In this document: piece after piece, positions 1 through 64,000 of the stretch
Numbering within the stretch: position 1 is the first letter of the stretch
How the letters are laid out: each line of letters opens with the position of its first letter
Source: Flavobacterium sediminis
Lineage (GTDB): Bacteria; Bacteroidota; Bacteroidia; Flavobacteriales; Flavobacteriaceae
NCBI RefSeq assembly: GCF_003148385.1
Contig: NZ_CP029463.1
Coordinates: 868,001 to 932,000, forward strand
DNA: 64,000 nucleotides
Reading direction: 5' to 3'
Program-made: the position numbers and the translations under genes
Notes under the pieces: generated by a model
What the model was told of the DNA's origin: nothing
The model's input: the letters and a program-made list of their open reading frames with translations, nothing else
Database searches by the model: none

Positions 1-31
1 ATATAGTAAAACTGTAAAGCCTCTTCATTAA

Positions 32-367
32 ATTTTAATACATATAAGATTCTTTGGTATAACAACCAAAATATTCTGGAAAACCAATAATATACTTAGA
101 CTTAGAAAAAAATATTTCATAATCTATTCTTCAACTTTAACTGAATCCTCTAATAGTAGAAATGAACCCGAACCCTATTTCAATATCATTCCTTTCAAAT
201 TTATAAATAAAGTTATAAAAGTAAATTTAGAAAACTTAAACCAAATATCATTCGAATTTATATTAGATCCAAAATTTGGAAAACTAAAAATTAATTCTTC
301 TAATGAAGACTTACAAAAAACAGAATCATTAATGGAGTTTTTACAAAATCAAATTAATATTAAATAA
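32..367 (+). pseudogene. AT-rich coding remnant, 5' end missing
   Basis: A frame is open from position 32 to the stop at 365-367 and reads like protein (for example ...EPEPYFNIIPFKF... and ...FEFILDPKFGKLKIN...). It has no ATG until about codon 96, and all three forward frames are closed within the first 31 bases. It may be the tail of a decayed or frameshifted accessory gene. I do not recognise the family. The composition is much more AT-rich than the mpl gene that follows and resembles the module at 13.4-15.2 kb. Confidence 0.3.
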
Positions 368-380
368 CATTATTTTAAAC

Positions 381-411
381 AAAAAAATCCGAATTTAATT
401 CGGATTTTTTT
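381..411. terminator. Bidirectional hairpin terminator
   Basis: A near-perfect palindrome (AAATCCGAATT / AATTCGGATTT) is flanked by an A-run on the left and a T-run on the right. It can serve the remnant on the + strand and mpl on the - strand, which converge here. Confidence 0.75.
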
Positions 412-417
412 ATTCAT

Positions 418-441
418 TATCAAATTTTCAAATTGACACAC
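418..441 (+). repeat. Dispersed intergenic repeat, copy 1
   Basis: The core TCAAATTTTCAAATTG followed by ACACA recurs at 26525-26543 in the same orientation and at 10254-10279 as its reverse complement. All copies are intergenic. Its function is unknown. Confidence 0.5.
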
Positions 442-1796
442 TAACTAATTAATTGCTTCACTTCGTCAAAATTCAATCCGCCGTAATTACCGGAACTCAT
501 TAGTAATAAAGCGGAGTTATCTAAATTTTGACTGAATAAAAAATCTTTAAATTCCACTGGATTGGTATAAATAACCAAGTCCTTGCGCTCAAAAGAATTG
601 GCAATTTGTTCATACGTTACTTCTTCCAATTGCTTAATTTTAACAGCATCAGGTGAATAGAAAACCACTGCAACATCAGCAGCATCTAAAGCGCCTTGAT
701 ATTGTTTTAAGAATTCGGCATTTAAACTACTATATGTATGCAATTCTAAACAAGCCACTAACTTTCTGTCAGGATATTGATTTTTTACTGCTTTTGTCGT
801 CGCTGACACTTTGCTTGGTGAATGTGCAAAATCTTTATATGCTACTTTATTAGTGCTTTCTGCAATTTTCTCTAAACGTTTGCTTGCTCCTTTAAAAGTA
901 GCAATTGCTTCGTAAAATTCAGCTTCATCAACACCCATACACTGGCAAATCCATTTCGCTCCTGCTAAATTGTTCAGATTGTGTGCCCCGAAAACCTCAA
1001 TCGGCATAAAACCGTCCGGTGTTCCCAAATAAGTCACTCCTCCTTCAACAGTGTATTCCGGTGTTTGGTACGGAATTTTTCGGATTTGGTTTTCACATTC
1101 TTCCGCTACTTGTTTTACAACCGCATCTTCTTCATTATAAACTAAAATCCCGCCTTTAGTAATCCCATTGGTAAAAATCCGGAATTGTTCTACATAATTT
1201 TCAAACGTCGGGAATACATTAATATGATCCCAGGCAATACCGGAGATCAAAGCAATATTAGGCTGGTACAAATGAAACTTCGGACGCAAATCGATAGGTG
1301 ACGTTAAATATTCATCGCCTTCCAAAACGATAAATTCATTTTCCTCGGTTAAATGCACCATCGTATCAAAACCTTCTAATTGCGCTCCAACCATATAATC
1401 AACGGCAATATCATGATAATTCATCACATGTAAAATCATGGAAGTAATGGTTGTTTTTCCATGCGACCCTCCTATAACCACACGGGTTTTATCTTTTGAC
1501 TGTTCGTATAAGAATTCAGGATACGAATATATTTTCACGCCAAACTCTTGTGCACGCAATAATTCAGCATTGTCTTTTTTAGCATGCATTCCTAAAATAA
1601 CCGCATCTAAATCGGTTGTGATCCTTTCCGGAAACCAACCTAATTCTTTTGGCAACAAGCCTTTTCTATCTAAACGTGATTTTGACGGTTCAAAGATAGC
1701 ATCATCGCTTCCGGTTACTTGATATCCTTTTTCATGTAAGGCTAAGGCTAAGTTGTGCATGGCTGCTCCGCCAATGGCTATGAAGTGTACTCTCAT
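441..1796 (-). CDS. mpl: Mpl-type murein-peptide ligase (Mur ligase family)
   Basis: This 451-residue Mur ligase is predicted to attach recycled L-Ala-D-Glu-mDAP tripeptide to UDP-MurNAc in the cytoplasm, so that turnover fragments re-enter peptidoglycan synthesis. The N-terminus has a MurC-like nucleotide fold (HFIAIGGAAMHNLALAL). The ATP loop is GGSHGKTT near residue 110, followed by the usual Mur central domain with LEGDEY and WDHINVFP. The C-terminal domain contains DFAHSPSK. MurC would be the alternative, but the GGAAMHNLA start and LEGDEYLTS motif favour Mpl. The gene starts with ATG and stands alone, between a simple AGTTAGAAG repeat and a bidirectional terminator. anmK at 58.9 kb is a second murein-recycling gene in the window. 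Confidence 0.88.
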   Translation of the reverse strand: MRVHFIAIGGAAMHNLALALHEKGYQVTGSDDAIFEPSKSRLDRKGLLPKELGWFPERITTDLDAVILGMHAKKDNAELLRAQEFGVKIYSYPEFLYEQSKDKTRVVIGGSHGKTTITSMILHVMNYHDIAVDYMVGAQLEGFDTMVHLTEENEFIVLEGDEYLTSPIDLRPKFHLYQPNIALISGIAWDHINVFPTFENYVEQFRIFTNGITKGGILVYNEEDAVVKQVAEECENQIRKIPYQTPEYTVEGGVTYLGTPDGFMPIEVFGAHNLNNLAGAKWICQCMGVDEAEFYEAIATFKGASKRLEKIAESTNKVAYKDFAHSPSKVSATTKAVKNQYPDRKLVACLELHTYSSLNAEFLKQYQGALDAADVAVVFYSPDAVKIKQLEEVTYEQIANSFERKDLVIYTNPVEFKDFLFSQNLDNSALLLMSSGNYGGLNFDEVKQLIS

Positions 1797-1799
1797 TTC

Positions 1800-1826
1800 A
1801 AAGTTAGAAGTTAAAAGTTAGAAATC
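1800..1826. repeat. Simple AGTTAGAAG-type repeat
   Basis: Tandem copies of GTTAGAAGTTA(A/G)A lie directly upstream of mpl. A similar tract lies directly upstream of obg (7105-7132). It includes a match to TAnnTTTG on the - strand (1799-1806), but that sits too close to the mpl ATG to be a normal promoter. Confidence 0.45.
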
Positions 1827-1833
1827 CATAACT

Positions 1834-2520
1834 TTATGTTTTGTAAAATTCTTTTTTTAATTGTTTGGCTTTTTCGGCATTTTTAAGCTTGTTCAAATAT
1901 AAGTCATATAACTTTTCAAAAGTAGTTTTTGAATGTCCGATCTTATGGGCGTTGCTATAATTTTTTTCGGCTTTTTCATAACGTTTAAAATACACATCTA
2001 TGTAGCCTTTTGCTAAATAACCGTCCACTTTTGAAAGCCCCATCAACTCGTTAGCATAGTACTGCGCTTTTTTTTCACTTCCGCCTACTATTCCGGGCAA
2101 TTCTATATACAAAGTTACCAGTGCCCAGCGGGCATCAATATGACTTTTATCAAGACTAGCTGCTTTTAAGAAAGCTTCTTCCACATCATCAATCATCCCA
2201 AGCGCTTTCCATTTGGAACTTTCTTTTGCTTTCATGCCTAAGGCGCCGCCATATTTGTACCAATAATCAGCATTTCCCGGAAATTTATCTCGGAGCATTT
2301 TGTATTTTTCAATAGCGGCATCCCATTTCTTTTGATGTCCGAAAATATCCCCCAGATATTCAACAACTTCAGAGTTCTCCGGGTCTTGCTCTAAGTATTT
2401 TTCAAAATTATTTCGTGCCAATTCCCACTTTTTTTCAGCAAAATATTGTTTCCCCAATTCAAAGTCAGATTGGGCAAAACTAATTGTAGAAAATAATAGC
2501 CAGAAACAAAGTTTTTTCAT
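1834..2520 (-). CDS. Exported TPR-repeat protein
   Basis: A 228-residue protein with a signal peptide (MKKLCFWLLFSTISFAQS) and then TPR-like helical repeats from about residue 20 to the end (for example GKQYFAEKKWELARNNFEKYL and YLGDIFGHQKKWDAAIEKYK). TPR proteins mediate protein-protein contacts, and this one probably acts in the periplasm; its partner is unknown. I start it at the ATG at 2520, not at the upstream in-frame TTG. The ATG gives a clean signal peptide, and a -7 element (TACCTTTG, 2527-2534) overlaps the TTG. It sits between mpl and a divergent outer-membrane-type gene. Confidence 0.75.
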   Translation of the reverse strand: MKKLCFWLLFSTISFAQSDFELGKQYFAEKKWELARNNFEKYLEQDPENSEVVEYLGDIFGHQKKWDAAIEKYKMLRDKFPGNADYWYKYGGALGMKAKESSKWKALGMIDDVEEAFLKAASLDKSHIDARWALVTLYIELPGIVGGSEKKAQYYANELMGLSKVDGYLAKGYIDVYFKRYEKAEKNYSNAHKIGHSKTTFEKLYDLYLNKLKNAEKAKQLKKEFYKT

Positions 2521-2526
2521 CAGGTT

Positions 2527-2534
2527 CAAAGGTA
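2527..2534 (-). promoter_or_regulatory. Possible -7 element upstream of TPR gene
   Basis: TACCTTTG on the - strand matches TAnnTTTG. Transcription would start about at the ATG at 2520, so either the mRNA is leaderless or the match is chance. No TTG is seen at the expected -33 distance. Confidence 0.35.
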
Positions 2535-2615
2535 AAGAATTGATTTCAATTAAAAACTACAGATAAATTTTATAAATTTACTTTCTAATCAACAACAACT
2601 TTATCATCACAATAA

Positions 2616-3767
2616 ATGTTCAAATTTATTATACTTTTTTTTCTCCCTACTTTAATTTTCTCCCAAATAACTTTTTCCGGAAAAGTCATTGATGCCAGAA
2701 CAAAAGAACCTCTTTCCGGCACTTCTATATATATACCGAATTCAAGTATAGGAACGACTACGGATATAGATGGTGATTTCAGTCTACAGCTATCCCGGGA
2801 AACAAAGGAAATTGTTGTGAGCTATCTGGGCTATTACACGATTAATGTCAAATTAGATCTGAGTGATAGCAGTGATTTTTCGAAAACAATATTATTGAGA
2901 GAAAAAAGCAACACGTTAAATGAAGTAGTGGTTGTCAAACAAAAACAGGACAAGGATTGGCACAGGCGTTATAAAATTTTCAAAACAAGCTTCTTAGGAC
3001 AAAGTACATTGGCTCAAAATGCAGAAATACTAAATGAAGAAGAACTTTATTTCACTGAAATATCGGATTCTACAGGTTACAGGCTAATTGCTAACACTAA
3101 TAAACCGTTACTTGTATTGAATAAAGCCACAGGGTATTTAATCAATTATGATTTAATTGAATTCAACCTCATCAACCCTAAAGAGCAACAAGGTTTTACC
3201 TTCTATCTTGGATATTCCTTTTTTGAAGATATCGTTGAAAAGTACAAATTAAAACCTAAAAAAGTTACAAAAAACAGATTAGAAGCCTATTATGGTTCGC
3301 TAAATCATTTCCTAAAATCTGCCCATGAAAACAAAATAAAAGAAGAAGGCTTTCTCATCAGCCAATACATTATTAAAGACAATCCAAAATATCCTGATGC
3401 GAACACTTTAAAAAAAATGAAAGAAGAAGCAAAAAAAACCGGAAACTATCATTTTTTCAAAGATCTACCCAAAAAAGAGATTACTATAATTGGGAAGGCA
3501 TTGAGTAAAACTGATTTTGTAAAAGATTCCGAAGACAGGCAGTTCTTAGATTTTGAAAATTATGTACTGATTACTTATACCAAGGCAAGTCCGGATTCAA
3601 AATATATGACCGACAACTTTTATCAAGTTTCCTATTTAAAAGTTGAAAATGAAAAAGTTGAAGTTTTTTCAAATGGCAATTACTATAACCCACTTAACCT
3701 ACTCGTCTATGGATACATGGGCTGGAAAAAAGTCGGAGATCTGATTCCTCTTGATTTTAACCCATAA
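2616..3767 (+). CDS. Carboxypeptidase-regulatory-like domain protein
   Basis: A 383-residue exported protein. A signal peptide (MFKFIILFFLPTLIFSQ) is followed at about residues 18-95 by a CarboxypepD_reg-like beta-sandwich. Its signature is FSGKVIDARTKEPLSGTSIY, then GTTTDIDGDFSL and VVSYLGYYT. This domain is typical of the N-terminus of SusC/TonB receptors and of stand-alone surface proteins in Bacteroidota. The remaining ~290 residues have no motif I recognise and no beta-barrel or plug, so it is not a full receptor. It is a single gene diverging from the TPR gene, and the ATG start is unambiguous. Confidence 0.7.
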   Translation: MFKFIILFFLPTLIFSQITFSGKVIDARTKEPLSGTSIYIPNSSIGTTTDIDGDFSLQLSRETKEIVVSYLGYYTINVKLDLSDSSDFSKTILLREKSNTLNEVVVVKQKQDKDWHRRYKIFKTSFLGQSTLAQNAEILNEEELYFTEISDSTGYRLIANTNKPLLVLNKATGYLINYDLIEFNLINPKEQQGFTFYLGYSFFEDIVEKYKLKPKKVTKNRLEAYYGSLNHFLKSAHENKIKEEGFLISQYIIKDNPKYPDANTLKKMKEEAKKTGNYHFFKDLPKKEITIIGKALSKTDFVKDSEDRQFLDFENYVLITYTKASPDSKYMTDNFYQVSYLKVENEKVEVFSNGNYYNPLNLLVYGYMGWKKVGDLIPLDFNP

Positions 3768-3794
3768 AAAAAGTCCCGAATCGGGACTTTTTTA
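3766..3794. terminator. Bidirectional hairpin terminator
   Basis: AAAAAGTCCCGA / TCGGGACTTTTT directly follows the stop of the + strand gene and lies just beyond the stop of the convergent S46 peptidase gene. Confidence 0.85.
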
Positions 3795-3809
3795 AAATAT
3801 AAAATGATT

Positions 3810-5957
3810 TTATTCAACAATCGTCATTTCATCTACAATATGTTTCGCTCCGGAAAACTCATCAATAAGCCATAATACATAACGGATATCTACATTAATG
3901 GTTCTTTGCAATTCCGTATCAAAAATCACATCTCCTGCCATAGCTTCAATATTTCCGTCAAATGCTAAACCTATCAATTCTCCTTTTCCGTTTAATACCG
4001 GCGAACCTGAATTTCCTCCGGTAATATCATTATCTGTTAAGAAATTCACCGGCATATAGCCATTCGGATCAGCATAACGTCCGAACTCTTTTCGTTCAAA
4101 CATCTCTAAAACTTTTTTAGGCAAATCAAATTCCGGATCATTCGGTTTATACTTAGCTACCATCCCTTTCATCGTTGTATAGAAGTTGTCTTTAGCATCA
4201 TTTCTTTTATCTTCCGGCAATGCTCTTACTTTTCCGTATGTTAAACGCAATGTGGAATTCGCATCCGGATATAAGATCGTGCTTAATTTAGATTCTCTCA
4301 AACCTTCCACCAATAAACGGTATGCTTTTGAAAATTTTTCTTCTGCCTGCTCTACTTCTTCTGTTTTCTTATAATAATGTCCAAGCATCGCTTCAGAAAA
4401 ACTATACAGATCATCATTCTCTAATGTTTTCAGATCTGGCATCTCTAAAAATTTCAGCAAATATTCCTCTTTTCCGAAAAGTGATAATTCAAATAAATTA
4501 TGCACATAAGGCGCAAAATCACCTTTTGCTCTTTTTGCCACATCAACTACTAACGGAGACAAAATGTATCCCGCTTTATTTGTATACAATGTCAATTGTC
4601 GGGTCAGAATCTCTTTTTCTGCCGGAAGATAGATTTCTTTATAAAAACCTTTGATTTCTTCTTCTAATGCCGGTTTCATTAATTTTCTAACATCCTCATC
4701 AGCACTTGCATAATTTTTCAGTCTTCTCCCCAAAGTTCTGGAAATAATGGCAAACGAACTGGTTCTGAACATAGTCATCAAGTAATTATCATGACGTGCT
4801 TTTTCATTGGTCAGTTTGTAATAGGCATTGATATCTTTTATAACAGTGCCATATTTAGCTTTATTAGCCTTTTTACTTGCCCACTTATTAAAAGTTTTCT
4901 CATTTTCGGCTTTGATATGTGCCGTTCTATGCGCTGTTAAAGCATCTATCATTCCTTGACGATTCTTCCAATAGTTTGCTACGCGTGCATATTTTGAAGC
5001 ATACATCAAACGAATAGCATCACTCTGATCCATATATTTTTTCATAGCATCCATACCGGTTTTAGAACCTTCTACCCAAGCCGGATACGCATATTTTACA
5101 TTTTGCTCAATTCCTCCTGATGGCATCCAACGGTTAGTTCTTCCCGGATAACCTAAGATCATTGCAAAATCACCCTCTTTTACACCATTCAAATTGATCG
5201 GTAAATGGTATTTCGCTTTTAAAGGCACATTTTCCGGTGAATATTCAGCAGGATTTCCTTCTGAATCTGCATATACTCTGAACATGGAAAAATCTCCGGT
5301 ATGACGAGGCCATTCCCAGTTATCTGTATCTCCGCCAAATTTCCCGATACTTTCCGGTGGTGTTCCTACAAAACGTACGTCTTTATAGTCTTGGTACACA
5401 AAGTAATAAAACTCATTTCCCTGAAAGAATGACTTTACGGAAACTGTATATTTCCCGCCTTCGCTATTCTCTTTCTGGATCAATGCTGTTTCTTTGTTAA
5501 TGGCTGCTTCCCGCTCTGCTTCTGTCATTTGCGGATTTACTTTTGATAAGATTCTTTTGGTCACATCATCCATTCGGACAAAAAAGCGAACATATAAACT
5601 TTTAGGTTTCAATTCCTGTGATCTGTCTGCCGCCCAGTAACCGTCTCTTAAATAGTTAGATTCAGGAGTAGAAAGCTCTGCTATAGACTCGTAACCACAA
5701 TGGTGATTGGTTAACACTAATCCGTCTTTTGAGATAATTTCAGCCGTACAACCTCCGTTAAACTGAACAATAGCATCTTTCAAACTATGGTGATTGATAC
5801 TATAAATTTCGTCAGTTGTTAGCTGTAAGCCCATTTTTTGCATATCGCGGTGGTTTAATCGTTCAATGAACATCAAAAACCACATTCCTTCATCTGCAAA
5901 AATAGTAGCAGGTGCTAAAAGCATTGTTACTACTAATGATAAAGCAAATTTTTTCAT
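3810..5957 (-). CDS. S46 family dipeptidyl-peptidase, DPP7-like
   Basis: This 715-residue serine exopeptidase releases dipeptides from N-termini of peptides in the periplasm. It has a signal peptide (cut near AFA-like site ATIFADEGMW). The catalytic His lies in VLTNHHCGY (residues 81-89), the Asp is probably in FGGDTDNWEWPRHTGDF, and the Ser (about 650) is in ITGGNSGSPV. In this family the residue 18 positions after the Ser sets P1 preference: Gly in DPP7 (hydrophobic P1), Arg in DPP11 (acidic P1). Here it is Gly (LAFDGNIEA), so a DPP7-type, hydrophobic P1 preference is predicted. It follows obg on the same strand, separated by a terminator. Confidence 0.9.
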   Translation of the reverse strand: MKKFALSLVVTMLLAPATIFADEGMWFLMFIERLNHRDMQKMGLQLTTDEIYSINHHSLKDAIVQFNGGCTAEIISKDGLVLTNHHCGYESIAELSTPESNYLRDGYWAADRSQELKPKSLYVRFFVRMDDVTKRILSKVNPQMTEAEREAAINKETALIQKENSEGGKYTVSVKSFFQGNEFYYFVYQDYKDVRFVGTPPESIGKFGGDTDNWEWPRHTGDFSMFRVYADSEGNPAEYSPENVPLKAKYHLPINLNGVKEGDFAMILGYPGRTNRWMPSGGIEQNVKYAYPAWVEGSKTGMDAMKKYMDQSDAIRLMYASKYARVANYWKNRQGMIDALTAHRTAHIKAENEKTFNKWASKKANKAKYGTVIKDINAYYKLTNEKARHDNYLMTMFRTSSFAIISRTLGRRLKNYASADEDVRKLMKPALEEEIKGFYKEIYLPAEKEILTRQLTLYTNKAGYILSPLVVDVAKRAKGDFAPYVHNLFELSLFGKEEYLLKFLEMPDLKTLENDDLYSFSEAMLGHYYKKTEEVEQAEEKFSKAYRLLVEGLRESKLSTILYPDANSTLRLTYGKVRALPEDKRNDAKDNFYTTMKGMVAKYKPNDPEFDLPKKVLEMFERKEFGRYADPNGYMPVNFLTDNDITGGNSGSPVLNGKGELIGLAFDGNIEAMAGDVIFDTELQRTINVDIRYVLWLIDEFSGAKHIVDEMTIVE

Positions 5958-6061
5958 ATTAATTTAGTTGTTGATTTTCCGGCTAAGATAAAATATTTTT
6001 AAGAATTTTATAAAAATCAATCTTCAACCGCTCTATTTTTTAAGTTATTTTTAACAGGCAT

Positions 6062-6089
6062 AAAAAAACAACCCTAAGGTTGTTTTTAT
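6062..6089 (-). terminator. Terminator of obg
   Basis: AAAAACAACC, loop CTAA, GGTTGTTTTT forms a stem just past the obg stop, with a T-run in the - strand direction. Confidence 0.8.
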
Positions 6090-6094
6090 TTTTT

Positions 6095-7096
6095 TTAAGC
6101 ATTAAGCATTTTCCATAATTTATCTTTCAACTCCTGAAGTCCCTGTTGTGCTACCGAAGAAATGAACATATAATTGAGCCCTCTAAAAGCTACATCAAGT
6201 TCCTCTTTCATCTCAGCTTTTAATTCTTCGTCCAGCATGTCTGATTTTGAAACAACAATCAAACGGTCTTTATCCAGCATTTCAGGATTATAACGACGAA
6301 GTTCATCCAGAAGAATTTCATATTCCTTTTTAATATCATCAGCATCTGCCGGAATTAAGAACAACAAAGTCGAATTGCGCTCAATATGACGCAGAAAATA
6401 ATGGCCTAAGCCTTTTCCTTCAGCAGCCCCTTCAATAATTCCCGGAATATCGGCAATAACAAACGATTGGAAATCACGATAAGCCACAATTCCCAGATTC
6501 GGTTTTAAAGTTGTAAACGGATAATCAGCGATCTTAGGCTTCGCTGCTGTTAACACTGAAAGCAACGTTGATTTCCCTGCATTAGGAAAACCGACCAAAC
6601 CTACATCAGCCAAAACTTTTAATTCCAGAATTATATCCAGTTCTTCCCCCGAAAGTCCGGGTTGAGCATAACGAGGAGTTTGATTGGTTGCACTTCTGAA
6701 ATGCCAGTTCCCTAACCCTCCTTTTCCTCCGCGAGCTAGGATCTTTTCTTCACCGTCTTCGGTAATTTCAAACAGCACTTCATCTGTTTCTTTGTCTTTT
6801 ACCACAGTTCCTAAAGGCACTTCTATGATCTTATCTTCACCATCGGCACCGGTACTTCTGCTACTCCCTCCGTCGCCTCCGTGACCGGCTTTCACATGCT
6901 TCGTAAATTTCAAATGGTATAATGTCCAAAGGTTCTTATTCCCCTTTAGTATAACATGTCCGCCACGACCTCCGTCACCTCCGTCGGGTCCTCCTTTATC
7001 AATAAATTTTTCTCGATGCAAGTGAGTTGAACCTTTCCCTCCTTTTCCCGATGCTACATATATTTTTACGTAATCTACAAAATTCCCTTCGGTCAT
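6095..7096 (-). CDS. obg: Obg/CgtA GTPase
   Basis: This 333-residue ribosome-associated GTPase acts in 50S assembly and growth control. The N-terminal ~160 residues form the glycine-rich OBG fold ([26 protein letters not shown]). The G domain carries G1 [12 protein letters not shown]3 DIPGIIEGA and an SKSD-type G4. The C-terminal domain found in some Obg proteins is absent and the protein ends with the G domain, as is common in Bacteroidota. A -7 element at 7163-7170 predicts a leader of about 60 nt that includes a simple repeat. The ATG start fits the conserved N-terminus. Confidence 0.95.
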
Positions 7097-7104
7097 AACT
7101 GAAT

Positions 7105-7132
7105 TTAGAAGTTAGAAGTTGGAAGTTAGAAA
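7105..7132. repeat. Simple AGTTAGAAG-type repeat
   Basis: TTAGAAGTTAGAAGTTGGAAG and flanks, the same unit as upstream of mpl. It lies in the predicted obg 5' leader. Confidence 0.45.
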
Positions 7133-7162
7133 TTTAACTTCGTCTTCTGTTAAACATTTTTG

Positions 7163-7170
7163 CAAAGGTA
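7163..7170 (-). promoter_or_regulatory. -7 promoter element of obg
   Basis: TACCTTTG on the - strand, an exact match to TAnnTTTG. The predicted start of transcription is near 7156. Confidence 0.5.
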
Positions 7171-7220
7171 ATATTTATTAGCCGATTTTCTCATCAACTT
7201 TTTACATACTGTTTTTTATA

Positions 7221-7250
7221 AAAAAAGCTTCCTTAAAAGGAAGCTTTTTG
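7221..7250. terminator. Terminator of hpt-adk
   Basis: AAAAAGCTTCC, loop TTAA, GGAAGCTTTTT is A/T flanked on both sides. It lies just beyond the adk stop on the - strand. Confidence 0.8.
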
Positions 7251-7270
7251 AAAATGATCTGAAAAATCAT

Positions 7271-8383
7271 TTATAATTTATCAATAACAGCTGATAAGCG
7301 TTCCGTAACTTCGGCAATAGATCCTATTCCGTCTACAGAATGAAATTTATGCTGTGCTTTATAATAATCAATTAATGGTGCTGTTTTTTCATTGTATTCT
7401 TGGTAGCGATTGCGGATTTTTTCCTCGTCCTGATCGTCTGGTCTTCCTGATGTTTTTCCTCTTTCTAACAAACGTTGCACCAGAATTTCATCATCTGCTT
7501 CAAGAGCAACGGTTGCCGTTACTTCCCAGTTTTTAGTTTGTAAAAATGTATCTAAAGCATCAGCTTGTGCAATAGTTCTTGGAAAACCATCAAATAAGAA
7601 GCCTTTAGCATTCGGATTTTTCTCTACTTCATCCTGAAGCATTTTTATAGTTACTTCATCCGGAACTAAATCGCCTTTATCCATATACGATTTTGCTAGC
7701 TGACCTAGTTCGGTATTATTTTTTATGTTGTAACGGAAAATATCTCCGGTTGACAAGTGCACTAAGTTGTATTTTTCTTTTAAAAATTCTGCCTGAGTTC
7801 CTTTTCCTGCTCCCGGTTTACCGAACAATACTATATTAATCATTGTGTTGTTTGTATTTGAAAGTTGATATACTTGTTTTAAATTTCTTCCTAATCCGTC
7901 GTAATCTAAACCAAAGCCTACAATAAACTTGTTTGGAATGCGAATTCCTACATAATCCAGTTTGATATCTTTTGTATAGGCTTCCGGTTTAAAGAAAAGT
8001 GTTGCAATCTTGAAGTGCTTTACTTCCTGTGCTTTGAACATTTTTTTTAGTTCTACTACTGTATTTCCGGTATCTACAATATCCTCAACCACAATAACAC
8101 TTCTTCCTTTCAGGTTCTGATTAAGACCAATAAGTTGCTTTACATCGTTAGTGGATTGTGTTCCTTCGTAAGATGCCAACTTGATAAAACTTACTTCACA
8201 CGGGCGTGAATAATGTTTCAACAAATCGGAAAAAAACATAAAAGATCCGTTTAAGACTCCGATGAATACCGGAACATCATCAAAAAAATCATCTTCAATC
8301 TGTTTGGCTACATTTTGAATAGCATAGTCTAACTCTTGCGCTGATATAAAAGGCTCAAAAGTTTTATCGTGTAGTTGAATCAC
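7271..8383 (-). CDS. adk: HPRT-adenylate kinase fusion
   Basis: One 370-residue frame holds two purine enzymes. Residues 1-180 are hypoxanthine phosphoribosyltransferase, with PRPP loop VIVVEDIVDTGNTVVEL, making IMP/GMP from salvaged bases. Residues 181-370 are adenylate kinase (AMP + ATP to 2 ADP), with P-loop FGKPGAGKGTQ, TGDIFRY, DGFPRT and a LID with GRPDDQDEEKIRNR. The Met at 7843 would give a free-standing adenylate kinase of the usual 190 residues, and only about 4-6 linker residues separate the two enzymes with no stop. I start at GTG 8383 (VIQLHDK...) because a -7 element covers the other GTG at 8410. The fusion may be real or caused by one miscalled base. A +1 shift would stop HPRT at a TGA overlapping the adk ATG. 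Confidence 0.85.
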   Translation of the reverse strand: MIQLHDKTFEPFISAQELDYAIQNVAKQIEDDFFDDVPVFIGVLNGSFMFFSDLLKHYSRPCEVSFIKLASYEGTQSTNDVKQLIGLNQNLKGRSVIVVEDIVDTGNTVVELKKMFKAQEVKHFKIATLFFKPEAYTKDIKLDYVGIRIPNKFIVGFGLDYDGLGRNLKQVYQLSNTNNTMINIVLFGKPGAGKGTQAEFLKEKYNLVHLSTGDIFRYNIKNNTELGQLAKSYMDKGDLVPDEVTIKMLQDEVEKNPNAKGFLFDGFPRTIAQADALDTFLQTKNWEVTATVALEADDEILVQRLLERGKTSGRPDDQDEEKIRNRYQEYNEKTAPLIDYYKAQHKFHSVDGIGSIAEVTERLSAVIDKL

Positions 8384-8409
8384 TTCTCTTATTTTTTTGC
8401 AATAAACCA

Positions 8410-8417
8410 CAAATTTA
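8410..8417 (-). promoter_or_regulatory. -7 promoter element of hpt-adk
   Basis: TAAATTTG on the - strand matches TAnnTTTG. It overlaps an upstream in-frame GTG and so argues for the GTG at 8383 as start codon. Confidence 0.45.
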
Positions 8418-8481
8418 AGGAAGTATTCAAGATATAGGTTTAAAGTGTTGAACTTTTTTGCAAATTAGATATATTTACAGT

Positions 8482-9027
8482 ATGAAAACGGAACTGGAAG
8501 AAAAATTAACAGAAAGTACGGCTCACCGAAAAAGCAGAATGAGTATTTGTAATTATGTTATTCGCAAAGAAAAAATTAACGAATTAACCGCTATTGCTTT
8601 TTCCTCTTCAAATGAAAATCACGTTAAAGCCTTTTGGGGGTTAGAATTCGTATGCGAGAAAAAATTAAAGCTCTTTGTTCCATACATTGATGCTTTCTGT
8701 GAAACTTTACCGCTACTACAAAATGATTCCGCTATACGGCCAGCTATCAAGATTTGCTTTTTTATGGTAAAAAGCAATCATCGTAAAAACGGTATTTCAC
8801 TGAGTACAGAGCAGGAACACAACATCATTGAGGTTCTTTTAGATCGCTTGATCCAAAATGAAAAAGTAGCTGCTAAAGTGTATGCTATGAAAGCTTTATT
8901 TGTGCTAAGTAAAAAGTACCCTTGGATCGCCGACGATTTAAAACTGATCTTAGCGCAGGATTTCCCCGATCATTCAGCAGCTTACCAAAGTGTCGCACGC
9001 AATCTTTTAAAGAAACTGAACCGATAA
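8482..9027 (+). CDS. Alpha-helical (HEAT-like) hypothetical protein
   Basis: A 181-residue cytoplasmic protein with no signal peptide or membrane segment, predicted almost all helical. Helices such as HVKAFWGLEFVCEKKLKLFVPYI and AAKVYAMKALFVLSKKYPWI look like HEAT/armadillo-type repeats, suggesting a binding scaffold. I know of no defined function for this family. It diverges from hpt-adk and precedes purK on the same strand, so it sits among purine genes. I start at ATG 8482 (MKTELEEKL). An upstream in-frame start at 8458 would add eight unconserved-looking residues. A TTG (8448-8450) with 19-nt spacing to TATATTTA (8470-8477) is a possible weak promoter. Confidence 0.7.
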   Translation: MKTELEEKLTESTAHRKSRMSICNYVIRKEKINELTAIAFSSSNENHVKAFWGLEFVCEKKLKLFVPYIDAFCETLPLLQNDSAIRPAIKICFFMVKSNHRKNGISLSTEQEHNIIEVLLDRLIQNEKVAAKVYAMKALFVLSKKYPWIADDLKLILAQDFPDHSAAYQSVARNLLKKLNR

Positions 9028-9045
9028 CAAATTACAGGCGCATCA

Positions 9046-9076
9046 TTGTGAATTCGTAATTGTCTGAGTATCTTTG
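9046..9076 (+). promoter_or_regulatory. Promoter of purK
   Basis: -33 TTG at 9046-9048, 20-nt spacer, then -7 TATCTTTG at 9069-9076. This places the start of transcription near 9083 and rules out the in-frame TTG at 9074 as start codon, leaving ATG 9098. Confidence 0.65.
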
Positions 9077-9097
9077 CAGGCAAACAACGCAAAACAA

Positions 9098-10252
9098 ATG
9101 AATTACTTTTCATCAGACTTTAAATTAGGAATTTTAGGAGGAGGCCAATTGGGAAAAATGCTCCTGACCGAAACCCGAAAATTTGATATACAGACCGTGG
9201 TTTTAGACCCAAGTGCCGAAGCTCCTTCCCGATTCGGATGCAATGCTTTTTACAAAGGAAGTTTAATTGATTACGATACGGTTTACCAATTAGGAAAAAT
9301 GGTGGATCTCTTAACCATTGAAATCGAAAACGTAAACCTTGAAGCTTTGGAAAAATTGGAAGAAGAAGGCTTACCGGTTTACCCGTCACCTCAAACATTA
9401 CGTCTGATACAAAACAAAGGCAAACAAAAAGATTTTTACGTAAAGCACAATATCCCTACTTCAAAACACCAACGTTTTGTGGGACTTGATGATTTACACC
9501 AAGCTTTGAATAAGGACGAACTGGATTTTCCTTTTGTCTGGAAAAGTGCACAAGGCGGATATGACGGTAATGGTGTACAAATTTGCCGTTCGGCTATGGA
9601 CTTGGTAAACTTACCTGATGTAGAATGTTTGGCAGAAGACATGGTTCCTTTTAAGAACGAATTGGCGGTTATTGTTGCCCGAAGTACTTCAGGCGAAATC
9701 AAAACGTATCCGGTTGTTGAAATGGAATTTCATCCGGAAGCAAATCAGGTAGAGTATGTTATTTGTCCGGCTCGTATCGACGAAACTGTCGCTAAAAAAG
9801 CTCGGGAAATTGCTTTAAAAGTTTCGGAAGCGTTTAACCACGTAGGCTTATTAGCTGTTGAAATGTTCCAAACAGAAAACGATGAAATCTTGGTTAACGA
9901 AGTGGCTCCAAGACCACATAATTCGGGACATTACTCTATTGAAGCTAGCTATACTTCTCAATTTGAAAACCACATCCGTGCTATTTTAGACTTACCTTTA
10001 GGAAATACCGATAGTAAAGTTGCCGGAATTATGGTTAACTTAGTAGGTGAAGAAGGCTATAGCGGTCAAGTCGTTTATGAAAACATTGAAAAGATAATGG
10101 CTATCGATGGCGTTACACCACACATTTACGGCAAAAGAGAAACACGCCCTTTTCGGAAAATGGGACATGTAACGATTGTAAATGAAGATATGACAGAAGC
10201 CAGACGAGTTGCTGAAGAAGTGAAGAATAGTATTAAAGTGATTTCAATTTAA
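9098..10252 (+). CDS. purK: 5-(carboxyamino)imidazole ribonucleotide synthase
   Basis: A 384-residue ATP-grasp enzyme of de novo purine synthesis that converts AIR, ATP and bicarbonate to N5-CAIR. It begins with the Rossmann-like motif LGILGGGQLGKML. The ATP-grasp body has the segment FVWKSAQGGYDGNGV, and the metal/substrate part is VNEVAPRPHNSGHYSIEA. The length is usual for PurK. purE, which uses the product, follows 320 nt downstream with one small membrane-protein gene between. ATG 9098 is the only start compatible with the promoter. Confidence 0.95.
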   Translation: MNYFSSDFKLGILGGGQLGKMLLTETRKFDIQTVVLDPSAEAPSRFGCNAFYKGSLIDYDTVYQLGKMVDLLTIEIENVNLEALEKLEEEGLPVYPSPQTLRLIQNKGKQKDFYVKHNIPTSKHQRFVGLDDLHQALNKDELDFPFVWKSAQGGYDGNGVQICRSAMDLVNLPDVECLAEDMVPFKNELAVIVARSTSGEIKTYPVVEMEFHPEANQVEYVICPARIDETVAKKAREIALKVSEAFNHVGLLAVEMFQTENDEILVNEVAPRPHNSGHYSIEASYTSQFENHIRAILDLPLGNTDSKVAGIMVNLVGEEGYSGQVVYENIEKIMAIDGVTPHIYGKRETRPFRKMGHVTIVNEDMTEARRVAEEVKNSIKVISI

Positions 10253-10253
10253 T

Positions 10254-10279
10254 AATGTGTTAATTTGAAGATTTGAAAA
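10254..10279 (-). repeat. Dispersed intergenic repeat, copy 2 (inverted)
   Basis: AATGTGTTAATTTGAAGATT and flank is the reverse complement of the repeat at 418-441. It spans the likely TTG start of the small downstream gene. Confidence 0.45.
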
Positions 10280-10548
10280 AAATAAAATCATTTTTTAGAA
10301 TTAGCATTTATTCTTTTATTTTTTTCTGCTTAATTACTTGCTTTAGATATTTTATTGAAGGATTTTACCTATTGATTTCACCGAATAAAGTTAGCATCAA
10401 CATAGGGTTTCCTTTTGCTTTTCAAAAAACAGAATGGTTAGATAATGATGAAATAAAAGGAATCAACCATTTTTATTTTATCATAGATTATTTAATTCAT
10501 TGGATAATTGTATTTTTATTTTCTAAACGTAAAAAACAACAACTATAA
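10273..10548 (+). CDS. Small membrane protein between purK and purE
   Basis: A 91-residue reading frame with two hydrophobic segments (about residues 8-35 and 68-83), a short loop with Trp/Asp/Glu residues between them, and a basic C-terminus (SKRKKQQL). The only plausible start is TTG (MKKIKSFFRIS), which lies inside a dispersed repeat. I do not recognise the family. The spacing (20 nt after purK, 24 nt before purE) fits co-transcription with the purine genes, but a role there is not implied by the sequence. It could be spurious, but its membrane-protein character argues for a real gene. Confidence 0.5.
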   Translation: MKKIKSFFRISIYSFIFFCLITCFRYFIEGFYLLISPNKVSINIGFPFAFQKTEWLDNDEIKGINHFYFIIDYLIHWIIVFLFSKRKKQQL

Positions 10549-10572
10549 ATAATTAAATTACGACTTAATTAA

Positions 10573-11055
10573 ATGAAAGTAGCAGTAGTAATGGGCAGCA
10601 TTTCAGATATGCCGGTAATGCAAGACGCCATCAACATCATAAAAGAATTTGGAATTGAGGTAGAAGTAGATATTGTTTCTGCACACCGTACGCCTGAAAA
10701 ATTAGTAGATTTCAGTTCAAATGCGCACAACAGAGGAATTTCTGTCATTATTGCCGGTGCCGGAGGTGCCGCACATTTACCGGGGATGGTGGCTTCTATG
10801 AGTCCGCTTCCGGTTATCGGTGTTCCGGTAAAATCGAGCAATTCTATTGACGGTTGGGATTCTGTCCTATCCATTCTACAAATGCCGGGCGGTGTTCCTG
10901 TGGCGACTGTAGCACTGAACGGGGCAAAGAATGCCGGTATTTTAGCCGCTCAGATCATAGGAAGCAGTGATAAAACTATATTAGACAAGATCGTTGCCTA
11001 TAAAGAAAGTTTAAAACAAGCTGTTTTAAAAGCCGCAGCCGACTTGAAAGCTTAG
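10573..11055 (+). CDS. purE: N5-CAIR mutase
   Basis: This 160-residue class I PurE moves the carboxyl group of N5-CAIR to give CAIR, the step after PurK. The nucleotide site appears as MGSISDMPVMQDA and SAHRTPEKL with the key His. The glycine loop IIAGAGGAAHLPGMVA and GVPVKSS complete the family pattern. Standard length. It is closed by a hairpin terminator at 11070-11093. Confidence 0.96.
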   Translation: MKVAVVMGSISDMPVMQDAINIIKEFGIEVEVDIVSAHRTPEKLVDFSSNAHNRGISVIIAGAGGAAHLPGMVASMSPLPVIGVPVKSSNSIDGWDSVLSILQMPGGVPVATVALNGAKNAGILAAQIIGSSDKTILDKIVAYKESLKQAVLKAAADLKA

Positions 11056-11069
11056 GATATAAAAATAGA

Positions 11070-11093
11070 ATACCCCGAAAAGATCGGGGTATT
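11070..11093 (+). terminator. Terminator of purE
   Basis: ATACCCCGA, loop AAAGA, TCGGGGTAT. GC-rich stem but a short T-run. Confidence 0.65.
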
Positions 11094-11209
11094 TCCATCC
11101 ACAATTAAGTGACAACTATAAAAAAAATTCTACTCTTTCTGATTAATTAATGCATTCGTTATAGCATTTCGTCGGCAAATCTATACACTTTATCGATAAA
11201 AACAAAATT

Positions 11210-13234
11210 ATGAACACTTTTTTGGAAAAATTTAACACTAAATATAATTCGGCTCCTTTCAGCCAAATTCAACTGTCTGATTACAAACCGGCGTTCGAAG
11301 CTTGCATAGCAAAGGCAAAGCAGGAAATCGATTGCATAATTCACGATACAAAAGCGCCTGATTTTGATAATACAATTGCTGCTTTAGATTTTGCCGGACA
11401 AGAATTAGATCGTTTATCCAGCATCTTTTTCAACTTAAATTCAGCAGAAACTTCTGATGAGATGCAAAAAATCGCTCAGGAAGTATCGCCTTGGCTGACT
11501 GAATTCAGCAATGATATCACTTTAAATGAAGATCTGTTCAAAAGAGTCAAAGCAATTTATGATACAAAAGACAATCTGTCTCTTACTGTGGAACAGCAAA
11601 CGTTATTGGACAAAAAATACAAAGGTTTTGTTCGCAACGGCGCTTTATTGAATGAAGAGCAGAAGAAAAAGCTTCGCGAGATCGATACACAATTAGCTAA
11701 ACTTAAATTGACTTTTGGCGAAAACGTTTTGGCAGAGACCAACAATTACCAGTTACATGTTACGAATGAAGCCGATTTACAAGGCTTACCGGAAGGTGCT
11801 AAAGAAGCCGCAGCCGACTTAGCCAAAAGTAAAAATGTTGAAGGTTGGATCTTTACTTTGGATTTTCCAAGTTATTTGCCTTTTGTAACCTATGTTGATA
11901 ATAGAGAATTACGAAAAGAAATTTCTATTGCTTACGGGAAAAAAGCATTTCAAAATAACGAATTTGACAATCAGCAAAACGTTAAAGATATCGTTCGTTT
12001 GCGTCACGAGCGCGCCAACTTATTAGGTTATGCTTCTCATGCTCATTTTGTTCTGGAAGAACGAATGGCTCAAAGTCCGGAAAAAGTTCAATCGTTTTTA
12101 AATGATCTTTTAGAAAAAGCCAAACCAGCTGCTGAAAAAGAATTTGCCGAACTTACTGCTTTTGCAAAAGAATCAGACGGAATTGAGCATCTGGAAAAAT
12201 GGGATGGTGCTTATTATTCGGAAAAATTGAAACAGAAAAAATTCAATTTAGATGATGAAAAATTAAAACCGTATTTCAAATTAGAAAATGTTTTACAAGG
12301 TGCTTTTACCGTTGCTGAAAAATTATACGGAATTACATTTAAAGAGATATTTGACATCGACAAATATCACGAAGATGTAAAAACATACGAAGTTGTAGAC
12401 TTTGAAGGCAATCTTGTTGCGCTTTTTTATGCTGATTTTTTCCCTAGAAAAGGAAAGCGAAACGGTGCCTGGATGACTTCCTTTAAATCACAATTTATCA
12501 AAAACGGAATCAACGAGCGTCCGCATATTTCCAATGTATGTAATTTTACACCACCTACTAAAACCAAACCATCTTTGTTAACTTTTAATGAAGTTACTAC
12601 TTTGTTTCACGAATTCGGACATGGTTTGCATGGTATGTTAGCAAATACTACTTATCCGAGTTTATCAGGAACTTCTGTGTATTGGGATTTTGTAGAATTA
12701 CCGAGTCAAATCATGGAAAACTGGTGTTACCAACCGGAAGCTTTGGCATTATTTGCTACACATTATGAAACCGGAGAAATTATTCCGCAGGAATATGTAG
12801 ATAAAATTAAAGAAAGTGCCAACTTTTTAGAAGGATTGGCTACGGTTCGCCAACTGAGCTTTGGTTTGCTTGACATGGCTTATCACGGAAAACCTCAACC
12901 TATAGAGGATGTCAAAAAATTTGAATTAAAAGCATTTGAAAGTACTAAACTATATCCGGATGTGACTGAAAATTGCATGAGTACTTCCTTTTCACATATT
13001 TTTCAAGGCGGCTATTCTTCCGGTTATTATAGTTACAAATGGGCAGAAGTTTTAGATGCTGATGCTTTTGCTTACTTTGAAGAAAAAGGCATCTTCAACA
13101 AAGAAGTGGCTGCGAAATTCAAAGAGTATGTTCTTTCTAAAGGAGGAACCGAACACCCGATGGAGTTGTATAAAAAATTCCGTGGTCATGAACCGACACC
13201 GGAAGCTTTATTAAAAAGAGCGGGATTGGTTTAG
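11210..13234 (+). CDS. M3 family zinc oligopeptidase
   Basis: A 674-residue cytosolic metallopeptidase of the oligopeptidase A / peptidyl-dipeptidase Dcp family that degrades short peptides. The zinc motif HEFGH (residues 467-471, in TLFHEFGHGLHGML) and the downstream helix QIMENWCYQPEALALFA supply the ligands. The conserved C-terminal YSSGYYSYKWAEVLDADAF contains the substrate-binding tyrosines. There is no signal peptide, and the length matches Dcp/OpdA. I cannot tell tripeptidyl-type from dipeptidyl-type activity by eye. A terminator lies at 13254-13292. Confidence 0.92.
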   Translation: MNTFLEKFNTKYNSAPFSQIQLSDYKPAFEACIAKAKQEIDCIIHDTKAPDFDNTIAALDFAGQELDRLSSIFFNLNSAETSDEMQKIAQEVSPWLTEFSNDITLNEDLFKRVKAIYDTKDNLSLTVEQQTLLDKKYKGFVRNGALLNEEQKKKLREIDTQLAKLKLTFGENVLAETNNYQLHVTNEADLQGLPEGAKEAAADLAKSKNVEGWIFTLDFPSYLPFVTYVDNRELRKEISIAYGKKAFQNNEFDNQQNVKDIVRLRHERANLLGYASHAHFVLEERMAQSPEKVQSFLNDLLEKAKPAAEKEFAELTAFAKESDGIEHLEKWDGAYYSEKLKQKKFNLDDEKLKPYFKLENVLQGAFTVAEKLYGITFKEIFDIDKYHEDVKTYEVVDFEGNLVALFYADFFPRKGKRNGAWMTSFKSQFIKNGINERPHISNVCNFTPPTKTKPSLLTFNEVTTLFHEFGHGLHGMLANTTYPSLSGTSVYWDFVELPSQIMENWCYQPEALALFATHYETGEIIPQEYVDKIKESANFLEGLATVRQLSFGLLDMAYHGKPQPIEDVKKFELKAFESTKLYPDVTENCMSTSFSHIFQGGYSSGYYSYKWAEVLDADAFAYFEEKGIFNKEVAAKFKEYVLSKGGTEHPMELYKKFRGHEPTPEALLKRAGLV

Positions 13235-13253
13235 ATTGTTAATAAAATGAAAC

Positions 13254-13292
13254 AAAAAGGATTACCGATGAAATATTGGTAATCCTTTTTTC
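13254..13292 (+). terminator. Terminator of M3 peptidase gene
   Basis: AAAAGGATTACC / GGTAATCCTTTTTT stem around a ~12-nt loop, with a T-run. Confidence 0.8.
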
Positions 13293-13389
13293 GTTATTTT
13301 TAGGAAAAACAATTCCTTATTTCTAAAATATAAAAGTTTAGTTAATATACTTTAAAAAAGCAATACTAATTACTTTCAAACTCAAAAAT

Positions 13390-14103
13390 ATGAAACCTAA
13401 ATATCAAGTAGATTTTGCAAAACCAATAGATTACACAAACGAAAGACAATATACATTAAAAAACTATTTAGATAAAGACAAATATAATTGGGTAAAACAT
13501 GAATATAGAAAATTTAACAATCATACAAATTCTTGGGAGGATATCTTTTTAACAAACAAGAAAATAGCACTCCGAATTAAAATTCACTTAGGTGAAAAGA
13601 AAAGATATGATCCATTTAATGAGTTTCCAAAACTCCCAAAAACATATCAAGATTATAAAGAAATTTCAATTTATCTGATTTCTACAATTTTTTTTAAAAA
13701 ATTTAATTCTCAAGAACTATTTGAAATCATGGCAATACTAACTAAAGAAACACCTTTTATTGAATTAAAATATTTTAATGTTGGAGAAAAATATGGATAT
13801 GAGGATAGTACAATTGTAAAACATGATAATAAATTAATCAAATCTTTTAACGTAATAATAAATGACAAACTATTCACATTATATGATTATCTAGTTGATT
13901 ATAAATTGAATAAAAGTGAATTAGAAATAACCTCAATCGTTAAAGAATATTTAGAAAATTTAGATTTTGAGATTGAAATTAAAAATACTGAAATTGAAGA
14001 AAAATTCAATAACGAGAATAATTCTGAAAGATACACAATCGAAGACTCTTACAATGATGGTGGTGGTGGTAACGAATGGTCTGATCCGTCAGAATTTTGG
14101 TAA
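13390..14103 (+). CDS. Unrecognised protein with acidic/aromatic C-terminal tail
   Basis: A 237-residue, lysine- and asparagine-rich protein with no signal peptide or clear membrane span. I do not recognise the family. It ends in a distinctive tail, NDGGGGNEWSDPSEFW, set off by a glycine run. The gene is far more AT-rich than the housekeeping genes on both sides, and it starts a tight module of three genes (next start 20 nt downstream). Composition and lack of recognisable homology suggest a horizontally acquired accessory function. Confidence 0.6.
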   Translation: MKPKYQVDFAKPIDYTNERQYTLKNYLDKDKYNWVKHEYRKFNNHTNSWEDIFLTNKKIALRIKIHLGEKKRYDPFNEFPKLPKTYQDYKEISIYLISTIFFKKFNSQELFEIMAILTKETPFIELKYFNVGEKYGYEDSTIVKHDNKLIKSFNVIINDKLFTLYDYLVDYKLNKSELEITSIVKEYLENLDFEIEIKNTEIEEKFNNENNSERYTIEDSYNDGGGGNEWSDPSEFW

Positions 14104-14122
14104 AATTAAAGAAACAATTAAA

Positions 14123-14695
14123 ATGAAAATAGCAATCCTTGGTTGGGGTTCCTTAATTTGGCAACCCAAAAAATTAGCATATAACAAAACTTTTGGTTGG
14201 CAAAAAGATGGTCCAATTTTGCCTATTGAATTTGCAAGAATTTCGAAAGACGGTAGATTAACTTTAGTTATAACAGAAAACGGCACAAAAGTTCCTGTTT
14301 TATTTACTTTATCAAATTATCACAATTTGGAAGAAGCAATTTTAAATTTAGCAGTTAGGGAAGGTTCTGGAAGAAATAGTATTGGAAGTTATGATAAAGA
14401 TACTTTTTCTTCAAAATTCCGATTTGAAGATGAAATAAAAAATTGGATTAAAAATACTGATTTTGACGCTGTGATTTGGACAAATTTAGGTGAAAATTGG
14501 AATATTAAAAATGATAAAGGTGATATAATTCGTCAAATCGAATCTGAAAGAAGAATCGAATATTTAAAAGAATTAAAAGGAAATAAAAGTGTAATAGCAG
14601 AAGAATATATAAGAAGAACTCCTATTGAAATTAGTACTTTTTTTAGAAAAGAAATAGAAGCAACATTAAACTGGACACCAATATTAAATGAATAA
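14123..14695 (+). CDS. GGCT-like (gamma-glutamylcyclotransferase-fold) protein
   Basis: A 190-residue protein beginning MKIAILGWGSLIWQPKKL. The strand-turn GWGSLIW resembles the substrate loop (YGSN/YGSLIW) of gamma-glutamylcyclotransferase and ChaC folds. The segment ILPIEFARISKDGRLTLVI fits the next strands of such folds. Family knowledge suggests a cyclotransferase or amine-glutamyl-type reaction; I infer only the fold. I start at ATG 14123: an upstream frame at 13967 runs out of phase through the preceding gene and gives low-complexity sequence. It overlaps the next gene by 8 nt. Confidence 0.6.
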   Translation: MKIAILGWGSLIWQPKKLAYNKTFGWQKDGPILPIEFARISKDGRLTLVITENGTKVPVLFTLSNYHNLEEAILNLAVREGSGRNSIGSYDKDTFSSKFRFEDEIKNWIKNTDFDAVIWTNLGENWNIKNDKGDIIRQIESERRIEYLKELKGNKSVIAEEYIRRTPIEISTFFRKEIEATLNWTPILNE

Positions 14696-15209
14696 CCTCG
14701 AAGAGACCTATCAACATCTTGGAATTACTTGCAAACATGAATTAAATATTTCAGATTTTAAAACTTTAGCTAACGATTTATCTCAAAAACTACATTTAAA
14801 TATTGAAATGGTTTATGATAGTAGTTCTATTTTATTCGACAAAACAATTTCTATAAATGGAGTAACTGAAAAAGTTTTTTTAAGAGAACGGATAAGCTTG
14901 TTAATTCCTGAAATTAAATATGAATTAGTTCAAGAAGAATTTCGATTTATTATTTATGAGGATTTTATTGAACTTCGCATAAAAATACCAATCGATTATT
15001 CTCATTTACTTTTATTAAAAAATGAAGATCAACTAACTAAAATTGAGCTTTTCAAAAAAATTATTAATCAATTAAAAATATTAGGAATTGATAAATTACA
15101 CATTTTTGTTTTTGGCGAATTTGAATTAGGTGAAAACAAAAATTACTGTTGGAAAAATGTAATTCCCGCAATCAATAAGTGCAACAACCATTTTGAAATT
15201 ATAATATAA
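14688..15209 (+). CDS. Unrecognised protein, third gene of AT-rich module
   Basis: A 173-residue soluble protein with alternating strands and helices (EFRFIIYEDFIELRIKI; LGIDKLHIFVFGEFELGE). It starts with ATG overlapping the end of the GGCT-like gene by 8 nt, so the two are translationally coupled. I do not recognise the family. It is convergent with the UbiA-like gene, whose stop lies one base away, so the two transcripts must overlap unless a terminator lies within coding sequence. Confidence 0.55.
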   Translation: MNNLEETYQHLGITCKHELNISDFKTLANDLSQKLHLNIEMVYDSSSILFDKTISINGVTEKVFLRERISLLIPEIKYELVQEEFRFIIYEDFIELRIKIPIDYSHLLLLKNEDQLTKIELFKKIINQLKILGIDKLHIFVFGEFELGENKNYCWKNVIPAINKCNNHFEIII

Positions 15210-15210
15210 T

Positions 15211-16029
15211 CTACCTTTCAAAAACCAACAACATCACCAACCAAAAAATCGGTAAGCTTTCAGCCCAGAGGCTCGTAAAATATTTATTTTTTCTGGAATT
15301 GGCATAAAAAGTAAAGATCCCTAGGACCAAAGCAAAAAAAGTATTTACAAAAAACTGCTGCTTTGACACATAAGGTTTGAAAAAGTCGAGTAAAACAAAA
15401 AGAAACAATAAACCATAAGCCAGCCATTTTGTTCTTTTCTCTCCTATTTGCTGCGGAATGGTTTTTAAATACAACTCGTCAAATTGCAGATCGACAATCT
15501 CAAAGATCAACATCAGCACAAAAACCAAAATGAAGCGCTGTAGGCTTTTTAAAACTACAATCAGGTCTATAGAATAATGCGCATTGATCACCGGAAGCCA
15601 AACTGTAACGGCTACCCATGCGATCGCTACTAAATAGATTTTTATTCCGCTCCAATTTCGCATATTGGACTTGTTCGGAAAAAAAGGAATAGTATATAAA
15701 ACCGTTAAAAGCAAAGAACCAATTCCTATCCACTTTGTTATGGACTGTAATTGCCAAAAATAGTAGAGTGTTGCACAAAAGCACAAAAAACTTAAACCGA
15801 TAATCGCTTTAAACCGATTGGTCAAAGGAACCCGACGTACTCTGGCTAATTCGTCATATTTAATAAAATTATACCCTACAATAGTTCCGTAAAAACCAAA
15901 ATAAGCCACAGCTTCGTCATAAGGCAGGTGCAATTTCAAAAAAGTAACCCTTATCAAGGCATAAACCGCTAAAGCAACATGAATACTGCTTTCAATATAA
16001 AAATCGAGTACTTTCTGTAAAAAACGCAT
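15211..16029 (-). CDS. UbiA-like polytopic membrane protein
   Basis: A 272-residue protein with about eight hydrophobic segments. NFIKYDELARVRR after the second segment and IVDLQFDEL in a later loop resemble the two Asp-rich motifs (NDxxD, DxxxD) of UbiA prenyltransferases, but both are degenerate. It may be a UbiA relative that acts on prenyl diphosphates or a non-catalytic homologue. The first copy of a 46-bp direct repeat (16035-16080) starts 6 nt upstream of its ATG, and the SDP-like operon lies beyond it on the same strand. Confidence 0.65.
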   Translation of the reverse strand: MRFLQKVLDFYIESSIHVALAVYALIRVTFLKLHLPYDEAVAYFGFYGTIVGYNFIKYDELARVRRVPLTNRFKAIIGLSFLCFCATLYYFWQLQSITKWIGIGSLLLTVLYTIPFFPNKSNMRNWSGIKIYLVAIAWVAVTVWLPVINAHYSIDLIVVLKSLQRFILVFVLMLIFEIVDLQFDELYLKTIPQQIGEKRTKWLAYGLLFLFVLLDFFKPYVSKQQFFVNTFFALVLGIFTFYANSRKNKYFTSLWAESLPIFWLVMLLVFER

Positions 16030-16034
16030 TCGGC

Positions 16035-16080
16035 AAAAATAACAAATGTGTGAATAAGAACATAATTTAGCTAAAAAAGT
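16035..16080 (+). repeat. 46-bp direct repeat, left copy
   Basis: It shares 40 of 46 positions, without gaps, with 18534-18579 in the same orientation; the common start is AAAAATAACAAATGTGT. The two copies flank the four-gene SDP-like operon. It could be an insertion-site duplication or a shared regulatory sequence. Confidence 0.7.
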
Positions 16081-16152
16081 AATTACAAACAGTCATTCAT
16101 CTGCTTTTTTCTCTGTTTACATTATACAAACGTACTTTTATAATACAGCCAA

Positions 16153-16557
16153 TCATTCAATTATTCTGCTTCTTTCTTCTTTTGTTAATAATTGACAAGC
16201 TTCTGTTTTTCCGAACCAGAAATATCTTTTATCTGCAATAAGTGAATAAATTCCGTTTCTCAAAGAAACCGGAATCTTTTTAAAAATTTTTGCAACTGTT
16301 TTATAATATTTAATATCGATCAACAATTCCAAAATAGCATCTGAATGCGTATAAACAGTTTCATTTTTTAGATAAAATATCGTTGTCAATTCTTCAACAT
16401 TATACTGAACCTTATACTTATCCAATAACTCTTTTGCACTTTGAGATTGTAATGAAATAAATTTTGTCTGCTTGTTTTTATCTTTTTCTAAAACAAACAG
16501 AACCAAATAATTACACATAGCACATATTCCGTCAAAAAAAACAACTTTCTGGTTCAT
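16153..16557 (-). CDS. DCC-family thiol-disulfide oxidoreductase
   Basis: A 134-residue protein of the DCC/DUF393 family, thioredoxin-like, with the signature VVFFDGICAMCNYLV at the N-terminus; Cys-x-x-Cys is the predicted redox pair. No signal peptide, so it is probably cytoplasmic or at the inner membrane face. Its ATG overlaps the stop of the HTTM gene (ATGA), so it is the last gene of a four-gene operon. In that context it may form or rearrange the disulfide between the two Cys of the precursor encoded first in the operon (inference). Confidence 0.8.
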   Translation of the reverse strand: MNQKVVFFDGICAMCNYLVLFVLEKDKNKQTKFISLQSQSAKELLDKYKVQYNVEELTTIFYLKNETVYTHSDAILELLIDIKYYKTVAKIFKKIPVSLRNGIYSLIADKRYFWFGKTEACQLLTKEERSRIIE

Positions 16558-17345
16558 AATAATTGTCCTACTGTTAAATATCCATGTACAATTCCATGAA
16601 GGATCAACACTCCCGGATAAGTCAAAGGAAATGTCAATAAAAAATCATTTAATCCCATTAATACTGCCGTACTGAAATGAAAAAGAAAGATACAACACAA
16701 TGAGATATAGATGAATTCGGGTTGAGGAATAAAGAAACATACCGGAACCAAAATCATTGTTATGATTGCGGAATGAGATGCTAACTTCTCTATTACAGGA
16801 TGCTTCTTTAAAAATAAAGAAATCCCGGGTATTCCATAAGAATACGTACTCAAAATTCCTGAAAGTAGATTTCCTTTTCTCCAACTGGGTGACAAAAGTT
16901 TTGCTATTCCGGAAGTAGCATACGCAATTAAAACCTGAGCTCCGACAAAGACAACTGACAAAAGCATTCCTTTCTCATTTTCTACCAGAAAACAAAGAGA
17001 AAAAGAAAGTAAGGCCAGTAATCTCATTTGGTCTGCCCCGTCTTTACTGACCGTCCTTACTTTATACAAATAAAAGACTCCGCCTGTAATCAGCAAAAAA
17101 GTTATTTTAAAATATTTTATTTCCCCGAAAGAGAAAAACAAAAAAGCAAGCAAAACTAAACTTAGTAAAACATAGTTAAAAACCCTCCATCTTGAATATT
17201 TATTCTTAACTTTTATTGAAGGATAAACAAAATCCAGATAGAGTGCGGGAATACTTGAAAGTTCTAAAGTTGAAACAAAAGTTGAAACTAAAAGGATATA
17301 CACACTAATAGTATATGCTGTATTTACGGTTAAATTTATCTCCAT
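16554..17345 (-). CDS. HTTM-domain membrane protein (SdpB / gamma-carboxylase-like)
   Basis: A 263-residue protein with about seven membrane spans. The segment YATSGIAKLLSPSWRKGN, followed by the next span, is the hallmark of the HTTM fold shared by vitamin K-dependent carboxylases and SdpB. Its length fits a bare HTTM domain without the lumenal part of the carboxylases. In Bacillus, SdpB is needed to mature the SDP toxin. Here the gene lies between an SdpA-like gene (5 nt upstream) and the DCC gene (4-nt overlap). The role in maturing the precursor at 17862-18209 is inferred from family and order. Confidence 0.75.
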   Translation of the reverse strand: MEINLTVNTAYTISVYILLVSTFVSTLELSSIPALYLDFVYPSIKVKNKYSRWRVFNYVLLSLVLLAFLFFSFGEIKYFKITFLLITGGVFYLYKVRTVSKDGADQMRLLALLSFSLCFLVENEKGMLLSVVFVGAQVLIAYATSGIAKLLSPSWRKGNLLSGILSTYSYGIPGISLFLKKHPVIEKLASHSAIITMILVPVCFFIPQPEFIYISLCCIFLFHFSTAVLMGLNDFLLTFPLTYPGVLILHGIVHGYLTVGQLL

Positions 17346-17350
17346 TGTTC

Positions 17351-17860
17351 TTAAATTATTTGATTATAAGATGCAAACATCACATGATCGATTGCAATAT
17401 CTTTTATTCCCTTTGAAGAAACGATACTGAATCTCACAATACTTTCATTTTTATAATTTCTTTCCTTTTTAAGAAAATTAGATATGAGCGTTAAAATATT
17501 TAGGTAAAAAACAGAGAACTGTATCCCTTTTTTATTCTCCAAAACGTTAAATTCATCGATCAGAAAATGGCACGAATCTATTAGTCCTTTGTTATAATAT
17601 TTAAAAGGGTTCCAAAATATTTTAACAATTTTAAACTCCATATAAATAGGTACCTCTTCCCATTCTTCTTGTTCCGAATTTATCCTTTTAAAAACTATTC
17701 TGTAATCATTCAATAACGGATTAGGTGCAAAAAAGCAATAATTAGGCAGCAACCCGAATTTATCCCATTTTTGTATCGCCTTTTGTAGCCCCTTTATTTG
17801 ATAAAGAATGCTTACCACAGTAAATATGGCAAGCATTGCTACTAGTAATAAGAATAACAT
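17351..17860 (-). CDS. SdpA-like membrane-anchored protein
   Basis: A 169-residue protein with one N-terminal membrane anchor (MLFLLLVAMLAIFTVVSIL) and a soluble remainder. The motif LPNYCFFAPNPLLNDYRIVF follows the anchor. It resembles in position and character the W-x-FF-x-x-x-P-R segment of SdpA, the partner of SdpB. I call it SdpA-like on size, topology, motif and neighbours, not on a search. It starts 1 nt after the precursor stop and ends 5 nt before the HTTM gene. Confidence 0.55.
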   Translation of the reverse strand: MLFLLLVAMLAIFTVVSILYQIKGLQKAIQKWDKFGLLPNYCFFAPNPLLNDYRIVFKRINSEQEEWEEVPIYMEFKIVKIFWNPFKYYNKGLIDSCHFLIDEFNVLENKKGIQFSVFYLNILTLISNFLKKERNYKNESIVRFSIVSSKGIKDIAIDHVMFASYNQII

Positions 17861-17861
17861 A

Positions 17862-18209
17862 TTACGAATTCTTTTGTCTTATTGCTTTCAATTGCTCCAA
17901 TGTTAACACTGATTCCAATCCGCTTTCTTTAATAGAATTTAATGCACTTTTTTCAGTGATCTCAGCTCCGGCAGCTGCTACTGCAGGGCACACCTGCGCT
18001 GCTACTTGTACAGCCGGACAAGCAGCCGTTGCTACATCGGAAACAGCATGAGCTGCGCTTGTTGCAACATTTGTTGCTGCCGACGCTACATCAGTCACGG
18101 CATGCACTACCGATGAAATAAATGATTTAAAACTTGGCGCTCCTTCTTCCTCTAGTTGCGCAATCATTAGGTCAATTGCTGCTAACTCTGATTTTGATAA
18201 TTTTGACAT
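17862..18209 (-). CDS. Ala-rich, two-Cys precursor of an SDP-like peptide (predicted)
   Basis: A 115-residue protein in three parts. Residues 1-30 are a charged helical leader (MSKLSKSELAAIDLMIAQLE then EEGAPSF). Residues 33-83 are an Ala/Val-rich, weakly amphipathic stretch with internal repeats (HAVTDVASAA, HAVSDVATAA) and a duplicated CPAV placing its only two Cys at 64 and 74. Residues 84-115 are a charged tail (LTLEQLKAIRQKNS). The hydrophobic core with a close Cys pair, first position in the operon and SdpA/SdpB-like partners fit an antimicrobial peptide precursor. There is no classical signal peptide. A structural or phasin-like protein is the main alternative. Confidence 0.65.
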   Translation of the reverse strand: MSKLSKSELAAIDLMIAQLEEEGAPSFKSFISSVVHAVTDVASAATNVATSAAHAVSDVATAACPAVQVAAQVCPAVAAAGAEITEKSALNSIKESGLESVLTLEQLKAIRQKNS

Positions 18210-18533
18210 AATTTTTTACTTTGTTCCCTACTCTTATGGCTTTTCAGGTTTTGCCCCGTTTAAGATGGTTTCTGGCTCCATTTTTATTAATTGTAATATT
18301 ACAGTCATAAAACTAGCACTTCATAAGAATCCAAATAATAGTACAAATACCTGATTTTAAAAATCAGTCAAAACTACGGGGTAACAATTTCAATATTAGA
18401 ACGATAACATCCAAAAGCAATAAAAGAATCGAAATAAAGTTGAACCGGAGTATTTTCCATTATTGAAACAAAAAATACTGAAGAATATCATTGTACTCTT
18501 TAAAAGTATCCTTACTACTTAGAGATATTTAAA

Positions 18534-18579
18534 AAAAATAACAAATGTGTTAATAAGAACATCGTTTAGTTGAAAAAAT
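18534..18579 (+). repeat. 46-bp direct repeat, right copy
   Basis: Partner of 16035-16080, 40/46 identical, same orientation. Differences are six scattered substitutions, with no gaps. Confidence 0.7.
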
Positions 18580-18625
18580 CACAAAAAATCAATTTTTAAA
18601 AACTAAATATTACAAGATTAATAAT

Positions 18626-18633
18626 TACATTTG
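18626..18633 (+). promoter_or_regulatory. -7 promoter element of gcvP
   Basis: TACATTTG matches TAnnTTTG 46 nt before the ATG. No TTG at the expected -33 position is visible. Confidence 0.45.
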
Positions 18634-18678
18634 CTTACTTTTTAAACAACACAAATTTCAAATACACATTATTGATTA

Positions 18679-21521
18679 ATGAGAACAGATGCATTTGCTT
18701 TGAGACACTTAGGTCCGATAGAAGCTGACCTAAATCAAATGTTGGACACGATTGGTGTAGATTCGTTAGACCAATTGATCTACGAAACTTTACCTGATGA
18801 CATTAAACTAAAATCTCCTCTTCAATTAGACCCGGCGATGACTGAATATGAGTATGCAAATCATATTTTAGAATTAGGTCAAAAAATAAAGTTTTCAAAT
18901 CTTATATCGGTTTAGGATACCACCCTACAATTGTACCGGCTCCTATCCAAAGAAACATTTTCGAAAACCCGGGATGGTACACTGCTTATACACCTTATCA
19001 GGCAGAAATTGCACAAGGCCGTTTAGAAGCTCTTTTGAATTTCCAGACTACGATCATTGAACTTACCGGAATGGAGATTGCTAATGCGTCACTTCTAGAC
19101 GAAGGTACAGCCGCTGCTGAAGCAATGGCCTTGCTTTTTGACGTAAGAACACGCGATCAAAAGAAAAATAATGTAAATAAATTCTTCGTTTCTGAAGAAA
19201 TTTTACCACAGACACTTTCCGTTCTTCAAACACGTTCCACTCCTATCGGTATTGAAATAGTTGTAGGAGATCATGAAACTTTTGAATTTACGAATGATTT
19301 CTTTGGCGCTGTTTTACAATATCCCGGAAAATTCGGTCAGGTTTATGACTATGCAGGTTTTATTGCCAAAGCCAAAGAAAAAGATATAAAAGTTGCTGTT
19401 GCTGCTGATATCTTATCCCTTGTAAAATTAACTCCTCCGGGAGAAATAGGTGCTGATGTCGTTGTAGGAACTACGCAACGTTTCGGTATCCCAATGGGCT
19501 ACGGCGGTCCTCATGCCGCTTACTTTGCAACTAAAGAAGAATACAAACGTTCTATGCCGGGACGTATCATCGGGGTTACTGTTGACGCTAACGGAAACCG
19601 AGCACTACGTATGGCTTTGCAAACCCGTGAGCAACATATTAAACGTGAAAAAGCGACATCTAATATCTGTACTGCTCAGGTATTATTAGCGGTTATGGCA
19701 GGAATGTATGCTGTGTATCACGGACCTAAAGGATTACAATATATTGCAAACAAAACGCATGCTGCCGCAGTTACTACCGCAGAAGCTTTGAATCAATTAG
19801 GTGTTTACCAGACAAATACGGCTTATTTTGACACCATTGTTGTAAAAGCAGATGCTAACAAAGTAAAAACCGTTGCGGAAGACAAAGAAGTAAACTTCTA
19901 CTACATTGACAACGAAACTATCGCTATAGCTTTCAATGAAACAACTTCTTTAAAAGACATTAATGAGATTATTTTCATTTTTGCAGAAGCCTTAGGCAAA
20001 GAAATATTCACTGTTAACGAATTAGCTTCTACCGAACATATCCCGAGCCAATTGATGAGAACCTCAACATTCTTACCACACGAGGTATTCAACAACCATC
20101 ACTCGGAAACGCAATTAATGCGTTATATTAAAAAATTAGAACGCAAAGATTTATCTTTAAATCACTCAATGATTTCATTAGGTTCATGTACCATGAAGTT
20201 AAATGCGGCCTCTGAAATGTTACCACTTTCTATGCCAAACTGGAACAGCATTCACCCTTTTGCTCCGGCTGAGCAAACAGAAGGGTATCAAATTATGCTG
20301 AAAAAACTGGAGGATCAACTGAATGTAATTACCGGTTTCAAGGGAACTACTTTACAACCGAACTCTGGTGCTCAAGGTGAATATGCGGGTCTAATGACGA
20401 TTAGAGCGTATCATCAGTCAAGAGGTGACCATCACAGAACAGTTTGTTTAATTCCTGCTTCTGCTCACGGAACCAATCCTGCTTCTGCTGCTATGGCCGG
20501 AATGAATATCATAGTAACCAAAACAACTCCTGAAGGAAATATTGACGTAGAAGATTTAAGAGAAAAAGCTATTGCAAACAAAGATAAACTAGCGTGTTTG
20601 ATGGTTACTTATCCATCTACACATGGTGTTTACGAAAGTGCTATCCGACAAATCACTAACATCATTCACGAAAATGGAGGTCTTGTTTATATGGACGGTG
20701 CGAATATGAATGCTCAGGTTGGATTAACCAATCCGGCTACAATTGGCGCTGATGTTTGCCACTTAAACTTACACAAAACGTTTGCTATCCCTCACGGTGG
20801 TGGTGGACCTGGTGTTGGTCCGATTTGTGTTAACGAAAAATTAGTCGATTTCTTACCTACCAATCCTATTATAAAAGTTGGCGGAGAACATGCTATTTCT
20901 GCCATTTCTGCTGCACCTTACGGATCTGCTTTAGTTTGTCTGATCTCTTATGGATATATTAGCATGATGGGGGCTGAAGGTTTAACAGAAGCCACAAAAT
21001 ATGCTATCTTAAACGCTAACTATATGAAAGCGCGTTTAACGGAACACTATCCTGTTCTATATTCCGGAGAAATGGGAAGAGCTGCTCACGAGATGATCTT
21101 AGATTGTAGAGCGTTCAAAGAAAAAGGAATTGAAGTGACAGATATCGCTAAACGTTTAATGGATTACGGATTCCATGCTCCGACTGTTTCATTCCCGGTT
21201 GCCGGAACTTTAATGGTTGAACCGACGGAATCAGAAGATTTAGGGGAATTAGATCGTTTTTGCGATGCAATGATCTCTATTCGTAAAGAAATTGAAACAG
21301 CGAGTAAAGAAGATACTAATAATGTATTGAAAAATGCACCTCACACTTTAGCTATGCTAACAGCTAACGACTGGAACATGCCTTATACAAGAGAGCAAGC
21401 TGCTTACCCGTTAGACTATATTGCTGAAAACAAATTCTGGCCAACGGTAAGACGTGTTGATGATGCTTATGGCGACAGAAACTTAATTTGTTCTTGTGCT
21501 CCGATTGAAGCATATATGTAA
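18679..21521 (+). pseudogene. gcvP: Glycine dehydrogenase (P protein), frameshifted as read
   Basis: PLP-dependent P protein of the glycine cleavage system, which decarboxylates glycine onto the H-protein lipoamide. The N-terminus (MRTDAFALRHLGP) runs in one frame to a stop at 18915; the rest continues in another frame. Adding one A to the run of six at 18881-18886 restores [20 protein letters not shown] and a protein of about 947 residues, the usual single-chain size. The PLP lysine is in [18 protein letters not shown]. All downstream motifs are intact, so a sequencing error is more likely than a true pseudogene. A slippery-site frameshift is a remote alternative. Confidence 0.93.
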
Positions 21522-21552
21522 TAATATTATATAAAACTAAATAAACACTGTA

Positions 21553-21588
21553 AAAGGTTTTAGGCGTTTGCCTAAAACCTTTTTTTAT
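21553..21588 (+). terminator. Terminator of gcvP
   Basis: AAAGGTTTTAGGC / GCCTAAAACCTTT with a GTTT-type loop and a T-run. Confidence 0.85.
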
Positions 21589-21622
21589 GACAAAAATCAA
21601 TTTTTAATCCCTAGTTGTTAAT

Positions 21623-21630
21623 TACTTTTG
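21623..21630 (+). promoter_or_regulatory. -7 element of truncated haemoglobin gene
   Basis: TACTTTTG matches TAnnTTTG, 15 nt before the ATG. No -33 TTG at proper spacing. Confidence 0.4.
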
Positions 21631-21645
21631 AAAAAATAAATTAAA

Positions 21646-22017
21646 ATGAAAGATATTGAGACCCGAGAAGATTTGTTACTAATCATGGAAAAATTTTATA
21701 ACAAGCTCTTAGTTGATGATACTATCAAACATTTTTTTACAGAAACCACAACGGTTAGCCAACATCTGCCGGAGCACTTTGAGACATTAGCCACTTTTTG
21801 GGAACAAGCTCTCTTTTTAAGAGGTGGCTATTTTAAAAACATGATTGAAATACACAAAAAGGTACACGACCAAAGTCCATTTTCCGGGGAGCATTACAAA
21901 ACATGGCTCAAGCATCTTTTTACTACTTTAGACGAATATTTTTCAGGACCAAAAGCCGAACAAATGAAAACAATGTCACAAAGTATGGCGACAGTGATGC
22001 AAATAAAATTTACTTAA
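21646..22017 (+). CDS. Group III truncated haemoglobin
   Basis: A 123-residue haem protein with a 2-over-2 globin-like helix set. The start IETREDLLLIMEKFYNKLL with DDTIKHFF, then LPEHFETLATFWEQALFLRGGYF, and IHKKVHDQSPFSGEHYKTWL is the group III pattern; the proximal His is in the HKKVH segment. Group III members are poorly understood; binding of oxygen, NO or peroxide is the family expectation. It is a single gene between gcvP and a KAS III gene. Confidence 0.85.
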   Translation: MKDIETREDLLLIMEKFYNKLLVDDTIKHFFTETTTVSQHLPEHFETLATFWEQALFLRGGYFKNMIEIHKKVHDQSPFSGEHYKTWLKHLFTTLDEYFSGPKAEQMKTMSQSMATVMQIKFT

Positions 22018-22152
22018 CTTACTTTTTTTATCAAAATGCTAAAAAAATGATTTTATCTTAATAATTTGACAATTATGTCAAAATATTTCACCTTAAAAAG
22101 CCTATATACATATTAAATAACTAACTTGGCTTGTTCTAAAATTGAATAAAAA

Positions 22153-23211
22153 ATGAATATCAAAATAACAGGATCAGGTTCTTATGTTCCTACTGAAAAA
22201 GTAACCAACTTAGACTTTGCTCGACACAATTTTTTAAATGAAGACGGAACACAATTTCCGCAACCTAATGAAATTATTGCTCAAAAATTTTTAGAGATAA
22301 CCGGAATTGAAGAACGAAGATATGTCACTGATGATCTATTGTCGTCTGACATCGCTGCAATTGCAGCACAACGGGCTATTGATGATGCTAAAATTGACCC
22401 GGAAACATTAGATTATATTATTCTGGCTCACAATTTCGGCGACGTAAAAAAAGGTGCTATTCAATCTGATATTCTACCCAGTTTAGCCTCACGAGTAAAA
22501 CACAGTTTAAAAATTAAGAACCCTAAATGTGTAGCTTATGATATTTTATTCGGATGTCCGGGTTGGGTTGAAGGGGTTATCCAAGCTCAGGCTTTTATCA
22601 AAGCCGGAATGGCAAAAAAATGTTTAGTGATCGGTGCAGAAACGCTATCACGTGTTGTAGACATTCATGACAGGGATTCTATGATCTATTCTGACGGTGC
22701 AGGAGCTACTATTATTGAAGCAACGGAAGAAGAAGGTGGAGTCTTAGCACATGAATCAGCCACTTTTACCTATGATGAGGCTTACTATTTATTCTTTGGC
22801 AATTCTTATGATAAACAACTGGATCCAGATGTTCGCTACATTAAAATGCATGGTCGAAAAATTTATGAATTCTCATTAAGCAATGTACCGAAAGCTATGG
22901 CAGCATGTTTAGATAAAAGCGGGGTTCCTATAGAGAAAGTCAAAAAAATATTGATTCACCAAGCCAATGAAAAAATGGATGAAGCTATTATTCAACGTTT
23001 CTTTCGTTTATACAAACAAACGCCACCAGACGGAGTGATGCCTATGAGTATTCATAAACTTGGAAATTCCAGTGTAGCAACAATTCCGACGTTATACGAT
23101 CTATTGGTCAAAAACAAGCTGGAAAAACATGAACTTAACAAAGGTGATATTATTATGTTTGCCTCAGTAGGAGCCGGAATGAACATCAATGCTTTTGTAT
23201 ACCAGATGTAA
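22153..23211 (+). CDS. 3-oxoacyl-ACP synthase III family protein
   Basis: A 352-residue thiolase-fold condensing enzyme. The catalytic triad is visible as Cys135 (FGCPGW), His269 (LIHQANEKMD) and Asn305 (LGNSSVATIP). FabH starts fatty-acid synthesis from acetyl-CoA and malonyl-ACP. This protein is longer than the usual ~320-330-residue FabH and carries extra sequence (about residues 75-110), so it may be a FabH paralogue with another primer or a role in a secondary lipid. No fatty-acid genes adjoin it; it converges on a flippase gene. Confidence 0.85.
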   Translation: MNIKITGSGSYVPTEKVTNLDFARHNFLNEDGTQFPQPNEIIAQKFLEITGIEERRYVTDDLLSSDIAAIAAQRAIDDAKIDPETLDYIILAHNFGDVKKGAIQSDILPSLASRVKHSLKIKNPKCVAYDILFGCPGWVEGVIQAQAFIKAGMAKKCLVIGAETLSRVVDIHDRDSMIYSDGAGATIIEATEEEGGVLAHESATFTYDEAYYLFFGNSYDKQLDPDVRYIKMHGRKIYEFSLSNVPKAMAACLDKSGVPIEKVKKILIHQANEKMDEAIIQRFFRLYKQTPPDGVMPMSIHKLGNSSVATIPTLYDLLVKNKLEKHELNKGDIIMFASVGAGMNINAFVYQM

Positions 23212-23217
23212 TCCGGA

Positions 23218-24672
23218 TTATTTTCTAAATTTATTAAGCCAGAAATTCATCGCCGGTATCAATTGCATTTGAAGTACCAAACTTAAAGTAACTACTAAAA
23301 AAAATGTTACTTTCACAGCTACATCCACCCATAGATTTTCGAATTTCGGCATTGCATAAATTCCGAAAAATGTAATATTCAACACTAAAATTAATTTGGC
23401 ATAACTTTTATCAAACGGAAGTATGCCAAATTTTTTATAGATAAAAATCAATTTAGCTATATTAAAAAGTGCCATGGCAATAAAAGAAGCGATGGCCACA
23501 CCTAAAATTCCGATTTCGGTTTGTGTTAAGAAATACCAATTCAATGAAATATTCAAAACTACCAGAATCAGCACTGAAACTATATTAAAACGATAATATT
23601 TGGAATACGAAATAATTTCCGAATTAAAGCCGGTTGCCATATTAAACAACACATTACTTCCTAAAACATAGATAATAGGAACCGAAGCCATTAATTTTTG
23701 TCCCGTAGGCAAGAATTCAAAAAACGATTCAATTCCCAAAAAAACACAGCCTAAAACAATTGCCCCTATAAAAAACAATACTTTAGCTGTTTCCACATAT
23801 TTCATCTGCAATGTATTCCAATCTTCATTTTTAATTAAAGCTGAAACCTGAGGAGCATATATTGTAAATAATCCTGTGGCAGGAATTGCCAAAGCCGAAG
23901 CCAAATTCACAGCGATCCTATAAGTCCCGTTGTCTTCAAACTCGCAAAATAACGGAATCATAAAGCCATCTACTCTAAAAGCTAAAAAAGAACCGAAGCT
24001 TCCAATAAAAGTATAGAAACAATAGCTTAAATATTCTTTCTTAGGAATTTCTGTAAAGAGTTCCTGGAAACTCCCTTCTCCTCTGATTGAAAAAAAGCGA
24101 AAGAGATATTGACTCAACAACAATAAGAGCAAAAAGTAAAAGGCTATAAATGTTGTGATGGCTATACTTTCTGTCATCCAACCGAGTAAAACCAATACAA
24201 AAACTACCGGAAGGGCTATTTTCGGGATTATCTTCTCATAAAATGTCGGAACTGCAATTTTCTGCAAATTGGCTGCCTGCCGTTTAAACAATTCAACAAA
24301 TGCCGACACAACAGCTAACGGAAAGGCAAAAAATAAATACCGGTAACGATCCCAGTCAATGAGAAATTGTCCTAACAATAATAGCAACAATACTCCAATA
24401 CCAATTCCCGAAATCGTAAAAATTCCGTATTTAAAAAGCTGGCGTTTATTATTATCGGAAAGATTCGGATAGAAGTGAATCAGAGCTTGTGCTCCGCCAA
24501 ATACCAGAATCGGATACAACATTTGCGCAATACTATCTACAAAACCAACTTTACCTAAAAAATCTTTATCGTTAGGATATACAAAAACCGTAGAAATCAC
24601 TCCGATAGCAATCCCTAAATAATTAATCAGAGTAAACCAAAATGCCTGTTTATGTGATTGTACGTCTTGCAT
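23218..24672 (-). CDS. Polysaccharide flippase (Wzx/MATE-like)
   Basis: A 484-residue protein with about 14 hydrophobic segments, typical of lipid-linked oligosaccharide flippases of the MOP superfamily. Motifs include INYLGIAIGVISTVFVYPND at the N-terminus and FLAFRVDGFMIPLFCE in the sixth region. It would turn undecaprenyl-linked glycans across the inner membrane. Its ATG overlaps the stop of the upstream glycosyltransferase gene by one base (TAATG), so the two form an operon. Confidence 0.85.
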   Translation of the reverse strand: MQDVQSHKQAFWFTLINYLGIAIGVISTVFVYPNDKDFLGKVGFVDSIAQMLYPILVFGGAQALIHFYPNLSDNNKRQLFKYGIFTISGIGIGVLLLLLLGQFLIDWDRYRYLFFAFPLAVVSAFVELFKRQAANLQKIAVPTFYEKIIPKIALPVVFVLVLLGWMTESIAITTFIAFYFLLLLLLSQYLFRFFSIRGEGSFQELFTEIPKKEYLSYCFYTFIGSFGSFLAFRVDGFMIPLFCEFEDNGTYRIAVNLASALAIPATGLFTIYAPQVSALIKNEDWNTLQMKYVETAKVLFFIGAIVLGCVFLGIESFFEFLPTGQKLMASVPIIYVLGSNVLFNMATGFNSEIISYSKYYRFNIVSVLILVVLNISLNWYFLTQTEIGILGVAIASFIAMALFNIAKLIFIYKKFGILPFDKSYAKLILVLNITFFGIYAMPKFENLWVDVAVKVTFFLVVTLSLVLQMQLIPAMNFWLNKFRK

Positions 24673-25544
24673 TAACGATAACTTTTTCTTGCTTTAAAAA
24701 TGGTTAAAAAATGTAATTTCAGCAAAACATAATATCCCACTAATTGAACTGCCATCGAAAGAGTTTGCTCCAAACTATAGAATTTAGAGAAATATTTAGG
24801 CAAACCAATAGCAGAACGAAAAGCTGAAAAATATGCTTTTAACCATGACTGATTAACATCTAAAACTTCAGCCAACATTTTATATTTAGATTGCTTGATA
24901 TCTTTTTGAAAACTTCTCGAAATTATCCTGTCATGACAAATTTCTGAATTTTTAACCACTATGGTTTTAAAACCGTGATAGTGTACCCTGTCTGAATAAT
25001 TTCTATCCTCTCCATAATGACTGAACATCGGTTCAAAATACCCTACTTTTTCGATTACTCGTTTAGGTAACAGCCAAGCCGCAGCATTTATAAATGGTAC
25101 TTCATCGACAACCTGAGAAACAGCTTTAGTTTTCCTATTCCAATACATTTCAAAATTAGCATCTAAAGCCTTTTCATCTGCCGAAAAATGCACTGGACTT
25201 ACAATTCCATAATCTGGATTACCATCCGCTATCAGAACTAAATTCTGAATAGTTTGCGGATAAACCCAAGTATCTTGATTTAGTAAAAAAAGATACTCAA
25301 AACCAGCTTCTATTGCTTTATGTATCCCAATATTATTAGCCTTACCAAAACCTAAATTTTCTTTTGACTGAATTAGTTCTACAAAATCAAATTCCTTTAA
25401 AATAGAAATAGAGTTGTCTGTTGAAGCGTTGTCTATTGCAATAACCTGAACCTTAAAAATAGAGTTTTGCAGAGATTTCAGGCATTTTTCAAGCCATCTT
25501 TCTCCATTATATGTAACTAAAATAACAGCAACCTTTATATCCAT
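24672..25544 (-). CDS. Family 2 glycosyltransferase
   Basis: A 290-residue GT2 enzyme with an N-terminal GT-A fold: VAVILVTYNGERWLEKCL, IDNASTDNSI and LLNQDTWVYPQ as the DxD-like metal site; rhamnosyltransferase-like. The C-terminal part has a hydrophobic segment (AVQLVGYYVLLKLHFLTIF) that may hold it at the membrane. I start at ATG 25544 (MDIKVAVILV). A -7 element at 25565-25572 excludes upstream starts that would add 27 residues. It works with the downstream flippase in glycan assembly. Confidence 0.85.
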   Translation of the reverse strand: MDIKVAVILVTYNGERWLEKCLKSLQNSIFKVQVIAIDNASTDNSISILKEFDFVELIQSKENLGFGKANNIGIHKAIEAGFEYLFLLNQDTWVYPQTIQNLVLIADGNPDYGIVSPVHFSADEKALDANFEMYWNRKTKAVSQVVDEVPFINAAAWLLPKRVIEKVGYFEPMFSHYGEDRNYSDRVHYHGFKTIVVKNSEICHDRIISRSFQKDIKQSKYKMLAEVLDVNQSWLKAYFSAFRSAIGLPKYFSKFYSLEQTLSMAVQLVGYYVLLKLHFLTIFKARKSYR

Positions 25545-25564
25545 GCAAAACTTTATTTTCTCTA

Positions 25565-25572
25565 CAAAAATA
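25565..25572 (-). promoter_or_regulatory. -7 element of GT2-flippase operon
   Basis: TATTTTTG on the - strand, 20 nt from the ATG at 25544. Confidence 0.45.
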
Positions 25573-25603
25573 AAGATATTTCTGCTGTAACCTCTTAATT
25601 GCT

Positions 25604-25611
25604 TATTTTTG
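25604..25611 (+). promoter_or_regulatory. -7 element of divergent GT2 gene
   Basis: TATTTTTG on the + strand, 20 nt before the ATG at 25631. It mirrors the element at 25565, forming a compact divergent promoter pair. Confidence 0.45.
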
Positions 25612-25630
25612 TTTTGAATTACCATTTTCT

Positions 25631-26482
25631 ATGAAGTTTTACATTGTCATCCCGGCTCATAATGAAGCTAATCTGATTGGATTAACACTAGAATCTTTGG
25701 CAAACCAAACCGTTTTACCGAGCAAAGTGGTAGTTGTCAATGACAATTCTACGGATAACACAGAAGACATCATAGATCAATTTTCCGAGAAATACTCTTG
25801 GCTATCTTTGATCAATAATTCTTCTGAAGCATTACATTTACCGGGAAGTAAAGTTATTTTAGCTTTTAACAAAGGTTTGGAAACGCTGGATACCGATTAT
25901 GATTTCATTGTAAAAGCTGATGCCGACTTGATTTTTCCCGAGAACTACTTTGAAATGATTGTTAAACACTTTCAATCTGACCCAAGATTAGGAATGGTTG
26001 GCGGTTTTGCTTATATAGAAAAAAACGGAGAATGGATTTTAGAGAACTTAACTGATAAAGATCATATCCGTGGTGCTTTTAAAGCCTATCGCAAAGCATG
26101 CTTCGAACAAATTGGCGGACTAAAACCCGCTATGGGTTGGGACACTGTAGATGAACTACTTTGTAAATTTTACGGTTGGCAAGTTACAACAGACGAAAGC
26201 CTGCACGTCAAACATTTAAAACCCACCGGTGCTAATTATAACAAATCCTCCCGCTACAAACAAGGCGAAGCTTTTTATTCTTTAGGTTATGGTTTTATAA
26301 TTACAGCAATTGCATCGTTGAAATTAGCTTTACGAAAAGGAAAACCATTCCTTTTTATAGATTACCTCAACGGGTTTTGGAAAGCTAAAAAAGATAAAAA
26401 GCCATTATTAGTCAACCAAGAACAAGCTAAATTTATCAGACAATATCGTTGGAAGAAAATGAAAGAAAAGTTGTTGCATTAA
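25631..26482 (+). CDS. Family 2 glycosyltransferase
   Basis: A 283-residue GT2 enzyme: FYIVIPAHNEANLIGLTLES, VVNDNSTDNT and FIVKADADLIFPENY (D-x-D). The acceptor part has GAFKAYRKACFEQIGG and MGWDTVDELLCKFYG. It has no membrane spans and is basic at the C-terminus. It diverges from the other GT2/flippase operon and probably belongs to the same surface-glycan pathway. Acceptor and sugar cannot be read from the sequence. Confidence 0.85.
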   Translation: MKFYIVIPAHNEANLIGLTLESLANQTVLPSKVVVVNDNSTDNTEDIIDQFSEKYSWLSLINNSSEALHLPGSKVILAFNKGLETLDTDYDFIVKADADLIFPENYFEMIVKHFQSDPRLGMVGGFAYIEKNGEWILENLTDKDHIRGAFKAYRKACFEQIGGLKPAMGWDTVDELLCKFYGWQVTTDESLHVKHLKPTGANYNKSSRYKQGEAFYSLGYGFIITAIASLKLALRKGKPFLFIDYLNGFWKAKKDKKPLLVNQEQAKFIRQYRWKKMKEKLLH

Positions 26483-26524
26483 CAGATCAGGTCATAAGGA
26501 ACATTGAAAAACAAGATTTTATCA

Positions 26525-26543
26525 TTTTCAAATTTTCAAATTG
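26525..26543 (+). repeat. Dispersed intergenic repeat, copy 3
   Basis: TTTTCAAATTTTCAAATTG, same core and orientation as 418-441, followed by a less exact CCACATTA. Confidence 0.5.
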
Positions 26544-26591
26544 CTGTATTGCCACATTAATTTAGTACTTTAGCCAATATTTTCAGAATAT

Positions 26592-27338
26592 ATGTTTGTA
26601 ATTCGAATTTTATCTCAAATAGGAAAATATTTCATTATGCTCAAAGAAATATTTAGTCGTCATACTAAATGGAACGTAATGAAACAGTTAATTTTAAAAG
26701 AGGTAAACGACTTAGTAATCGATTCATTAGGAATTGTTTGTTTTATTTCGTTTTTCGTTGGTGGAGTTGTTGCAATTCAAACGGCATTGAACCTTACTAA
26801 TCCCTTAATCCCCAAATATCTGATCGGGTTTGCAACAAGACAATCTGTTATTTTAGAATTTGCGCCTACTTTTGTTTCCATCATCATGGCTGGTAAAATG
26901 GGCTCTTTCATAACTTCGAGTATCGGAACCATGAGAGTAACGGAACAGATAGACGCATTGGAAGTAATGGGAGTTAATTCTTTGAACTATTTGGTTTTCC
27001 CGAAAATTATAGCTCTGCTTTTGTATCCGTTTGTGATCGGGATTGCTATGTTCTTAGGGAATTTAGGCGGATGGATGGCTACTGTATACGGAGGGTTTGC
27101 TTCCAGTAACGAATTCATTACCGGTTTACAGGAAGATTTTATTCCGTTTCACATCGCTTACGCTTTTATCAAAACAGTAGTCTTTGCATTCATTCTTGCC
27201 ACGATACCTTCTTTCCATGGTTTTTACATGAAAGGCGGAGCTTTAGAAGTAGGTAAAGCCAGTACTGTATCTTTCGTCTGGACATCGGTTGTTATTATTT
27301 TGATGAATTATATTTTAACCCAAATGTTATTAAGCTAA
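26592..27338 (+). CDS. MlaE-family ABC transporter permease
   Basis: A 248-residue inner-membrane permease with about five to six spans. The family core MAGKMGSFITSSIGTMRVTE followed by IDALEVMGVNS is intact. MlaE-type permeases move phospholipids between inner and outer membranes. The ATPase gene follows with a one-base stop/start overlap (TAATG). No MCE-domain substrate-binding gene follows within the window, so that component must be encoded elsewhere. Confidence 0.9.
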   Translation: MFVIRILSQIGKYFIMLKEIFSRHTKWNVMKQLILKEVNDLVIDSLGIVCFISFFVGGVVAIQTALNLTNPLIPKYLIGFATRQSVILEFAPTFVSIIMAGKMGSFITSSIGTMRVTEQIDALEVMGVNSLNYLVFPKIIALLLYPFVIGIAMFLGNLGGWMATVYGGFASSNEFITGLQEDFIPFHIAYAFIKTVVFAFILATIPSFHGFYMKGGALEVGKASTVSFVWTSVVIILMNYILTQMLLS

Positions 27339-28114
27339 TGATAGAAGTCAAAAATTTAGAAAAAACATTTGGCACACAAAAAGTTTTAAAAGGAATTTCA
27401 ACCCTTTTTGAAGCAGGTCAAACCAGTTTAGTCATTGGTCAGAGCGGATCCGGAAAAACTGTATTTTTAAAGTCTCTTTTAGGCATACATACTCCTGAGA
27501 ACGGAACGATTTCATTTGACGGAAGGATTTATTCGGAAATGTCAAAAGACGAAAAACAGGATCTCAGAACCGAAATGGGAATGGTTTTTCAAGGAAGCGC
27601 TTTGTTCGACAGTATGACCGTAGAAGAAAACGTTGGTTTTCCATTAAAGATGTTTTCTAATAAAACACCGAAAGAGATAAAAGAACGTGTTGATTTTGTT
27701 ATTGAAAGAGTAAATCTGATAGATGCACATCATAAAATGCCGTCTGAGATTTCAGGTGGAATGCAAAAACGCGTCGCAATAGCCAGAGCTATTGTAAATA
27801 ATCCTAAATATCTGTTCTGCGATGAGCCTAACTCAGGACTTGACCCTAAAACGGCTATTGTTATCGACAATCTGATTCAGGAAATTACTAAGGAATACAA
27901 CATTACTACGGTAATCAATACCCATGACATGAACTCAGTAATGGAAATTGGTGAAAAGATCATATTCCTGAAAAACGGACTTCTGGAATGGGAAGGCAGT
28001 AACAAAGAGATCTTTAAAACCGATAACGAAGCGGTAACAGACTTTGTATACTCTTCAGAATTGTTTAAGAAAGTAAGGAGAATGTATCTCGAAGAAGATT
28101 CAGAAAGCAAATAA
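27338..28114 (+). CDS. MlaF-like ABC transporter ATPase
   Basis: A 258-residue ATPase that powers the MlaE-like permease. Walker A is GQSGSGKTV, Q-loop MGMVFQGSALFD, signature ISGGMQKRVAIARAI, Walker B YLFCDEPNSGLD, switch His in INTHDMNS. Length and SGGMQKR signature match MlaF. It is translationally coupled to the permease and convergent with the DUF389 gene. Confidence 0.92.
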   Translation: MIEVKNLEKTFGTQKVLKGISTLFEAGQTSLVIGQSGSGKTVFLKSLLGIHTPENGTISFDGRIYSEMSKDEKQDLRTEMGMVFQGSALFDSMTVEENVGFPLKMFSNKTPKEIKERVDFVIERVNLIDAHHKMPSEISGGMQKRVAIARAIVNNPKYLFCDEPNSGLDPKTAIVIDNLIQEITKEYNITTVINTHDMNSVMEIGEKIIFLKNGLLEWEGSNKEIFKTDNEAVTDFVYSSELFKKVRRMYLEEDSESK

Positions 28115-28116
28115 AT

Positions 28117-29505
28117 TTACTCTGATCTCACTACTACTTTTTTACTTTTTAACTTGGTCTGCAGCCATTTAGTAAATCGATCAGTTTCTTTTTCTTTTAT
28201 AGAACTTTGAATTTCCTTATCCCATTTTACAATAAAATTAGGAACCGTATCAACTGCCTTAAAATTAGTATGTAGTATATTATAGTAAGAGACTTCCTGA
28301 ATATTCTCGTTCAAACTCTTCAATTCTTCTGCTACATCCACAAAAGAGATAGTAGATCCGTTGTTTAACCGAGATTTTAAACTAAAAATTTCTTTATCCT
28401 TTTCTAACAATTGCTCCTCTTTTTTCATCAGCAATTGTTGTGTTGTTAAATAAGAATTCTCAATTTCATTTAAGCGCGACAGTGTTTTCTTGCTTTCCAA
28501 ATCCTGCAAAACTTTAACCTGTACGCCGGGATACCCCAAAGATGTTATTTTATCCTGAATCTTTTTGATCTCCGTATTTTCCAGACTTTCTCCAATCACT
28601 GCAAAACTAACGGTATTGTCTTTATAGCTGGTCTGAATATCAAAAACCCCGATCCCTTTATCATCTTTCATTGCTAAAAGCACGGTTTCCACTTTTCTCT
28701 CAAAATCAGACTTCTTATATAATTTATAAAAGAAATAAACACTTGGCACAAAAATAGCCAGAGCGATTACCGTTAAAAGCTGAGAAATTTGCTTCTTACG
28801 CTGTTTATCTGCATATTCTTTAAGTGGAAAACGCAAAGATTTAACCACTAAATAAGTTGCTGTTGCAATAAAAATTGTATTGATCGAAAATAAGAAAAGA
28901 GCTCCTCCGAAAAAATCCCATTTTCCCGTTGCCAAACCAAATCCTGCCGTACATAATGGAGGCATCAAGGCTGTAGCAATTGCTACACCGGCTATTGTAT
29001 TTGTAGATTTATTTCTTCTGCTTAACGCTACTAATAGTGCCAATCCTCCGGAAAGAGCAATAATAATATCCAACACATTAGGAGAAGTTCTGGCTATTAA
29101 TTCAGGGGTTTCATTTTGAAATAATGGCACACTGAAAAACAAAAAAGAGGTTGAAAGACTCAGGACAACCATAACTCCGAAGTTTTTCAATGATTTGCGC
29201 AACAATTCAATATCATTGATCCCTAATGCCAACCCCATTCCCAAAATAGGTCCCATCAAGGGAGAAATTAACATGGCACCGATTACAACTGCTGTTGAGC
29301 TGGTATTTAACCCTGTTGAAGCTATTAAAATGGAAAAGATCAAAACCCAGGCATTCTGCCCCCTCATGTCAATACCGGCTCTTATATCTTCTATTGTTGC
29401 TCTTCTGTCGGTATCTTTAGAGATATCGAAAATCTCCCGGATTAACTCTTTAAAGCTGCTCAACAATGAAGAAACTGAACTTTGCTCTTGATTTTGGTTT
29501 TCCAT
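28117..29505 (-). CDS. DUF389 membrane protein
   Basis: A 462-residue protein with about six hydrophobic segments in residues 50-250, containing the DUF389 core VVIGAMLISPLMGPILGMG and IATALMPPLCTAGFGLA. After the last span the soluble C-terminal ~200 residues hold a small domain (YPGVQVKVLQDLESK) and a coiled coil (TQQLLMKKEEQLLEKDKEI). The function is not established. It overlaps the manC stop by one base and is probably co-transcribed with it. Confidence 0.85.
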   Translation of the reverse strand: MENQNQEQSSVSSLLSSFKELIREIFDISKDTDRRATIEDIRAGIDMRGQNAWVLIFSILIASTGLNTSSTAVVIGAMLISPLMGPILGMGLALGINDIELLRKSLKNFGVMVVLSLSTSFLFFSVPLFQNETPELIARTSPNVLDIIIALSGGLALLVALSRRNKSTNTIAGVAIATALMPPLCTAGFGLATGKWDFFGGALFLFSINTIFIATATYLVVKSLRFPLKEYADKQRKKQISQLLTVIALAIFVPSVYFFYKLYKKSDFERKVETVLLAMKDDKGIGVFDIQTSYKDNTVSFAVIGESLENTEIKKIQDKITSLGYPGVQVKVLQDLESKKTLSRLNEIENSYLTTQQLLMKKEEQLLEKDKEIFSLKSRLNNGSTISFVDVAEELKSLNENIQEVSYYNILHTNFKAVDTVPNFIVKWDKEIQSSIKEKETDRFTKWLQTKLKSKKVVVRSE

Positions 29506-30562
29506 TAGCCATTAATTTTAGACACTATTTGCTTAATATCCTGCTCTTTGCATTTCGGGTAGATCAATAGTACATCATCCTTATCTACAATGATGTAATC
29601 ATCTAATCCATCTATCACCACAAGTTTTTTGCCTTCGGCACGAATAATATTATTTGAAGAATTTTCTAATACTACTGTTGCATTTACAATGGCATTATTA
29701 TTAGAATCTTTAACTAATTTTTCATGAAGTGAACCCCAGGTCCCCAGATCGTTCCAGTCAAAATTAGCAGCCAATACATATACATTCTTAGCTCGTTCTA
29801 AGACTGCATAATCTATAGATATATTTTCTGCTGAAATATAATTGTCTTTTATAAACTGTTTTTCATCTACTGTTTGATAAAAGTCGTACCCACTATAAAA
29901 CAACTGGTACATTGTTGGCTTGAATTTTTTAAAGACATTCTCTATAGATTGCACGCTCCAAATAAAAATTCCGGCATTCCACAGAAAGTTTCCGCTTTCT
30001 AAAAATTTTTTTGCAGTATCATAATCCGGTTTTTCCCGAAACTGAACAACCTTTTTTACAGCGTGTTTATCTTCTTTATTATATTCAATGTAACCAAAAC
30101 CAGTATTCGGAAATGTCGGCTTGATCCCTAATGTCACTAGCGAATCATGCTTTTCACAAAACTGGAAAGCCTGTTCGACATCTTTCGCAAAAGCATCTTC
30201 ATCTTCTATCCAGTGGTCCGAAGGTGCTACAATCATAACTGCGTCAGGATTCTGTTTTTTAATTTTTAACGAAGCATACAAGATACAAGGCGCCGTATTT
30301 CGCATAATGGGCTCCAAAACAACCTGCTCCGGTTTCAAATCAGGTAGCTGCTTAAGAACTAAGTCATTATATTTTTCATTCGTTAAAACGAGAATATTAT
30401 CAACAGGAATAACTTTGCTCAACCGGGAAAAGGTTTTTTGCAACAACGTAACTCCTGTTCCTAACATATCATGAAATTGTTTAGGAAACTCTGTTGTACT
30501 AACCGGCCAAAAACGAGAGCCAACTCCCCGGCCATTATTATAGCATAATAATTTTTATTCAT
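29505..30562 (-). pseudogene. manC: Mannose-1-phosphate guanylyltransferase, frameshifted as read
   Basis: Makes GDP-mannose from Man-1-P and GTP for surface glycans. The uninterrupted frame starts only at 30467 (MLGTGVTLLQKTF), lacking the nucleotide-binding start. From ATG 30562 the other frame reads MNKNYYAIIMAG and then breaks. Adding one C to the four at 30526-30529 restores AGGVGSRFWPVSTTEFPKQF, the GGxGxR(L/F)WP signature, giving about 352 residues, a normal length for the short (non-bifunctional) type. Downstream motifs (VAPSDHWI, FGYIEY, NAGIFIW, DWNDLGTW) are intact. Sequencing error is most likely. Confidence 0.9.
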
Positions 30563-30658
30563 AGAAACACATATCTGCTAAGGTTCAAAAATACTAAGAT
30601 TTTTTCAAATAAGAGGTAATTTAAGAATATGCTGTTTAATCTTTACAATTTTTTAGCA

Positions 30659-31264
30659 TTAAAAGCTAAGTTGTTCAACTTCTGCATTGGGCTGAAAAAG
30701 GTAAACTCTACCTGTCTTTAACTCAATACATTCATAACGTTTTACCCGTAGCGCTATTTTTTTAAAAACTTTTCCGTTATGAATCCTGAAATGAGCACCA
30801 TAAGGCAATTCAAACACATAAATCTTTCCGTTCTCTTCCTTTTCATCAAATTGCTTCAAAGCCAAGCTTAAAGTTGCATCTGTATCGCTACTGGCTTTCG
30901 GATTTCTGAAGTGACGAGCCAGAAGCGGTAACAACTGGTTTGGAAAAACTTCCGGACGAATAAAGGGAACCATTAGTTGCTGAAACGTATATTTCCATTC
31001 ATTCCCATGGGGTTTTATCATCCTACCGTATTTCTCAAAAGCTACCAGATGCGCAATTTCATGGACTAAAGTAATCAGAAAACGATATTTATTCAAGCTT
31101 GCATTTACTGTAATCAAATGGTATCCGTTAGTATCTTTACGATAATCACCATGCCGTGTTACCCGATCATTAACGATCTTCAGATGTACATGATTCATCT
31201 TTATAAGTTCAAAACAAGGATGAACAGCATGCTCCGGTAAATATTTTACTAAAATTTCAACCAT
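30659..31264 (-). CDS. SprT-like zinc metalloprotease-domain protein
   Basis: A 201-residue protein of the SprT/SPRTN-like family. The zinc site is TLVHEIAHLVAFEKYG (HExxH), with the third ligand probably the His in KPHGNEWK. Residues 145-190 resemble the zinc-ribbon region, but the expected Cys pairs are missing: only one Cys (YECIEL) remains. Function in Bacteroidota is not established; eukaryotic relatives cut DNA-protein crosslinks. It lies 20 nt upstream of the SDR gene on the same strand. Confidence 0.8.
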   Translation of the reverse strand: MVEILVKYLPEHAVHPCFELIKMNHVHLKIVNDRVTRHGDYRKDTNGYHLITVNASLNKYRFLITLVHEIAHLVAFEKYGRMIKPHGNEWKYTFQQLMVPFIRPEVFPNQLLPLLARHFRNPKASSDTDATLSLALKQFDEKEENGKIYVFELPYGAHFRIHNGKVFKKIALRVKRYECIELKTGRVYLFQPNAEVEQLSF

Positions 31265-31284
31265 TTTTCAGATCACTCTTTACA

Positions 31285-31965
31285 TTACGGAGTAGTGGAA
31301 CTCACCTGCAAAACTTTTCCGTTAAAATATTTATTCCCTGTTAAGGCAAAATTGAAAATATAATCTGCCATTTCCTGAGCGGATAGCGGCGCTTCATAGC
31401 CCGGAAAAGCTTCTTGCAACATTTCTGTATTGACTGCTCCCAAAGCCAATACATTAAAGGCTATACCTTTTTCTTTATATTCTTCAGCCAAAAGCTCAGA
31501 AAGTGTAATCACGGCTCCTTTACTGGAACTATAAGCTGCTAATCCCGGAAACTTCATACTTCCTTGTACCCCTCCCATCGAACTGATCGTAACCACATGG
31601 CTTTCATTCAGCATAAACGGAATACAAATCCTTGTTAATTCTGCCACTGCAAAGACATTTACAGCATAAACATTCTGAAAATCCAAAGCCGTAAGATTTT
31701 CAAAAGGCTTATTGATCAAGCTTCCCGCATTATGAATCAAAACATCAATCTTTTTATCCCAAGCCTTTTCTACAAAATCCTCAACTTTTACCAACTCCTC
31801 TGATTTAGCAATATCAATTGTCAGACACGTAATATTAGGGTTCTCCATTAAAGGTTTCGGTGCTTTTCTGGATATTGCCAGAACCTGATGCCCGGATTCG
31901 GCAAATAACAATGCTAATTCATAACCTATGCCACGAGAGGTTCCCGTGATAATTATATTTTTCAT
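31285..31965 (-). CDS. SDR family oxidoreductase
   Basis: A 226-residue short-chain dehydrogenase. Cofactor loop IITGTSRGIGYELAL (TGxxxGIG), NAG motif LIHNAGSL, catalytic Ser in TISSMGG and YSSSKGA (Tyr-x-x-x-Lys). Arg/Lys residues after the second strand (SRKAPK) suggest NADP(H). The substrate is unknown. It is followed 20 nt later by the SprT-like gene, and preceded by the PDH E2 gene and its terminator. Confidence 0.88.
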   Translation of the reverse strand: MKNIIITGTSRGIGYELALLFAESGHQVLAISRKAPKPLMENPNITCLTIDIAKSEELVKVEDFVEKAWDKKIDVLIHNAGSLINKPFENLTALDFQNVYAVNVFAVAELTRICIPFMLNESHVVTISSMGGVQGSMKFPGLAAYSSSKGAVITLSELLAEEYKEKGIAFNVLALGAVNTEMLQEAFPGYEAPLSAQEMADYIFNFALTGNKYFNGKVLQVSSTTP

Positions 31966-32001
31966 TCAGATTCCTGTTTTGGGTAAAGGTAAAAAATAAA
32001 A

Positions 32002-32027
32002 AAATCCCAAGAAAATCTTGGGATTGA
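32002..32027 (-). terminator. Terminator of the pdh genes
   Basis: AATCCCAAG, loop ATTTT-type, CTTGGGATT followed by a T-run in the - strand direction, 20 nt past the E2 stop. Confidence 0.8.
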
Positions 32028-32046
32028 AAGTATTTTTAATATTCTT

Positions 32047-33671
32047 TTAAGCTAACATAGTAACCGGATTCTCCATATAAGACTTAAATGTCTGAAGGAA
32101 TTGTGCACCGGTAGCCCCGTCAACTGTTCTGTGATCACAAGCTAATGTAATGGTCATGGTATGCCCTACTACAATTTGTCCGTTTTTAACTACAGGTTTT
32201 TCTACAATTGCCCCTACTGACATAATTGCCGAGTTCGGTTGATTTATGATAGACGTAAAAGACTGAATTCCGAACATTCCTAAATTAGAGATTGTAAAAG
32301 TACTACCTTCCATCTCTGTCGGTTGTATTTTTTTCGCTTTAGCTCTTCCTGCCATATCTTTTACAGCAGCTCCGATTTGTGATAGGTTCATCTGATCTGT
32401 AAATTTCAATACCGGAACCACTAAACCGTCTTCAACGGCAACTGCTACTCCTACGTGTACATGATGATTCAGCACCATTGCATCCTCTCTCCATTGTGAA
32501 TTTACCTGTGGATGTTTCTTCAATGCCATTGCACAAGCTTTAACCACCATATCGTTAAATGACACCTTGGTATCCGGTAATGTATTGATCATGGCACGTG
32601 AAGCCATTGCATTATCCATATCTAATTCGATAGTTAAATAATAATGCGGTGCTGTAAATTTGGATTCTCCCAAACGACGCGCAATTGTTTTACGCATTTG
32701 AGAATTTTTAATTTCTTCACGGAATTCTTCACCCGCCGGAACAAAAGGTTTAACAGAAGCTACTGCCTGAGTTGCTTCAGCTACTGCCTGAACAGGCGCA
32801 GCAGAAGGCGTAAAGTTCTCCACATCGCTTTTAACGATTCTCCCGTTTTCACCGGTCCCTTTTACCTGATTCAGATCTATTCCCTTCTCCTCAGCAATCT
32901 TCTTAGCCAATGGAGAAGCGAAAATTCGCCCCCGTTATTTGAATGAGCAGCTGCAGAAGAACTATTAGTTGTTGCTGTAGCAACAGCAGTATTCTCTACC
33001 TTAGATTCTTCTTTAGTTGTTTCTTCGGAAGCACCTCCTGCTTTAAAGTTTGCCACAACACCAGAAACATCAGTACCGGCAGGTCCTAAAATAGCCAAAA
33101 TGCTATCTACAGGAGCTGTTTCTCCTTCCTGAACACCTATATACAACAATGTTCCTGCATTAAATGACTCAAACTCCATTGTTGCTTTATCAGTTTCGAT
33201 TTCCGCCAAGATATCTCCTTCTTTTACGGCATCTCCTACTTTTTTCAACCAAGTAGCTACTGTTCCGGTTGTCATCGTATCACTTAGACGAGGCATCGTT
33301 ACAACTTTTACCCCTTCCGGTATTGCAACTTCTGCCGAAGCTTTAGTTTCTTCTTTAACTTCCGGAGTCGCAGTTTCTTCTGTTTTAGGAGCTGCACCTG
33401 CACCCTGACTAATCAAAGCACTGATATCTTCTCCTTCGTCTCCGATGATGGCCAAAAGTGAATCTACAGGAGCCGTTTCTCCCTCATTTATTCCGATATG
33501 CAATAGCGTTCCGGCATTAAACGATTCAAATTCCATTGTCGCTTTATCCGTTTCAATTTCCGCTAAAATATCTCCTTCTTTTACTTTATCTCCAACTTTT
33601 TTAAGCCATGTTGCCACAGTACCTTCTGTCATGGTATCGCTTAAACGAGGCATTGTAATTACTGTTGCCAT
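32047..33671 (-). pseudogene. pdhC: Pyruvate dehydrogenase E2 (dihydrolipoyl acetyltransferase), frameshifted as read
   Basis: E2 core of the pyruvate dehydrogenase complex, transferring acetyl to CoA. Two lipoyl domains (Lys43 and Lys162, each in EIETDKATMEFES) are joined by Ala/Pro-type linkers to an E3-binding domain (KGTGENGRIVKSDV) and a catalytic domain ending in CDHRTVDGATGAQFL. The frame breaks at the five C at 32929-32933. One more C restores NNGGRIFASPLAKKIAEEKG, the start of the E3-binding domain, giving about 541 residues. All domains are otherwise intact, so a sequencing error is likely. E1-alpha lies 5 nt upstream; E1-beta is not adjacent. Confidence 0.93.
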
Positions 33672-33676
33672 ATTGC

Positions 33677-34675
33677 TTATAATTTATGAGGTAAAAATGG
33701 ATAATTCTCTTGTTCGTACACCACATCATACATTACATTCAGTTCCGGATATGGTGAATCTTCTGCAAATTTTTCACATTCTGCTACTAAATTCTTTACC
33801 CTTTCATCGATAGCCTCGATTTCTGCTTCTGTCGCAAAATCTTTTTCTTTAATAACTTCTAAGACTTGTGTGATCGGGTCGATTTTTTTGTATTCCTCAA
33901 CTTCTTCTTTTGTTCTGTAGTGTTGAGCATCTGACATTGAATGTCCGCGATAACGATATGTTTTCATTTCAAGGAAAGTAGGTCCGTCTCCGCGACGTGC
34001 TCTTTCGATAGCTTCATACATTGCTTCTGCCACTTTAATAGGGTTCATTCCGTCTACCGGTCCGCATGGCATCTCATACCCTAAACCTAATTTCCATACA
34101 TCTGTATGATTAGCAGTTCTTTCCACAGAAGTTCCCATTGCGTATCCATTGTTCTCACAAATGAACACTACCGGTAATTTCCAGTTCATTGCCATATTGA
34201 ATGTTTCATGAAGCGAACCTTGGCGAGCAGCTCCGTCTCCGAAGTAAGTCAGCGTTACACCTCCTGTATTGAAGTATTTATCCCCGAAAGCAATTCCTGC
34301 TCCTAGCGGAATTTGCCCTCCTACAATCCCGTGTCCTCCGTAAAAACCGTGTTCTTTAGAAAAAATGTGCATTGAACCGCCTAAACCTTGAGAAGTTCCT
34401 GTACCTTTTCCTAAAAGTTCTGCCATAACTCTTTTCGGGTCAACTCCCATTCCTATTGGCTGAACGTGATTACGGTAAGCTGTAATAATTTTATCTTTTG
34501 ATAAATCCATCGCATGTAAAGCCCCAGCTAAAACAGCTTCCTGACCATTATACAAGTGAAGAAATCCTCTTACTTTTTGTTGGATATATAACGCAGCCAG
34601 TTTGTCTTCAAACTTTCTCCAGAACTGCATATCTTCATACCACTTAAGGTAAACTTCTTTAGTTATCGGTTTCAT
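33677..34675 (-). CDS. pdhA: Pyruvate dehydrogenase E1 alpha subunit
   Basis: A 332-residue thiamine-diphosphate subunit that, with E1-beta, decarboxylates pyruvate and passes acetyl to E2. The ThDP motif GDGAARQGSLHETFNMA ends near VVFICENNGYAMGT. The phosphorylation-loop-like YRYRGHSMSDAQHYR is conserved. Length is typical of the separate alpha subunit. It is followed 5 nt later by the E2 gene, so alpha and E2 form an operon with the beta gene elsewhere, an order I recall from other flavobacteria. Confidence 0.95.
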   Translation of the reverse strand: MKPITKEVYLKWYEDMQFWRKFEDKLAALYIQQKVRGFLHLYNGQEAVLAGALHAMDLSKDKIITAYRNHVQPIGMGVDPKRVMAELLGKGTGTSQGLGGSMHIFSKEHGFYGGHGIVGGQIPLGAGIAFGDKYFNTGGVTLTYFGDGAARQGSLHETFNMAMNWKLPVVFICENNGYAMGTSVERTANHTDVWKLGLGYEMPCGPVDGMNPIKVAEAMYEAIERARRGDGPTFLEMKTYRYRGHSMSDAQHYRTKEEVEEYKKIDPITQVLEVIKEKDFATEAEIEAIDERVKNLVAECEKFAEDSPYPELNVMYDVVYEQENYPFLPHKL

Positions 34676-34831
34676 TTTGATTTGTTTGTTAATTTAAAAT
34701 GTAAATCCAAAATTCCCAAAGTAGAAATTTTAGCAATAGCAAAAATAGCACTTCAAAAAATATTGAAAAAATTAATTTCAAGGAAATTAACGTTTTTTAT
34801 TTATAAAATGATATTTTTATTAACGAAATCG

Positions 34832-35314
34832 TTATAGGTATTTTTTATCGAAAAGTAATGGCAATAAATTCTTTAACGAATCAGATTTATATATTTCCCC
34901 TATTGCTCCCATAAAGAAAATTTCAATTCCGGCACTTTGTTTGACCTCATACTCGGCTATTGATTGACGACAGGCACCACAGGGCGGTATTGGATCTGCC
35001 AGTTCTTTATCTTGTGGCGAAGCTGAGATAAAGATCTTTTGTATCACTGCATCAGGGTAATTAGCTCCGGCATAAAAAACAGCTACTCTTTCCGCACACA
35101 ATCCTGACGGATAAGCCGCATTTTCCTGATTAGTTCCTGTTACCACTTTTCCGTTATCCAAAAGCAACGCAACACCAACCTGAAACTTAGAATAGGGTGC
35201 ATACGCAATTTTTCTTACCTCATGAGCTTTTTCCATTAGCTCTCGGTCTAATGCTTCCAATTCATCAATAGAAGTGAAAACCGTAAAATCAGATGTAATT
35301 GAAATTTGTTTCAT
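34832..35314 (-). CDS. cdd: Cytidine deaminase
   Basis: A 160-residue zinc enzyme converting cytidine/deoxycytidine to uridine forms in pyrimidine salvage. Zinc and catalytic residues are in GLCAERVAVF (Cys, Glu) and PPCGACRQSI (two Cys), the pattern of the homotetrameric class. KFQVGVALL supplies the substrate loop. I start at ATG 35314 (MKQISITSDF) rather than an in-frame TTG at 35335. It lies between the pdhA and porV genes on the same strand, with the porV terminator in front. Confidence 0.93.
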   Translation of the reverse strand: MKQISITSDFTVFTSIDELEALDRELMEKAHEVRKIAYAPYSKFQVGVALLLDNGKVVTGTNQENAAYPSGLCAERVAVFYAGANYPDAVIQKIFISASPQDKELADPIPPCGACRQSIAEYEVKQSAGIEIFFMGAIGEIYKSDSLKNLLPLLFDKKYL

Positions 35315-35322
35315 AATCGAGG

Positions 35323-35358
35323 AAAAAAAATCCAAACTCTGTTTAGAATTTGGATTTG
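35323..35358 (-). terminator. Terminator of porV
   Basis: AAATCCAAA / TTTGGATTT around a 12-nt loop, with a T-run on the - strand (A-run at 35323-35330). Confidence 0.7.
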
Positions 35359-35378
35359 AATTTAATTAGTTCTTATTA

Positions 35379-36581
35379 TTATAATTCATCGTACGAATCA
35401 CCGAAATTGAAAGTTAACGAAAATCTCAAAGTATTCTCCAAAGGGTTTCTAACTTTCGATGCTGAAAACAAGTACGACACATCAATTTTAACTATATTAT
35501 ATTTGAAGCCTGCTCCTAAAGTAAAATACTTTCTGGCTCCTTTTTGTTCGCTTTCGTGAAAATAACCGGTTCTCAAAGCAAATGAATCCTGATACCAATA
35601 TTCAGCACCCAAAGCCCAGGTAACCTCTCTCAACTCTTCTGAAAAACCACCCGGTGCATCTCCGAAAGACTTAGCAATTCCACTTACCCAACCTTGCGAA
35701 CGATAATCAGCCACCGCTTGTTGGTAAGCCGCATTAGCATCTGCTATCTCAGAAGCATCAATAGTACCGTCTTCATTCGAATCAACTGGTTCTACATCTG
35801 CCGGAGGTGTAGGTACTAATAACTTTGTAATTTCTCCTGTTACACTCACTTTATTGTAATCGTCAAAGATAAAATCAAAACCAGCTCCTAAACGCATATT
35901 TGCCGGTAAAAAATTGGCGTTCTCGTCGAGATTATCGTTGTTATAATTGATTTTCGGCCCCATATTCTGGAAATTAAAACCAGCTCTCCATCTACCGTTG
36001 AAATCATTATATGCAACCTCTTCTGACTGATAATATCCTGCAATATCTACCGCAAAACTTGATGCCGGAGACGAATCAGTTCCCGCATCTGCAATTTTCA
36101 GATTTGAACGAATGTAACGACCTGCTACCGACATGGAAAAACGATCACTTAGCTTCAAGGAATAAGACCCGTCTAAAGCAAATTCATTAGGGCTCACTGT
36201 ATTTAAAGCCTCTCCATTGCTATTTGTAAGCTGTATATCTCCCAAACCGAAATAACGAAGCGATCCTGCAAAAGCACTCTGCTCATTAATTCTATTGTAA
36301 TATGTTAACTGTCCTAACGAAATATCATTGGCAATACTACTCAAGTATGGTGTATAACTCAATGAAAACCCTTGCTTTTGCAAAGAGAAAGCATATTTTG
36401 CGGGGTTATATTGCTGTGAATAAGCATCAGCAGAAGTTGCTACACCCATGTCTCCCATACCTGCTGATCGGGCATCAGCTGCAATTAACAAAAAGGGGAC
36501 ACCTGTTGTGATAACACGTTCCTGCGCCTGGACTATATGTGTTGCTATGAATAAAGTTAATAATACTGCAATTTTTTTCAT
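35379..36581 (-). CDS. porV: Type IX secretion outer-membrane protein PorV
   Basis: A 400-residue FadL-like beta-barrel with signal peptide (MKKIAVLLTLFIATHIVQA). The mature start GVPFLLIAADARSAGMGDMG followed by VATSADAYSQQYNPAKYAF is the PorV signature. PorV shuttles T9SS cargo to the PorU sortase at the cell surface. The loop EPVDSNEDGTIDASEIAD is a calcium-type DxDxDG insertion, a feature I would not assume in all PorV. It lies directly downstream of porU with its own -7 element. Confidence 0.95.
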   Translation of the reverse strand: MKKIAVLLTLFIATHIVQAQERVITTGVPFLLIAADARSAGMGDMGVATSADAYSQQYNPAKYAFSLQKQGFSLSYTPYLSSIANDISLGQLTYYNRINEQSAFAGSLRYFGLGDIQLTNSNGEALNTVSPNEFALDGSYSLKLSDRFSMSVAGRYIRSNLKIADAGTDSSPASSFAVDIAGYYQSEEVAYNDFNGRWRAGFNFQNMGPKINYNNDNLDENANFLPANMRLGAGFDFIFDDYNKVSVTGEITKLLVPTPPADVEPVDSNEDGTIDASEIADANAAYQQAVADYRSQGWVSGIAKSFGDAPGGFSEELREVTWALGAEYWYQDSFALRTGYFHESEQKGARKYFTLGAGFKYNIVKIDVSYLFSASKVRNPLENTLRFSLTFNFGDSYDEL

Positions 36582-36603
36582 TATAACAATTTATTAAGGT
36601 TGA

Positions 36604-36611
36604 CAAATATA
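36604..36611 (-). promoter_or_regulatory. -7 element of porV
   Basis: TATATTTG on the - strand, 22 nt from the porV ATG, in the 38-nt gap after porU. Confidence 0.45.
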
Positions 36612-36619
36612 CTATTTTA

Positions 36620-39600
36620 TTATAGGATTACAAGTTTCTCATATTTTTCCTTTTTCACTCCGGTAGTTGTTGATTTTACTGTGAGCTTATAAACATAGAC
36701 TCCTTTTCCTATCTTATCTCCGAAATCATCTCTCCCGTCCCAAGTAATATCTCTACATAAAAAACCGTCAGTTACCACTTGCTGATTAATCGTTTTTACC
36801 AACTTTCCGGTAATTGTTAAAATTTGCACCTGAACATCCAAAGGTTCAAACGGCATGTTATGAGTGAACCAGAACTCTGTATAACTCACAAACGGATTCG
36901 GATAGTTCAGCACTCTTTGTATTTGCAATCCGTCATTTGAACAAACTGCATTAAACTGAATCTCCATGGTAATTAAATTATTGTACACATCCCAAGCTTT
37001 AAAAAGAATGGTATGCAAACCGGACTCCAGGTCTCGAAACGGAAAACGTACTTTCCCTTTGGTAAAATCATCTAATTCAGTTTCGTAGTAATCATTCAAA
37101 ATATACGGATTTTCTTCATCTCCGTCTAAGATCGCCACAATATCGTGACCTATACCGCTAGCTGTATTAATACCATGTTCATCTTCAAGGTAGGCAATTA
37201 AAACCGGTGAACAGTTTGTTATTTCTCCGGAGACAAAGCTTTCATCATTCATATAGAGAGCAACGGTCGGCGGAGTTGTATCTGCACCTGCATTTTCATT
37301 TACTCCTCCAACTTGAATTGACAGATCATAACCTGTTTCATCCCGAAGAGCAGGTGATTCACTTTTAGCATAAAAACTAATTTTACCATTTCCCAAAGGG
37401 ATTCTTATATCCTGCGGAACAACAAAACTAATTTCAAATTTACCATTTACCACAGAAGCATTCCCTCTAAAGATCGTTTCTCCTAAAGTAGTAAAGTCCA
37501 TTATTATCAAACCATTACTATCTGTAGTTCCGTCATTACCCAAAGTACTTCTATCAATATCTTTATCAAAGATCTGTATTGCTACATCTCCGTTATAATC
37601 AGCAATCAGGGCATTATTCAAATCAACCACTTCTCCCTCTACTTTCATCAAATCCAAAGCCCTGAACGGCGGCAAAGCCTGTGCAACAGGAATATCATTT
37701 ACTTCAGTTAAGACCACTCTTGGTTTAGGAATTGCCAATTGTAATGCCGGATCTCCCACACAAAAAACTACTCGCCTGTTAGAAGACCCCGTCTGAAGTT
37801 TTGTCAACCGCAAAGCCTCCCCTATTGTAGGATAATCATAAGAGCCATAAGCATATAATTCTTCATTAAAGATATTATTCATTATCAATCCGGTGGTCAC
37901 CCCAATTTGCCTTGTCGTTGCGATCAATGCTATCGCTCCTCCTTCTGAATTCCAGAACATATACTCTCCTCCTGTAGGTTTCCCCGGATCATCAAAACGA
38001 GTAAACTCACAGGTTATTGTTATAAACAAAGGAAATCTATATTCGTTCTTCAAATTTTGAGCGTCTAACTTTTCAAACAAACGTTCCCTTGCCAAATACT
38101 CCTCATTTCCATGTCCGTAATAATTAAAAACCAAGGCTCCCACATCAAAAGCATTTAAAAAATCCTCTTTAGCATCAGGATAACGCTCTCCTCCGGCAGC
38201 CACTTCCTGAATATAGGCGTCTGTATGGATCTTTTTCACATTTACGAATGGTTTTTCTGCCACCAGATCATCTGCTAATTGATCCAAGTCAAACTGTAAA
38301 CCTGCATCTGTCTGATCATCCGCATCATCCGAATAGATCACATAATTATTTCGCCAGCGACCATAAGAATCTATACGGTAATACTGTATAAGCTTAGTAA
38401 CCATTTCCTGAGCTTGAGCAACACTTGAAACAAGCATTCTTCCCACTGCTATATCAATTCCATCATATCCTGATAACATTTGCCCTTCTCCGTTATCCAT
38501 CAATCCATAAAAATCATCAGACATAAACGAACTGTACAAAGAAAAATTAGAACTGTTATTTACCTCAGAGGTATTCGGATTAAAACCATGAAAAACCGGA
38601 ACAATATTGTTATTATTACTAATTCTATCTTTATAATCATAAGATGCATCCCCGAATAAATTCACATATTTAACCCTATTTGCAGCCGATGAAGCATTAT
38701 CATATACATAACGTATAAAATTCCGGATCGCACCGATATCTTGTTTTCCCGAACCAAACTCTTGATAAATATGTTCAAGTCGAACAACCTTTACTACCAA
38801 CCCAGAATTGGAACGATGAAAATTTGCCAAAGTTTCTGCCTGAACAGCTAAAAAACCGGGAGTTATAATCAAGTAGTCAATATCCTCAAAAACACCTTGT
38901 GAATTCTTAAAGACATCTCCTTTAAGATTCTGATTATTTACAGTGCTATTTGTCTCTTTTAAAGGTGAATAAAAATCAGCTCCAACCACCGCAATATATT
39001 TTTTTTCATTACCAAGATTTACTTTAAATGAAAAACTATTTTGACCATTATTCGTATACGATTCCACATTAAAGATATCCGTCACATCCCAAACTTGAGA
39101 TACTCCAGAAGCATTAGCCAAGACATACGCCCCAACCCCTATATTAGAAGATTCATCTTCATTAAAAAATGAAAATTGCTGCCCATATCCCTGCAATCCA
39201 CAAACTCCTTTTATTCTTATATAATCTAAAAAGCCATCAGAAGAAGGAACTCCACCATTATTATATGTTAAATTAATTGCAATAGCGGAAGAAGAACTAT
39301 TAAACGAGCCGTTGAACACATTTTCATACCCTTGAATTCCACTACCGGACTGCAAAGACAAAAAGCCTACATTACCTAAACTTTGTCCATTAGCTTTAAC
39401 TTCAAAAGACGAACTCCCATAAGATTGTGAAGCCAGATTTATTTTAAGCTCTAAAGGTTCTGTTGTGACCAAATTAGGAAAATTAAAGTCAAATGTCTGG
39501 CTATTTGTCAGTTTAAAATCCTCGCCAAACCATCTTCTTCCTATTTTCCCAGGGTTGACCAGATCTTTTTCATATATCTTAGTATTATGAAATGTCGTAA

Positions 39601-40492
39601 ACTGCATTGTAGGCGTTCCTGACGGTTCAACTGCTTGCTGGATTCTTTTTCCGGTTCCACCACTATTTGTTACATAGTAATAAGATTTATCAGCATAAAG
39701 ATTTACACTAGTGAGACTTTCATCATTCCATACATCAACTCCTTCGGCATAAAATAAAATGTAATCATTATCATTAAAAACTCCATCATTTTCACCAACG
39801 AACTGAATAGCATTTTCTTCCAGATCAGCCAGATAATCTGATGCGTTTTGCAACGGGATCATTCTTCCTCCGTTTCCAAAAATCTTAATATTATGAGGGT
39901 CTACATTAGTATCAAACCCTAAACTCTGTAAAAAACTTTTATCAATTCGATAGACCCCTGATTTCTCAACATAAAACCTATACCAATTACCAGTGGCAAG
40001 CACAGAATTAGACATCTGAACTGCAGAATAATTCAAAGCTCTTTCAGAAGAAGTTGATAATGTATAAGTAAAACTGATTGATTTTACCCTTTTATATTGT
40101 CCGTTTTCTTTAAATACAGGAGAAAAAGTAAACACTCCCTTAAAAGCATCACGAACAGACGAACTTTCAAGTTTTGCATTTACAGTTAGAGGCAGTTTTG
40201 TTTTATCCAGATCAGCCAACTCATTCTCCGACACATTCTCTACAACTAAAGAATTAATAACCAAAGCATTACCATTCACCCTTCCTCCGACATCAAAAAC
40301 CGTAACCGAAGAAATGGTTTTATCAGTTAAGGATAGGCTAAATGATTTGTCTTTGAAAACCGGATATTTAAATACATACTCATTATTTGTATAAGTATGA
40401 TAGCCATCCCAATCTAAATTTACCGTCAAATTACTTTGCGATCTAACGGTTAAAACAAAAAAAACGAATAAAAAAGCTATTTTTTTCATCAA
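36620..40492 (-). CDS. porU: Type IX secretion sortase PorU
   Basis: A 1290-residue C25 (gingipain-like) cysteine peptidase that removes C-terminal signals of T9SS cargo and links cargo to the surface. Signal peptide MMKKIAFLFVFFVLTVRSQS. The catalytic dyad is His794 (NYYGHGNEEYL) and Cys828 (TITCEFTRFDDPG). It ends in its own T9SS-type C-terminal domain, starting near LNYPNPFVSYTEFWFTH and closing with GVYVYKLTV and KEKYEKLVIL. Length and order next to porV, with gldJ divergent, match other gliding flavobacteria. Confidence 0.96.
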   Translation of the reverse strand: MMKKIAFLFVFFVLTVRSQSNLTVNLDWDGYHTYTNNEYVFKYPVFKDKSFSLSLTDKTISSVTVFDVGGRVNGNALVINSLVVENVSENELADLDKTKLPLTVNAKLESSSVRDAFKGVFTFSPVFKENGQYKRVKSISFTYTLSTSSERALNYSAVQMSNSVLATGNWYRFYVEKSGVYRIDKSFLQSLGFDTNVDPHNIKIFGNGGRMIPLQNASDYLADLEENAIQFVGENDGVFNDNDYILFYAEGVDVWNDESLTSVNLYADKSYYYVTNSGGTGKRIQQAVEPSGTPTMQFTTFHNTKIYEKDLVNPGKIGRRWFGEDFKLTNSQTFDFNFPNLVTTEPLELKINLASQSYGSSSFEVKANGQSLGNVGFLSLQSGSGIQGYENVFNGSFNSSSSAIAINLTYNNGGVPSSDGFLDYIRIKGVCGLQGYGQQFSFFNEDESSNIGVGAYVLANASGVSQVWDVTDIFNVESYTNNGQNSFSFKVNLGNEKKYIAVVGADFYSPLKETNSTVNNQNLKGDVFKNSQGVFEDIDYLIITPGFLAVQAETLANFHRSNSGLVVKVVRLEHIYQEFGSGKQDIGAIRNFIRYVYDNASSAANRVKYVNLFGDASYDYKDRISNNNNIVPVFHGFNPNTSEVNNSSNFSLYSSFMSDDFYGLMDNGEGQMLSGYDGIDIAVGRMLVSSVAQAQEMVTKLIQYYRIDSYGRWRNNYVIYSDDADDQTDAGLQFDLDQLADDLVAEKPFVNVKKIHTDAYIQEVAAGGERYPDAKEDFLNAFDVGALVFNYYGHGNEEYLARERLFEKLDAQNLKNEYRFPLFITITCEFTRFDDPGKPTGGEYMFWNSEGGAIALIATTRQIGVTTGLIMNNIFNEELYAYGSYDYPTIGEALRLTKLQTGSSNRRVVFCVGDPALQLAIPKPRVVLTEVNDIPVAQALPPFRALDLMKVEGEVVDLNNALIADYNGDVAIQIFDKDIDRSTLGNDGTTDSNGLIIMDFTTLGETIFRGNASVVNGKFEISFVVPQDIRIPLGNGKISFYAKSESPALRDETGYDLSIQVGGVNENAGADTTPPTVALYMNDESFVSGEITNCSPVLIAYLEDEHGINTASGIGHDIVAILDGDEENPYILNDYYETELDDFTKGKVRFPFRDLESGLHTILFKAWDVYNNLITMEIQFNAVCSNDGLQIQRVLNYPNPFVSYTEFWFTHNMPFEPLDVQVQILTITGKLVKTINQQVVTDGFLCRDITWDGRDDFGDKIGKGVYVYKLTVKSTTTGVKKEKYEKLVIL

Positions 40493-40698
40493 GTGTACAA
40501 CGTAAATTACCCTTATATATTACAAAGAGAAAAAAATATTTTATTTTAAACTAACAATTACAATAAAATTTAAGATAAAGCGTTATGCTTATTATAGTTT
40601 TAACAAAATTTTAATTTTTTTAGTTTTTTTTCAAAAACGTGTTGCATTTTAATACATAATTATTATCTTGCGTCACTAAAATTATTACCTACTAAAGT

Positions 40699-42402
40699 AT
40701 GAAAATTAAGAGTATGAAGACTTTAAAATTGCTAGTTGCATTGTCAATAGCTTTAGGTTTGGCTAGCTGTAGTAAAAACTCTGGTACAAAGGGTGGCTCT
40801 AGAGCTACAGGTTGGAAGATTAATGACAAAAACGGCGGATTTCAGTACAACACTAAGTACAAAAAACAAGAAACTCCTCCAGGAATGGTTCCGGTAGAAG
40901 GTGGTACATTTACTATGGGTAAAGTGGAAGACGACCCTATGCATGACTGGAACAATACTCCGTCTCAACAACATGTTCAGTCTTTCTTCATGGATGAAAC
41001 TGAGGTAACTAATTTAATGTATACAGAATACTTATTCTGGTTAAAAACAGTTTTCCCTCCGGCAGAAGAAAATTACAAAAACATTTATTCAGGCGCTTTA
41101 CCTGATACTTTAGTATGGAGAAACCGTTTAGGTTACAACGAAACCATGACTAACAACTACTTAAGACACCCGGCTTATGCTGAGTACCCTGTTGTAGGTG
41201 TTAATTGGATCCAAGCTGTGGAATTCAGCAAATGGAGAACGGATCGTGTAAACGAGAACATTTTAGAACAAAACGGTTATTTGAAAAAAGACGCTAAAAT
41301 CAAAGACGTTTCTGCAGAATCTACTTTCAGCACTGAAACTTATTTAGCTGCTCCGACCAAAGCTTTCGGAGGTAATGAAGATATCGTATTGAAAAAAGAA
41401 ATGAACGGAGGTAGAAAACAAGTTGCAGACACTGCAAAAAATGTTTATGCTCAAAGAAGTTCAGGACTTATATTACCTGAATACAGACTTCCAACAGAAG
41501 CCGAGTGGGAATATGCTGCAATTGCACTTGTAGGCAACAGAGAATACAACCTTTACAAAGGACAAAAGAAATATCCTTGGAGCGGTCAATATACTCGTTC
41601 AGGAAAAAGACAATACAGAGGTGACCAATTGGCTAACTTCAAACAAGGTAAAGGTGATTACGGCGGAGTTGCAGGTTGGTCTGATGACGGTGCCGATATC
41701 ACAAATAAAGTAAAAAGCTATCCTCCTAATGATTTTGGTTTATATGATATGGCCGGAAACGTTGCAGAATGGGTTGCTGATGTCTACAGACCTACAGTTG
41801 ATGATGAAGCAAATGACTTCAACTACTACAGAGGTAATGTGTACATGAAAAACAAAATCGGTGAAGACGGAACTACTGAAGTAGTAACAACAGACGAAAT
41901 TACCTATGATACTTTAAGTAACGGTAAAATCATTGCCAGAAACTTACCGGGACAAATTGCTCAAGTTCCTGTTGATGATAATGAAACTTATTTAAGAACT
42001 CAATTCTCTACTTCTGACAACAGAAACTACAGAGACGGTGATAGAGCTTCAACAAGATATTTTGACTTCGGAGTATCTGAAGACGAAGAAAGCGAAGGCG
42101 ATGACAAATACAGAATGTATGAATCCCCTAAACACGAAATCCAAGTAGACAGCGCTGGTACAATGATTAAAAAGTACGACAAAACTAACATGATGGAAGG
42201 AAAACGTACGACTTTAGTTGATGACAACGTAAGAGTTTACAAAGGTGGTTCTTGGAGAGACAGAGCATATTGGTTAGACCCTGCTTCAAGAAGATATTTC
42301 CCTCAGGATATGGCAACTGACTACATCGGTTTCAGATGTGCAATGTCTAAAGTTGGACCAAAATCTAACAAAAAAACACCTAGAGGAAATCCTAAATTTT
42401 AA
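40699..42402 (+). CDS. gldJ: Gliding motility lipoprotein GldJ
   Basis: A 567-residue SUMF1/formylglycine-enzyme-like lipoprotein needed for gliding and T9SS stability. Lipobox at residues 21-24 (LASC, Cys24). The FGE-like fold appears as GMVPVEGGTFTMGKVEDDP, MDETEVTNLMYTEYLFWL, LPTEAEWEYAA, YDMAGNVAEWVADVY and GGSWRDRAYWLDPASR. The catalytic Cys pair of true FGE is absent, as expected for a structural role. Start may be 40699 or the ATG at 40714 (MKTLKLLVAL); both keep the signal peptide. It diverges from porU. Confidence 0.95.
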   Translation: MKIKSMKTLKLLVALSIALGLASCSKNSGTKGGSRATGWKINDKNGGFQYNTKYKKQETPPGMVPVEGGTFTMGKVEDDPMHDWNNTPSQQHVQSFFMDETEVTNLMYTEYLFWLKTVFPPAEENYKNIYSGALPDTLVWRNRLGYNETMTNNYLRHPAYAEYPVVGVNWIQAVEFSKWRTDRVNENILEQNGYLKKDAKIKDVSAESTFSTETYLAAPTKAFGGNEDIVLKKEMNGGRKQVADTAKNVYAQRSSGLILPEYRLPTEAEWEYAAIALVGNREYNLYKGQKKYPWSGQYTRSGKRQYRGDQLANFKQGKGDYGGVAGWSDDGADITNKVKSYPPNDFGLYDMAGNVAEWVADVYRPTVDDEANDFNYYRGNVYMKNKIGEDGTTEVVTTDEITYDTLSNGKIIARNLPGQIAQVPVDDNETYLRTQFSTSDNRNYRDGDRASTRYFDFGVSEDEESEGDDKYRMYESPKHEIQVDSAGTMIKKYDKTNMMEGKRTTLVDDNVRVYKGGSWRDRAYWLDPASRRYFPQDMATDYIGFRCAMSKVGPKSNKKTPRGNPKF

Positions 42403-42420
42403 TTTTCATATACTTTATAC

Positions 42421-42451
42421 AAAAGCCCTTTCAAATGAAAGGGCTTTTTTA
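42421..42451 (+). terminator. Terminator of gldJ
   Basis: AAAAGCCCTTTCA, short loop, TGAAAGGGCTTTTTT. Confidence 0.85.
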
Positions 42452-42465
42452 GTTATATTCGCTTT

Positions 42466-43749
42466 ATGAAAATAGAAGAAATCCACCAAATATTCCTTAC
42501 TACTGACGGGGTAAGCACCGATACTCGCTCTATTAAAAAAAACACGCTTTTTATCGCTTTAAAGGGAGAAAATTTTGATGCCAATTCTTTTGCTACAGAA
42601 GCCCTAAAAAATGGTGCTTCTTACGTTATTATAGACAACAAAGAGTACTACATAGACCAAAGAACTATTCTTGTTGAAAATAGTCTGAAAACGCTTCAAG
42701 AATTAGCAAAATTTCATCGGTTTTATTTAGACACTAAAATTATAGGACTTACCGGTAGCAACGGAAAGACTACAACTAAAGAATTATTCAACGCAGTATT
42801 GTCTAAAAAATTCAATACTATAGCTACCATAGGAAATCTGAACAATCACATAGGTGTTCCTTTAACATTGCTTCGCCTGACAAAAGAAACTGAGATAGGA
42901 ATAATAGAAATGGGTGCAAACCATCAAAAAGAAATTGAATTTCTATGTTCTATAGCGCAACCGGATTTAGGCTATATCACAAATTTCGGAAAGGCACATT
43001 TAGAAGGATTTGGCGGAGTTGAAGGTGTCATCAAAGGAAAAAGTGAACTTTTCGATTATTTAAAAGCTAATCAAAAGATTGCTTTAATCAATTTGGATGA
43101 CAGCATTCAGGAAGAAAAAAGCAAAACACTCAACAATTTTACTTTTTCAAATCAGTTAACTCACGCAAATGTCTTTTTTGAAGCCATTGAAGCCGATCCA
43201 TTTGCTAAAGTCACGTTTAACGACACCATAATCCAATCTAATCTGATTGGTATCTATAACGCTACAAATATTTGTGCTGCAATTGCAATTGGAACATATT
43301 TTAACATTTCTACTTCAGAAATTAAAGAAGCTATCGAAACCTATACACCTGACAATAATCGCTCGCAGATCATTGAAAAAAATAGTAACAAGATTGTTTT
43401 AGACGCTTACAATGCTAATCCAAGTAGCATGCAGGCCGCTCTGACTAATTTTTTTCAACTGGAAGAAAACAATAAGACAGCTATCTTAGGGGATATGTTT
43501 GAATTGGGGTTTGAAAGTTTTGAAGAACACCAAAAAATCATAAACTTCTGCAAAGAACAGCAAAACATTCATTTTTTCTTTGTGGGTGAAGAATTCTTTA
43601 AGCATAAAATCAATTCTGAACACTTTTATTTTTTTAAAGGTTTTGAAGACTTATCTCAATATTTACAGAAGCTTTCTTTTTCAAACCAACTTATTTTGAT
43701 AAAAGGTTCCAGAGGAATGAAATTAGAACGAGTTTTAGATTTTATTTAG
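42466..43749 (+). CDS. murF: UDP-MurNAc-tripeptide-D-Ala-D-Ala ligase
   Basis: A 427-residue Mur ligase that adds D-Ala-D-Ala to complete the UDP-MurNAc pentapeptide. ATP loop GLTGSNGKTTTKELF, then NLNNHIGVPLTLL and EMGANHQKEI (MurF-specific), and DAYNANPSSMQAAL in the C-terminal domain. Normal length. Between gldJ, separated by a terminator, and the GT51 gene 17 nt downstream, which also acts in peptidoglycan synthesis. Confidence 0.95.
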   Translation: MKIEEIHQIFLTTDGVSTDTRSIKKNTLFIALKGENFDANSFATEALKNGASYVIIDNKEYYIDQRTILVENSLKTLQELAKFHRFYLDTKIIGLTGSNGKTTTKELFNAVLSKKFNTIATIGNLNNHIGVPLTLLRLTKETEIGIIEMGANHQKEIEFLCSIAQPDLGYITNFGKAHLEGFGGVEGVIKGKSELFDYLKANQKIALINLDDSIQEEKSKTLNNFTFSNQLTHANVFFEAIEADPFAKVTFNDTIIQSNLIGIYNATNICAAIAIGTYFNISTSEIKEAIETYTPDNNRSQIIEKNSNKIVLDAYNANPSSMQAALTNFFQLEENNKTAILGDMFELGFESFEEHQKIINFCKEQQNIHFFFVGEEFFKHKINSEHFYFFKGFEDLSQYLQKLSFSNQLILIKGSRGMKLERVLDFI

Positions 43750-43766
43750 CCTCAATAGTCCCACTT

Positions 43767-45761
43767 ATGAAATTCAAAATGAAATGGTACAGAAGATTGA
43801 TTCTTTTAAACAGAAGAAGATCAATTCTCATCACTTTTGTAGTATTAGTAACATTATACTTGTTCATCCTTTCATTTCGAAATACTTTTTTAGAACAAGC
43901 CATCCAAAAAGCCAAACTGAAACTAAAAAGGGATTATGATTGCGAATTAACCGTAAAAGAAGCTCGCTTTTCAGGTTTTACGGAAGTTGAACTTCAAGAG
44001 ATTGCGCTGGTTCCAATTCAAAAAGACACACTTTTCACAACAAGCTCTTTAAAAATAAAAATTAACTTTCTCCCCTTATTAAAAGGGGCTATACAAGTTC
44101 ATTCCCTTACACTTGAAAATACTTCTTTAGCCTTACTAAAAAACAAAAAAGGAACTAACTACGAAGCTTTTCTAAAAAAAAAAGACGAGGACTCAGATGC
44201 AAAACACGAAAAGATAGACTATGCCGATCTGGCAGAACGAATCACATCCTCTCTTCTCAATTTTATTCCGGAGAATATGAAAGCTCATAATCTCAAGTTT
44301 AAAGTTCAGGAAAATCGAAATTTTGTACAGGCAACAATTCCTGAAATTCAATTCACAAACCAAACTTTCAATTTCGAGACTCATATAAAAACTGAAAATT
44401 CAGAACAGCATTGGATCTTAAATGGCAAAGCCAATCCCAGAAAAAGAAAGGCTACGATCCAACTTTCAGCAAAAAATGATTCCATCATCAAGATTCCGTT
44501 CATCAAAGAAAAATTCGGGTTAAAAACAGAATTCAGAAAGGCAATTTTCGAGATTTATAAAATGGAATTACACCGCAATGTCTTTCACATAGAAGGCAAG
44601 ACTTCTATAGAAAACTTATTGGTCCATCACAAAAAAATTGCTCCGAAAGATATTACTATCTCAAACTCTTCTGTTTCGTACCACACCTTGATTGAAGAAC
44701 GATCCGTTACAATTGACAGTAGTTCCGTAGTTGAAGTTGAGAAGATAAAGATCAACCCGTATCTGAAAATACAAAAAGAACAAGACACGACAATTACAGC
44801 ATCAATTACTATTCCCAAAATAAAAGCACAGGACTTTATCAATTCGCTTCCGAGAGGATTGTTTTCACAGATAGAAGATCTACAAATTGAAGGAAATTTT
44901 GACTACCACTTCCTATTTGCTTATACAACTTCAAAACCGGATGACATTTTATTTGAAAGCACGTTGACTAATGATAAACTGAAAGTTACTCGCTTTGGCA
45001 ATGCCGATTTACTAAAATTGAATAGCGATTTCACCTATCAGCCCATCGAAAATGGCATTCCTCAACAAAAAATATTCATTAGTCCAAATGATCCTAACTT
45101 CATTCCGCTACATGAAATTTCTCCCTATTTACAAAAAAGTGTTATCACATCTGAAGATCCGTTCTTCTTTCAGCATAAAGGATTTGAGCCGGATGCTTTT
45201 AAACAATCCATACTAAAGAATATCCACACAAAACAATTTTCAAGAGGTGCCAGTACGATCAGCATGCAATTGGTCAAAAATATTTTCTTGACCAAAGAAA
45301 AAACCATCACGAGAAAATTAGAGGAAGTCATTTTAGTTTATCTCTTAGAAAACAATACCAATGTCAAAAAAGAACGAATATTAGAAATCTATTTTAATAT
45401 TATTGAATGGGGACCCGGTGTATATGGCGTTCAGGAGGCTTCACAATTTTACTTTGACAAATCAGCTAAAGATCTTAGTTTAGAAGAATCTTTATTTCTC
45501 ACTTCAATTGTTCCCAAACCTAAAAAATTCATCTGGCAATTTGATGCTTACGGAAATCTAAAAAAACAAGTTTCTGACAGAAATAAATTTATAGAGAGCG
45601 TAATGCTAAAAAGAGGTTTGATTACACCAAATGACACATTGATTAAACCTTCTTTTTCAATAAAAGGTCCGGCTAAAAAGTACCTTAAAATTGCTATTCA
45701 GGATAGCATAGTTCCTGACAGTATTTCTACGGATCTGCTTATTTTAGATCTCCCGCAATAA
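43767..45761 (+). CDS. Glycosyltransferase 51 (transglycosylase) with AsmA-like N-terminal region
   Basis: A 664-residue bitopic protein. One membrane anchor (about residues 16-36, LITFVVLVTLYLFILSF) is followed by a long periplasmic beta-rich region (about 40-430). That region resembles AsmA/DUF-type lipid-transfer-like repeats: LKRDYDCELTVKEARFSGF, HSLTLENTSLALL. Residues ~450-620 form a GT51 domain with ITSEDPFFFQHKGF (catalytic Glu), RGASTISMQLVKNIFL and EIYFNIIEWGPGVYG. There is no penicillin-binding transpeptidase domain, so it would polymerise glycan only. It lies 17 nt after murF, consistent with a cell-wall operon. Confidence 0.82.
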   Translation: MKFKMKWYRRLILLNRRRSILITFVVLVTLYLFILSFRNTFLEQAIQKAKLKLKRDYDCELTVKEARFSGFTEVELQEIALVPIQKDTLFTTSSLKIKINFLPLLKGAIQVHSLTLENTSLALLKNKKGTNYEAFLKKKDEDSDAKHEKIDYADLAERITSSLLNFIPENMKAHNLKFKVQENRNFVQATIPEIQFTNQTFNFETHIKTENSEQHWILNGKANPRKRKATIQLSAKNDSIIKIPFIKEKFGLKTEFRKAIFEIYKMELHRNVFHIEGKTSIENLLVHHKKIAPKDITISNSSVSYHTLIEERSVTIDSSSVVEVEKIKINPYLKIQKEQDTTITASITIPKIKAQDFINSLPRGLFSQIEDLQIEGNFDYHFLFAYTTSKPDDILFESTLTNDKLKVTRFGNADLLKLNSDFTYQPIENGIPQQKIFISPNDPNFIPLHEISPYLQKSVITSEDPFFFQHKGFEPDAFKQSILKNIHTKQFSRGASTISMQLVKNIFLTKEKTITRKLEEVILVYLLENNTNVKKERILEIYFNIIEWGPGVYGVQEASQFYFDKSAKDLSLEESLFLTSIVPKPKKFIWQFDAYGNLKKQVSDRNKFIESVMLKRGLITPNDTLIKPSFSIKGPAKKYLKIAIQDSIVPDSISTDLLILDLPQ

Positions 45762-45821
45762 AAAAGAGGAAAATCACTTTTACAATAATTCTCCTCTTCT
45801 TTTATGTTTTCAGAAATAAAT

Positions 45822-46856
45822 TTAAGGCGCAGGATTCGGAATTAAATCCTGAACAGCATTAATTTCAGCAATAATTTCTTCATTCAACACAATATCAAAA
45901 GCGCTCCTATTCTCTTTTAATTGTTCCATAGTTGTTGCTCCGATAATAGTTGATGTTACAAATGCTTGTTCTTTCACAAAAGCAATAGCCATTTGAGCCA
46001 AAGACAACTTGTGTTTTTGAGCGATTTCCTGATACATTGCAGTTGCTTTGTAGCAATTGTCATTTGTATAGCGAGTAAATTGCGGAAACAGACCTATTCG
46101 TGATTTCGAATCAACACCGTTTAAGTGTTTTCCGGATAAAAAGCCGAAACCTAACGGCGAATACGCTAATAAACCAACTTCTTCACGAAGTGCTATCTCT
46201 GAAAGTCCGACTTCAAACAAACGATTTAGCAATGAATATGGATTTTGAATTGTAGCAATTCTAGGCAAACCGTGTTTTTCACTTTCCATCAAATAACGCA
46301 TTACCCCCCAAGGATTTTCATTAGAAACCCCTATATGGCGAATTTTCCCTTCTTTAATCAAACCGTCAAAAGTAGTTAAAACATCTAAAACACTATCTTC
46401 CCATCGGTGATCAATATCAGAAACTCCACGTTTTCCGAACATATTCATCACACGCTCCGGCCAGTGCATTTGGTAAAGATCAATGTAATCGGTTTGTAAA
46501 TTCTTCAAACTGTTTTCAACCGCTTCATGAATACTTTTTTTCGAAAAAGACAATGGCTGACGAATGTATTCCATCCCTCGATTAGGCCCGGCTATTTTAG
46601 TAGCAATAACCAACTGATCTCTTTTCCCTGTTTTTTTCAACCAAGAACCGATATAGCGTTCTGTACTTCCCAAAGTTTCTTTTCGGGCTGCTATAGGATA
46701 CATTTCGGCCGTATCAATAAAGTTAACCCCTTGATCGGTAATATAACTTAATTGTTCGTGTGCTTCTTGTTCCGTATTTTGTTCTCCAAAGGTCATTGTC
46801 CCCATACAAACTGTACTCACTTTGATGTCTGTTCTAGGCAGATTTATATATTTCAT
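45822..46856 (-). CDS. Aldo/keto reductase (Tas-like)
   Basis: A 344-residue NADPH-dependent oxidoreductase with a TIM-barrel fold. Catalytic Asp/Tyr in NFIDTAEMYP, Lys in VIATKIAGPNRG, His in YQMHWPERVMNMFGKR, and the NADPH-binding C-terminus FVTSTIIGATTMEQLKENR. The ~25-residue insert with WPERV resembles E. coli Tas. The physiological substrate is unknown. I start at ATG 46856 (MKYINLPRTDIKV) because a -7 element at 46880-46887 lies inside the longer frame. Confidence 0.9.
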   Translation of the reverse strand: MKYINLPRTDIKVSTVCMGTMTFGEQNTEQEAHEQLSYITDQGVNFIDTAEMYPIAARKETLGSTERYIGSWLKKTGKRDQLVIATKIAGPNRGMEYIRQPLSFSKKSIHEAVENSLKNLQTDYIDLYQMHWPERVMNMFGKRGVSDIDHRWEDSVLDVLTTFDGLIKEGKIRHIGVSNENPWGVMRYLMESEKHGLPRIATIQNPYSLLNRLFEVGLSEIALREEVGLLAYSPLGFGFLSGKHLNGVDSKSRIGLFPQFTRYTNDNCYKATAMYQEIAQKHKLSLAQMAIAFVKEQAFVTSTIIGATTMEQLKENRSAFDIVLNEEIIAEINAVQDLIPNPAP

Positions 46857-46879
46857 TTCAATTTTTATTAAGATTTGTC

Positions 46880-46887
46880 CAAATTTA
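46880..46887 (-). promoter_or_regulatory. -7 element of aldo/keto reductase gene
   Basis: TAAATTTG on the - strand, 23 nt from the ATG at 46856. Confidence 0.45.
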
Positions 46888-46902
46888 CGAACTTTCAAAA
46901 AC

Positions 46903-46940
46903 AAAAAAGGTCTAAACACAAATCGTTTTAGACCTTTTTA
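46903..46940 (-). terminator. Terminator of ompA-like gene
   Basis: AAAAAGGTCTAAA / TTTTAGACCTTTTT around a ~9-nt loop, 19 nt past the stop. Confidence 0.8.
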
Positions 46941-46958
46941 ACGAAGACTTAAGAAATC

Positions 46959-47924
46959 TTAGATCTCGTTCATCAGTTTTGATATTTCATCTAACTTCGG
47001 AGTCAAAATAATTTCAATACGTCTGTTTTTAGCTTTTCCATCAACAGTTTCATTAGATGCTAAAGGAGCATATTCTCCTCTACCAGCAGCCGTAAGGTTC
47101 TTTTTATCTATACCTTTATTTTCCGAAAGGATATTTACTATAGCAGTTGCTCTTTTAGTTGACAGATCCCAGTTGTTCTCTACTCCACCGCCAATGGTTC
47201 CGAGAATCTTATCATTGTCCGTGTGACCTTCAATTAAAACCGAAATATCCGGGTTTTGTGCTAAAACTTCTCCTAATGCTTTTACTGCTCTTCTACCTTC
47301 TGTTCCAACGGTCCAGCTTCCTGATTCAAACAGTAATTTATTTTCCATCGAAACGTATACTTTTCCGTTTCTGTGCTCAACTGTCAAACCTTTTCCTTCG
47401 AAAGCATTCAATGCTTTTGACAAAGATTCTTTCAATTTAGCCATAGCTGCTTCTTTTTCAGCCATCATCTTTTCTAACTCCGCTAAACGATTTGAAGAAG
47501 CTTCCAAATCTGATTTTAGTTTATCTAAACGCTCCTGTTCTGCATTTAATGCTTTTTCTTTGGCTTCAAGTTCGGCTAACAATTCTCTGTTCTTCTTCAT
47601 ATTGCTTTCCAAAGCATCATTGCTGTTCTTCTCTAATGCCGAATAAGATGATTTTAAATTATCCAGATTCTTTTTGGTCGCCGCATAATCTGATGCCAAC
47701 TTATCACGTTCTGCTTTTACTTTATCCAATTCGGATTGTAAAGCAGTTTTTTCAAGATCCAGTTTGTTGTTATTTGATTTAAGATCTTCATTCTCATCAG
47801 CCAGAGCATTGCGCTCTTTCTTTAGATTAGCGTATTTACTTTCAAGATCCTGGTAGATTTTTTTGGATACGCACGAAGTAGTTAAACTTAAAACTACTGC
47901 GGCTAAGATCATTTTTCTTATCAT
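46959..47924 (-). CDS. OmpA-family lipoprotein with coiled coil
   Basis: A 321-residue outer-membrane lipoprotein. Signal peptide with lipobox LTTSC (MIRKMILAAVVLSLTTSC), a long coiled coil (about residues 22-170, with repeats such as DKVKAERDKLASDYAATKK), and a C-terminal OmpA peptidoglycan-binding domain (LLFESGSW, ISVLIEGHTDND, NRRIEIIL). It probably ties outer membrane to murein. I start at ATG 47924; the longer frame to 47966 would overlap the xth stop and spoil the signal peptide. Confidence 0.88.
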   Translation of the reverse strand: MIRKMILAAVVLSLTTSCVSKKIYQDLESKYANLKKERNALADENEDLKSNNNKLDLEKTALQSELDKVKAERDKLASDYAATKKNLDNLKSSYSALEKNSNDALESNMKKNRELLAELEAKEKALNAEQERLDKLKSDLEASSNRLAELEKMMAEKEAAMAKLKESLSKALNAFEGKGLTVEHRNGKVYVSMENKLLFESGSWTVGTEGRRAVKALGEVLAQNPDISVLIEGHTDNDKILGTIGGGVENNWDLSTKRATAIVNILSENKGIDKKNLTAAGRGEYAPLASNETVDGKAKNRRIEIILTPKLDEISKLMNEI

Positions 47925-47952
47925 ATTACTAAATTTTATACTCCTGTGATTT

Positions 47953-48714
47953 TTATTCAATTTCAACTAATACCGGACAATGGTCAGAATGATGAGCTTC
48001 CGGTAAGATCAATGCTCTTTTTAATTTATCCTTTAACGGATCTGTTGCCAGACAATAATCGATTCTCCAGCCTTTATTATTAACCCTGGCTTTAGCTCTG
48101 TAACTCCACCAACTATAATTGTGCGGTTCTTTATTAAAGAAGCGAAAAGTGTCAATAAAACCACTTTTCATGAAAGCATCCAGCCAAGCTCTCTCTTCCG
48201 GCAAAAACCCGGAAACTTTAGCATTCCGAACCGGATCATGTATGTCAATTGCTTCGTGACAAATATTATAATCTCCACAGATTACCAGGTTGGGAATCTC
48301 TTTCTTTAATTTATCGACATACAATTGAAAATCGTCCATATATTGGAACTTGTGATCCAGACGATCGATATTAGTTCCGGAAGGCAAATACAGGCTCATA
48401 ACAGAAATATCACCAAAATCAGCTCGTAAATTTCTGCCTTCATCATCCATATAATCAATCCCAGTACCATAAACAACGTTATCAGGTTTTGTTTTACTTA
48501 AAATAGCAACACCACTATAACCTTTCTTTTTGGCTGAAAAATAATATTGGTAAGGATAACCGGCAAGTTCAATATCAAATTTAGGCACCTGATCTTCAGT
48601 AGCCTTTATTTCCTGCAAACAAATCACATCCGGACTCGCCTGCTGCAACCACTCTAAAAAGCCTTTGTTTATAGCTGCTCTTATCCCGTTAACATTATAG
48701 GAAATGATCTTCAT
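47953..48714 (-). CDS. xth: Exodeoxyribonuclease III
   Basis: A 253-residue AP endonuclease / 3'-5' exonuclease of base-excision repair. Conserved set: SYNVNGIRAAINKGF, VICLQEIKA (metal Glu), SVMSLYLPSG, CGDYNICHEAIDIHDP, GWRIDYCLA and AHHSDHCPV (catalytic Asp-His). Normal length. Precedes the OmpA-like gene on the same strand by 28 nt. Confidence 0.95.
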   Translation of the reverse strand: MKIISYNVNGIRAAINKGFLEWLQQASPDVICLQEIKATEDQVPKFDIELAGYPYQYYFSAKKKGYSGVAILSKTKPDNVVYGTGIDYMDDEGRNLRADFGDISVMSLYLPSGTNIDRLDHKFQYMDDFQLYVDKLKKEIPNLVICGDYNICHEAIDIHDPVRNAKVSGFLPEERAWLDAFMKSGFIDTFRFFNKEPHNYSWWSYRAKARVNNKGWRIDYCLATDPLKDKLKRALILPEAHHSDHCPVLVEIE

Positions 48715-48732
48715 TTTTCTTTAGTTTTCGTT

Positions 48733-48740
48733 CAAACCTA
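48733..48740 (-). promoter_or_regulatory. -7 element of xth
   Basis: TAGGTTTG on the - strand, 18 nt from the ATG. Confidence 0.4.
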
Positions 48741-48917
48741 CATAAAAATTCAGACTTAACGAAAATTTTAAAGGACATTTTTACATCTAATCTGAAAGCA
48801 AAATTATAACATTTTAAGCATAAAACACAATGCCTTAAAAATCAACACAGTAACAATTTTTGTGAAATATATTTTAGGCTCTGTCAAGCAAAAACTTAAA
48901 ATATTAAGGAGAATTGC

Positions 48918-48925
48918 TATCTTTG
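48918..48925 (+). promoter_or_regulatory. -7 element of olsF
   Basis: TATCTTTG, 23 nt before the ATG at 48949. Confidence 0.5.
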
Positions 48926-48948
48926 TTTTTCGTTCAAACAACAATTAA

Positions 48949-50742
48949 ATGGGATTAGTTACAGCCAAAGAAGTAGCCAAAGCGATTAATGCTGATAAAT
49001 ATGGTTTTTTAGGTACATTTTCAGGATGGTTACTGATGAAGGTCCTTAAAATTTCTACTCTCAATAAAATCTATGACCGCAATAAGCATTTAAAAGACCT
49101 TGAATTTTTGAATGCTATTTTAAATGAGTTTCAAATTAAATTTGAAATTCCGGAAGAAGACTTTAAACGAATACCGAAAGACGGAGCTTATATAACGATT
49201 TCAAACCACCCTTTGGGCGGAATTGACGGGATCTTGCTTTTAAAACTCATGCTGGAAAAAGAGCCTGATTTTAAAATCATTGCTAATTTTCTATTGCATA
49301 GAATTGAGCCCATGAAGCCTTATATAATGCCTGTAAATCCTTTTGAAAATCATAAAGATGCCAAATCGAGTGTTGCAGGAATAAAGGAAACCTTACGTCA
49401 TTTGTCTGAAGGAAAACCTTTAGGGATGTTTCCGGCAGGCGAAGTTTCTACTTATAAAGATGGCAAACTTGTTGTTGACAAACCCTGGGAAGAAAGCGCA
49501 ATCAAAATTATCAAAAAAGCGAATGTCCCGGTGGTTCCTATCTATTTTCACGCTAAAAACAGTAAACTTTTTTACTTTTTAGCAAACCTGAATGATACCC
49601 TTAGAACAGCCAAGTTACCTAGTGAACTGTTGACTCAGAAAAACAGAATCATAAAAGTCCGTATCGGTAAACCCATAACAGTTGCTGAGCAAAATGAACA
49701 CGAATCTATTGAAGATTACGGTGATTTTTTAAGAAGAAAAACATACATGCTTTCCAATGTTTTTGAAAGCGATCAAAAATTAATCAATACACCTTCATTA
49801 AAAATTCAAAAAACGCCTAAACAAATTGCTAAGCCGGCTAATCAAGAGCAAATTTTAGAGGAAATAGCATTTTTAAAAGGTGCTGATTACCGTTTGTTAC
49901 AAAGTAAAAATTACGAAGTATTTTTAGTTACTGCCGATAAGATCCCGAACATCTTACATGAAATAGGTCGTTTACGAGAGATCACCTTTAGGGAAGTTGG
50001 CGAAGGAACGAACGAATCTATAGACTTAGACCAATACGACAAATACTACCACCACATGTTTTTGTGGGATGATGAAACGCAACAAATTGCCGGTGCTTAC
50101 CGAATGGGATTAGGAACTGACATTTATACCAAATACGGAATTGACGGGTTCTATCTTCACGAACTATTCCGTTTTGAACCGGAATTGTATGACATGATGA
50201 GTAAGTCTATCGAAATGGGACGTGCTTTCATTTGTAAAGAATACCAGCAAAAACCAATGCCTTTATTTTTGTTGTGGAAAGGAATCGTTCATACTACCCT
50301 GCGATTCCCGGAACACAAATATTTAATAGGTGGTGTTAGTATCAGCAATCAGTTTTCTGATTTCTCAAAATCGTTGATGATTGAATTCATGAAATCGCAT
50401 TACTATGATCCTTATATTGCACAATATGTAAGACCTAAAAAGGAATACAAGGTAAAATTAAAAGATGCCGATAAGGATTTTGTATTTAATGAAACAGAAT
50501 CAGATCTAAATAAATTTGACAAGATCATCGATGAAGTTGAACCGGGAAATTTACGTTTGCCAGTATTGATAAAAAAATACATTAAACAAAATGCTCGTGT
50601 AGTTGCTTTTAATGTAGATCCATTGTTCAACAATTCTGTTGATGGTTTAATGTATATAAAAATCTCTGATTTACCGGAAAGTACAGTTAAACCGGTTATG
50701 GAAGAATTCCAAGCTGAATTAGAACGAAAAGAAAAAGGATAA
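48949..50742 (+). CDS. olsF: Bifunctional acyltransferase, OlsF-like (ornithine lipid synthesis)
   Basis: A 597-residue fusion. Residues ~60-290 are a PlsC-type O-acyltransferase (ISNHPLGGIDGILLLKLM, with one residue more than the usual His-x4-Asp; GMFPAGEVSTY). Residues ~310-540 are a GNAT-like N-acyltransferase (REVGEGTNESIDLDQYDKYY; GAYRMGLGTDIY). OlsF proteins with this order, described in Serratia and Flavobacterium johnsoniae, make ornithine lipids: the C-terminal part N-acylates ornithine and the N-terminal part adds the second acyl chain. The exact amino acid acylated here is not readable. Confidence 0.85.
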   Translation: MGLVTAKEVAKAINADKYGFLGTFSGWLLMKVLKISTLNKIYDRNKHLKDLEFLNAILNEFQIKFEIPEEDFKRIPKDGAYITISNHPLGGIDGILLLKLMLEKEPDFKIIANFLLHRIEPMKPYIMPVNPFENHKDAKSSVAGIKETLRHLSEGKPLGMFPAGEVSTYKDGKLVVDKPWEESAIKIIKKANVPVVPIYFHAKNSKLFYFLANLNDTLRTAKLPSELLTQKNRIIKVRIGKPITVAEQNEHESIEDYGDFLRRKTYMLSNVFESDQKLINTPSLKIQKTPKQIAKPANQEQILEEIAFLKGADYRLLQSKNYEVFLVTADKIPNILHEIGRLREITFREVGEGTNESIDLDQYDKYYHHMFLWDDETQQIAGAYRMGLGTDIYTKYGIDGFYLHELFRFEPELYDMMSKSIEMGRAFICKEYQQKPMPLFLLWKGIVHTTLRFPEHKYLIGGVSISNQFSDFSKSLMIEFMKSHYYDPYIAQYVRPKKEYKVKLKDADKDFVFNETESDLNKFDKIIDEVEPGNLRLPVLIKKYIKQNARVVAFNVDPLFNNSVDGLMYIKISDLPESTVKPVMEEFQAELERKEKG

Positions 50743-50763
50743 AAAGAGAATCTTATATAAAAT

Positions 50764-50794
50764 AAAAAAGTCTGCAATTTGCAGACTTTTTTAT
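50764..50794. terminator. Bidirectional hairpin terminator
   Basis: AAAAAAGTCTGCAA / TTGCAGACTTTTTT between the convergent olsF and TM2 genes. Confidence 0.85.
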
Positions 50795-50795
50795 T

Positions 50796-51059
50796 TTAGA
50801 ACCAAGGTCTTTTTCCTACCTGATATGTTTGATAAAATTCTTCGTCTGATTTCGTAAGGTATATGATCCCTTCTATAAAAGGAATAATTCCTAAAATACC
50901 ACAACTTACAAAAGAAATGATAAGTTGGATAATCCCTTCTTTAGTATACCCTAAAATGAATTTATGAATTCCTAAACTTCCGATTAGGATTGCACAGATC
51001 CCAGCAACTAATTTTTTATTTTCCTGCTGAGGCTGATTCGTTTCATTAAATGTTTCCAT
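50796..51059 (-). CDS. TM2-domain membrane protein
   Basis: An 87-residue protein with two hydrophobic segments and the TM2 core (GSLGIHKFILGYTKEGIIQL, then a second span and EGIIYLTKSDEEFYQTY). The function of bacterial TM2 proteins is not established. It lies downstream of the 2-hydroxyacid dehydrogenase fusion gene on the same strand. Confidence 0.85.
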   Translation of the reverse strand: METFNETNQPQQENKKLVAGICAILIGSLGIHKFILGYTKEGIIQLIISFVSCGILGIIPFIEGIIYLTKSDEEFYQTYQVGKRPWF

Positions 51060-51098
51060 AATTTGTTTTAGTTTTATTACAATGCTAAAATAGTTTTT

Positions 51099-52453
51099 TT
51101 ATTTTAATTTATCATCTTTTGGCTCCCAAAGTTCAATTTTGTTTCCTTCCGGATCTAAGATCCAGGCAAACTTCCCATAATCGTATTCTTCCGTTTGTCC
51201 AACCTGAGAAATTCCTGCTTGCTCCAATTGCAATAATAAAAACTCCAAATTATCAACTCTCAGGTTAATCATAAAATCTTTTTCGGACGGATCAAAATAT
51301 TTCGTTTTAGCATCAAAAGGGCTCCATTGGGTTAAACAATCTTCTCCTTTATCATTCTTCCACCAAAAGGTACTCCCGTATTGATCACTTAAGAAACCAA
51401 GATGTTTTGCATACCAATCTTTTAAATCTTTCGGATTCTTACTTTTAAAGAAAAAACCGCCGATTCCTGTCACTTTCTTAGGCTGAACCTCAACATCTTC
51501 TTTCAAGCCATAAAATAGCTTAATTTTATCTACAATAGTTTGTGCTAACTTTTCGTGACTTTCAAAGGTCCAACCGGCAATATGTGGTGTCAACAAAACA
51601 TTTTCAGCTTCTAATAGGTACTGAAATGCTTTCGGTTTTTCTTCTTCAAATAATGTTTCGAATGAAAGTTTTTCGTATTCCAACACATCCAATCCTGCTC
51701 CTAAAATTTTTTGGTTTTGCAGAGCTTCTGCCAAGTCTTTCGTCACTACACTTTTACCACGTGCTGTATTAATCAGCCAAAATGGCTTTGCAAAACCCTC
51801 AATAAAAGCTTTATTCACCATTTTATCCGTTAAAGGTGTCCACGGCGTATGCAAACTGACAATATCTGCTTTTTGTTGAAATTCTTCAAACAAAACCTGC
51901 TTTGCATTAGTATCTCCTACACCTTCTAAAATATCATAGCATAAAACCTCAACATCAAAACCTCTTAATTTCTTGGCAAACGATTTTCCCATATTACCAT
52001 AGCCAATAATTCCGACCGTTTTTCCGTCTAATTCATATCCTCGGTTAGCCTCTCGATTCCAATGTCCTGATTTTACTTCATTATTTGCTTTATTCAGATT
52101 ATTGAACAAAGATAACAACATCCCTAAGGCATGTTCCCCACCGCATTCCTATTCCCTTCAGGAGCAGCAATTAAATGGATTCCTTTGGCTTCTGCATAAT
52201 CAATGTCTATACTTTCCAGACCTGCCCCGACACGAGCAATAAACTGAAGATTCCTGGCTCTATCTAAAAAAGTTTTATCTATTTTAAATCGACTGCGAAT
52301 AACAATTCCGTGATAATTTTCAATCTTAGCTTCTATTTCTTCTTTAGATGAAGTATAGTCGGCTTCATTTTGAAAACCCAATGCTTCTAATTGATTCCAC
52401 AATATAGGGTTATTAGAATCGATGTGTAGTATTTTAATATCTTTAGTTTCCAA
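51099..52453 (-). pseudogene. D-2-hydroxyacid dehydrogenase (SerA-like) fused to a VOC domain; frameshifted as read
   Basis: The first ~315 residues are an NAD-dependent 2-hydroxyacid/3-phosphoglycerate dehydrogenase: IVIRSRFKID, ARVGAGLESIDI, NAD loop GIIGYGNMGKSF, NTARGKSVV and LTPHIAGWT (catalytic Arg and His). From Val328 it continues without a stop into a ~120-residue VOC (glyoxalase-like) domain: GFFFKSKNPKDLKDWYAKHL to WILDPEGNKIELWEP. The frame breaks at the four C at 52136-52139; one more C restores RNAVGEHALGMLLSLFNNLN and a ~451-residue protein. I start at TTG 52453 because the -7 element at 52482-52489 lies upstream of it. Confidence 0.8.
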
Positions 52454-52481
52454 TCTTATCTTGTTTAATAAATATGTATAA

Positions 52482-52489
52482 CAAAGATA
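52482..52489 (-). promoter_or_regulatory. -7 element of dehydrogenase-VOC gene
   Basis: TATCTTTG on the - strand. The leader of about 22 nt has no ATG in frame, pointing to the TTG at 52453 as start. Confidence 0.5.
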
Positions 52490-52525
52490 TTGAAAACTTA
52501 TAATGATAAAGGAAGGTTTTAGAAA

Positions 52526-52553
52526 CAAAAAATCCCGCTAAATGCGGGATTTA
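52526..52553 (-). terminator. Terminator after tRNA-Val
   Basis: AAATCCCGC, loop ATTTA, GCGGGATTTTTT in the - strand direction, 8 nt past the tRNA. Confidence 0.8.
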
Positions 52554-52560
52554 AATCTTG

Positions 52561-52635
52561 TGGGCGATGAGGGATTCGAACCCCCGACCCCCTCGGTGTA
52601 AACGAGGTGCTCTGAACCAGCTGAGCTAATCGCCC
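52561..52635 (-). tRNA. tRNA-Val (anticodon TAC)
   Basis: The - strand reads GGGCGATTAGCTCAGCTGG and folds as a cloverleaf: acceptor GGGCGAT/ATCGCCC, anticodon stem CCTCG/CGAGG around TTTACAC (anticodon TAC, valine), and T-arm GGGGGTTCGAATCCC. CCA is not encoded; the sequence after the discriminator A is CAA. It has its own promoter and terminator. Confidence 0.96.
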
Positions 52636-52682
52636 TTTCGGTGCTTTACCTTACTGTTGTTATCAGTTCTGTATTGCGAGTG

Positions 52683-52712
52683 CAAATATACACTCATTAT
52701 TTGTATTTGCAA
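52683..52712 (-). promoter_or_regulatory. Promoter of tRNA-Val
   Basis: On the - strand TTG (52712-52710), a 19-nt spacer and TATATTTG (52690-52683). The best-matched promoter in the window, with a pre-tRNA leader of about 40 nt. Confidence 0.7.
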
Positions 52713-52730
52713 GTCTTTTTTGTAAAAAAA

Positions 52731-53945
52731 TTATAAAATTTCTGCAACTACAAATGTGCTTCCACCTACAAAAATCATATCTTTCTCATTTGCAAGCGCT
52801 AATGCTTTTTCATAGCCTTCTGCAACAGAATTAAATTTTTCACCTTTAAGTCCTATTTTATTCGCTTCTAGCTTTAATTCTTCGGCATCGAGCCCTCTTT
52901 CGATATTCGGGCAAACAAAATAATAGTGCGCATCAACGGGAAATAAAGGCAAGATCTCATTCAGATCTTTGTCTTTTACAAAACCTAGGACAATATGTAA
53001 TTTTTTATAGGTCTGTTCTTTGATTTGATCTATTACATAACGAAGCCCATCAACATTATGCGCAACATCACAAACTACCAAAGGTTTTTTATGTAATTCC
53101 TGCCATCTTCCCTGCAATCCGGTATTATGAACAACATGCTTCAATCCATTCACAATATCTTGTTTCGCTATTGTAAAATATTTTTGCAAGATCGAAATTG
53201 CCGTTAAAACCGTTCTGATATTTTTTTCCTGATAATTTCCTTTTAAATCAGAATCGTAATGAGGAAAATGCTTATCCTGTGCGTAATGAAGTTCAGCCAA
53301 TTTTTCTTCGGCTCTTTGTTCAAAGACCGGTTTTGTTTCCGAAGTATATTCACCAATAACTACAGGGATGCGACTTTTAATTATTCCGGCTTTCTCATAA
53401 GCTATCTGTGCTAATGTATCTCCTAAATATTGCTTATGATCCATTCCTATATTGGTAATAATTGCCAATAACGGATCTATATGATTCGTTGAATCTAACC
53501 TTCCTCCTAAACCGGCTTCAATTATTGCTACATCTACTTTTTCATGTGCAAAGTAATCAAAAGCCAAAGCAGTGGTCATTTCAAAAAAACTAGGCTTGTA
53601 TTGTTCAAAAAACTCCTTATTCTCAGCAACAAAATTAGTCACATAATCTTTACCGATCTTTTTCCCGTTTATTTTAATACGTTCTCTATAATCTTTTAAA
53701 TGGGGCGACGTATAAAGTCCGACTTTAAAACCGGCTTCTTGAAAAATGGAGGCCAACATTGACGAAGTAGATCCTTTGCCGTTAGTTCCGGCTATATGAA
53801 TTGACTTAAAATATTTTTGAGGACTATTGAGATGATTACAAAGTAAATGAATGCCTTTTAAATCTGCTTTATAGGCAGTAGCGCCTTTGCTTTGAAACAT
53901 AGGCAACTGCTGGAATAACCATTCGGTAGTTTCTGTATAATTCAT
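52731..53945 (-). CDS. folC: Folylpolyglutamate / dihydrofolate synthase
   Basis: A 404-residue Mur-ligase-like enzyme that adds glutamate to dihydropteroate and to folates. ATP loop SIHIAGTNGKGSTSSMLA, then GLYTSPHLKDYRERI, EAGLGGRLDSTN and DVAHNVDG. Usual length. A -7 element lies 39 nt upstream. Probably transcribed alone, with the tonB-exbD-exbB genes upstream closed by a terminator. Confidence 0.94.
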   Translation of the reverse strand: MNYTETTEWLFQQLPMFQSKGATAYKADLKGIHLLCNHLNSPQKYFKSIHIAGTNGKGSTSSMLASIFQEAGFKVGLYTSPHLKDYRERIKINGKKIGKDYVTNFVAENKEFFEQYKPSFFEMTTALAFDYFAHEKVDVAIIEAGLGGRLDSTNHIDPLLAIITNIGMDHKQYLGDTLAQIAYEKAGIIKSRIPVVIGEYTSETKPVFEQRAEEKLAELHYAQDKHFPHYDSDLKGNYQEKNIRTVLTAISILQKYFTIAKQDIVNGLKHVVHNTGLQGRWQELHKKPLVVCDVAHNVDGLRYVIDQIKEQTYKKLHIVLGFVKDKDLNEILPLFPVDAHYYFVCPNIERGLDAEELKLEANKIGLKGEKFNSVAEGYEKALALANEKDMIFVGGSTFVVAEIL

Positions 53946-53983
53946 TTGGAGCGAAACTTTTAGGGTTAAAAAATCGTAATTAC

Positions 53984-53991
53984 CAAAGTTA
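53984..53991 (-). promoter_or_regulatory. -7 element of folC
   Basis: TAACTTTG on the - strand within CAAAGTTACG. The same ten bases occur again at 54011-54020, so there may be two tandem start sites. Confidence 0.4.
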
Positions 53992-54075
53992 CGTTTTTTC
54001 TTTGGGACTACAAAGTTACGGCAAGTTCTACTATAATTGTTCTCCTATTTTTGCTAAAAAGATATAGTCTAAACA

Positions 54076-54113
54076 CAAAAGCCATCTTATAGTAACTATA
54101 AGATGGCTTTTTA
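54076..54113 (-). terminator. Terminator of tonB-exbD-exbB
   Basis: AAAAGCCATCTTATAGT / ACTATAAGATGGCTTTT long perfect stem with T-runs, 17 nt past the tonB stop. Confidence 0.88.
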
Positions 54114-54129
54114 ATTTATTTTCAGTTTA

Positions 54130-54933
54130 CTATTCCCCTAATTTAAAGTTAATTACTACAAACCCTATTTGTGTCTCAGGCGCTTTGGCGTCAGGTTGCC
54201 ATTTAAAACTTTTAGCCGTTTCTAAAGCAGGATTCACTAAGCAAGGATTGGTATTAGTAGTTCCTTGAGTTCGTTCGGCTTTTATAACCGTTCCGTTACG
54301 GTTTACCCAGACTTTCACTACAACTCTGCCTTCTTCATTACAATCCTGAACTTTTTTACTGTTCCCAGCTAATTTTCGTCCGGCTAATCCCCAACCCGTT
54401 CCGTTTCCGGAACCATTACCCGAACCGTTCCCATAAAAACTATTCGCATAAATACTTCCGTTCGGATCTCCTTTATCTCCCGGAAGTCCGTCATTTCCAT
54501 GTCCTCCGGTTGTTTGCCCATCAGATTTAGGACCATTCAACAAAGCGTCTAAAGCATTAGTAGCTTCTTTAGAAGGCTTAGGTGTCTCTACCTTTGGTTT
54601 TGGCGTTTCTTTCGGAGTTTCGGTTTTTGGTTTCGTATCATTCTTTGTCGGAGTCACTGTAACCGGTGAATCTTCATCTTGGGTTAACACCTCATCATTC
54701 TGAGAAGTTACCGGTTGACTTACCGAAGGCTGAGGCGCGCTTTTTATCGGTTCAGTAGGTTGAATTTCTCCTTGCCCCACATCACTGGTTCCGAAATTGA
54801 TAGCAATACCATTCTCAGGAGGCGGATCCATATAGGACAACCCTAAAAATGTGATCAACAGAAAAAGCATCACAAAAATTGCACTTGTGATGACAAAGGA
54901 TTTTTTCTCTTCTTCTGTTTCTAAAAATTTCAT
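54130..54933 (-). CDS. tonB: TonB-family energy transducer
   Basis: A 267-residue inner-membrane protein: one N-terminal span (about residues 14-34, AIFVMLFLLITFLGLSYM), a Pro/Thr/Lys-rich periplasmic spacer (TPKETPKPKVETPKPSKEAT), a Gly/Asn-rich patch (NGSGNGSGNGTGWG), and a C-terminal TonB-like domain (EGRVVVKVWVNRNGTVIKA). With ExbB and ExbD it would carry proton-motive energy to outer-membrane receptors, or act as a TolA analogue. The C-terminal domain is shorter than E. coli TonB and lacks its usual YP motif. Confidence 0.82.
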   Translation of the reverse strand: MKFLETEEEKKSFVITSAIFVMLFLLITFLGLSYMDPPPENGIAINFGTSDVGQGEIQPTEPIKSAPQPSVSQPVTSQNDEVLTQDEDSPVTVTPTKNDTKPKTETPKETPKPKVETPKPSKEATNALDALLNGPKSDGQTTGGHGNDGLPGDKGDPNGSIYANSFYGNGSGNGSGNGTGWGLAGRKLAGNSKKVQDCNEEGRVVVKVWVNRNGTVIKAERTQGTTNTNPCLVNPALETAKSFKWQPDAKAPETQIGFVVINFKLGE

Positions 54934-54968
54934 TCTAATATACTTTAAAATCCGTTGAAAACTATAAC

Positions 54969-55370
54969 TTATTTAGGATCTACTGCAGCAACCATTTTAA
55001 TATGGTTCCGATTAGCAATATCCATCACATAAATAATATCCTCATAAGGAACCTTCTTTTCTGCTCTAAGAACAATAGCTCTGTTTTCTTCATTTTCAGC
55101 GGGAAGCATTTCCAATAGACGTCCTTCAATATCGTTTTTAGGCACTTCCGCTTTATCTATATAAAACTGTAAATCATTTGTAATGTTTACGGTAATACTT
55201 TTGTTGCTATCTGTCTTCCCTTTTCCTTTTGGCAACACCAAATCTAATGCATTGGTAGTCACCATAGTTGAAGTCAGCATGAAAAATATGAGTAGCAAGA
55301 ACACAATATCAGTCATGGATGACATATTGAATTCTGTGGATACTTTATTTTTATTTTTTCCGATCTTCAT
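54969..55370 (-). CDS. exbD: ExbD/TolR-family protein
   Basis: A 133-residue protein with one N-terminal span holding the proton-path Asp (MSSMTDIVFLLLIFFMLTST), then a periplasmic domain. It pairs with ExbB to form the proton channel that drives TonB. Located between exbB (24 nt upstream) and tonB (35 nt downstream), forming one operon in order exbB-exbD-tonB. Confidence 0.92.
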   Translation of the reverse strand: MKIGKNKNKVSTEFNMSSMTDIVFLLLIFFMLTSTMVTTNALDLVLPKGKGKTDSNKSITVNITNDLQFYIDKAEVPKNDIEGRLLEMLPAENEENRAIVLRAEKKVPYEDIIYVMDIANRNHIKMVAAVDPK

Positions 55371-55394
55371 GTGTCTTGATTTTGCTGCTTAATT

Positions 55395-56102
55395 TTATAT
55401 CGGCTCATTTAACAGGTCTAAGAACTCAACTGCATTAGCCTCCATCTGATTCACTACTTTATTGGTACGAACCACTAAGTGATTGTACCCTATATAAGCT
55501 ACAATCCCTACAATAAGTCCCACTACAGTAGTGGTCATAGCGGTATAAATACCTTCCGCTAAAGCGCCAACCTCAATTTGTCCGCCACCACTTGCCATTT
55601 TATGAAAAGCAAGAATCATACCTAAAACGGTTCCCAAGAAACCGATCATAGGTCCGGCTCCTGAAATTGTAGCTAACATACTGGTATTTTTCTCTAGCTT
55701 ATACAGTTCCAGAGCGCCTGCATTCTCAATAGCTGTATTGATATCTTCAAGCGGTTTTCCGATTCGGGAAATTCCTTTTTCAATTAATCGCGCAACCGGA
55801 GAGTTCGTTTGGGCACATAGCATTTTGGCGGCATCAATTTTACCTGCCATAATATTACTCTTGATGTTGTTCATAAAATTCGAATCAATTTTACTTGCTT
55901 TATTAATTGCCATAAGGCGTTCAAAATACAGGTAAATTGCAAAAAACAACAGAATAAACAATACCAGCATAATGGCTTGTCCGCCAATACCTCCGTTTGT
56001 AATTAATTCCCAAATAGACAATGTTTTTTCTACCGGCTGTTGATCGTCGGTTAACATTTCATTTGCAACAGCTAAGCTATCTGCTTGAAGAAAAATACTC
56101 AT
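55395..56102 (-). CDS. exbB: ExbB/TolQ/MotA-family proton channel protein
   Basis: A 235-residue protein with three spans, the last two bracketing the conserved GAGPMIGFLGTVLGMILAF and TAMTTTVVGLIVGIVAYIGY. The polar Thr residues of these spans line the proton path in ExbB. An extra N-terminal periplasmic stretch precedes the first span. First gene of the exbB-exbD-tonB operon, 43 nt after nhaD. Confidence 0.92.
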   Translation of the reverse strand: MSIFLQADSLAVANEMLTDDQQPVEKTLSIWELITNGGIGGQAIMLVLFILLFFAIYLYFERLMAINKASKIDSNFMNNIKSNIMAGKIDAAKMLCAQTNSPVARLIEKGISRIGKPLEDINTAIENAGALELYKLEKNTSMLATISGAGPMIGFLGTVLGMILAFHKMASGGGQIEVGALAEGIYTAMTTTVVGLIVGIVAYIGYNHLVVRTNKVVNQMEANAVEFLDLLNEPI

Positions 56103-56145
56103 ACTTTTATTTTTTTATTCTAACGAAAATTAAAGCTAAAAATTG

Positions 56146-57513
56146 TTACGACACTGCATTTAGGATCAAATCTCTGATAATGAAGAATCCTATTGAACCT
56201 GCTAAAAATCCGACTAAGGCTAGCCAACCGATTTTTTTCAAGTACCAAACGAAATTAATTTTCTCCATACCCATAGCTACAACACCAGCTGCAGAACCTA
56301 TAATCAACATACTCCCACCTGTACCCGCTGCATACGCAATAAAGTGCCAAGCCGGTTCATCCATTCCGATTTGGAACATACCAATACTTGCAGCCACTAA
56401 CGGAACATTATCAATTACTGCCGAGCCAGCACCTAATAAAAGCACCACTAGATCTGAAATTTTAGTAGAATGATGCTCTGTTCCTAAATTCGGAACATTT
56501 GCTTCTAAAACTCCGGCAAAATCAAACAACATTCCAAGAGACTCTAAGGCTGCTACTGCCATCAAAATCCCTAAGAAAAATAAAATACTAGGCATCTCTA
56601 TTTTTGATAGCGATCTATGAACCGGACTATGATGAACAGCTCCCTCTCCTGCAGTTGCATGCCCTAAACTAAATTTAGTATTGCTCAAATATTCTGCTAA
56701 TGCAGCTACAACAGCTAAAGACAGCATCATTCCGACATAAGGAGGCAAATGAGTAATTGTTTTAAAAATAGGCACGAACAAAATTGCTCCTAATCCTAAA
56801 TAGAACATTAAAGGGCCATATTTATTTTCAGTTTGTGTTTCTTCAACTTCGCTATCATCAACTACCTTTCCTTTAAAAATCTTCATTCTTGAAGCAATAA
56901 ATGTTGGAACAACATAACATAAAATTGAAGGAATCAATACATGTTCAATCAAAGATGCAGCAGAAACTTTATTCGCGATCCAAAGCATTGTGGTTGTAAC
57001 ATCCCCTATAGGAGACCATGCTCCACCTGCATTTGCCGCAATAACAATTAACCCTGCAAACCACAAACGCAATTCTTTATCGTTTACAATTTTTTGTAAA
57101 ATAGTGATTAATACAATAGTCGCCGTAAGATTATCAATAATAGCAGATAAAACAAATCCTAAAGTTGTAAACAACCAAAGTAGCCTTACTTTACTTTTAG
57201 TTTTAATAAACCCTTTTATGGTAGAAAAACCATCAAAATAGTCAACGATCTCTACAATAGTCATTGCCCCCATTAAAAAGAATAAGATTTCTGCAGTTTT
57301 TCCTAAATGGTGTAGCAATGTTCCTTCTAATTCATGTGGCTCTTTACCAACCCCGGGAATGATCTCAAAAACTTCCATGTGGTTTACAGCAATTAAGGCC
57401 CATAAAATAGCCATCATCCCCAAAGCGGGAATTAATTTATCTATCTTAAAAGTGTGTTCTAATGCAATTCCCAGATAACCCAGGACAAAAACTACTACTA
57501 ATACTGTTTCCAT
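56146..57513 (-). CDS. nhaD: NhaD-type Na+/H+ antiporter
   Basis: A 455-residue membrane protein with about 12-13 spans, of the arsenite/sodium (ArsB-NhaD) ion-transporter group. Key motifs: FFLMGAMTIVEIVDYFDGF, LSAIIDNLTATIVLI (charged Asp and polar Asn/Thr in the span), ANAGGAWSPIGDVTTTMLW, and a mirrored second half GSAVIDNVPLVAASIGM. It would exchange sodium for protons. The - strand context is dehydrogenase gene, nhaD, exbB, with 10 nt between the dehydrogenase stop and nhaD start. Confidence 0.92.
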   Translation of the reverse strand: METVLVVVFVLGYLGIALEHTFKIDKLIPALGMMAILWALIAVNHMEVFEIIPGVGKEPHELEGTLLHHLGKTAEILFFLMGAMTIVEIVDYFDGFSTIKGFIKTKSKVRLLWLFTTLGFVLSAIIDNLTATIVLITILQKIVNDKELRLWFAGLIVIAANAGGAWSPIGDVTTTMLWIANKVSAASLIEHVLIPSILCYVVPTFIASRMKIFKGKVVDDSEVEETQTENKYGPLMFYLGLGAILFVPIFKTITHLPPYVGMMLSLAVVAALAEYLSNTKFSLGHATAGEGAVHHSPVHRSLSKIEMPSILFFLGILMAVAALESLGMLFDFAGVLEANVPNLGTEHHSTKISDLVVLLLGAGSAVIDNVPLVAASIGMFQIGMDEPAWHFIAYAAGTGGSMLIIGSAAGVVAMGMEKINFVWYLKKIGWLALVGFLAGSIGFFIIRDLILNAVS

Positions 57514-57523
57514 TAAATTTTAT

Positions 57524-58749
57524 TTATATTAATTGTTTTAAAGCAATTTCAAAAGCTCTGGCACTGATATTCTTTTTATCGGAACTAGCTTCATAGACTT
57601 TTTGAATTGCTGCTTTAATTGTATTCGATGTGTCAGCAAATATAGCTTCATCGGTCATTTGTACTTTGCGCTCCATAAAATAAGCAAAAACTCTTGCCAT
57701 ACCACAGTTTGCAATGAAATCAGGAATTAAACTCACTTTTGTATCCGTTTCTTCCATAATAGGACCGAAGAAAATTTCTTTATCCGCAAAAGGAACATTT
57801 GCTCCGCTTGAAATCACTTCTAAACCGGAAGCGATCATCTGGTCTACTTGCTCTTTAGTCACCAATCTTGATGCAGCACATGGTGCAAAAATTTGGGCTC
57901 CTGCCGACCAGATCTTAGTATTGATCTCTTCAAAAGAAATCATATTGTCTGCCACTAATTGGTTTCCGTTTTTACCTAAGAACATAGTCTTAATTTCTTC
58001 AAATGTAAAGCCTTCCTCTTTTAATACACCTCCGTTTCTATCAATGATCCCGATAACTTTAGCCCCATATCTGCTAAATAAAATGCAGCAGCAGAACCTA
58101 CATTACCAAAACCTTGTACGATTGCTTTCTTTCCTTTCACATCTCCTCCGAAAACGGAATAATAGTGGCGAACAGCTTCAGCTACTCCATAACCGGTAAT
58201 CATATCGGCTACTGTATATTTTCGGTTAACGTCCGGTGAAAAATTAGGATTCTCTAAAACTTTTATCACACCTTGACGCAATTGACCGATTCTGTTAATT
58301 TTATCAGCCTCTGTTGGTTTAAAATGCCCGTTAAAAACACCTTCTTGCGGATGCCAAACCCCACAATCTTCAGTCATAGGAATTACTTCATGGATCTCAT
58401 CAACATTCAAATCACCTCCGGTTCCGTAATAATTCTTCAACAACGGGGACACTGCTTTATACCATCTTTTAAGCACTCCTTCTTTTCTCGGATCGTTCGG
58501 GTCAAAATTAATTCCTGACTTTGCTCCGCCGATAGCAGGTCCTGAAACTGTAAACTTTACTTCCATTGTTTTTGCTAACGAAAGTACTTCATTCATATCC
58601 AAACCTTTACGCATACGAGTACCCCCTCCGGCAGCTCCGCCACGTAATGAATTAATCACCGTCCAACCTTCCGCTTCTGTTTCCGGATCTTTCCAATTAA
58701 ATATAATTTCTGGTTCTTTATTTTCGAATTTTGTTAATAATTCTTTCAT
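57524..58749 (-). pseudogene. Glu/Leu/Phe/Val dehydrogenase, frameshifted as read
   Basis: NAD(P)-dependent amino-acid dehydrogenase that deaminates an amino acid to its keto acid. Substrate/catalytic parts: GGAAGGGTRMRKGL and SGPAIGGAKSGINFDP (catalytic Lys), GTGGDLNVDEIHEVIP; NAD loop VQGFGNVGSAAA. Leucine-dehydrogenase-like in length and sequence. The frame breaks at the four C at 58063-58066; one more restores ADMGAKVIGIIDRNGGVLKE and a ~408-residue protein. A -7 element (58776-58783) precedes the ATG. Sequencing error is likely. Confidence 0.9.
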
Positions 58750-58775
58750 TTTTATGGTTATGTTTTAAAGTTTGA

Positions 58776-58783
58776 CAAATATA
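58776..58783 (-). promoter_or_regulatory. -7 element of amino-acid dehydrogenase gene
   Basis: TATATTTG on the - strand, 26 nt from the ATG. Confidence 0.5.
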
Positions 58784-58850
58784 AGCAAAGAAAATTTGCT
58801 TTTCTGAAATCTGTCAATGATTTTTAAAACCCTTCATTTTTAAAAAATTC

Positions 58851-59918
58851 TTATTTCGGCAACCAGATTTTACCGGACGAATGGTCGTGCAAAGCCCCTG
58901 TTACTGATGCCAAAACATTAACTTCATTTCTCAGTCTTAAAACCCCTAAAAGAGCAAAAAGCAAGGCCTCTTTAAACTGAACAAGACTATCCTCCGGAAC
59001 AACCCACTTTACGTCAGGTTTATTTTTTTGCAAATTTCGTATTAAAAAAGAATTGTAAGCACCACCTCCTGTTACTAAAACGTTACTATTTTCTTTAACA
59101 TTATCAGCGATTTGAAAAGCAATATGTTCTGTAAAAGTTTTAAGAACATCTTCAGCATTTATATCATAACTTTCAAGTAGCGGAAATACAAACTGATTTA
59201 CAAACTCCTTCCCCAGTGACTTAGGATAAGATTGCTCATAAAATTCTAAAGCGTTCAATTCCTTTAGCAATTCTTTATTTAACGTCCCTTTTTGAGCAAG
59301 ATTCCCTCTGTCATCATACGGAAAACCTAACTTTTCCGCATAAAAATTCAATACTGTATTTACCGGCGAAATGTCATACGCTATTCTCTTTCCGTTATCA
59401 TCAAATGATATATTGGAAAAACCTCCTAAATTCAAACAGTAATCATAATCGGAAAACAGAACCTTATCTCCTATCGGCACTAAAGGTGCTCCTTGCCCCT
59501 TTAATTCTACATCCTGAACTCTGAAATCACAAACAACAGTTTGATTTAAAATTTCAGAAATAACCGGAAGATTTCCGATCTGAAGAGTAAATCCTTTATC
59601 AGGCTGATGCAAGATAGTATGTCCGTGAGAACATACTGCATCCAACTTTTGTATAGCATATTTATCTATAAACTTCCGTATATAATCTGCTAATAAAAAC
59701 GTATATCTTTCGTTCAGACTACTCAGGTCTTCTTCAGAAAAATGAATCGCGTCAGTAAGTTCCTGAACCCATTCATCAGTGTATGAAAAAGTCTCTGCTT
59801 TTACAAGCGAATAAGACCAAATTCCCTCTGTTTTAAACAGCTTAACATAAACAATGTCAACTCCGTCAAGAGAAGTTCCGGACATAACTCCTAACACAAA
59901 ATAACGATCCGCATGCAT
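58851..59918 (-). CDS. anmK: Anhydro-N-acetylmuramic acid kinase
   Basis: A 355-residue kinase that hydrolyses the anhydro bond and phosphorylates 1,6-anhydroMurNAc from murein turnover to MurNAc-6-P. N-terminal phosphate loop VMSGTSLDGVDIVYV, CSHGHTILHQP, LNLGGFSNISF and VTGGGAYNSFL. Near-normal length. With mpl it makes two murein-recycling genes in this window. It diverges from the acyl-CoA dehydrogenase gene; starts are 96 nt apart. Confidence 0.93.
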   Translation of the reverse strand: MHADRYFVLGVMSGTSLDGVDIVYVKLFKTEGIWSYSLVKAETFSYTDEWVQELTDAIHFSEEDLSSLNERYTFLLADYIRKFIDKYAIQKLDAVCSHGHTILHQPDKGFTLQIGNLPVISEILNQTVVCDFRVQDVELKGQGAPLVPIGDKVLFSDYDYCLNLGGFSNISFDDNGKRIAYDISPVNTVLNFYAEKLGFPYDDRGNLAQKGTLNKELLKELNALEFYEQSYPKSLGKEFVNQFVFPLLESYDINAEDVLKTFTEHIAFQIADNVKENSNVLVTGGGAYNSFLIRNLQKNKPDVKWVVPEDSLVQFKEALLFALLGVLRLRNEVNVLASVTGALHDHSSGKIWLPK

Positions 59919-59940
59919 GGGCTAAAAATACAAATAGTTA

Positions 59941-59971
59941 TTGAAAATATGGTATTTTATAATTACATTTG
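59941..59971 (+). promoter_or_regulatory. Promoter of acyl-CoA dehydrogenase gene
   Basis: -33 TTG (59941-59943), 20-nt spacer, -7 TACATTTG (59964-59971). It lies downstream of an in-frame upstream start at 59913, so the ATG at 60015 must be used. Confidence 0.65.
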
Positions 59972-60014
59972 GGAACTTTATTTACAAAATAATCAAACAA
60001 CTTATTCAAATAAT

Positions 60015-61154
60015 ATGGATTTACAATTAACCGAAGAGCAATTGATGATTCAACAAGCTGCTCGTGATTTTGCTCAAACAGAACTTTTACCGGGAGTTAT
60101 TGAACGTGACGAACATTCAATCTTTCCTCACGAACAAGTAAAGAAAATGGCAGAATTAGGATTCTTAGGTATGATGGTTGACCCTAAATATGGCGGTGCC
60201 GGATTAGATAGTGTTTCTTATGTCTTGGCAATGGAAGAGATCGCAAAAATAGACGCTTCTGCTGCTGTTATTATGTCTGTAAACAATTCATTGGTTTGTG
60301 CCGGGTTAGAAAAATATTGTAACGAAGAACAAAAGCAAAAATACTTAGTCCCTCTGGCTCAAGGTGATGTAATCGGAGCATTCTGTTTATCTGAACCTGA
60401 AGCAGGATCTGATGCTACATCTCAAAAGACAACTGCAAAAGACATGGGTGACTACTATTTGTTAAACGGTACTAAAAACTGGATCACAAATGGTGGCAAT
60501 GCTTCAACTTATGTTGTAATTGCCCATACACATCCTGAAAAAGGACATAAAGGAATTAATGCTTTCATCGTTGAAAAAGGATGGGAAGGTTTTGAAATCG
60601 GACCGAAAGAAAATAAAATGGGAATTCGCGGTTCTGACACTCACTCTTTGATGTTTACTGACGTAAAAGTTCCGAAAGAGAATAGAATCGGTGAAGACGG
60701 TTTCGGATTCAATTTTGCTATGGGAGTATTGAATGGAGGTCGTATCGGTATTGCTTCTCAAGCTTTAGGTATTGCTTCAGGAGCTTATGAATTAGCCTTA
60801 AAATATGCTCAAGAAAGAAAATCTTTCGGAAAACCAATCATTCAACATCAAGCTATCGCTTTCAAATTAGCAGATATGGCTACACATATCACTGCTGCTA
60901 GAATGTTATGCTTCAAAGCTGCTTATGAAAAAGATTGCGGTCAAGATATTTCTTTATCAGGAGCTATGGCGAAATTATATGCTTCTACTACTGCAATGGA
61001 TGTAACTACGGAAGCCGTTCAGATCCATGGCGGAAATGGTTATGTTCGTGAGTACCATGTAGAACGCATGATGCGTGATGCAAAAATCACTCAGATCTAT
61101 GAAGGAACTTCTGAAATTCAGAAAATTGTAATTTCGAGAGGCATTGCAAAATAA
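60015..61154 (+). CDS. Acyl-CoA dehydrogenase
   Basis: A 379-residue FAD enzyme making trans-2-enoyl-CoA, of the short/branched-chain group. FAD/substrate parts: FCLSEPEAGSDATSQKT, NGTKNWITNGGNASTYV, GRIGIASQALGIASGAYELA and QIHGGNGYVREYHVERMMRD. The catalytic Glu is in YEGTSEIQKIVISRGIA. Length is exact for the family. The electron-transfer flavoprotein genes are not in this window. ATG 60015 is set by the promoter. Confidence 0.94.
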   Translation: MDLQLTEEQLMIQQAARDFAQTELLPGVIERDEHSIFPHEQVKKMAELGFLGMMVDPKYGGAGLDSVSYVLAMEEIAKIDASAAVIMSVNNSLVCAGLEKYCNEEQKQKYLVPLAQGDVIGAFCLSEPEAGSDATSQKTTAKDMGDYYLLNGTKNWITNGGNASTYVVIAHTHPEKGHKGINAFIVEKGWEGFEIGPKENKMGIRGSDTHSLMFTDVKVPKENRIGEDGFGFNFAMGVLNGGRIGIASQALGIASGAYELALKYAQERKSFGKPIIQHQAIAFKLADMATHITAARMLCFKAAYEKDCGQDISLSGAMAKLYASTTAMDVTTEAVQIHGGNGYVREYHVERMMRDAKITQIYEGTSEIQKIVISRGIAK

Positions 61155-61174
61155 ATTAAAAAGAAATAACCCGT

Positions 61175-61203
61175 AAAAAGAGCGCAATTGCGCTCTTTTT
61201 TTA
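61175..61203 (+). terminator. Terminator of acyl-CoA dehydrogenase gene
   Basis: AAAAAGAGCGCAATTGCGCT palindrome followed by CTTTTTTT. Confidence 0.85.
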
Positions 61204-61385
61204 TTTTACATTTTTTATACTATTTTTTTAACAACATTTTACTTTTAACAACACTTTGTTATTTTTTTACTAATTCTTCTCAGAACTTATCCTTATTTGC
61301 TGTTTTTTTCATACTTTAATAGTTCCGTTCAATTTGAAAAACGGAATCTCATGAAACTTTTCATGAATGAAAAAAGCAAAAATGA

Positions 61386-64000
61386 ATGAAAGATCAAGGT
61401 TTATATAGAAGTTCTTTTGAGCATGACTCCTGCGGGATAGGATTTATCGCTCAGGTAAAAGGTGATGCTAATCACCAACTGGTTGCTGATGGAATTACCA
61501 TGCTGGAAAACATGGAACATAGAGGGGGAACCGGAATTGATTCTTGCTCAGGTGACGGAGCCGGAATTTTAACGCAGGTTCCCGATGAATTCTTTCGAAA
61601 TGAATTAGTAAAGATAGGCGTTGAGTTACCGGAAAGTGGACATTATGGCGTAGGCATGATTTTTTTTCCGAAAGATAAAAAACTGCGAGCCTTATGTCGT
61701 GAAACTATTAACTCCATTCTGGAAAACAGGGATTTTGATGTATTAGGTTACCGAAAAGTTCCCGTTAATAATCAATCCCTAGGAAATGCCCCTAAACAAA
61801 CAGAACCGGCTATAGAGCAACTTTTTGTTTCTCACACCGAATATTCTAATGATTCACGTGAGTTTGAACGCCGTTTATATGTTCTACGAAAAGAAATAAC
61901 CAAGAGCATTCATTTAAAATTCAACCTGACGGACGAAAGTTTTTATATTGCCTCTTTTTCGTCAAAAACGATTGTATACAAAGGACAGCTAACCACTTTT
62001 CAGGTTAAAGAATATTTTTTGGATGTTACCAATCCGCTATACAAATCCAAAGTTATATTAATCCACTCTCGGTTTTCAACCAACACATTCCCGAAATGGC
62101 ATTTGGCTCAACCCTTCCGCTTTTTAGCACATAATGGAGAGATCAATACTATTCAAGGAAATGTAAACTGGATGCAATCGTTCCAAAACCATATCGAGTC
62201 TTCTCATTTTTCGCCAAAAGACATTGCCACTTTAAATCCGGTAGTAAATCATAAAAATTCAGATTCTGCTAATCTGGACAACATGTTGGAATTACTGTAT
62301 CAGGCCGGAAGAAGTATGCCGTATAGCATGATGATGTTAATTCCGGAAGCATGGCAGGAAGATAAGAATATGGACGAAGGCAAACGCAATTTTTACCAAT
62401 ATCACGCTTCATTGATTGAACCATGGGATGGTCCGGCTTCCTTGTGTTTTACCAATGGTGATTTTGTAGGTGCCACTTTAGACCGAAACGGTTTACGTCC
62501 GTCGCGATTTTGCTTTACCAAAGACGGACGAATTATTTTATCATCGGAAGCCGGTGCTTTACCTATTGAAGAAGAAAACATTGAACGCAAAGGTCGTTTA
62601 GAGCCCGGAAAAATATTCTTAATTGACTTAAACAAAGAGCGTTTTATTGAAGATGACGAAGTAAAAGCGGAAATTGTTAACCAAAAACCCTATAAAACCT
62701 GGATTTCTAATAATGAAATTAGTGTTGAACAACTTCCGAAACGAAATACGACATATACAATTGAAAAGCCAGAAGACTTATTTATAAAACAAAAAATGTT
62801 TGGTTTTAGCGAAGAAGATATTGATCGCCATTTAGTGGAAACAATCACTTCCGGTAAAGAACCTATTGGTTCTATGGGATTCGATTCGCCTTTGGCTATT
62901 CTTTCCGGCAAGCCACAACATTTAAGCAATTATTTCAAACAACATTTTGCGCAAGTCAGCAATCCGCCTATCGATCCGCTTCGCGAACGCATCATGATGT
63001 CTCTGAATACAAGTATTGGTCGTTCGTTCAATATTTTATCGACAACTCCGGCACATTGTAAACAAATTACTTTTGAACATCCGGTGGCAACCAATGACCA
63101 ACTAGAAGCTGTTCGCCAAATAGATCATACTAATTTCAGAAGCAAACAAATCAATGCTGTTTTTGAAGCCGATGGAAAACCGGGAAGATTGCGTGAAGCG
63201 CTTCGAAAAATTTGCAAAGAAGCAGACAAAGCCTTGTTAGATGAAGGAATTAATATTTTAATTATTTCCGATAGAAATTCAAATGACAAATGGGCTCCTA
63301 TTCCATCCTTATTAGCTGTAGGAACCATTCATCATCATTTAACCCGTAAAAAATTACGTGTAAGAACCGGTATTGCTGTTGAAGCGGGTGATGTTTTAAA
63401 TTCACATCACTTTGCCACTTTAATTGGTTACGGAGCCAATGTAGTGAATCCGTATATGGCTTTTGCTTCGATAGATGCGTATTGCGAAAAATATCAAAAA
63501 GAAGACAAAAAAGCCCATTACTATAAAAATTTCACCAAATCAATCAATGACGGATTATTAAAGATTTTCTCTAAAATGGGAATTTCAACGCTACAATCCT
63601 ATCATGGTGCTCAAATATTTGAAGCTGTCGGCATTCATAATGAAGTCATTCAATATGCTTTTACAGGAACTGTTTCTCGTATTGAAGGTTTAAACTTTGA
63701 TGATATTGCTAAAGAAATTTTACAAAAACATTACTATGCTTACGACTACACCGAACATTATTTAACGACAGGCGGTTTCTTCCAATGGAACAAAGAAGGT
63801 GAAAAACATTTACTTTCACCGGAAGTTATTCATCTATTACAACAATCAGCTTGGAAAAATGATTACCAGCAATATAAAAAGTTTGCAGAATTAGTCAATT
63901 CAAGTGAAAAGATCTCACTTCGCAATCTATTAAAATTCAGAAAACGAATTAGTATCCCTTTAGAAGAAGTCGAACCGGTAACTTCTATTTTAAAACGATT
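61386..64000 (+). CDS. gltB: Glutamate synthase large subunit, 5' part
   Basis: The frame is open from ATG 61386 past the end of the window (871 codons seen of about 1500). GltB makes glutamate from glutamine and 2-oxoglutarate. A short propeptide precedes the nucleophile Cys in SFEHDSCGIGFIAQ, which must be exposed by cleavage. The class II amidotransferase domain follows (HRGGTGIDSCSGDGAGI, LIHSRFSTNTFPKW, FLAHNGEINTI, RNGLRPSRFCFT), then the central domain with SLNTSIGRSFNIL. The FMN/2-oxoglutarate domain lies beyond the window. No -7 element matching TAnnTTTG is seen upstream. Confidence 0.95.
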   Translation, partial: MKDQGLYRSSFEHDSCGIGFIAQVKGDANHQLVADGITMLENMEHRGGTGIDSCSGDGAGILTQVPDEFFRNELVKIGVELPESGHYGVGMIFFPKDKKLRALCRETINSILENRDFDVLGYRKVPVNNQSLGNAPKQTEPAIEQLFVSHTEYSNDSREFERRLYVLRKEITKSIHLKFNLTDESFYIASFSSKTIVYKGQLTTFQVKEYFLDVTNPLYKSKVILIHSRFSTNTFPKWHLAQPFRFLAHNGEINTIQGNVNWMQSFQNHIESSHFSPKDIATLNPVVNHKNSDSANLDNMLELLYQAGRSMPYSMMMLIPEAWQEDKNMDEGKRNFYQYHASLIEPWDGPASLCFTNGDFVGATLDRNGLRPSRFCFTKDGRIILSSEAGALPIEEENIERKGRLEPGKIFLIDLNKERFIEDDEVKAEIVNQKPYKTWISNNEISVEQLPKRNTTYTIEKPEDLFIKQKMFGFSEEDIDRHLVETITSGKEPIGSMGFDSPLAILSGKPQHLSNYFKQHFAQVSNPPIDPLRERIMMSLNTSIGRSFNILSTTPAHCKQITFEHPVATNDQLEAVRQIDHTNFRSKQINAVFEADGKPGRLREALRKICKEADKALLDEGINILIISDRNSNDKWAPIPSLLAVGTIHHHLTRKKLRVRTGIAVEAGDVLNSHHFATLIGYGANVVNPYMAFASIDAYCEKYQKEDKKAHYYKNFTKSINDGLLKIFSKMGISTLQSYHGAQIFEAVGIHNEVIQYAFTGTVSRIEGLNFDDIAKEILQKHYYAYDYTEHYLTTGGFFQWNKEGEKHLLSPEVIHLLQQSAWKNDYQQYKKFAELVNSSEKISLRNLLKFRKRISIPLEEVEPVTSILKR

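What the first reader, a model, noticed from the sequence alone, without database searches (positions are those of the whole stretch)
16153..18209. Four-gene SDP-like antimicrobial peptide operon with a DCC redox protein
The order is Ala-rich two-Cys precursor, SdpA-like anchored protein, HTTM (SdpB-like) membrane protein and DCC thiol oxidoreductase, with gaps of 1 nt, 5 nt and a 4-nt overlap. In Bacillus subtilis SdpA and SdpB are needed to mature SdpC into a disulfide-containing hydrophobic toxin. Seeing an analogous trio in a flavobacterium, with an added CxxC enzyme and a leader that is not a Sec signal peptide, suggests a related but distinct peptide system. I do not know of a description of it.
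Basis: partly seen in the sequence, partly recalled or inferred. Interest (0 to 1): 0.85.

Follow-up and report, generated by a model that had tools for sequence, protein, structure and literature searches.

The report
SDP-like peptide-maturation gene cassette
A small set of four genes, apparently inserted between two ordinary genes, encodes a short precursor peptide and membrane proteins that probably trim or modify it into a secreted competition peptide; similar sets are scattered across several bacterial phyla and I found no description of them.

Summary
The four genes are real, at the stated coordinates and spacings. Only DCC matches a Pfam family; none matches NCBIfam. They belong to a cross-phylum family: an SdpA-like ORF lies within 3 kb of the SdpB-like gene in 55 of 56 public loci. 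In 201 genomes of one family both genes occur in the same 10, adjacent; the precursor profile hits 8 of these and no other genome. Twenty aligned precursors share a leader and a C-terminal tail around a more variable Ala/Val-rich core. The window's copy is an insertion between genes that are neighbours in 29 of 29 relatives examined. An SDP-like system is supported, but paired cysteines do not define the precursor: 18 of the 20 have none, including 16 of 18 with a directly downstream DCC gene, so a disulfide role for DCC is unlikely. SdpB kinship is significant between profiles but below NCBIfam's cut-off; SdpA kinship is not significant. A good structure model of the SdpB-like protein matched no solved fold. 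Product, killing and the role of DCC are inferred; no immunity gene was recognised in the cassette.

The parts
17862..18209 (-). precursor peptide, 115 aa: leader about residues 1-24, Ala/Val-rich core about 25-98 with Cys64 and Cys74, tail about 99-115 ending TLEQLKAIRQKNS (boundaries chosen by me)
   Evidence: same-position homologues in Pedobacter, Mucilaginibacter and G325
17351..17860 (-). SdpA-like protein, 169 aa: one N-terminal hydrophobic helix, then the motif LPNYCFFAPNP
   Evidence: no Pfam or NCBIfam family
16554..17345 (-). SdpB-like membrane protein, 263 aa; Y142, K149, W155, G158 and H223 invariant in a 13-sequence alignment of SdpB/HTTM-type proteins
16153..16557 (-). DCC1-like thiol oxidoreductase, 134 aa, CxxC at residues 12-15
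   Evidence: PF04134 E 5e-22
16090..18533 (.). inserted cassette (about 2.44 kb, between the two repeat copies) between genes that are direct neighbours in 29 of 29 relatives examined
16035..16089 (+). left copy of a 55-nt direct repeat flanking the insert
18534..18588 (+). right copy of the 55-nt direct repeat (82% identical)
   Evidence: resembles the single intergenic segment of several relatives by eye

Best explanation
A horizontally acquired peptide-maturation cassette that works like Bacillus SDP but is a separate branch. The ribosomal precursor carries a helical leader and a short C-terminal follower that the membrane pair (SdpA-like plus SdpB-like) recognises. The pair cuts or modifies the precursor and the Ala/Val-rich core is released as a membrane-active peptide used against competitors. 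The DCC protein is an accessory redox partner of the pair, not the maker of a precursor disulfide. Shown: gene order, near-obligate SdpA/SdpB-like pairing, conservation of both precursor ends, confinement of the precursor to these loci in the genomes searched, insertion between core genes. Inferred: recognition, cleavage or modification, export, killing, and the role of DCC. About 0.8 that it is a peptide-maturation cassette, about 0.5 that the product is antimicrobial.
For: SdpA-like ORF within 3 kb of the SdpB-like gene in 55 of 56 loci (SdpA-like first in 33, second in 22). In 201 genomes of one family both genes are in the same 10, adjacent; the precursor profile hits 8 of these, next to the SdpA-like gene; a ninth (G746) has a longer precursor with the same kind of tail. 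Mean pairwise identity of leader, core and tail 0.59, 0.42, 0.67 in 20 precursors. Two or three precursors in L036, L087, L088, L090 and G843. In Amycolatopsis L062 an ABC exporter, an alpha/beta hydrolase and a LuxR-type regulator lie in the same gene run (Pfam); Actinopolyspora L079 looks alike (Pfam not run). Profile match to canonical SdpB, E 1.5e-17. Precedent: YitPOM, a relative of SdpABC, makes a secreted toxin (passages of PMC6818787).
Against: No immunity gene was recognised in the window cassette. The SdpA-like family does not match canonical SdpA significantly (E 0.09, probability 0.6%; E 0.005, 7.5% with fewer rows). No transporter in the cassette. The core is only mildly hydrophobic. 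The precursor profile hits 23 of 56 loci; G554 (two SdpA/B-like pairs) and G835 (intact pair) show no precursor that I recognise. The SdpB-like family matches HTTM-like proteins as well as SdpB. Foldseek finds no solved fold (0 of 347 matches at E 0.001 or better).
Confidence: 0.6

Rival explanations
1. The product is a signalling peptide rather than a toxin; the kinase and LuxR-type regulator beside many copies sense it.
For: Kinase and response-regulator matches lie just upstream of the precursor in 13 Sphingobacteriaceae-type loci (L037-L039, L041-L045, L047, L048, L050-L052; Pfam run on the L045 pair). No immunity gene recognised.
Against: The G325 locus (L033) gave no kinase or regulator match; the window was not in that search, but its cassette is bounded by a UbiA-like gene and gcvP. 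Toxin operons are also run by two-component systems, for example yitPOM by DegS-DegU.
Confidence: 0.2
2. One reading: the DCC enzyme forms a disulfide between two precursor cysteines.
For: Window precursor Cys64 and Cys74 and L055 with two Cys, each with DCC directly downstream. Actinobacterial precursors in L062 and L063 also hold two or more Cys in clusters with a DCC match; precursors of G746 and G843 hold Cys too.
Against: 18 of 20 aligned precursors have no Cys; 16 of the 18 loci with such a precursor and a directly downstream DCC are Cys-free. Dokdonia precursors have a single Cys, in the tail. The DCC domain begins at residue 6, leaving no room for a signal peptide, so I infer a reducing cytosolic place; its start (5-23) is itself hydrophobic.
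Confidence: 0.1
3. The 115-aa protein is not a precursor but a stable Ala-rich helical protein acted on by an unrelated membrane enzyme.
For: Mildly hydrophobic low-complexity core; three weak profile hits fall in long ORFs.
Against: No family in Pfam or NCBIfam. The core varies while both ends stay. Tandem copies. Confined to SdpA/B-like loci in the genomes searched.
Confidence: 0.1

Closest known systems
SdpABC of Bacillus subtilis and its paralogue YitPOM
   Same: Small precursor plus an SdpA-type protein plus a polytopic SdpB-type protein; related SdpB profile; sporadic occurrence on inserted DNA
   Different: Precursor without Sec-like start; C-terminal tail motif; DCC gene; SdpA-like protein not significantly similar; below the NCBIfam cut-off for SdpB; no SdpI- or YitQ-like gene recognised in the cassette
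sdpABC-like genes reported in Brevibacterium aurantiacum (PMC5719810, passages read)
   Same: Weakly similar sdpABC genes on an island in an actinobacterium; my locus L091 from another Brevibacterium species is in this family
   Different: The passages seen name no tail motif, DCC gene or Bacteroidota members; I did not compare its genes with L091
HTTM domain proteins and the vitamin K-dependent gamma-carboxylase
   Same: The genome's other HTTM protein matches gamma-carboxylase chains (E 9e-24); its residues aligned with carboxylase K218 and H287 align with K149 and H223 of the window protein
   Different: Carboxylase H160 aligns with A104; no further domain; no Pfam HTTM hit; carboxylase not among the 50 Foldseek rows shown

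Membership tests
SdpB (NCBIfam TIGR04033) | Score above the curated cut-off (178.4 bits) | tested here: not met
   No hit for the window protein at E 10; relative L011 scores 26.2 bits; canonical L021 and L028 pass
SdpB superfamily (wider sense) | Significant profile similarity to canonical SdpB | tested here: met
   hhalign E 1.5e-17, probability 98.9%; but a similar score to HTTM-like proteins (E 1.3e-18)
SdpA (NCBIfam TIGR04034) | Score above the cut-off, or significant profile similarity | tested here: not met
   No hit; hhalign E 0.09, probability 0.6%; only the FFAPxP versus FFTKxP motif region lines up
SDP toxin system | Precursor with Sec signal peptide | tested here: not met
   Hydrophilic start MSKLSKSELAAIDLMIAQLEEE, mean hydropathy of the first 26 residues 0.05; no signal-peptide predictor was run
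SDP toxin system | Secreted, processed toxic peptide | not testable with these tools
   needs mass spectrometry and a killing assay
SDP toxin system | Cognate immunity protein | tested here: inconclusive
   none recognised inside the cassette, which is bounded by conserved neighbours; no search of the rest of the genome
HTTM (PF05090) | Score above the gathering cut-off (27.7 bits) | tested here: not met
   No hit; relative L006 16.5 bits, L045 no HTTM hit
Vitamin K-dependent gamma-carboxylase | Essential residues K218 and H160 | tested here: not met
   K218 position kept as K149, H160 position is A104; the alignment is remote
DCC1-like (PF04134) | Score above cut-off and CxxC | tested here: met
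   79.7 bits against cut-off 27.8; CxxC in FDGICAMC

The most novel reading that the evidence does not exclude
The SdpB-like protein is a membrane enzyme that uses the lysine corresponding to the catalytic base of vitamin K-dependent carboxylase, with membrane quinol, to modify or cut the precursor, and the DCC thiol protein next to it supplies reducing equivalents. This would be a quinol-driven class of ribosomal peptide maturation, with SDP as one branch.
Probability: 0.13. Interest if true: 0.88.

Novelty: new variant of a known kind. Interest (0 to 1): 0.66.

Why it matters
How SdpA and SdpB mature SDP is, to my recollection, unsolved. This family gives diverged, compact versions with candidate recognition elements at both ends of the precursor, in Bacteroidota, Actinomycetota, Planctomycetota, Armatimonadota and Chlamydiota, and a recurrent redox partner. 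That makes the question testable in easily grown soil bacteria and points to an unannotated group of candidate antimicrobial peptides.

Tried and rejected
Rejected: a disulfide role of DCC in the precursor (see rivals); defence-system or phage origin (no PADLOC hit; in PHROGs only DCC has weak hits, best E 0.0024); structural protein. Led nowhere: first genome-contig scan with the single protein (no relatives); PDB sequence search with the family profiles (unrelated hits, E above 1) and with DCC (one hit at E 1.1); a Bacteroidota-type promoter pattern (recalled consensus; 3 matches in the window against 6.3 expected, none upstream of the operon); Foldseek against PDB (nothing significant); literature searches, whose listings showed no description of this family in the held library. 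The structure of the SdpA-like protein was never obtained. Corrected on recheck: I had read the SdpB-like frame of G835 as interrupted; one search shows it intact (271 aa), my ORF filter had dropped it.

Full report
What is there. Four ORFs on the - strand, precursor 17862-18209, SdpA-like 17351-17860, SdpB-like 16554-17345, DCC 16153-16557, spaced by 1 nt, 5 nt and a 4-nt overlap. Only DCC has a family assignment (PF04134); the other three have none in Pfam, NCBIfam, PADLOC or PHROGs, and DCC itself has none in NCBIfam.

First relatives. tblastn of the 263-aa protein against plasmids found 16 records (E limit 0.01), all actinobacterial; the 169-aa protein found 14 (E limit 1, two of them at E 0.2 and 0.8), all among those 16; the 115-aa protein found none. 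In the five loci opened an SdpA-like protein with a W-x-FFAPxP-type motif lies near the SdpB-like gene. Four of them have small Ala-rich peptides; three have an annotated alpha/beta hydrolase and a fourth (L008, not annotated) an ORF that I read as one. A profile of six aligned proteins then matched 20 of 395 Bacteroidota genomes (E 0.001), four of them strongly (E below 1e-20: own, G550, G325, G554); most weaker ones that I read are other SdpB/HTTM-type genes beside a small FFAP- or FFTK-type protein. A genome-contig scan with 10 aligned proteins gave 56 loci in Bacteroidota, Actinomycetota, Planctomycetota, Armatimonadota and Chlamydiota.

Pairing. Own HMMs on mechanical ORFs of these loci found an SdpA-like ORF in 55 of 56 (L074 missed), before the SdpB-like gene in 33 and after it in 22, at most 2.9 kb away. 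The loci are not all independent (for example L049/L054 and L032/L054, the latter the same place). The precursor profile hits 8 of the 10 and no other genome at E 0.001; one of the 8 (G843) is weak, E 9e-4, but shows two precursor-like ORFs there. Of the other two, G746 has a 258-aa precursor-like protein with the tail motif, and G835 has an intact pair without a precursor that I recognise. In 345 genomes of the phylum there were 6 precursor-profile genomes at E 0.01: 3 strong, all at these loci, and 3 weak in long ORFs. In 299 genomes of the window's own genus, a single-protein search found only the window and one weak match with stops inside; the profile search found six other same-genus genomes with weak matches (E 2e-5 to 2e-8), which by my reading of their loci are other SdpB/HTTM-type genes.

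The precursor. Twenty precursors align with mean pairwise identity 0.59 in the leader, 0.42 in the core and 0.67 in the tail. Most are near relatives from Sphingobacteriaceae; for the window row against the others the leader is 0.33-0.58, the core 0.20-0.33 and the tail 0.24-0.47. The profile made from the first three hits ORFs in 23 of 56 loci, some weakly (L086 E 6e-3). A loose tail pattern ([STA]xxx[LMF][ILVMKE]xxR near the end) also ends ORFs just before the SdpA-like or SdpB-like gene in actinobacterial loci L040, L053, L060, L062, L063, L079 and L080; overall it hit 52 of 1156 same-strand and 16 of 1200 opposite-strand ORFs, misses L048 and L050 whose tail starts with P, and was not seen in most Streptomyces-type loci. 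Several loci carry two or three precursors. Cys: 18 of the 20 have none; of 18 loci with such a precursor and a directly downstream DCC gene (window, G325, 16 public loci) 16 are Cys-free. Against this, more distant candidates do hold Cys: one in the tail in four Dokdonia precursors, one in L075, two in L072, two or more in L062, L063, G746 and in one G843 precursor. No library family.

Partners. A DCC motif lies within 50 nt of the SdpB-like stop in 17 of 56 loci, about 1 kb on in four Dokdonia loci, and 3.3-4.3 kb on in five actinobacterial loci whose scores with my own DCC model are weak (E 2e-7 to 3e-3). In Dokdonia the gene between is a PF13354 beta-lactamase-fold protein (Pfam on L088; the other three match it). 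Matches to an alpha/beta hydrolase were found in 23, to a histidine kinase in 17 and to a response regulator in 20 of 65 loci searched, some far from the operon and with duplicate loci included. In Amycolatopsis L062 one run of genes holds precursor, SdpB-like, ABC exporter, hydrolase, SdpA-like, LuxR-type regulator and DCC.

Kinship of the machinery. Profile to profile, the SdpB-like family matches canonical SdpB (E 1.5e-17) and HTTM-like proteins (E 1.3e-18) about equally. A tree of 68 proteins puts the window with L036 and L012 (100/100) and six canonical SdpB in their own clade (100/99); the deepest split is weak (64/41). In that tree I labelled 11 proteins HTTM; Pfam was run on five of them and two pass. 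The SdpA-like family is not significantly similar to canonical SdpA and has a 26-column match to the small partners of other HTTM-like genes (E 1.4e-4). AlphaFold2 gives a confident all-helical model of the SdpB-like protein (pLDDT 92.8, pTM 0.90, 45 sequences), but Foldseek finds no solved relative: 347 matches, none at E 0.001 or better, gamma-carboxylase not among the 50 rows shown. The idea of carboxylase-like chemistry rests on a remote alignment in which the K218 and H287 positions are kept and H160 is not; that K218 starts the reaction and that K218 and H160 are essential comes from passages of PMC9146348; the numbering by offset is mine, and any role of H287 is recalled.

Mobility. The UbiA-like gene (PF01040 at E 1e-7, just under its cut-off) and the gene that I read as gcvP flank the cassette and are direct neighbours, about 140-245 bp apart, in 29 of 29 relatives whose loci were fetched (39 of 41 genomes, own included, had the UbiA-like gene; loci were returned for 30 including the window). 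The insert is bounded by a 55-nt direct repeat, 82% identical, which resembles the single intergenic segment of several relatives by eye. GC is 32.5% for the operon against 35.2% for the window.

Known systems. From passages of PMC6818787: sdpABC and yitPOM make secreted toxins from SdpC and YitM, with dedicated immunity proteins SdpI and YitQ. From passages of PMC5719810: weak sdpABC homologues on an island in Brevibacterium. The 2013 paper on SdpA and SdpB was not held; from recollection it reports that the SDP disulfide forms without SdpAB, which agrees with the view taken here. Searches whose listings showed no description of this family.

Verdict. A real, coherent, unannotated family that works like SDP systems but fails strict membership. 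The mechanism beyond peptide maturation is inference.

Noticed in passing
window 18679-19035: The frame of the gene that I read as gcvP (glycine dehydrogenase), next to the operon, is broken: an ORF of 78 aa ends at 18915 and the long remainder lies in another ORF, while relatives align to both parts. It could be a sequencing error or a damaged gene.
   Followed up: partly
L164 (G835) 2333-3642: A divergent but intact SdpA-like/SdpB-like pair with no recognisable precursor, near a PqqD-sized protein and other biosynthesis-like genes.
   Followed up: partly
L071 5294-6148, L086 5213-6133, L163 1639-2415, L005 2328-3104: Some precursor-like proteins carry an extra N-terminal region of roughly 150-200 aa before a hydrophobic or Ala-rich part and the tail motif; not searched against family libraries.
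   Followed up: no
L014-L018, L020-L029: Other SdpB/HTTM-type genes in Bacteroidota lie beside a small protein with an FFAP- or FFTK-like motif (some variant), suggesting that an SdpA-type partner is general for this membrane family.
   Followed up: partly
L028 923-2876; L019 1066-2277: A canonical SdpA-SdpB pair is followed by a DCC-like gene (L028), and an HTTM-like protein seems fused to a DCC-like domain (L019), so the DCC link looks wider than this family.
   Followed up: no
L052 7930-10630: Three tandem lipase-like genes lie just after DCC; the first is Lipase_3 by Pfam, and matches to it occur in four Mucilaginibacter loci.
   Followed up: no
L034 (G554) 5986-8587: Two tandem SdpA-like/SdpB-like pairs without a recognised precursor.
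   Followed up: no
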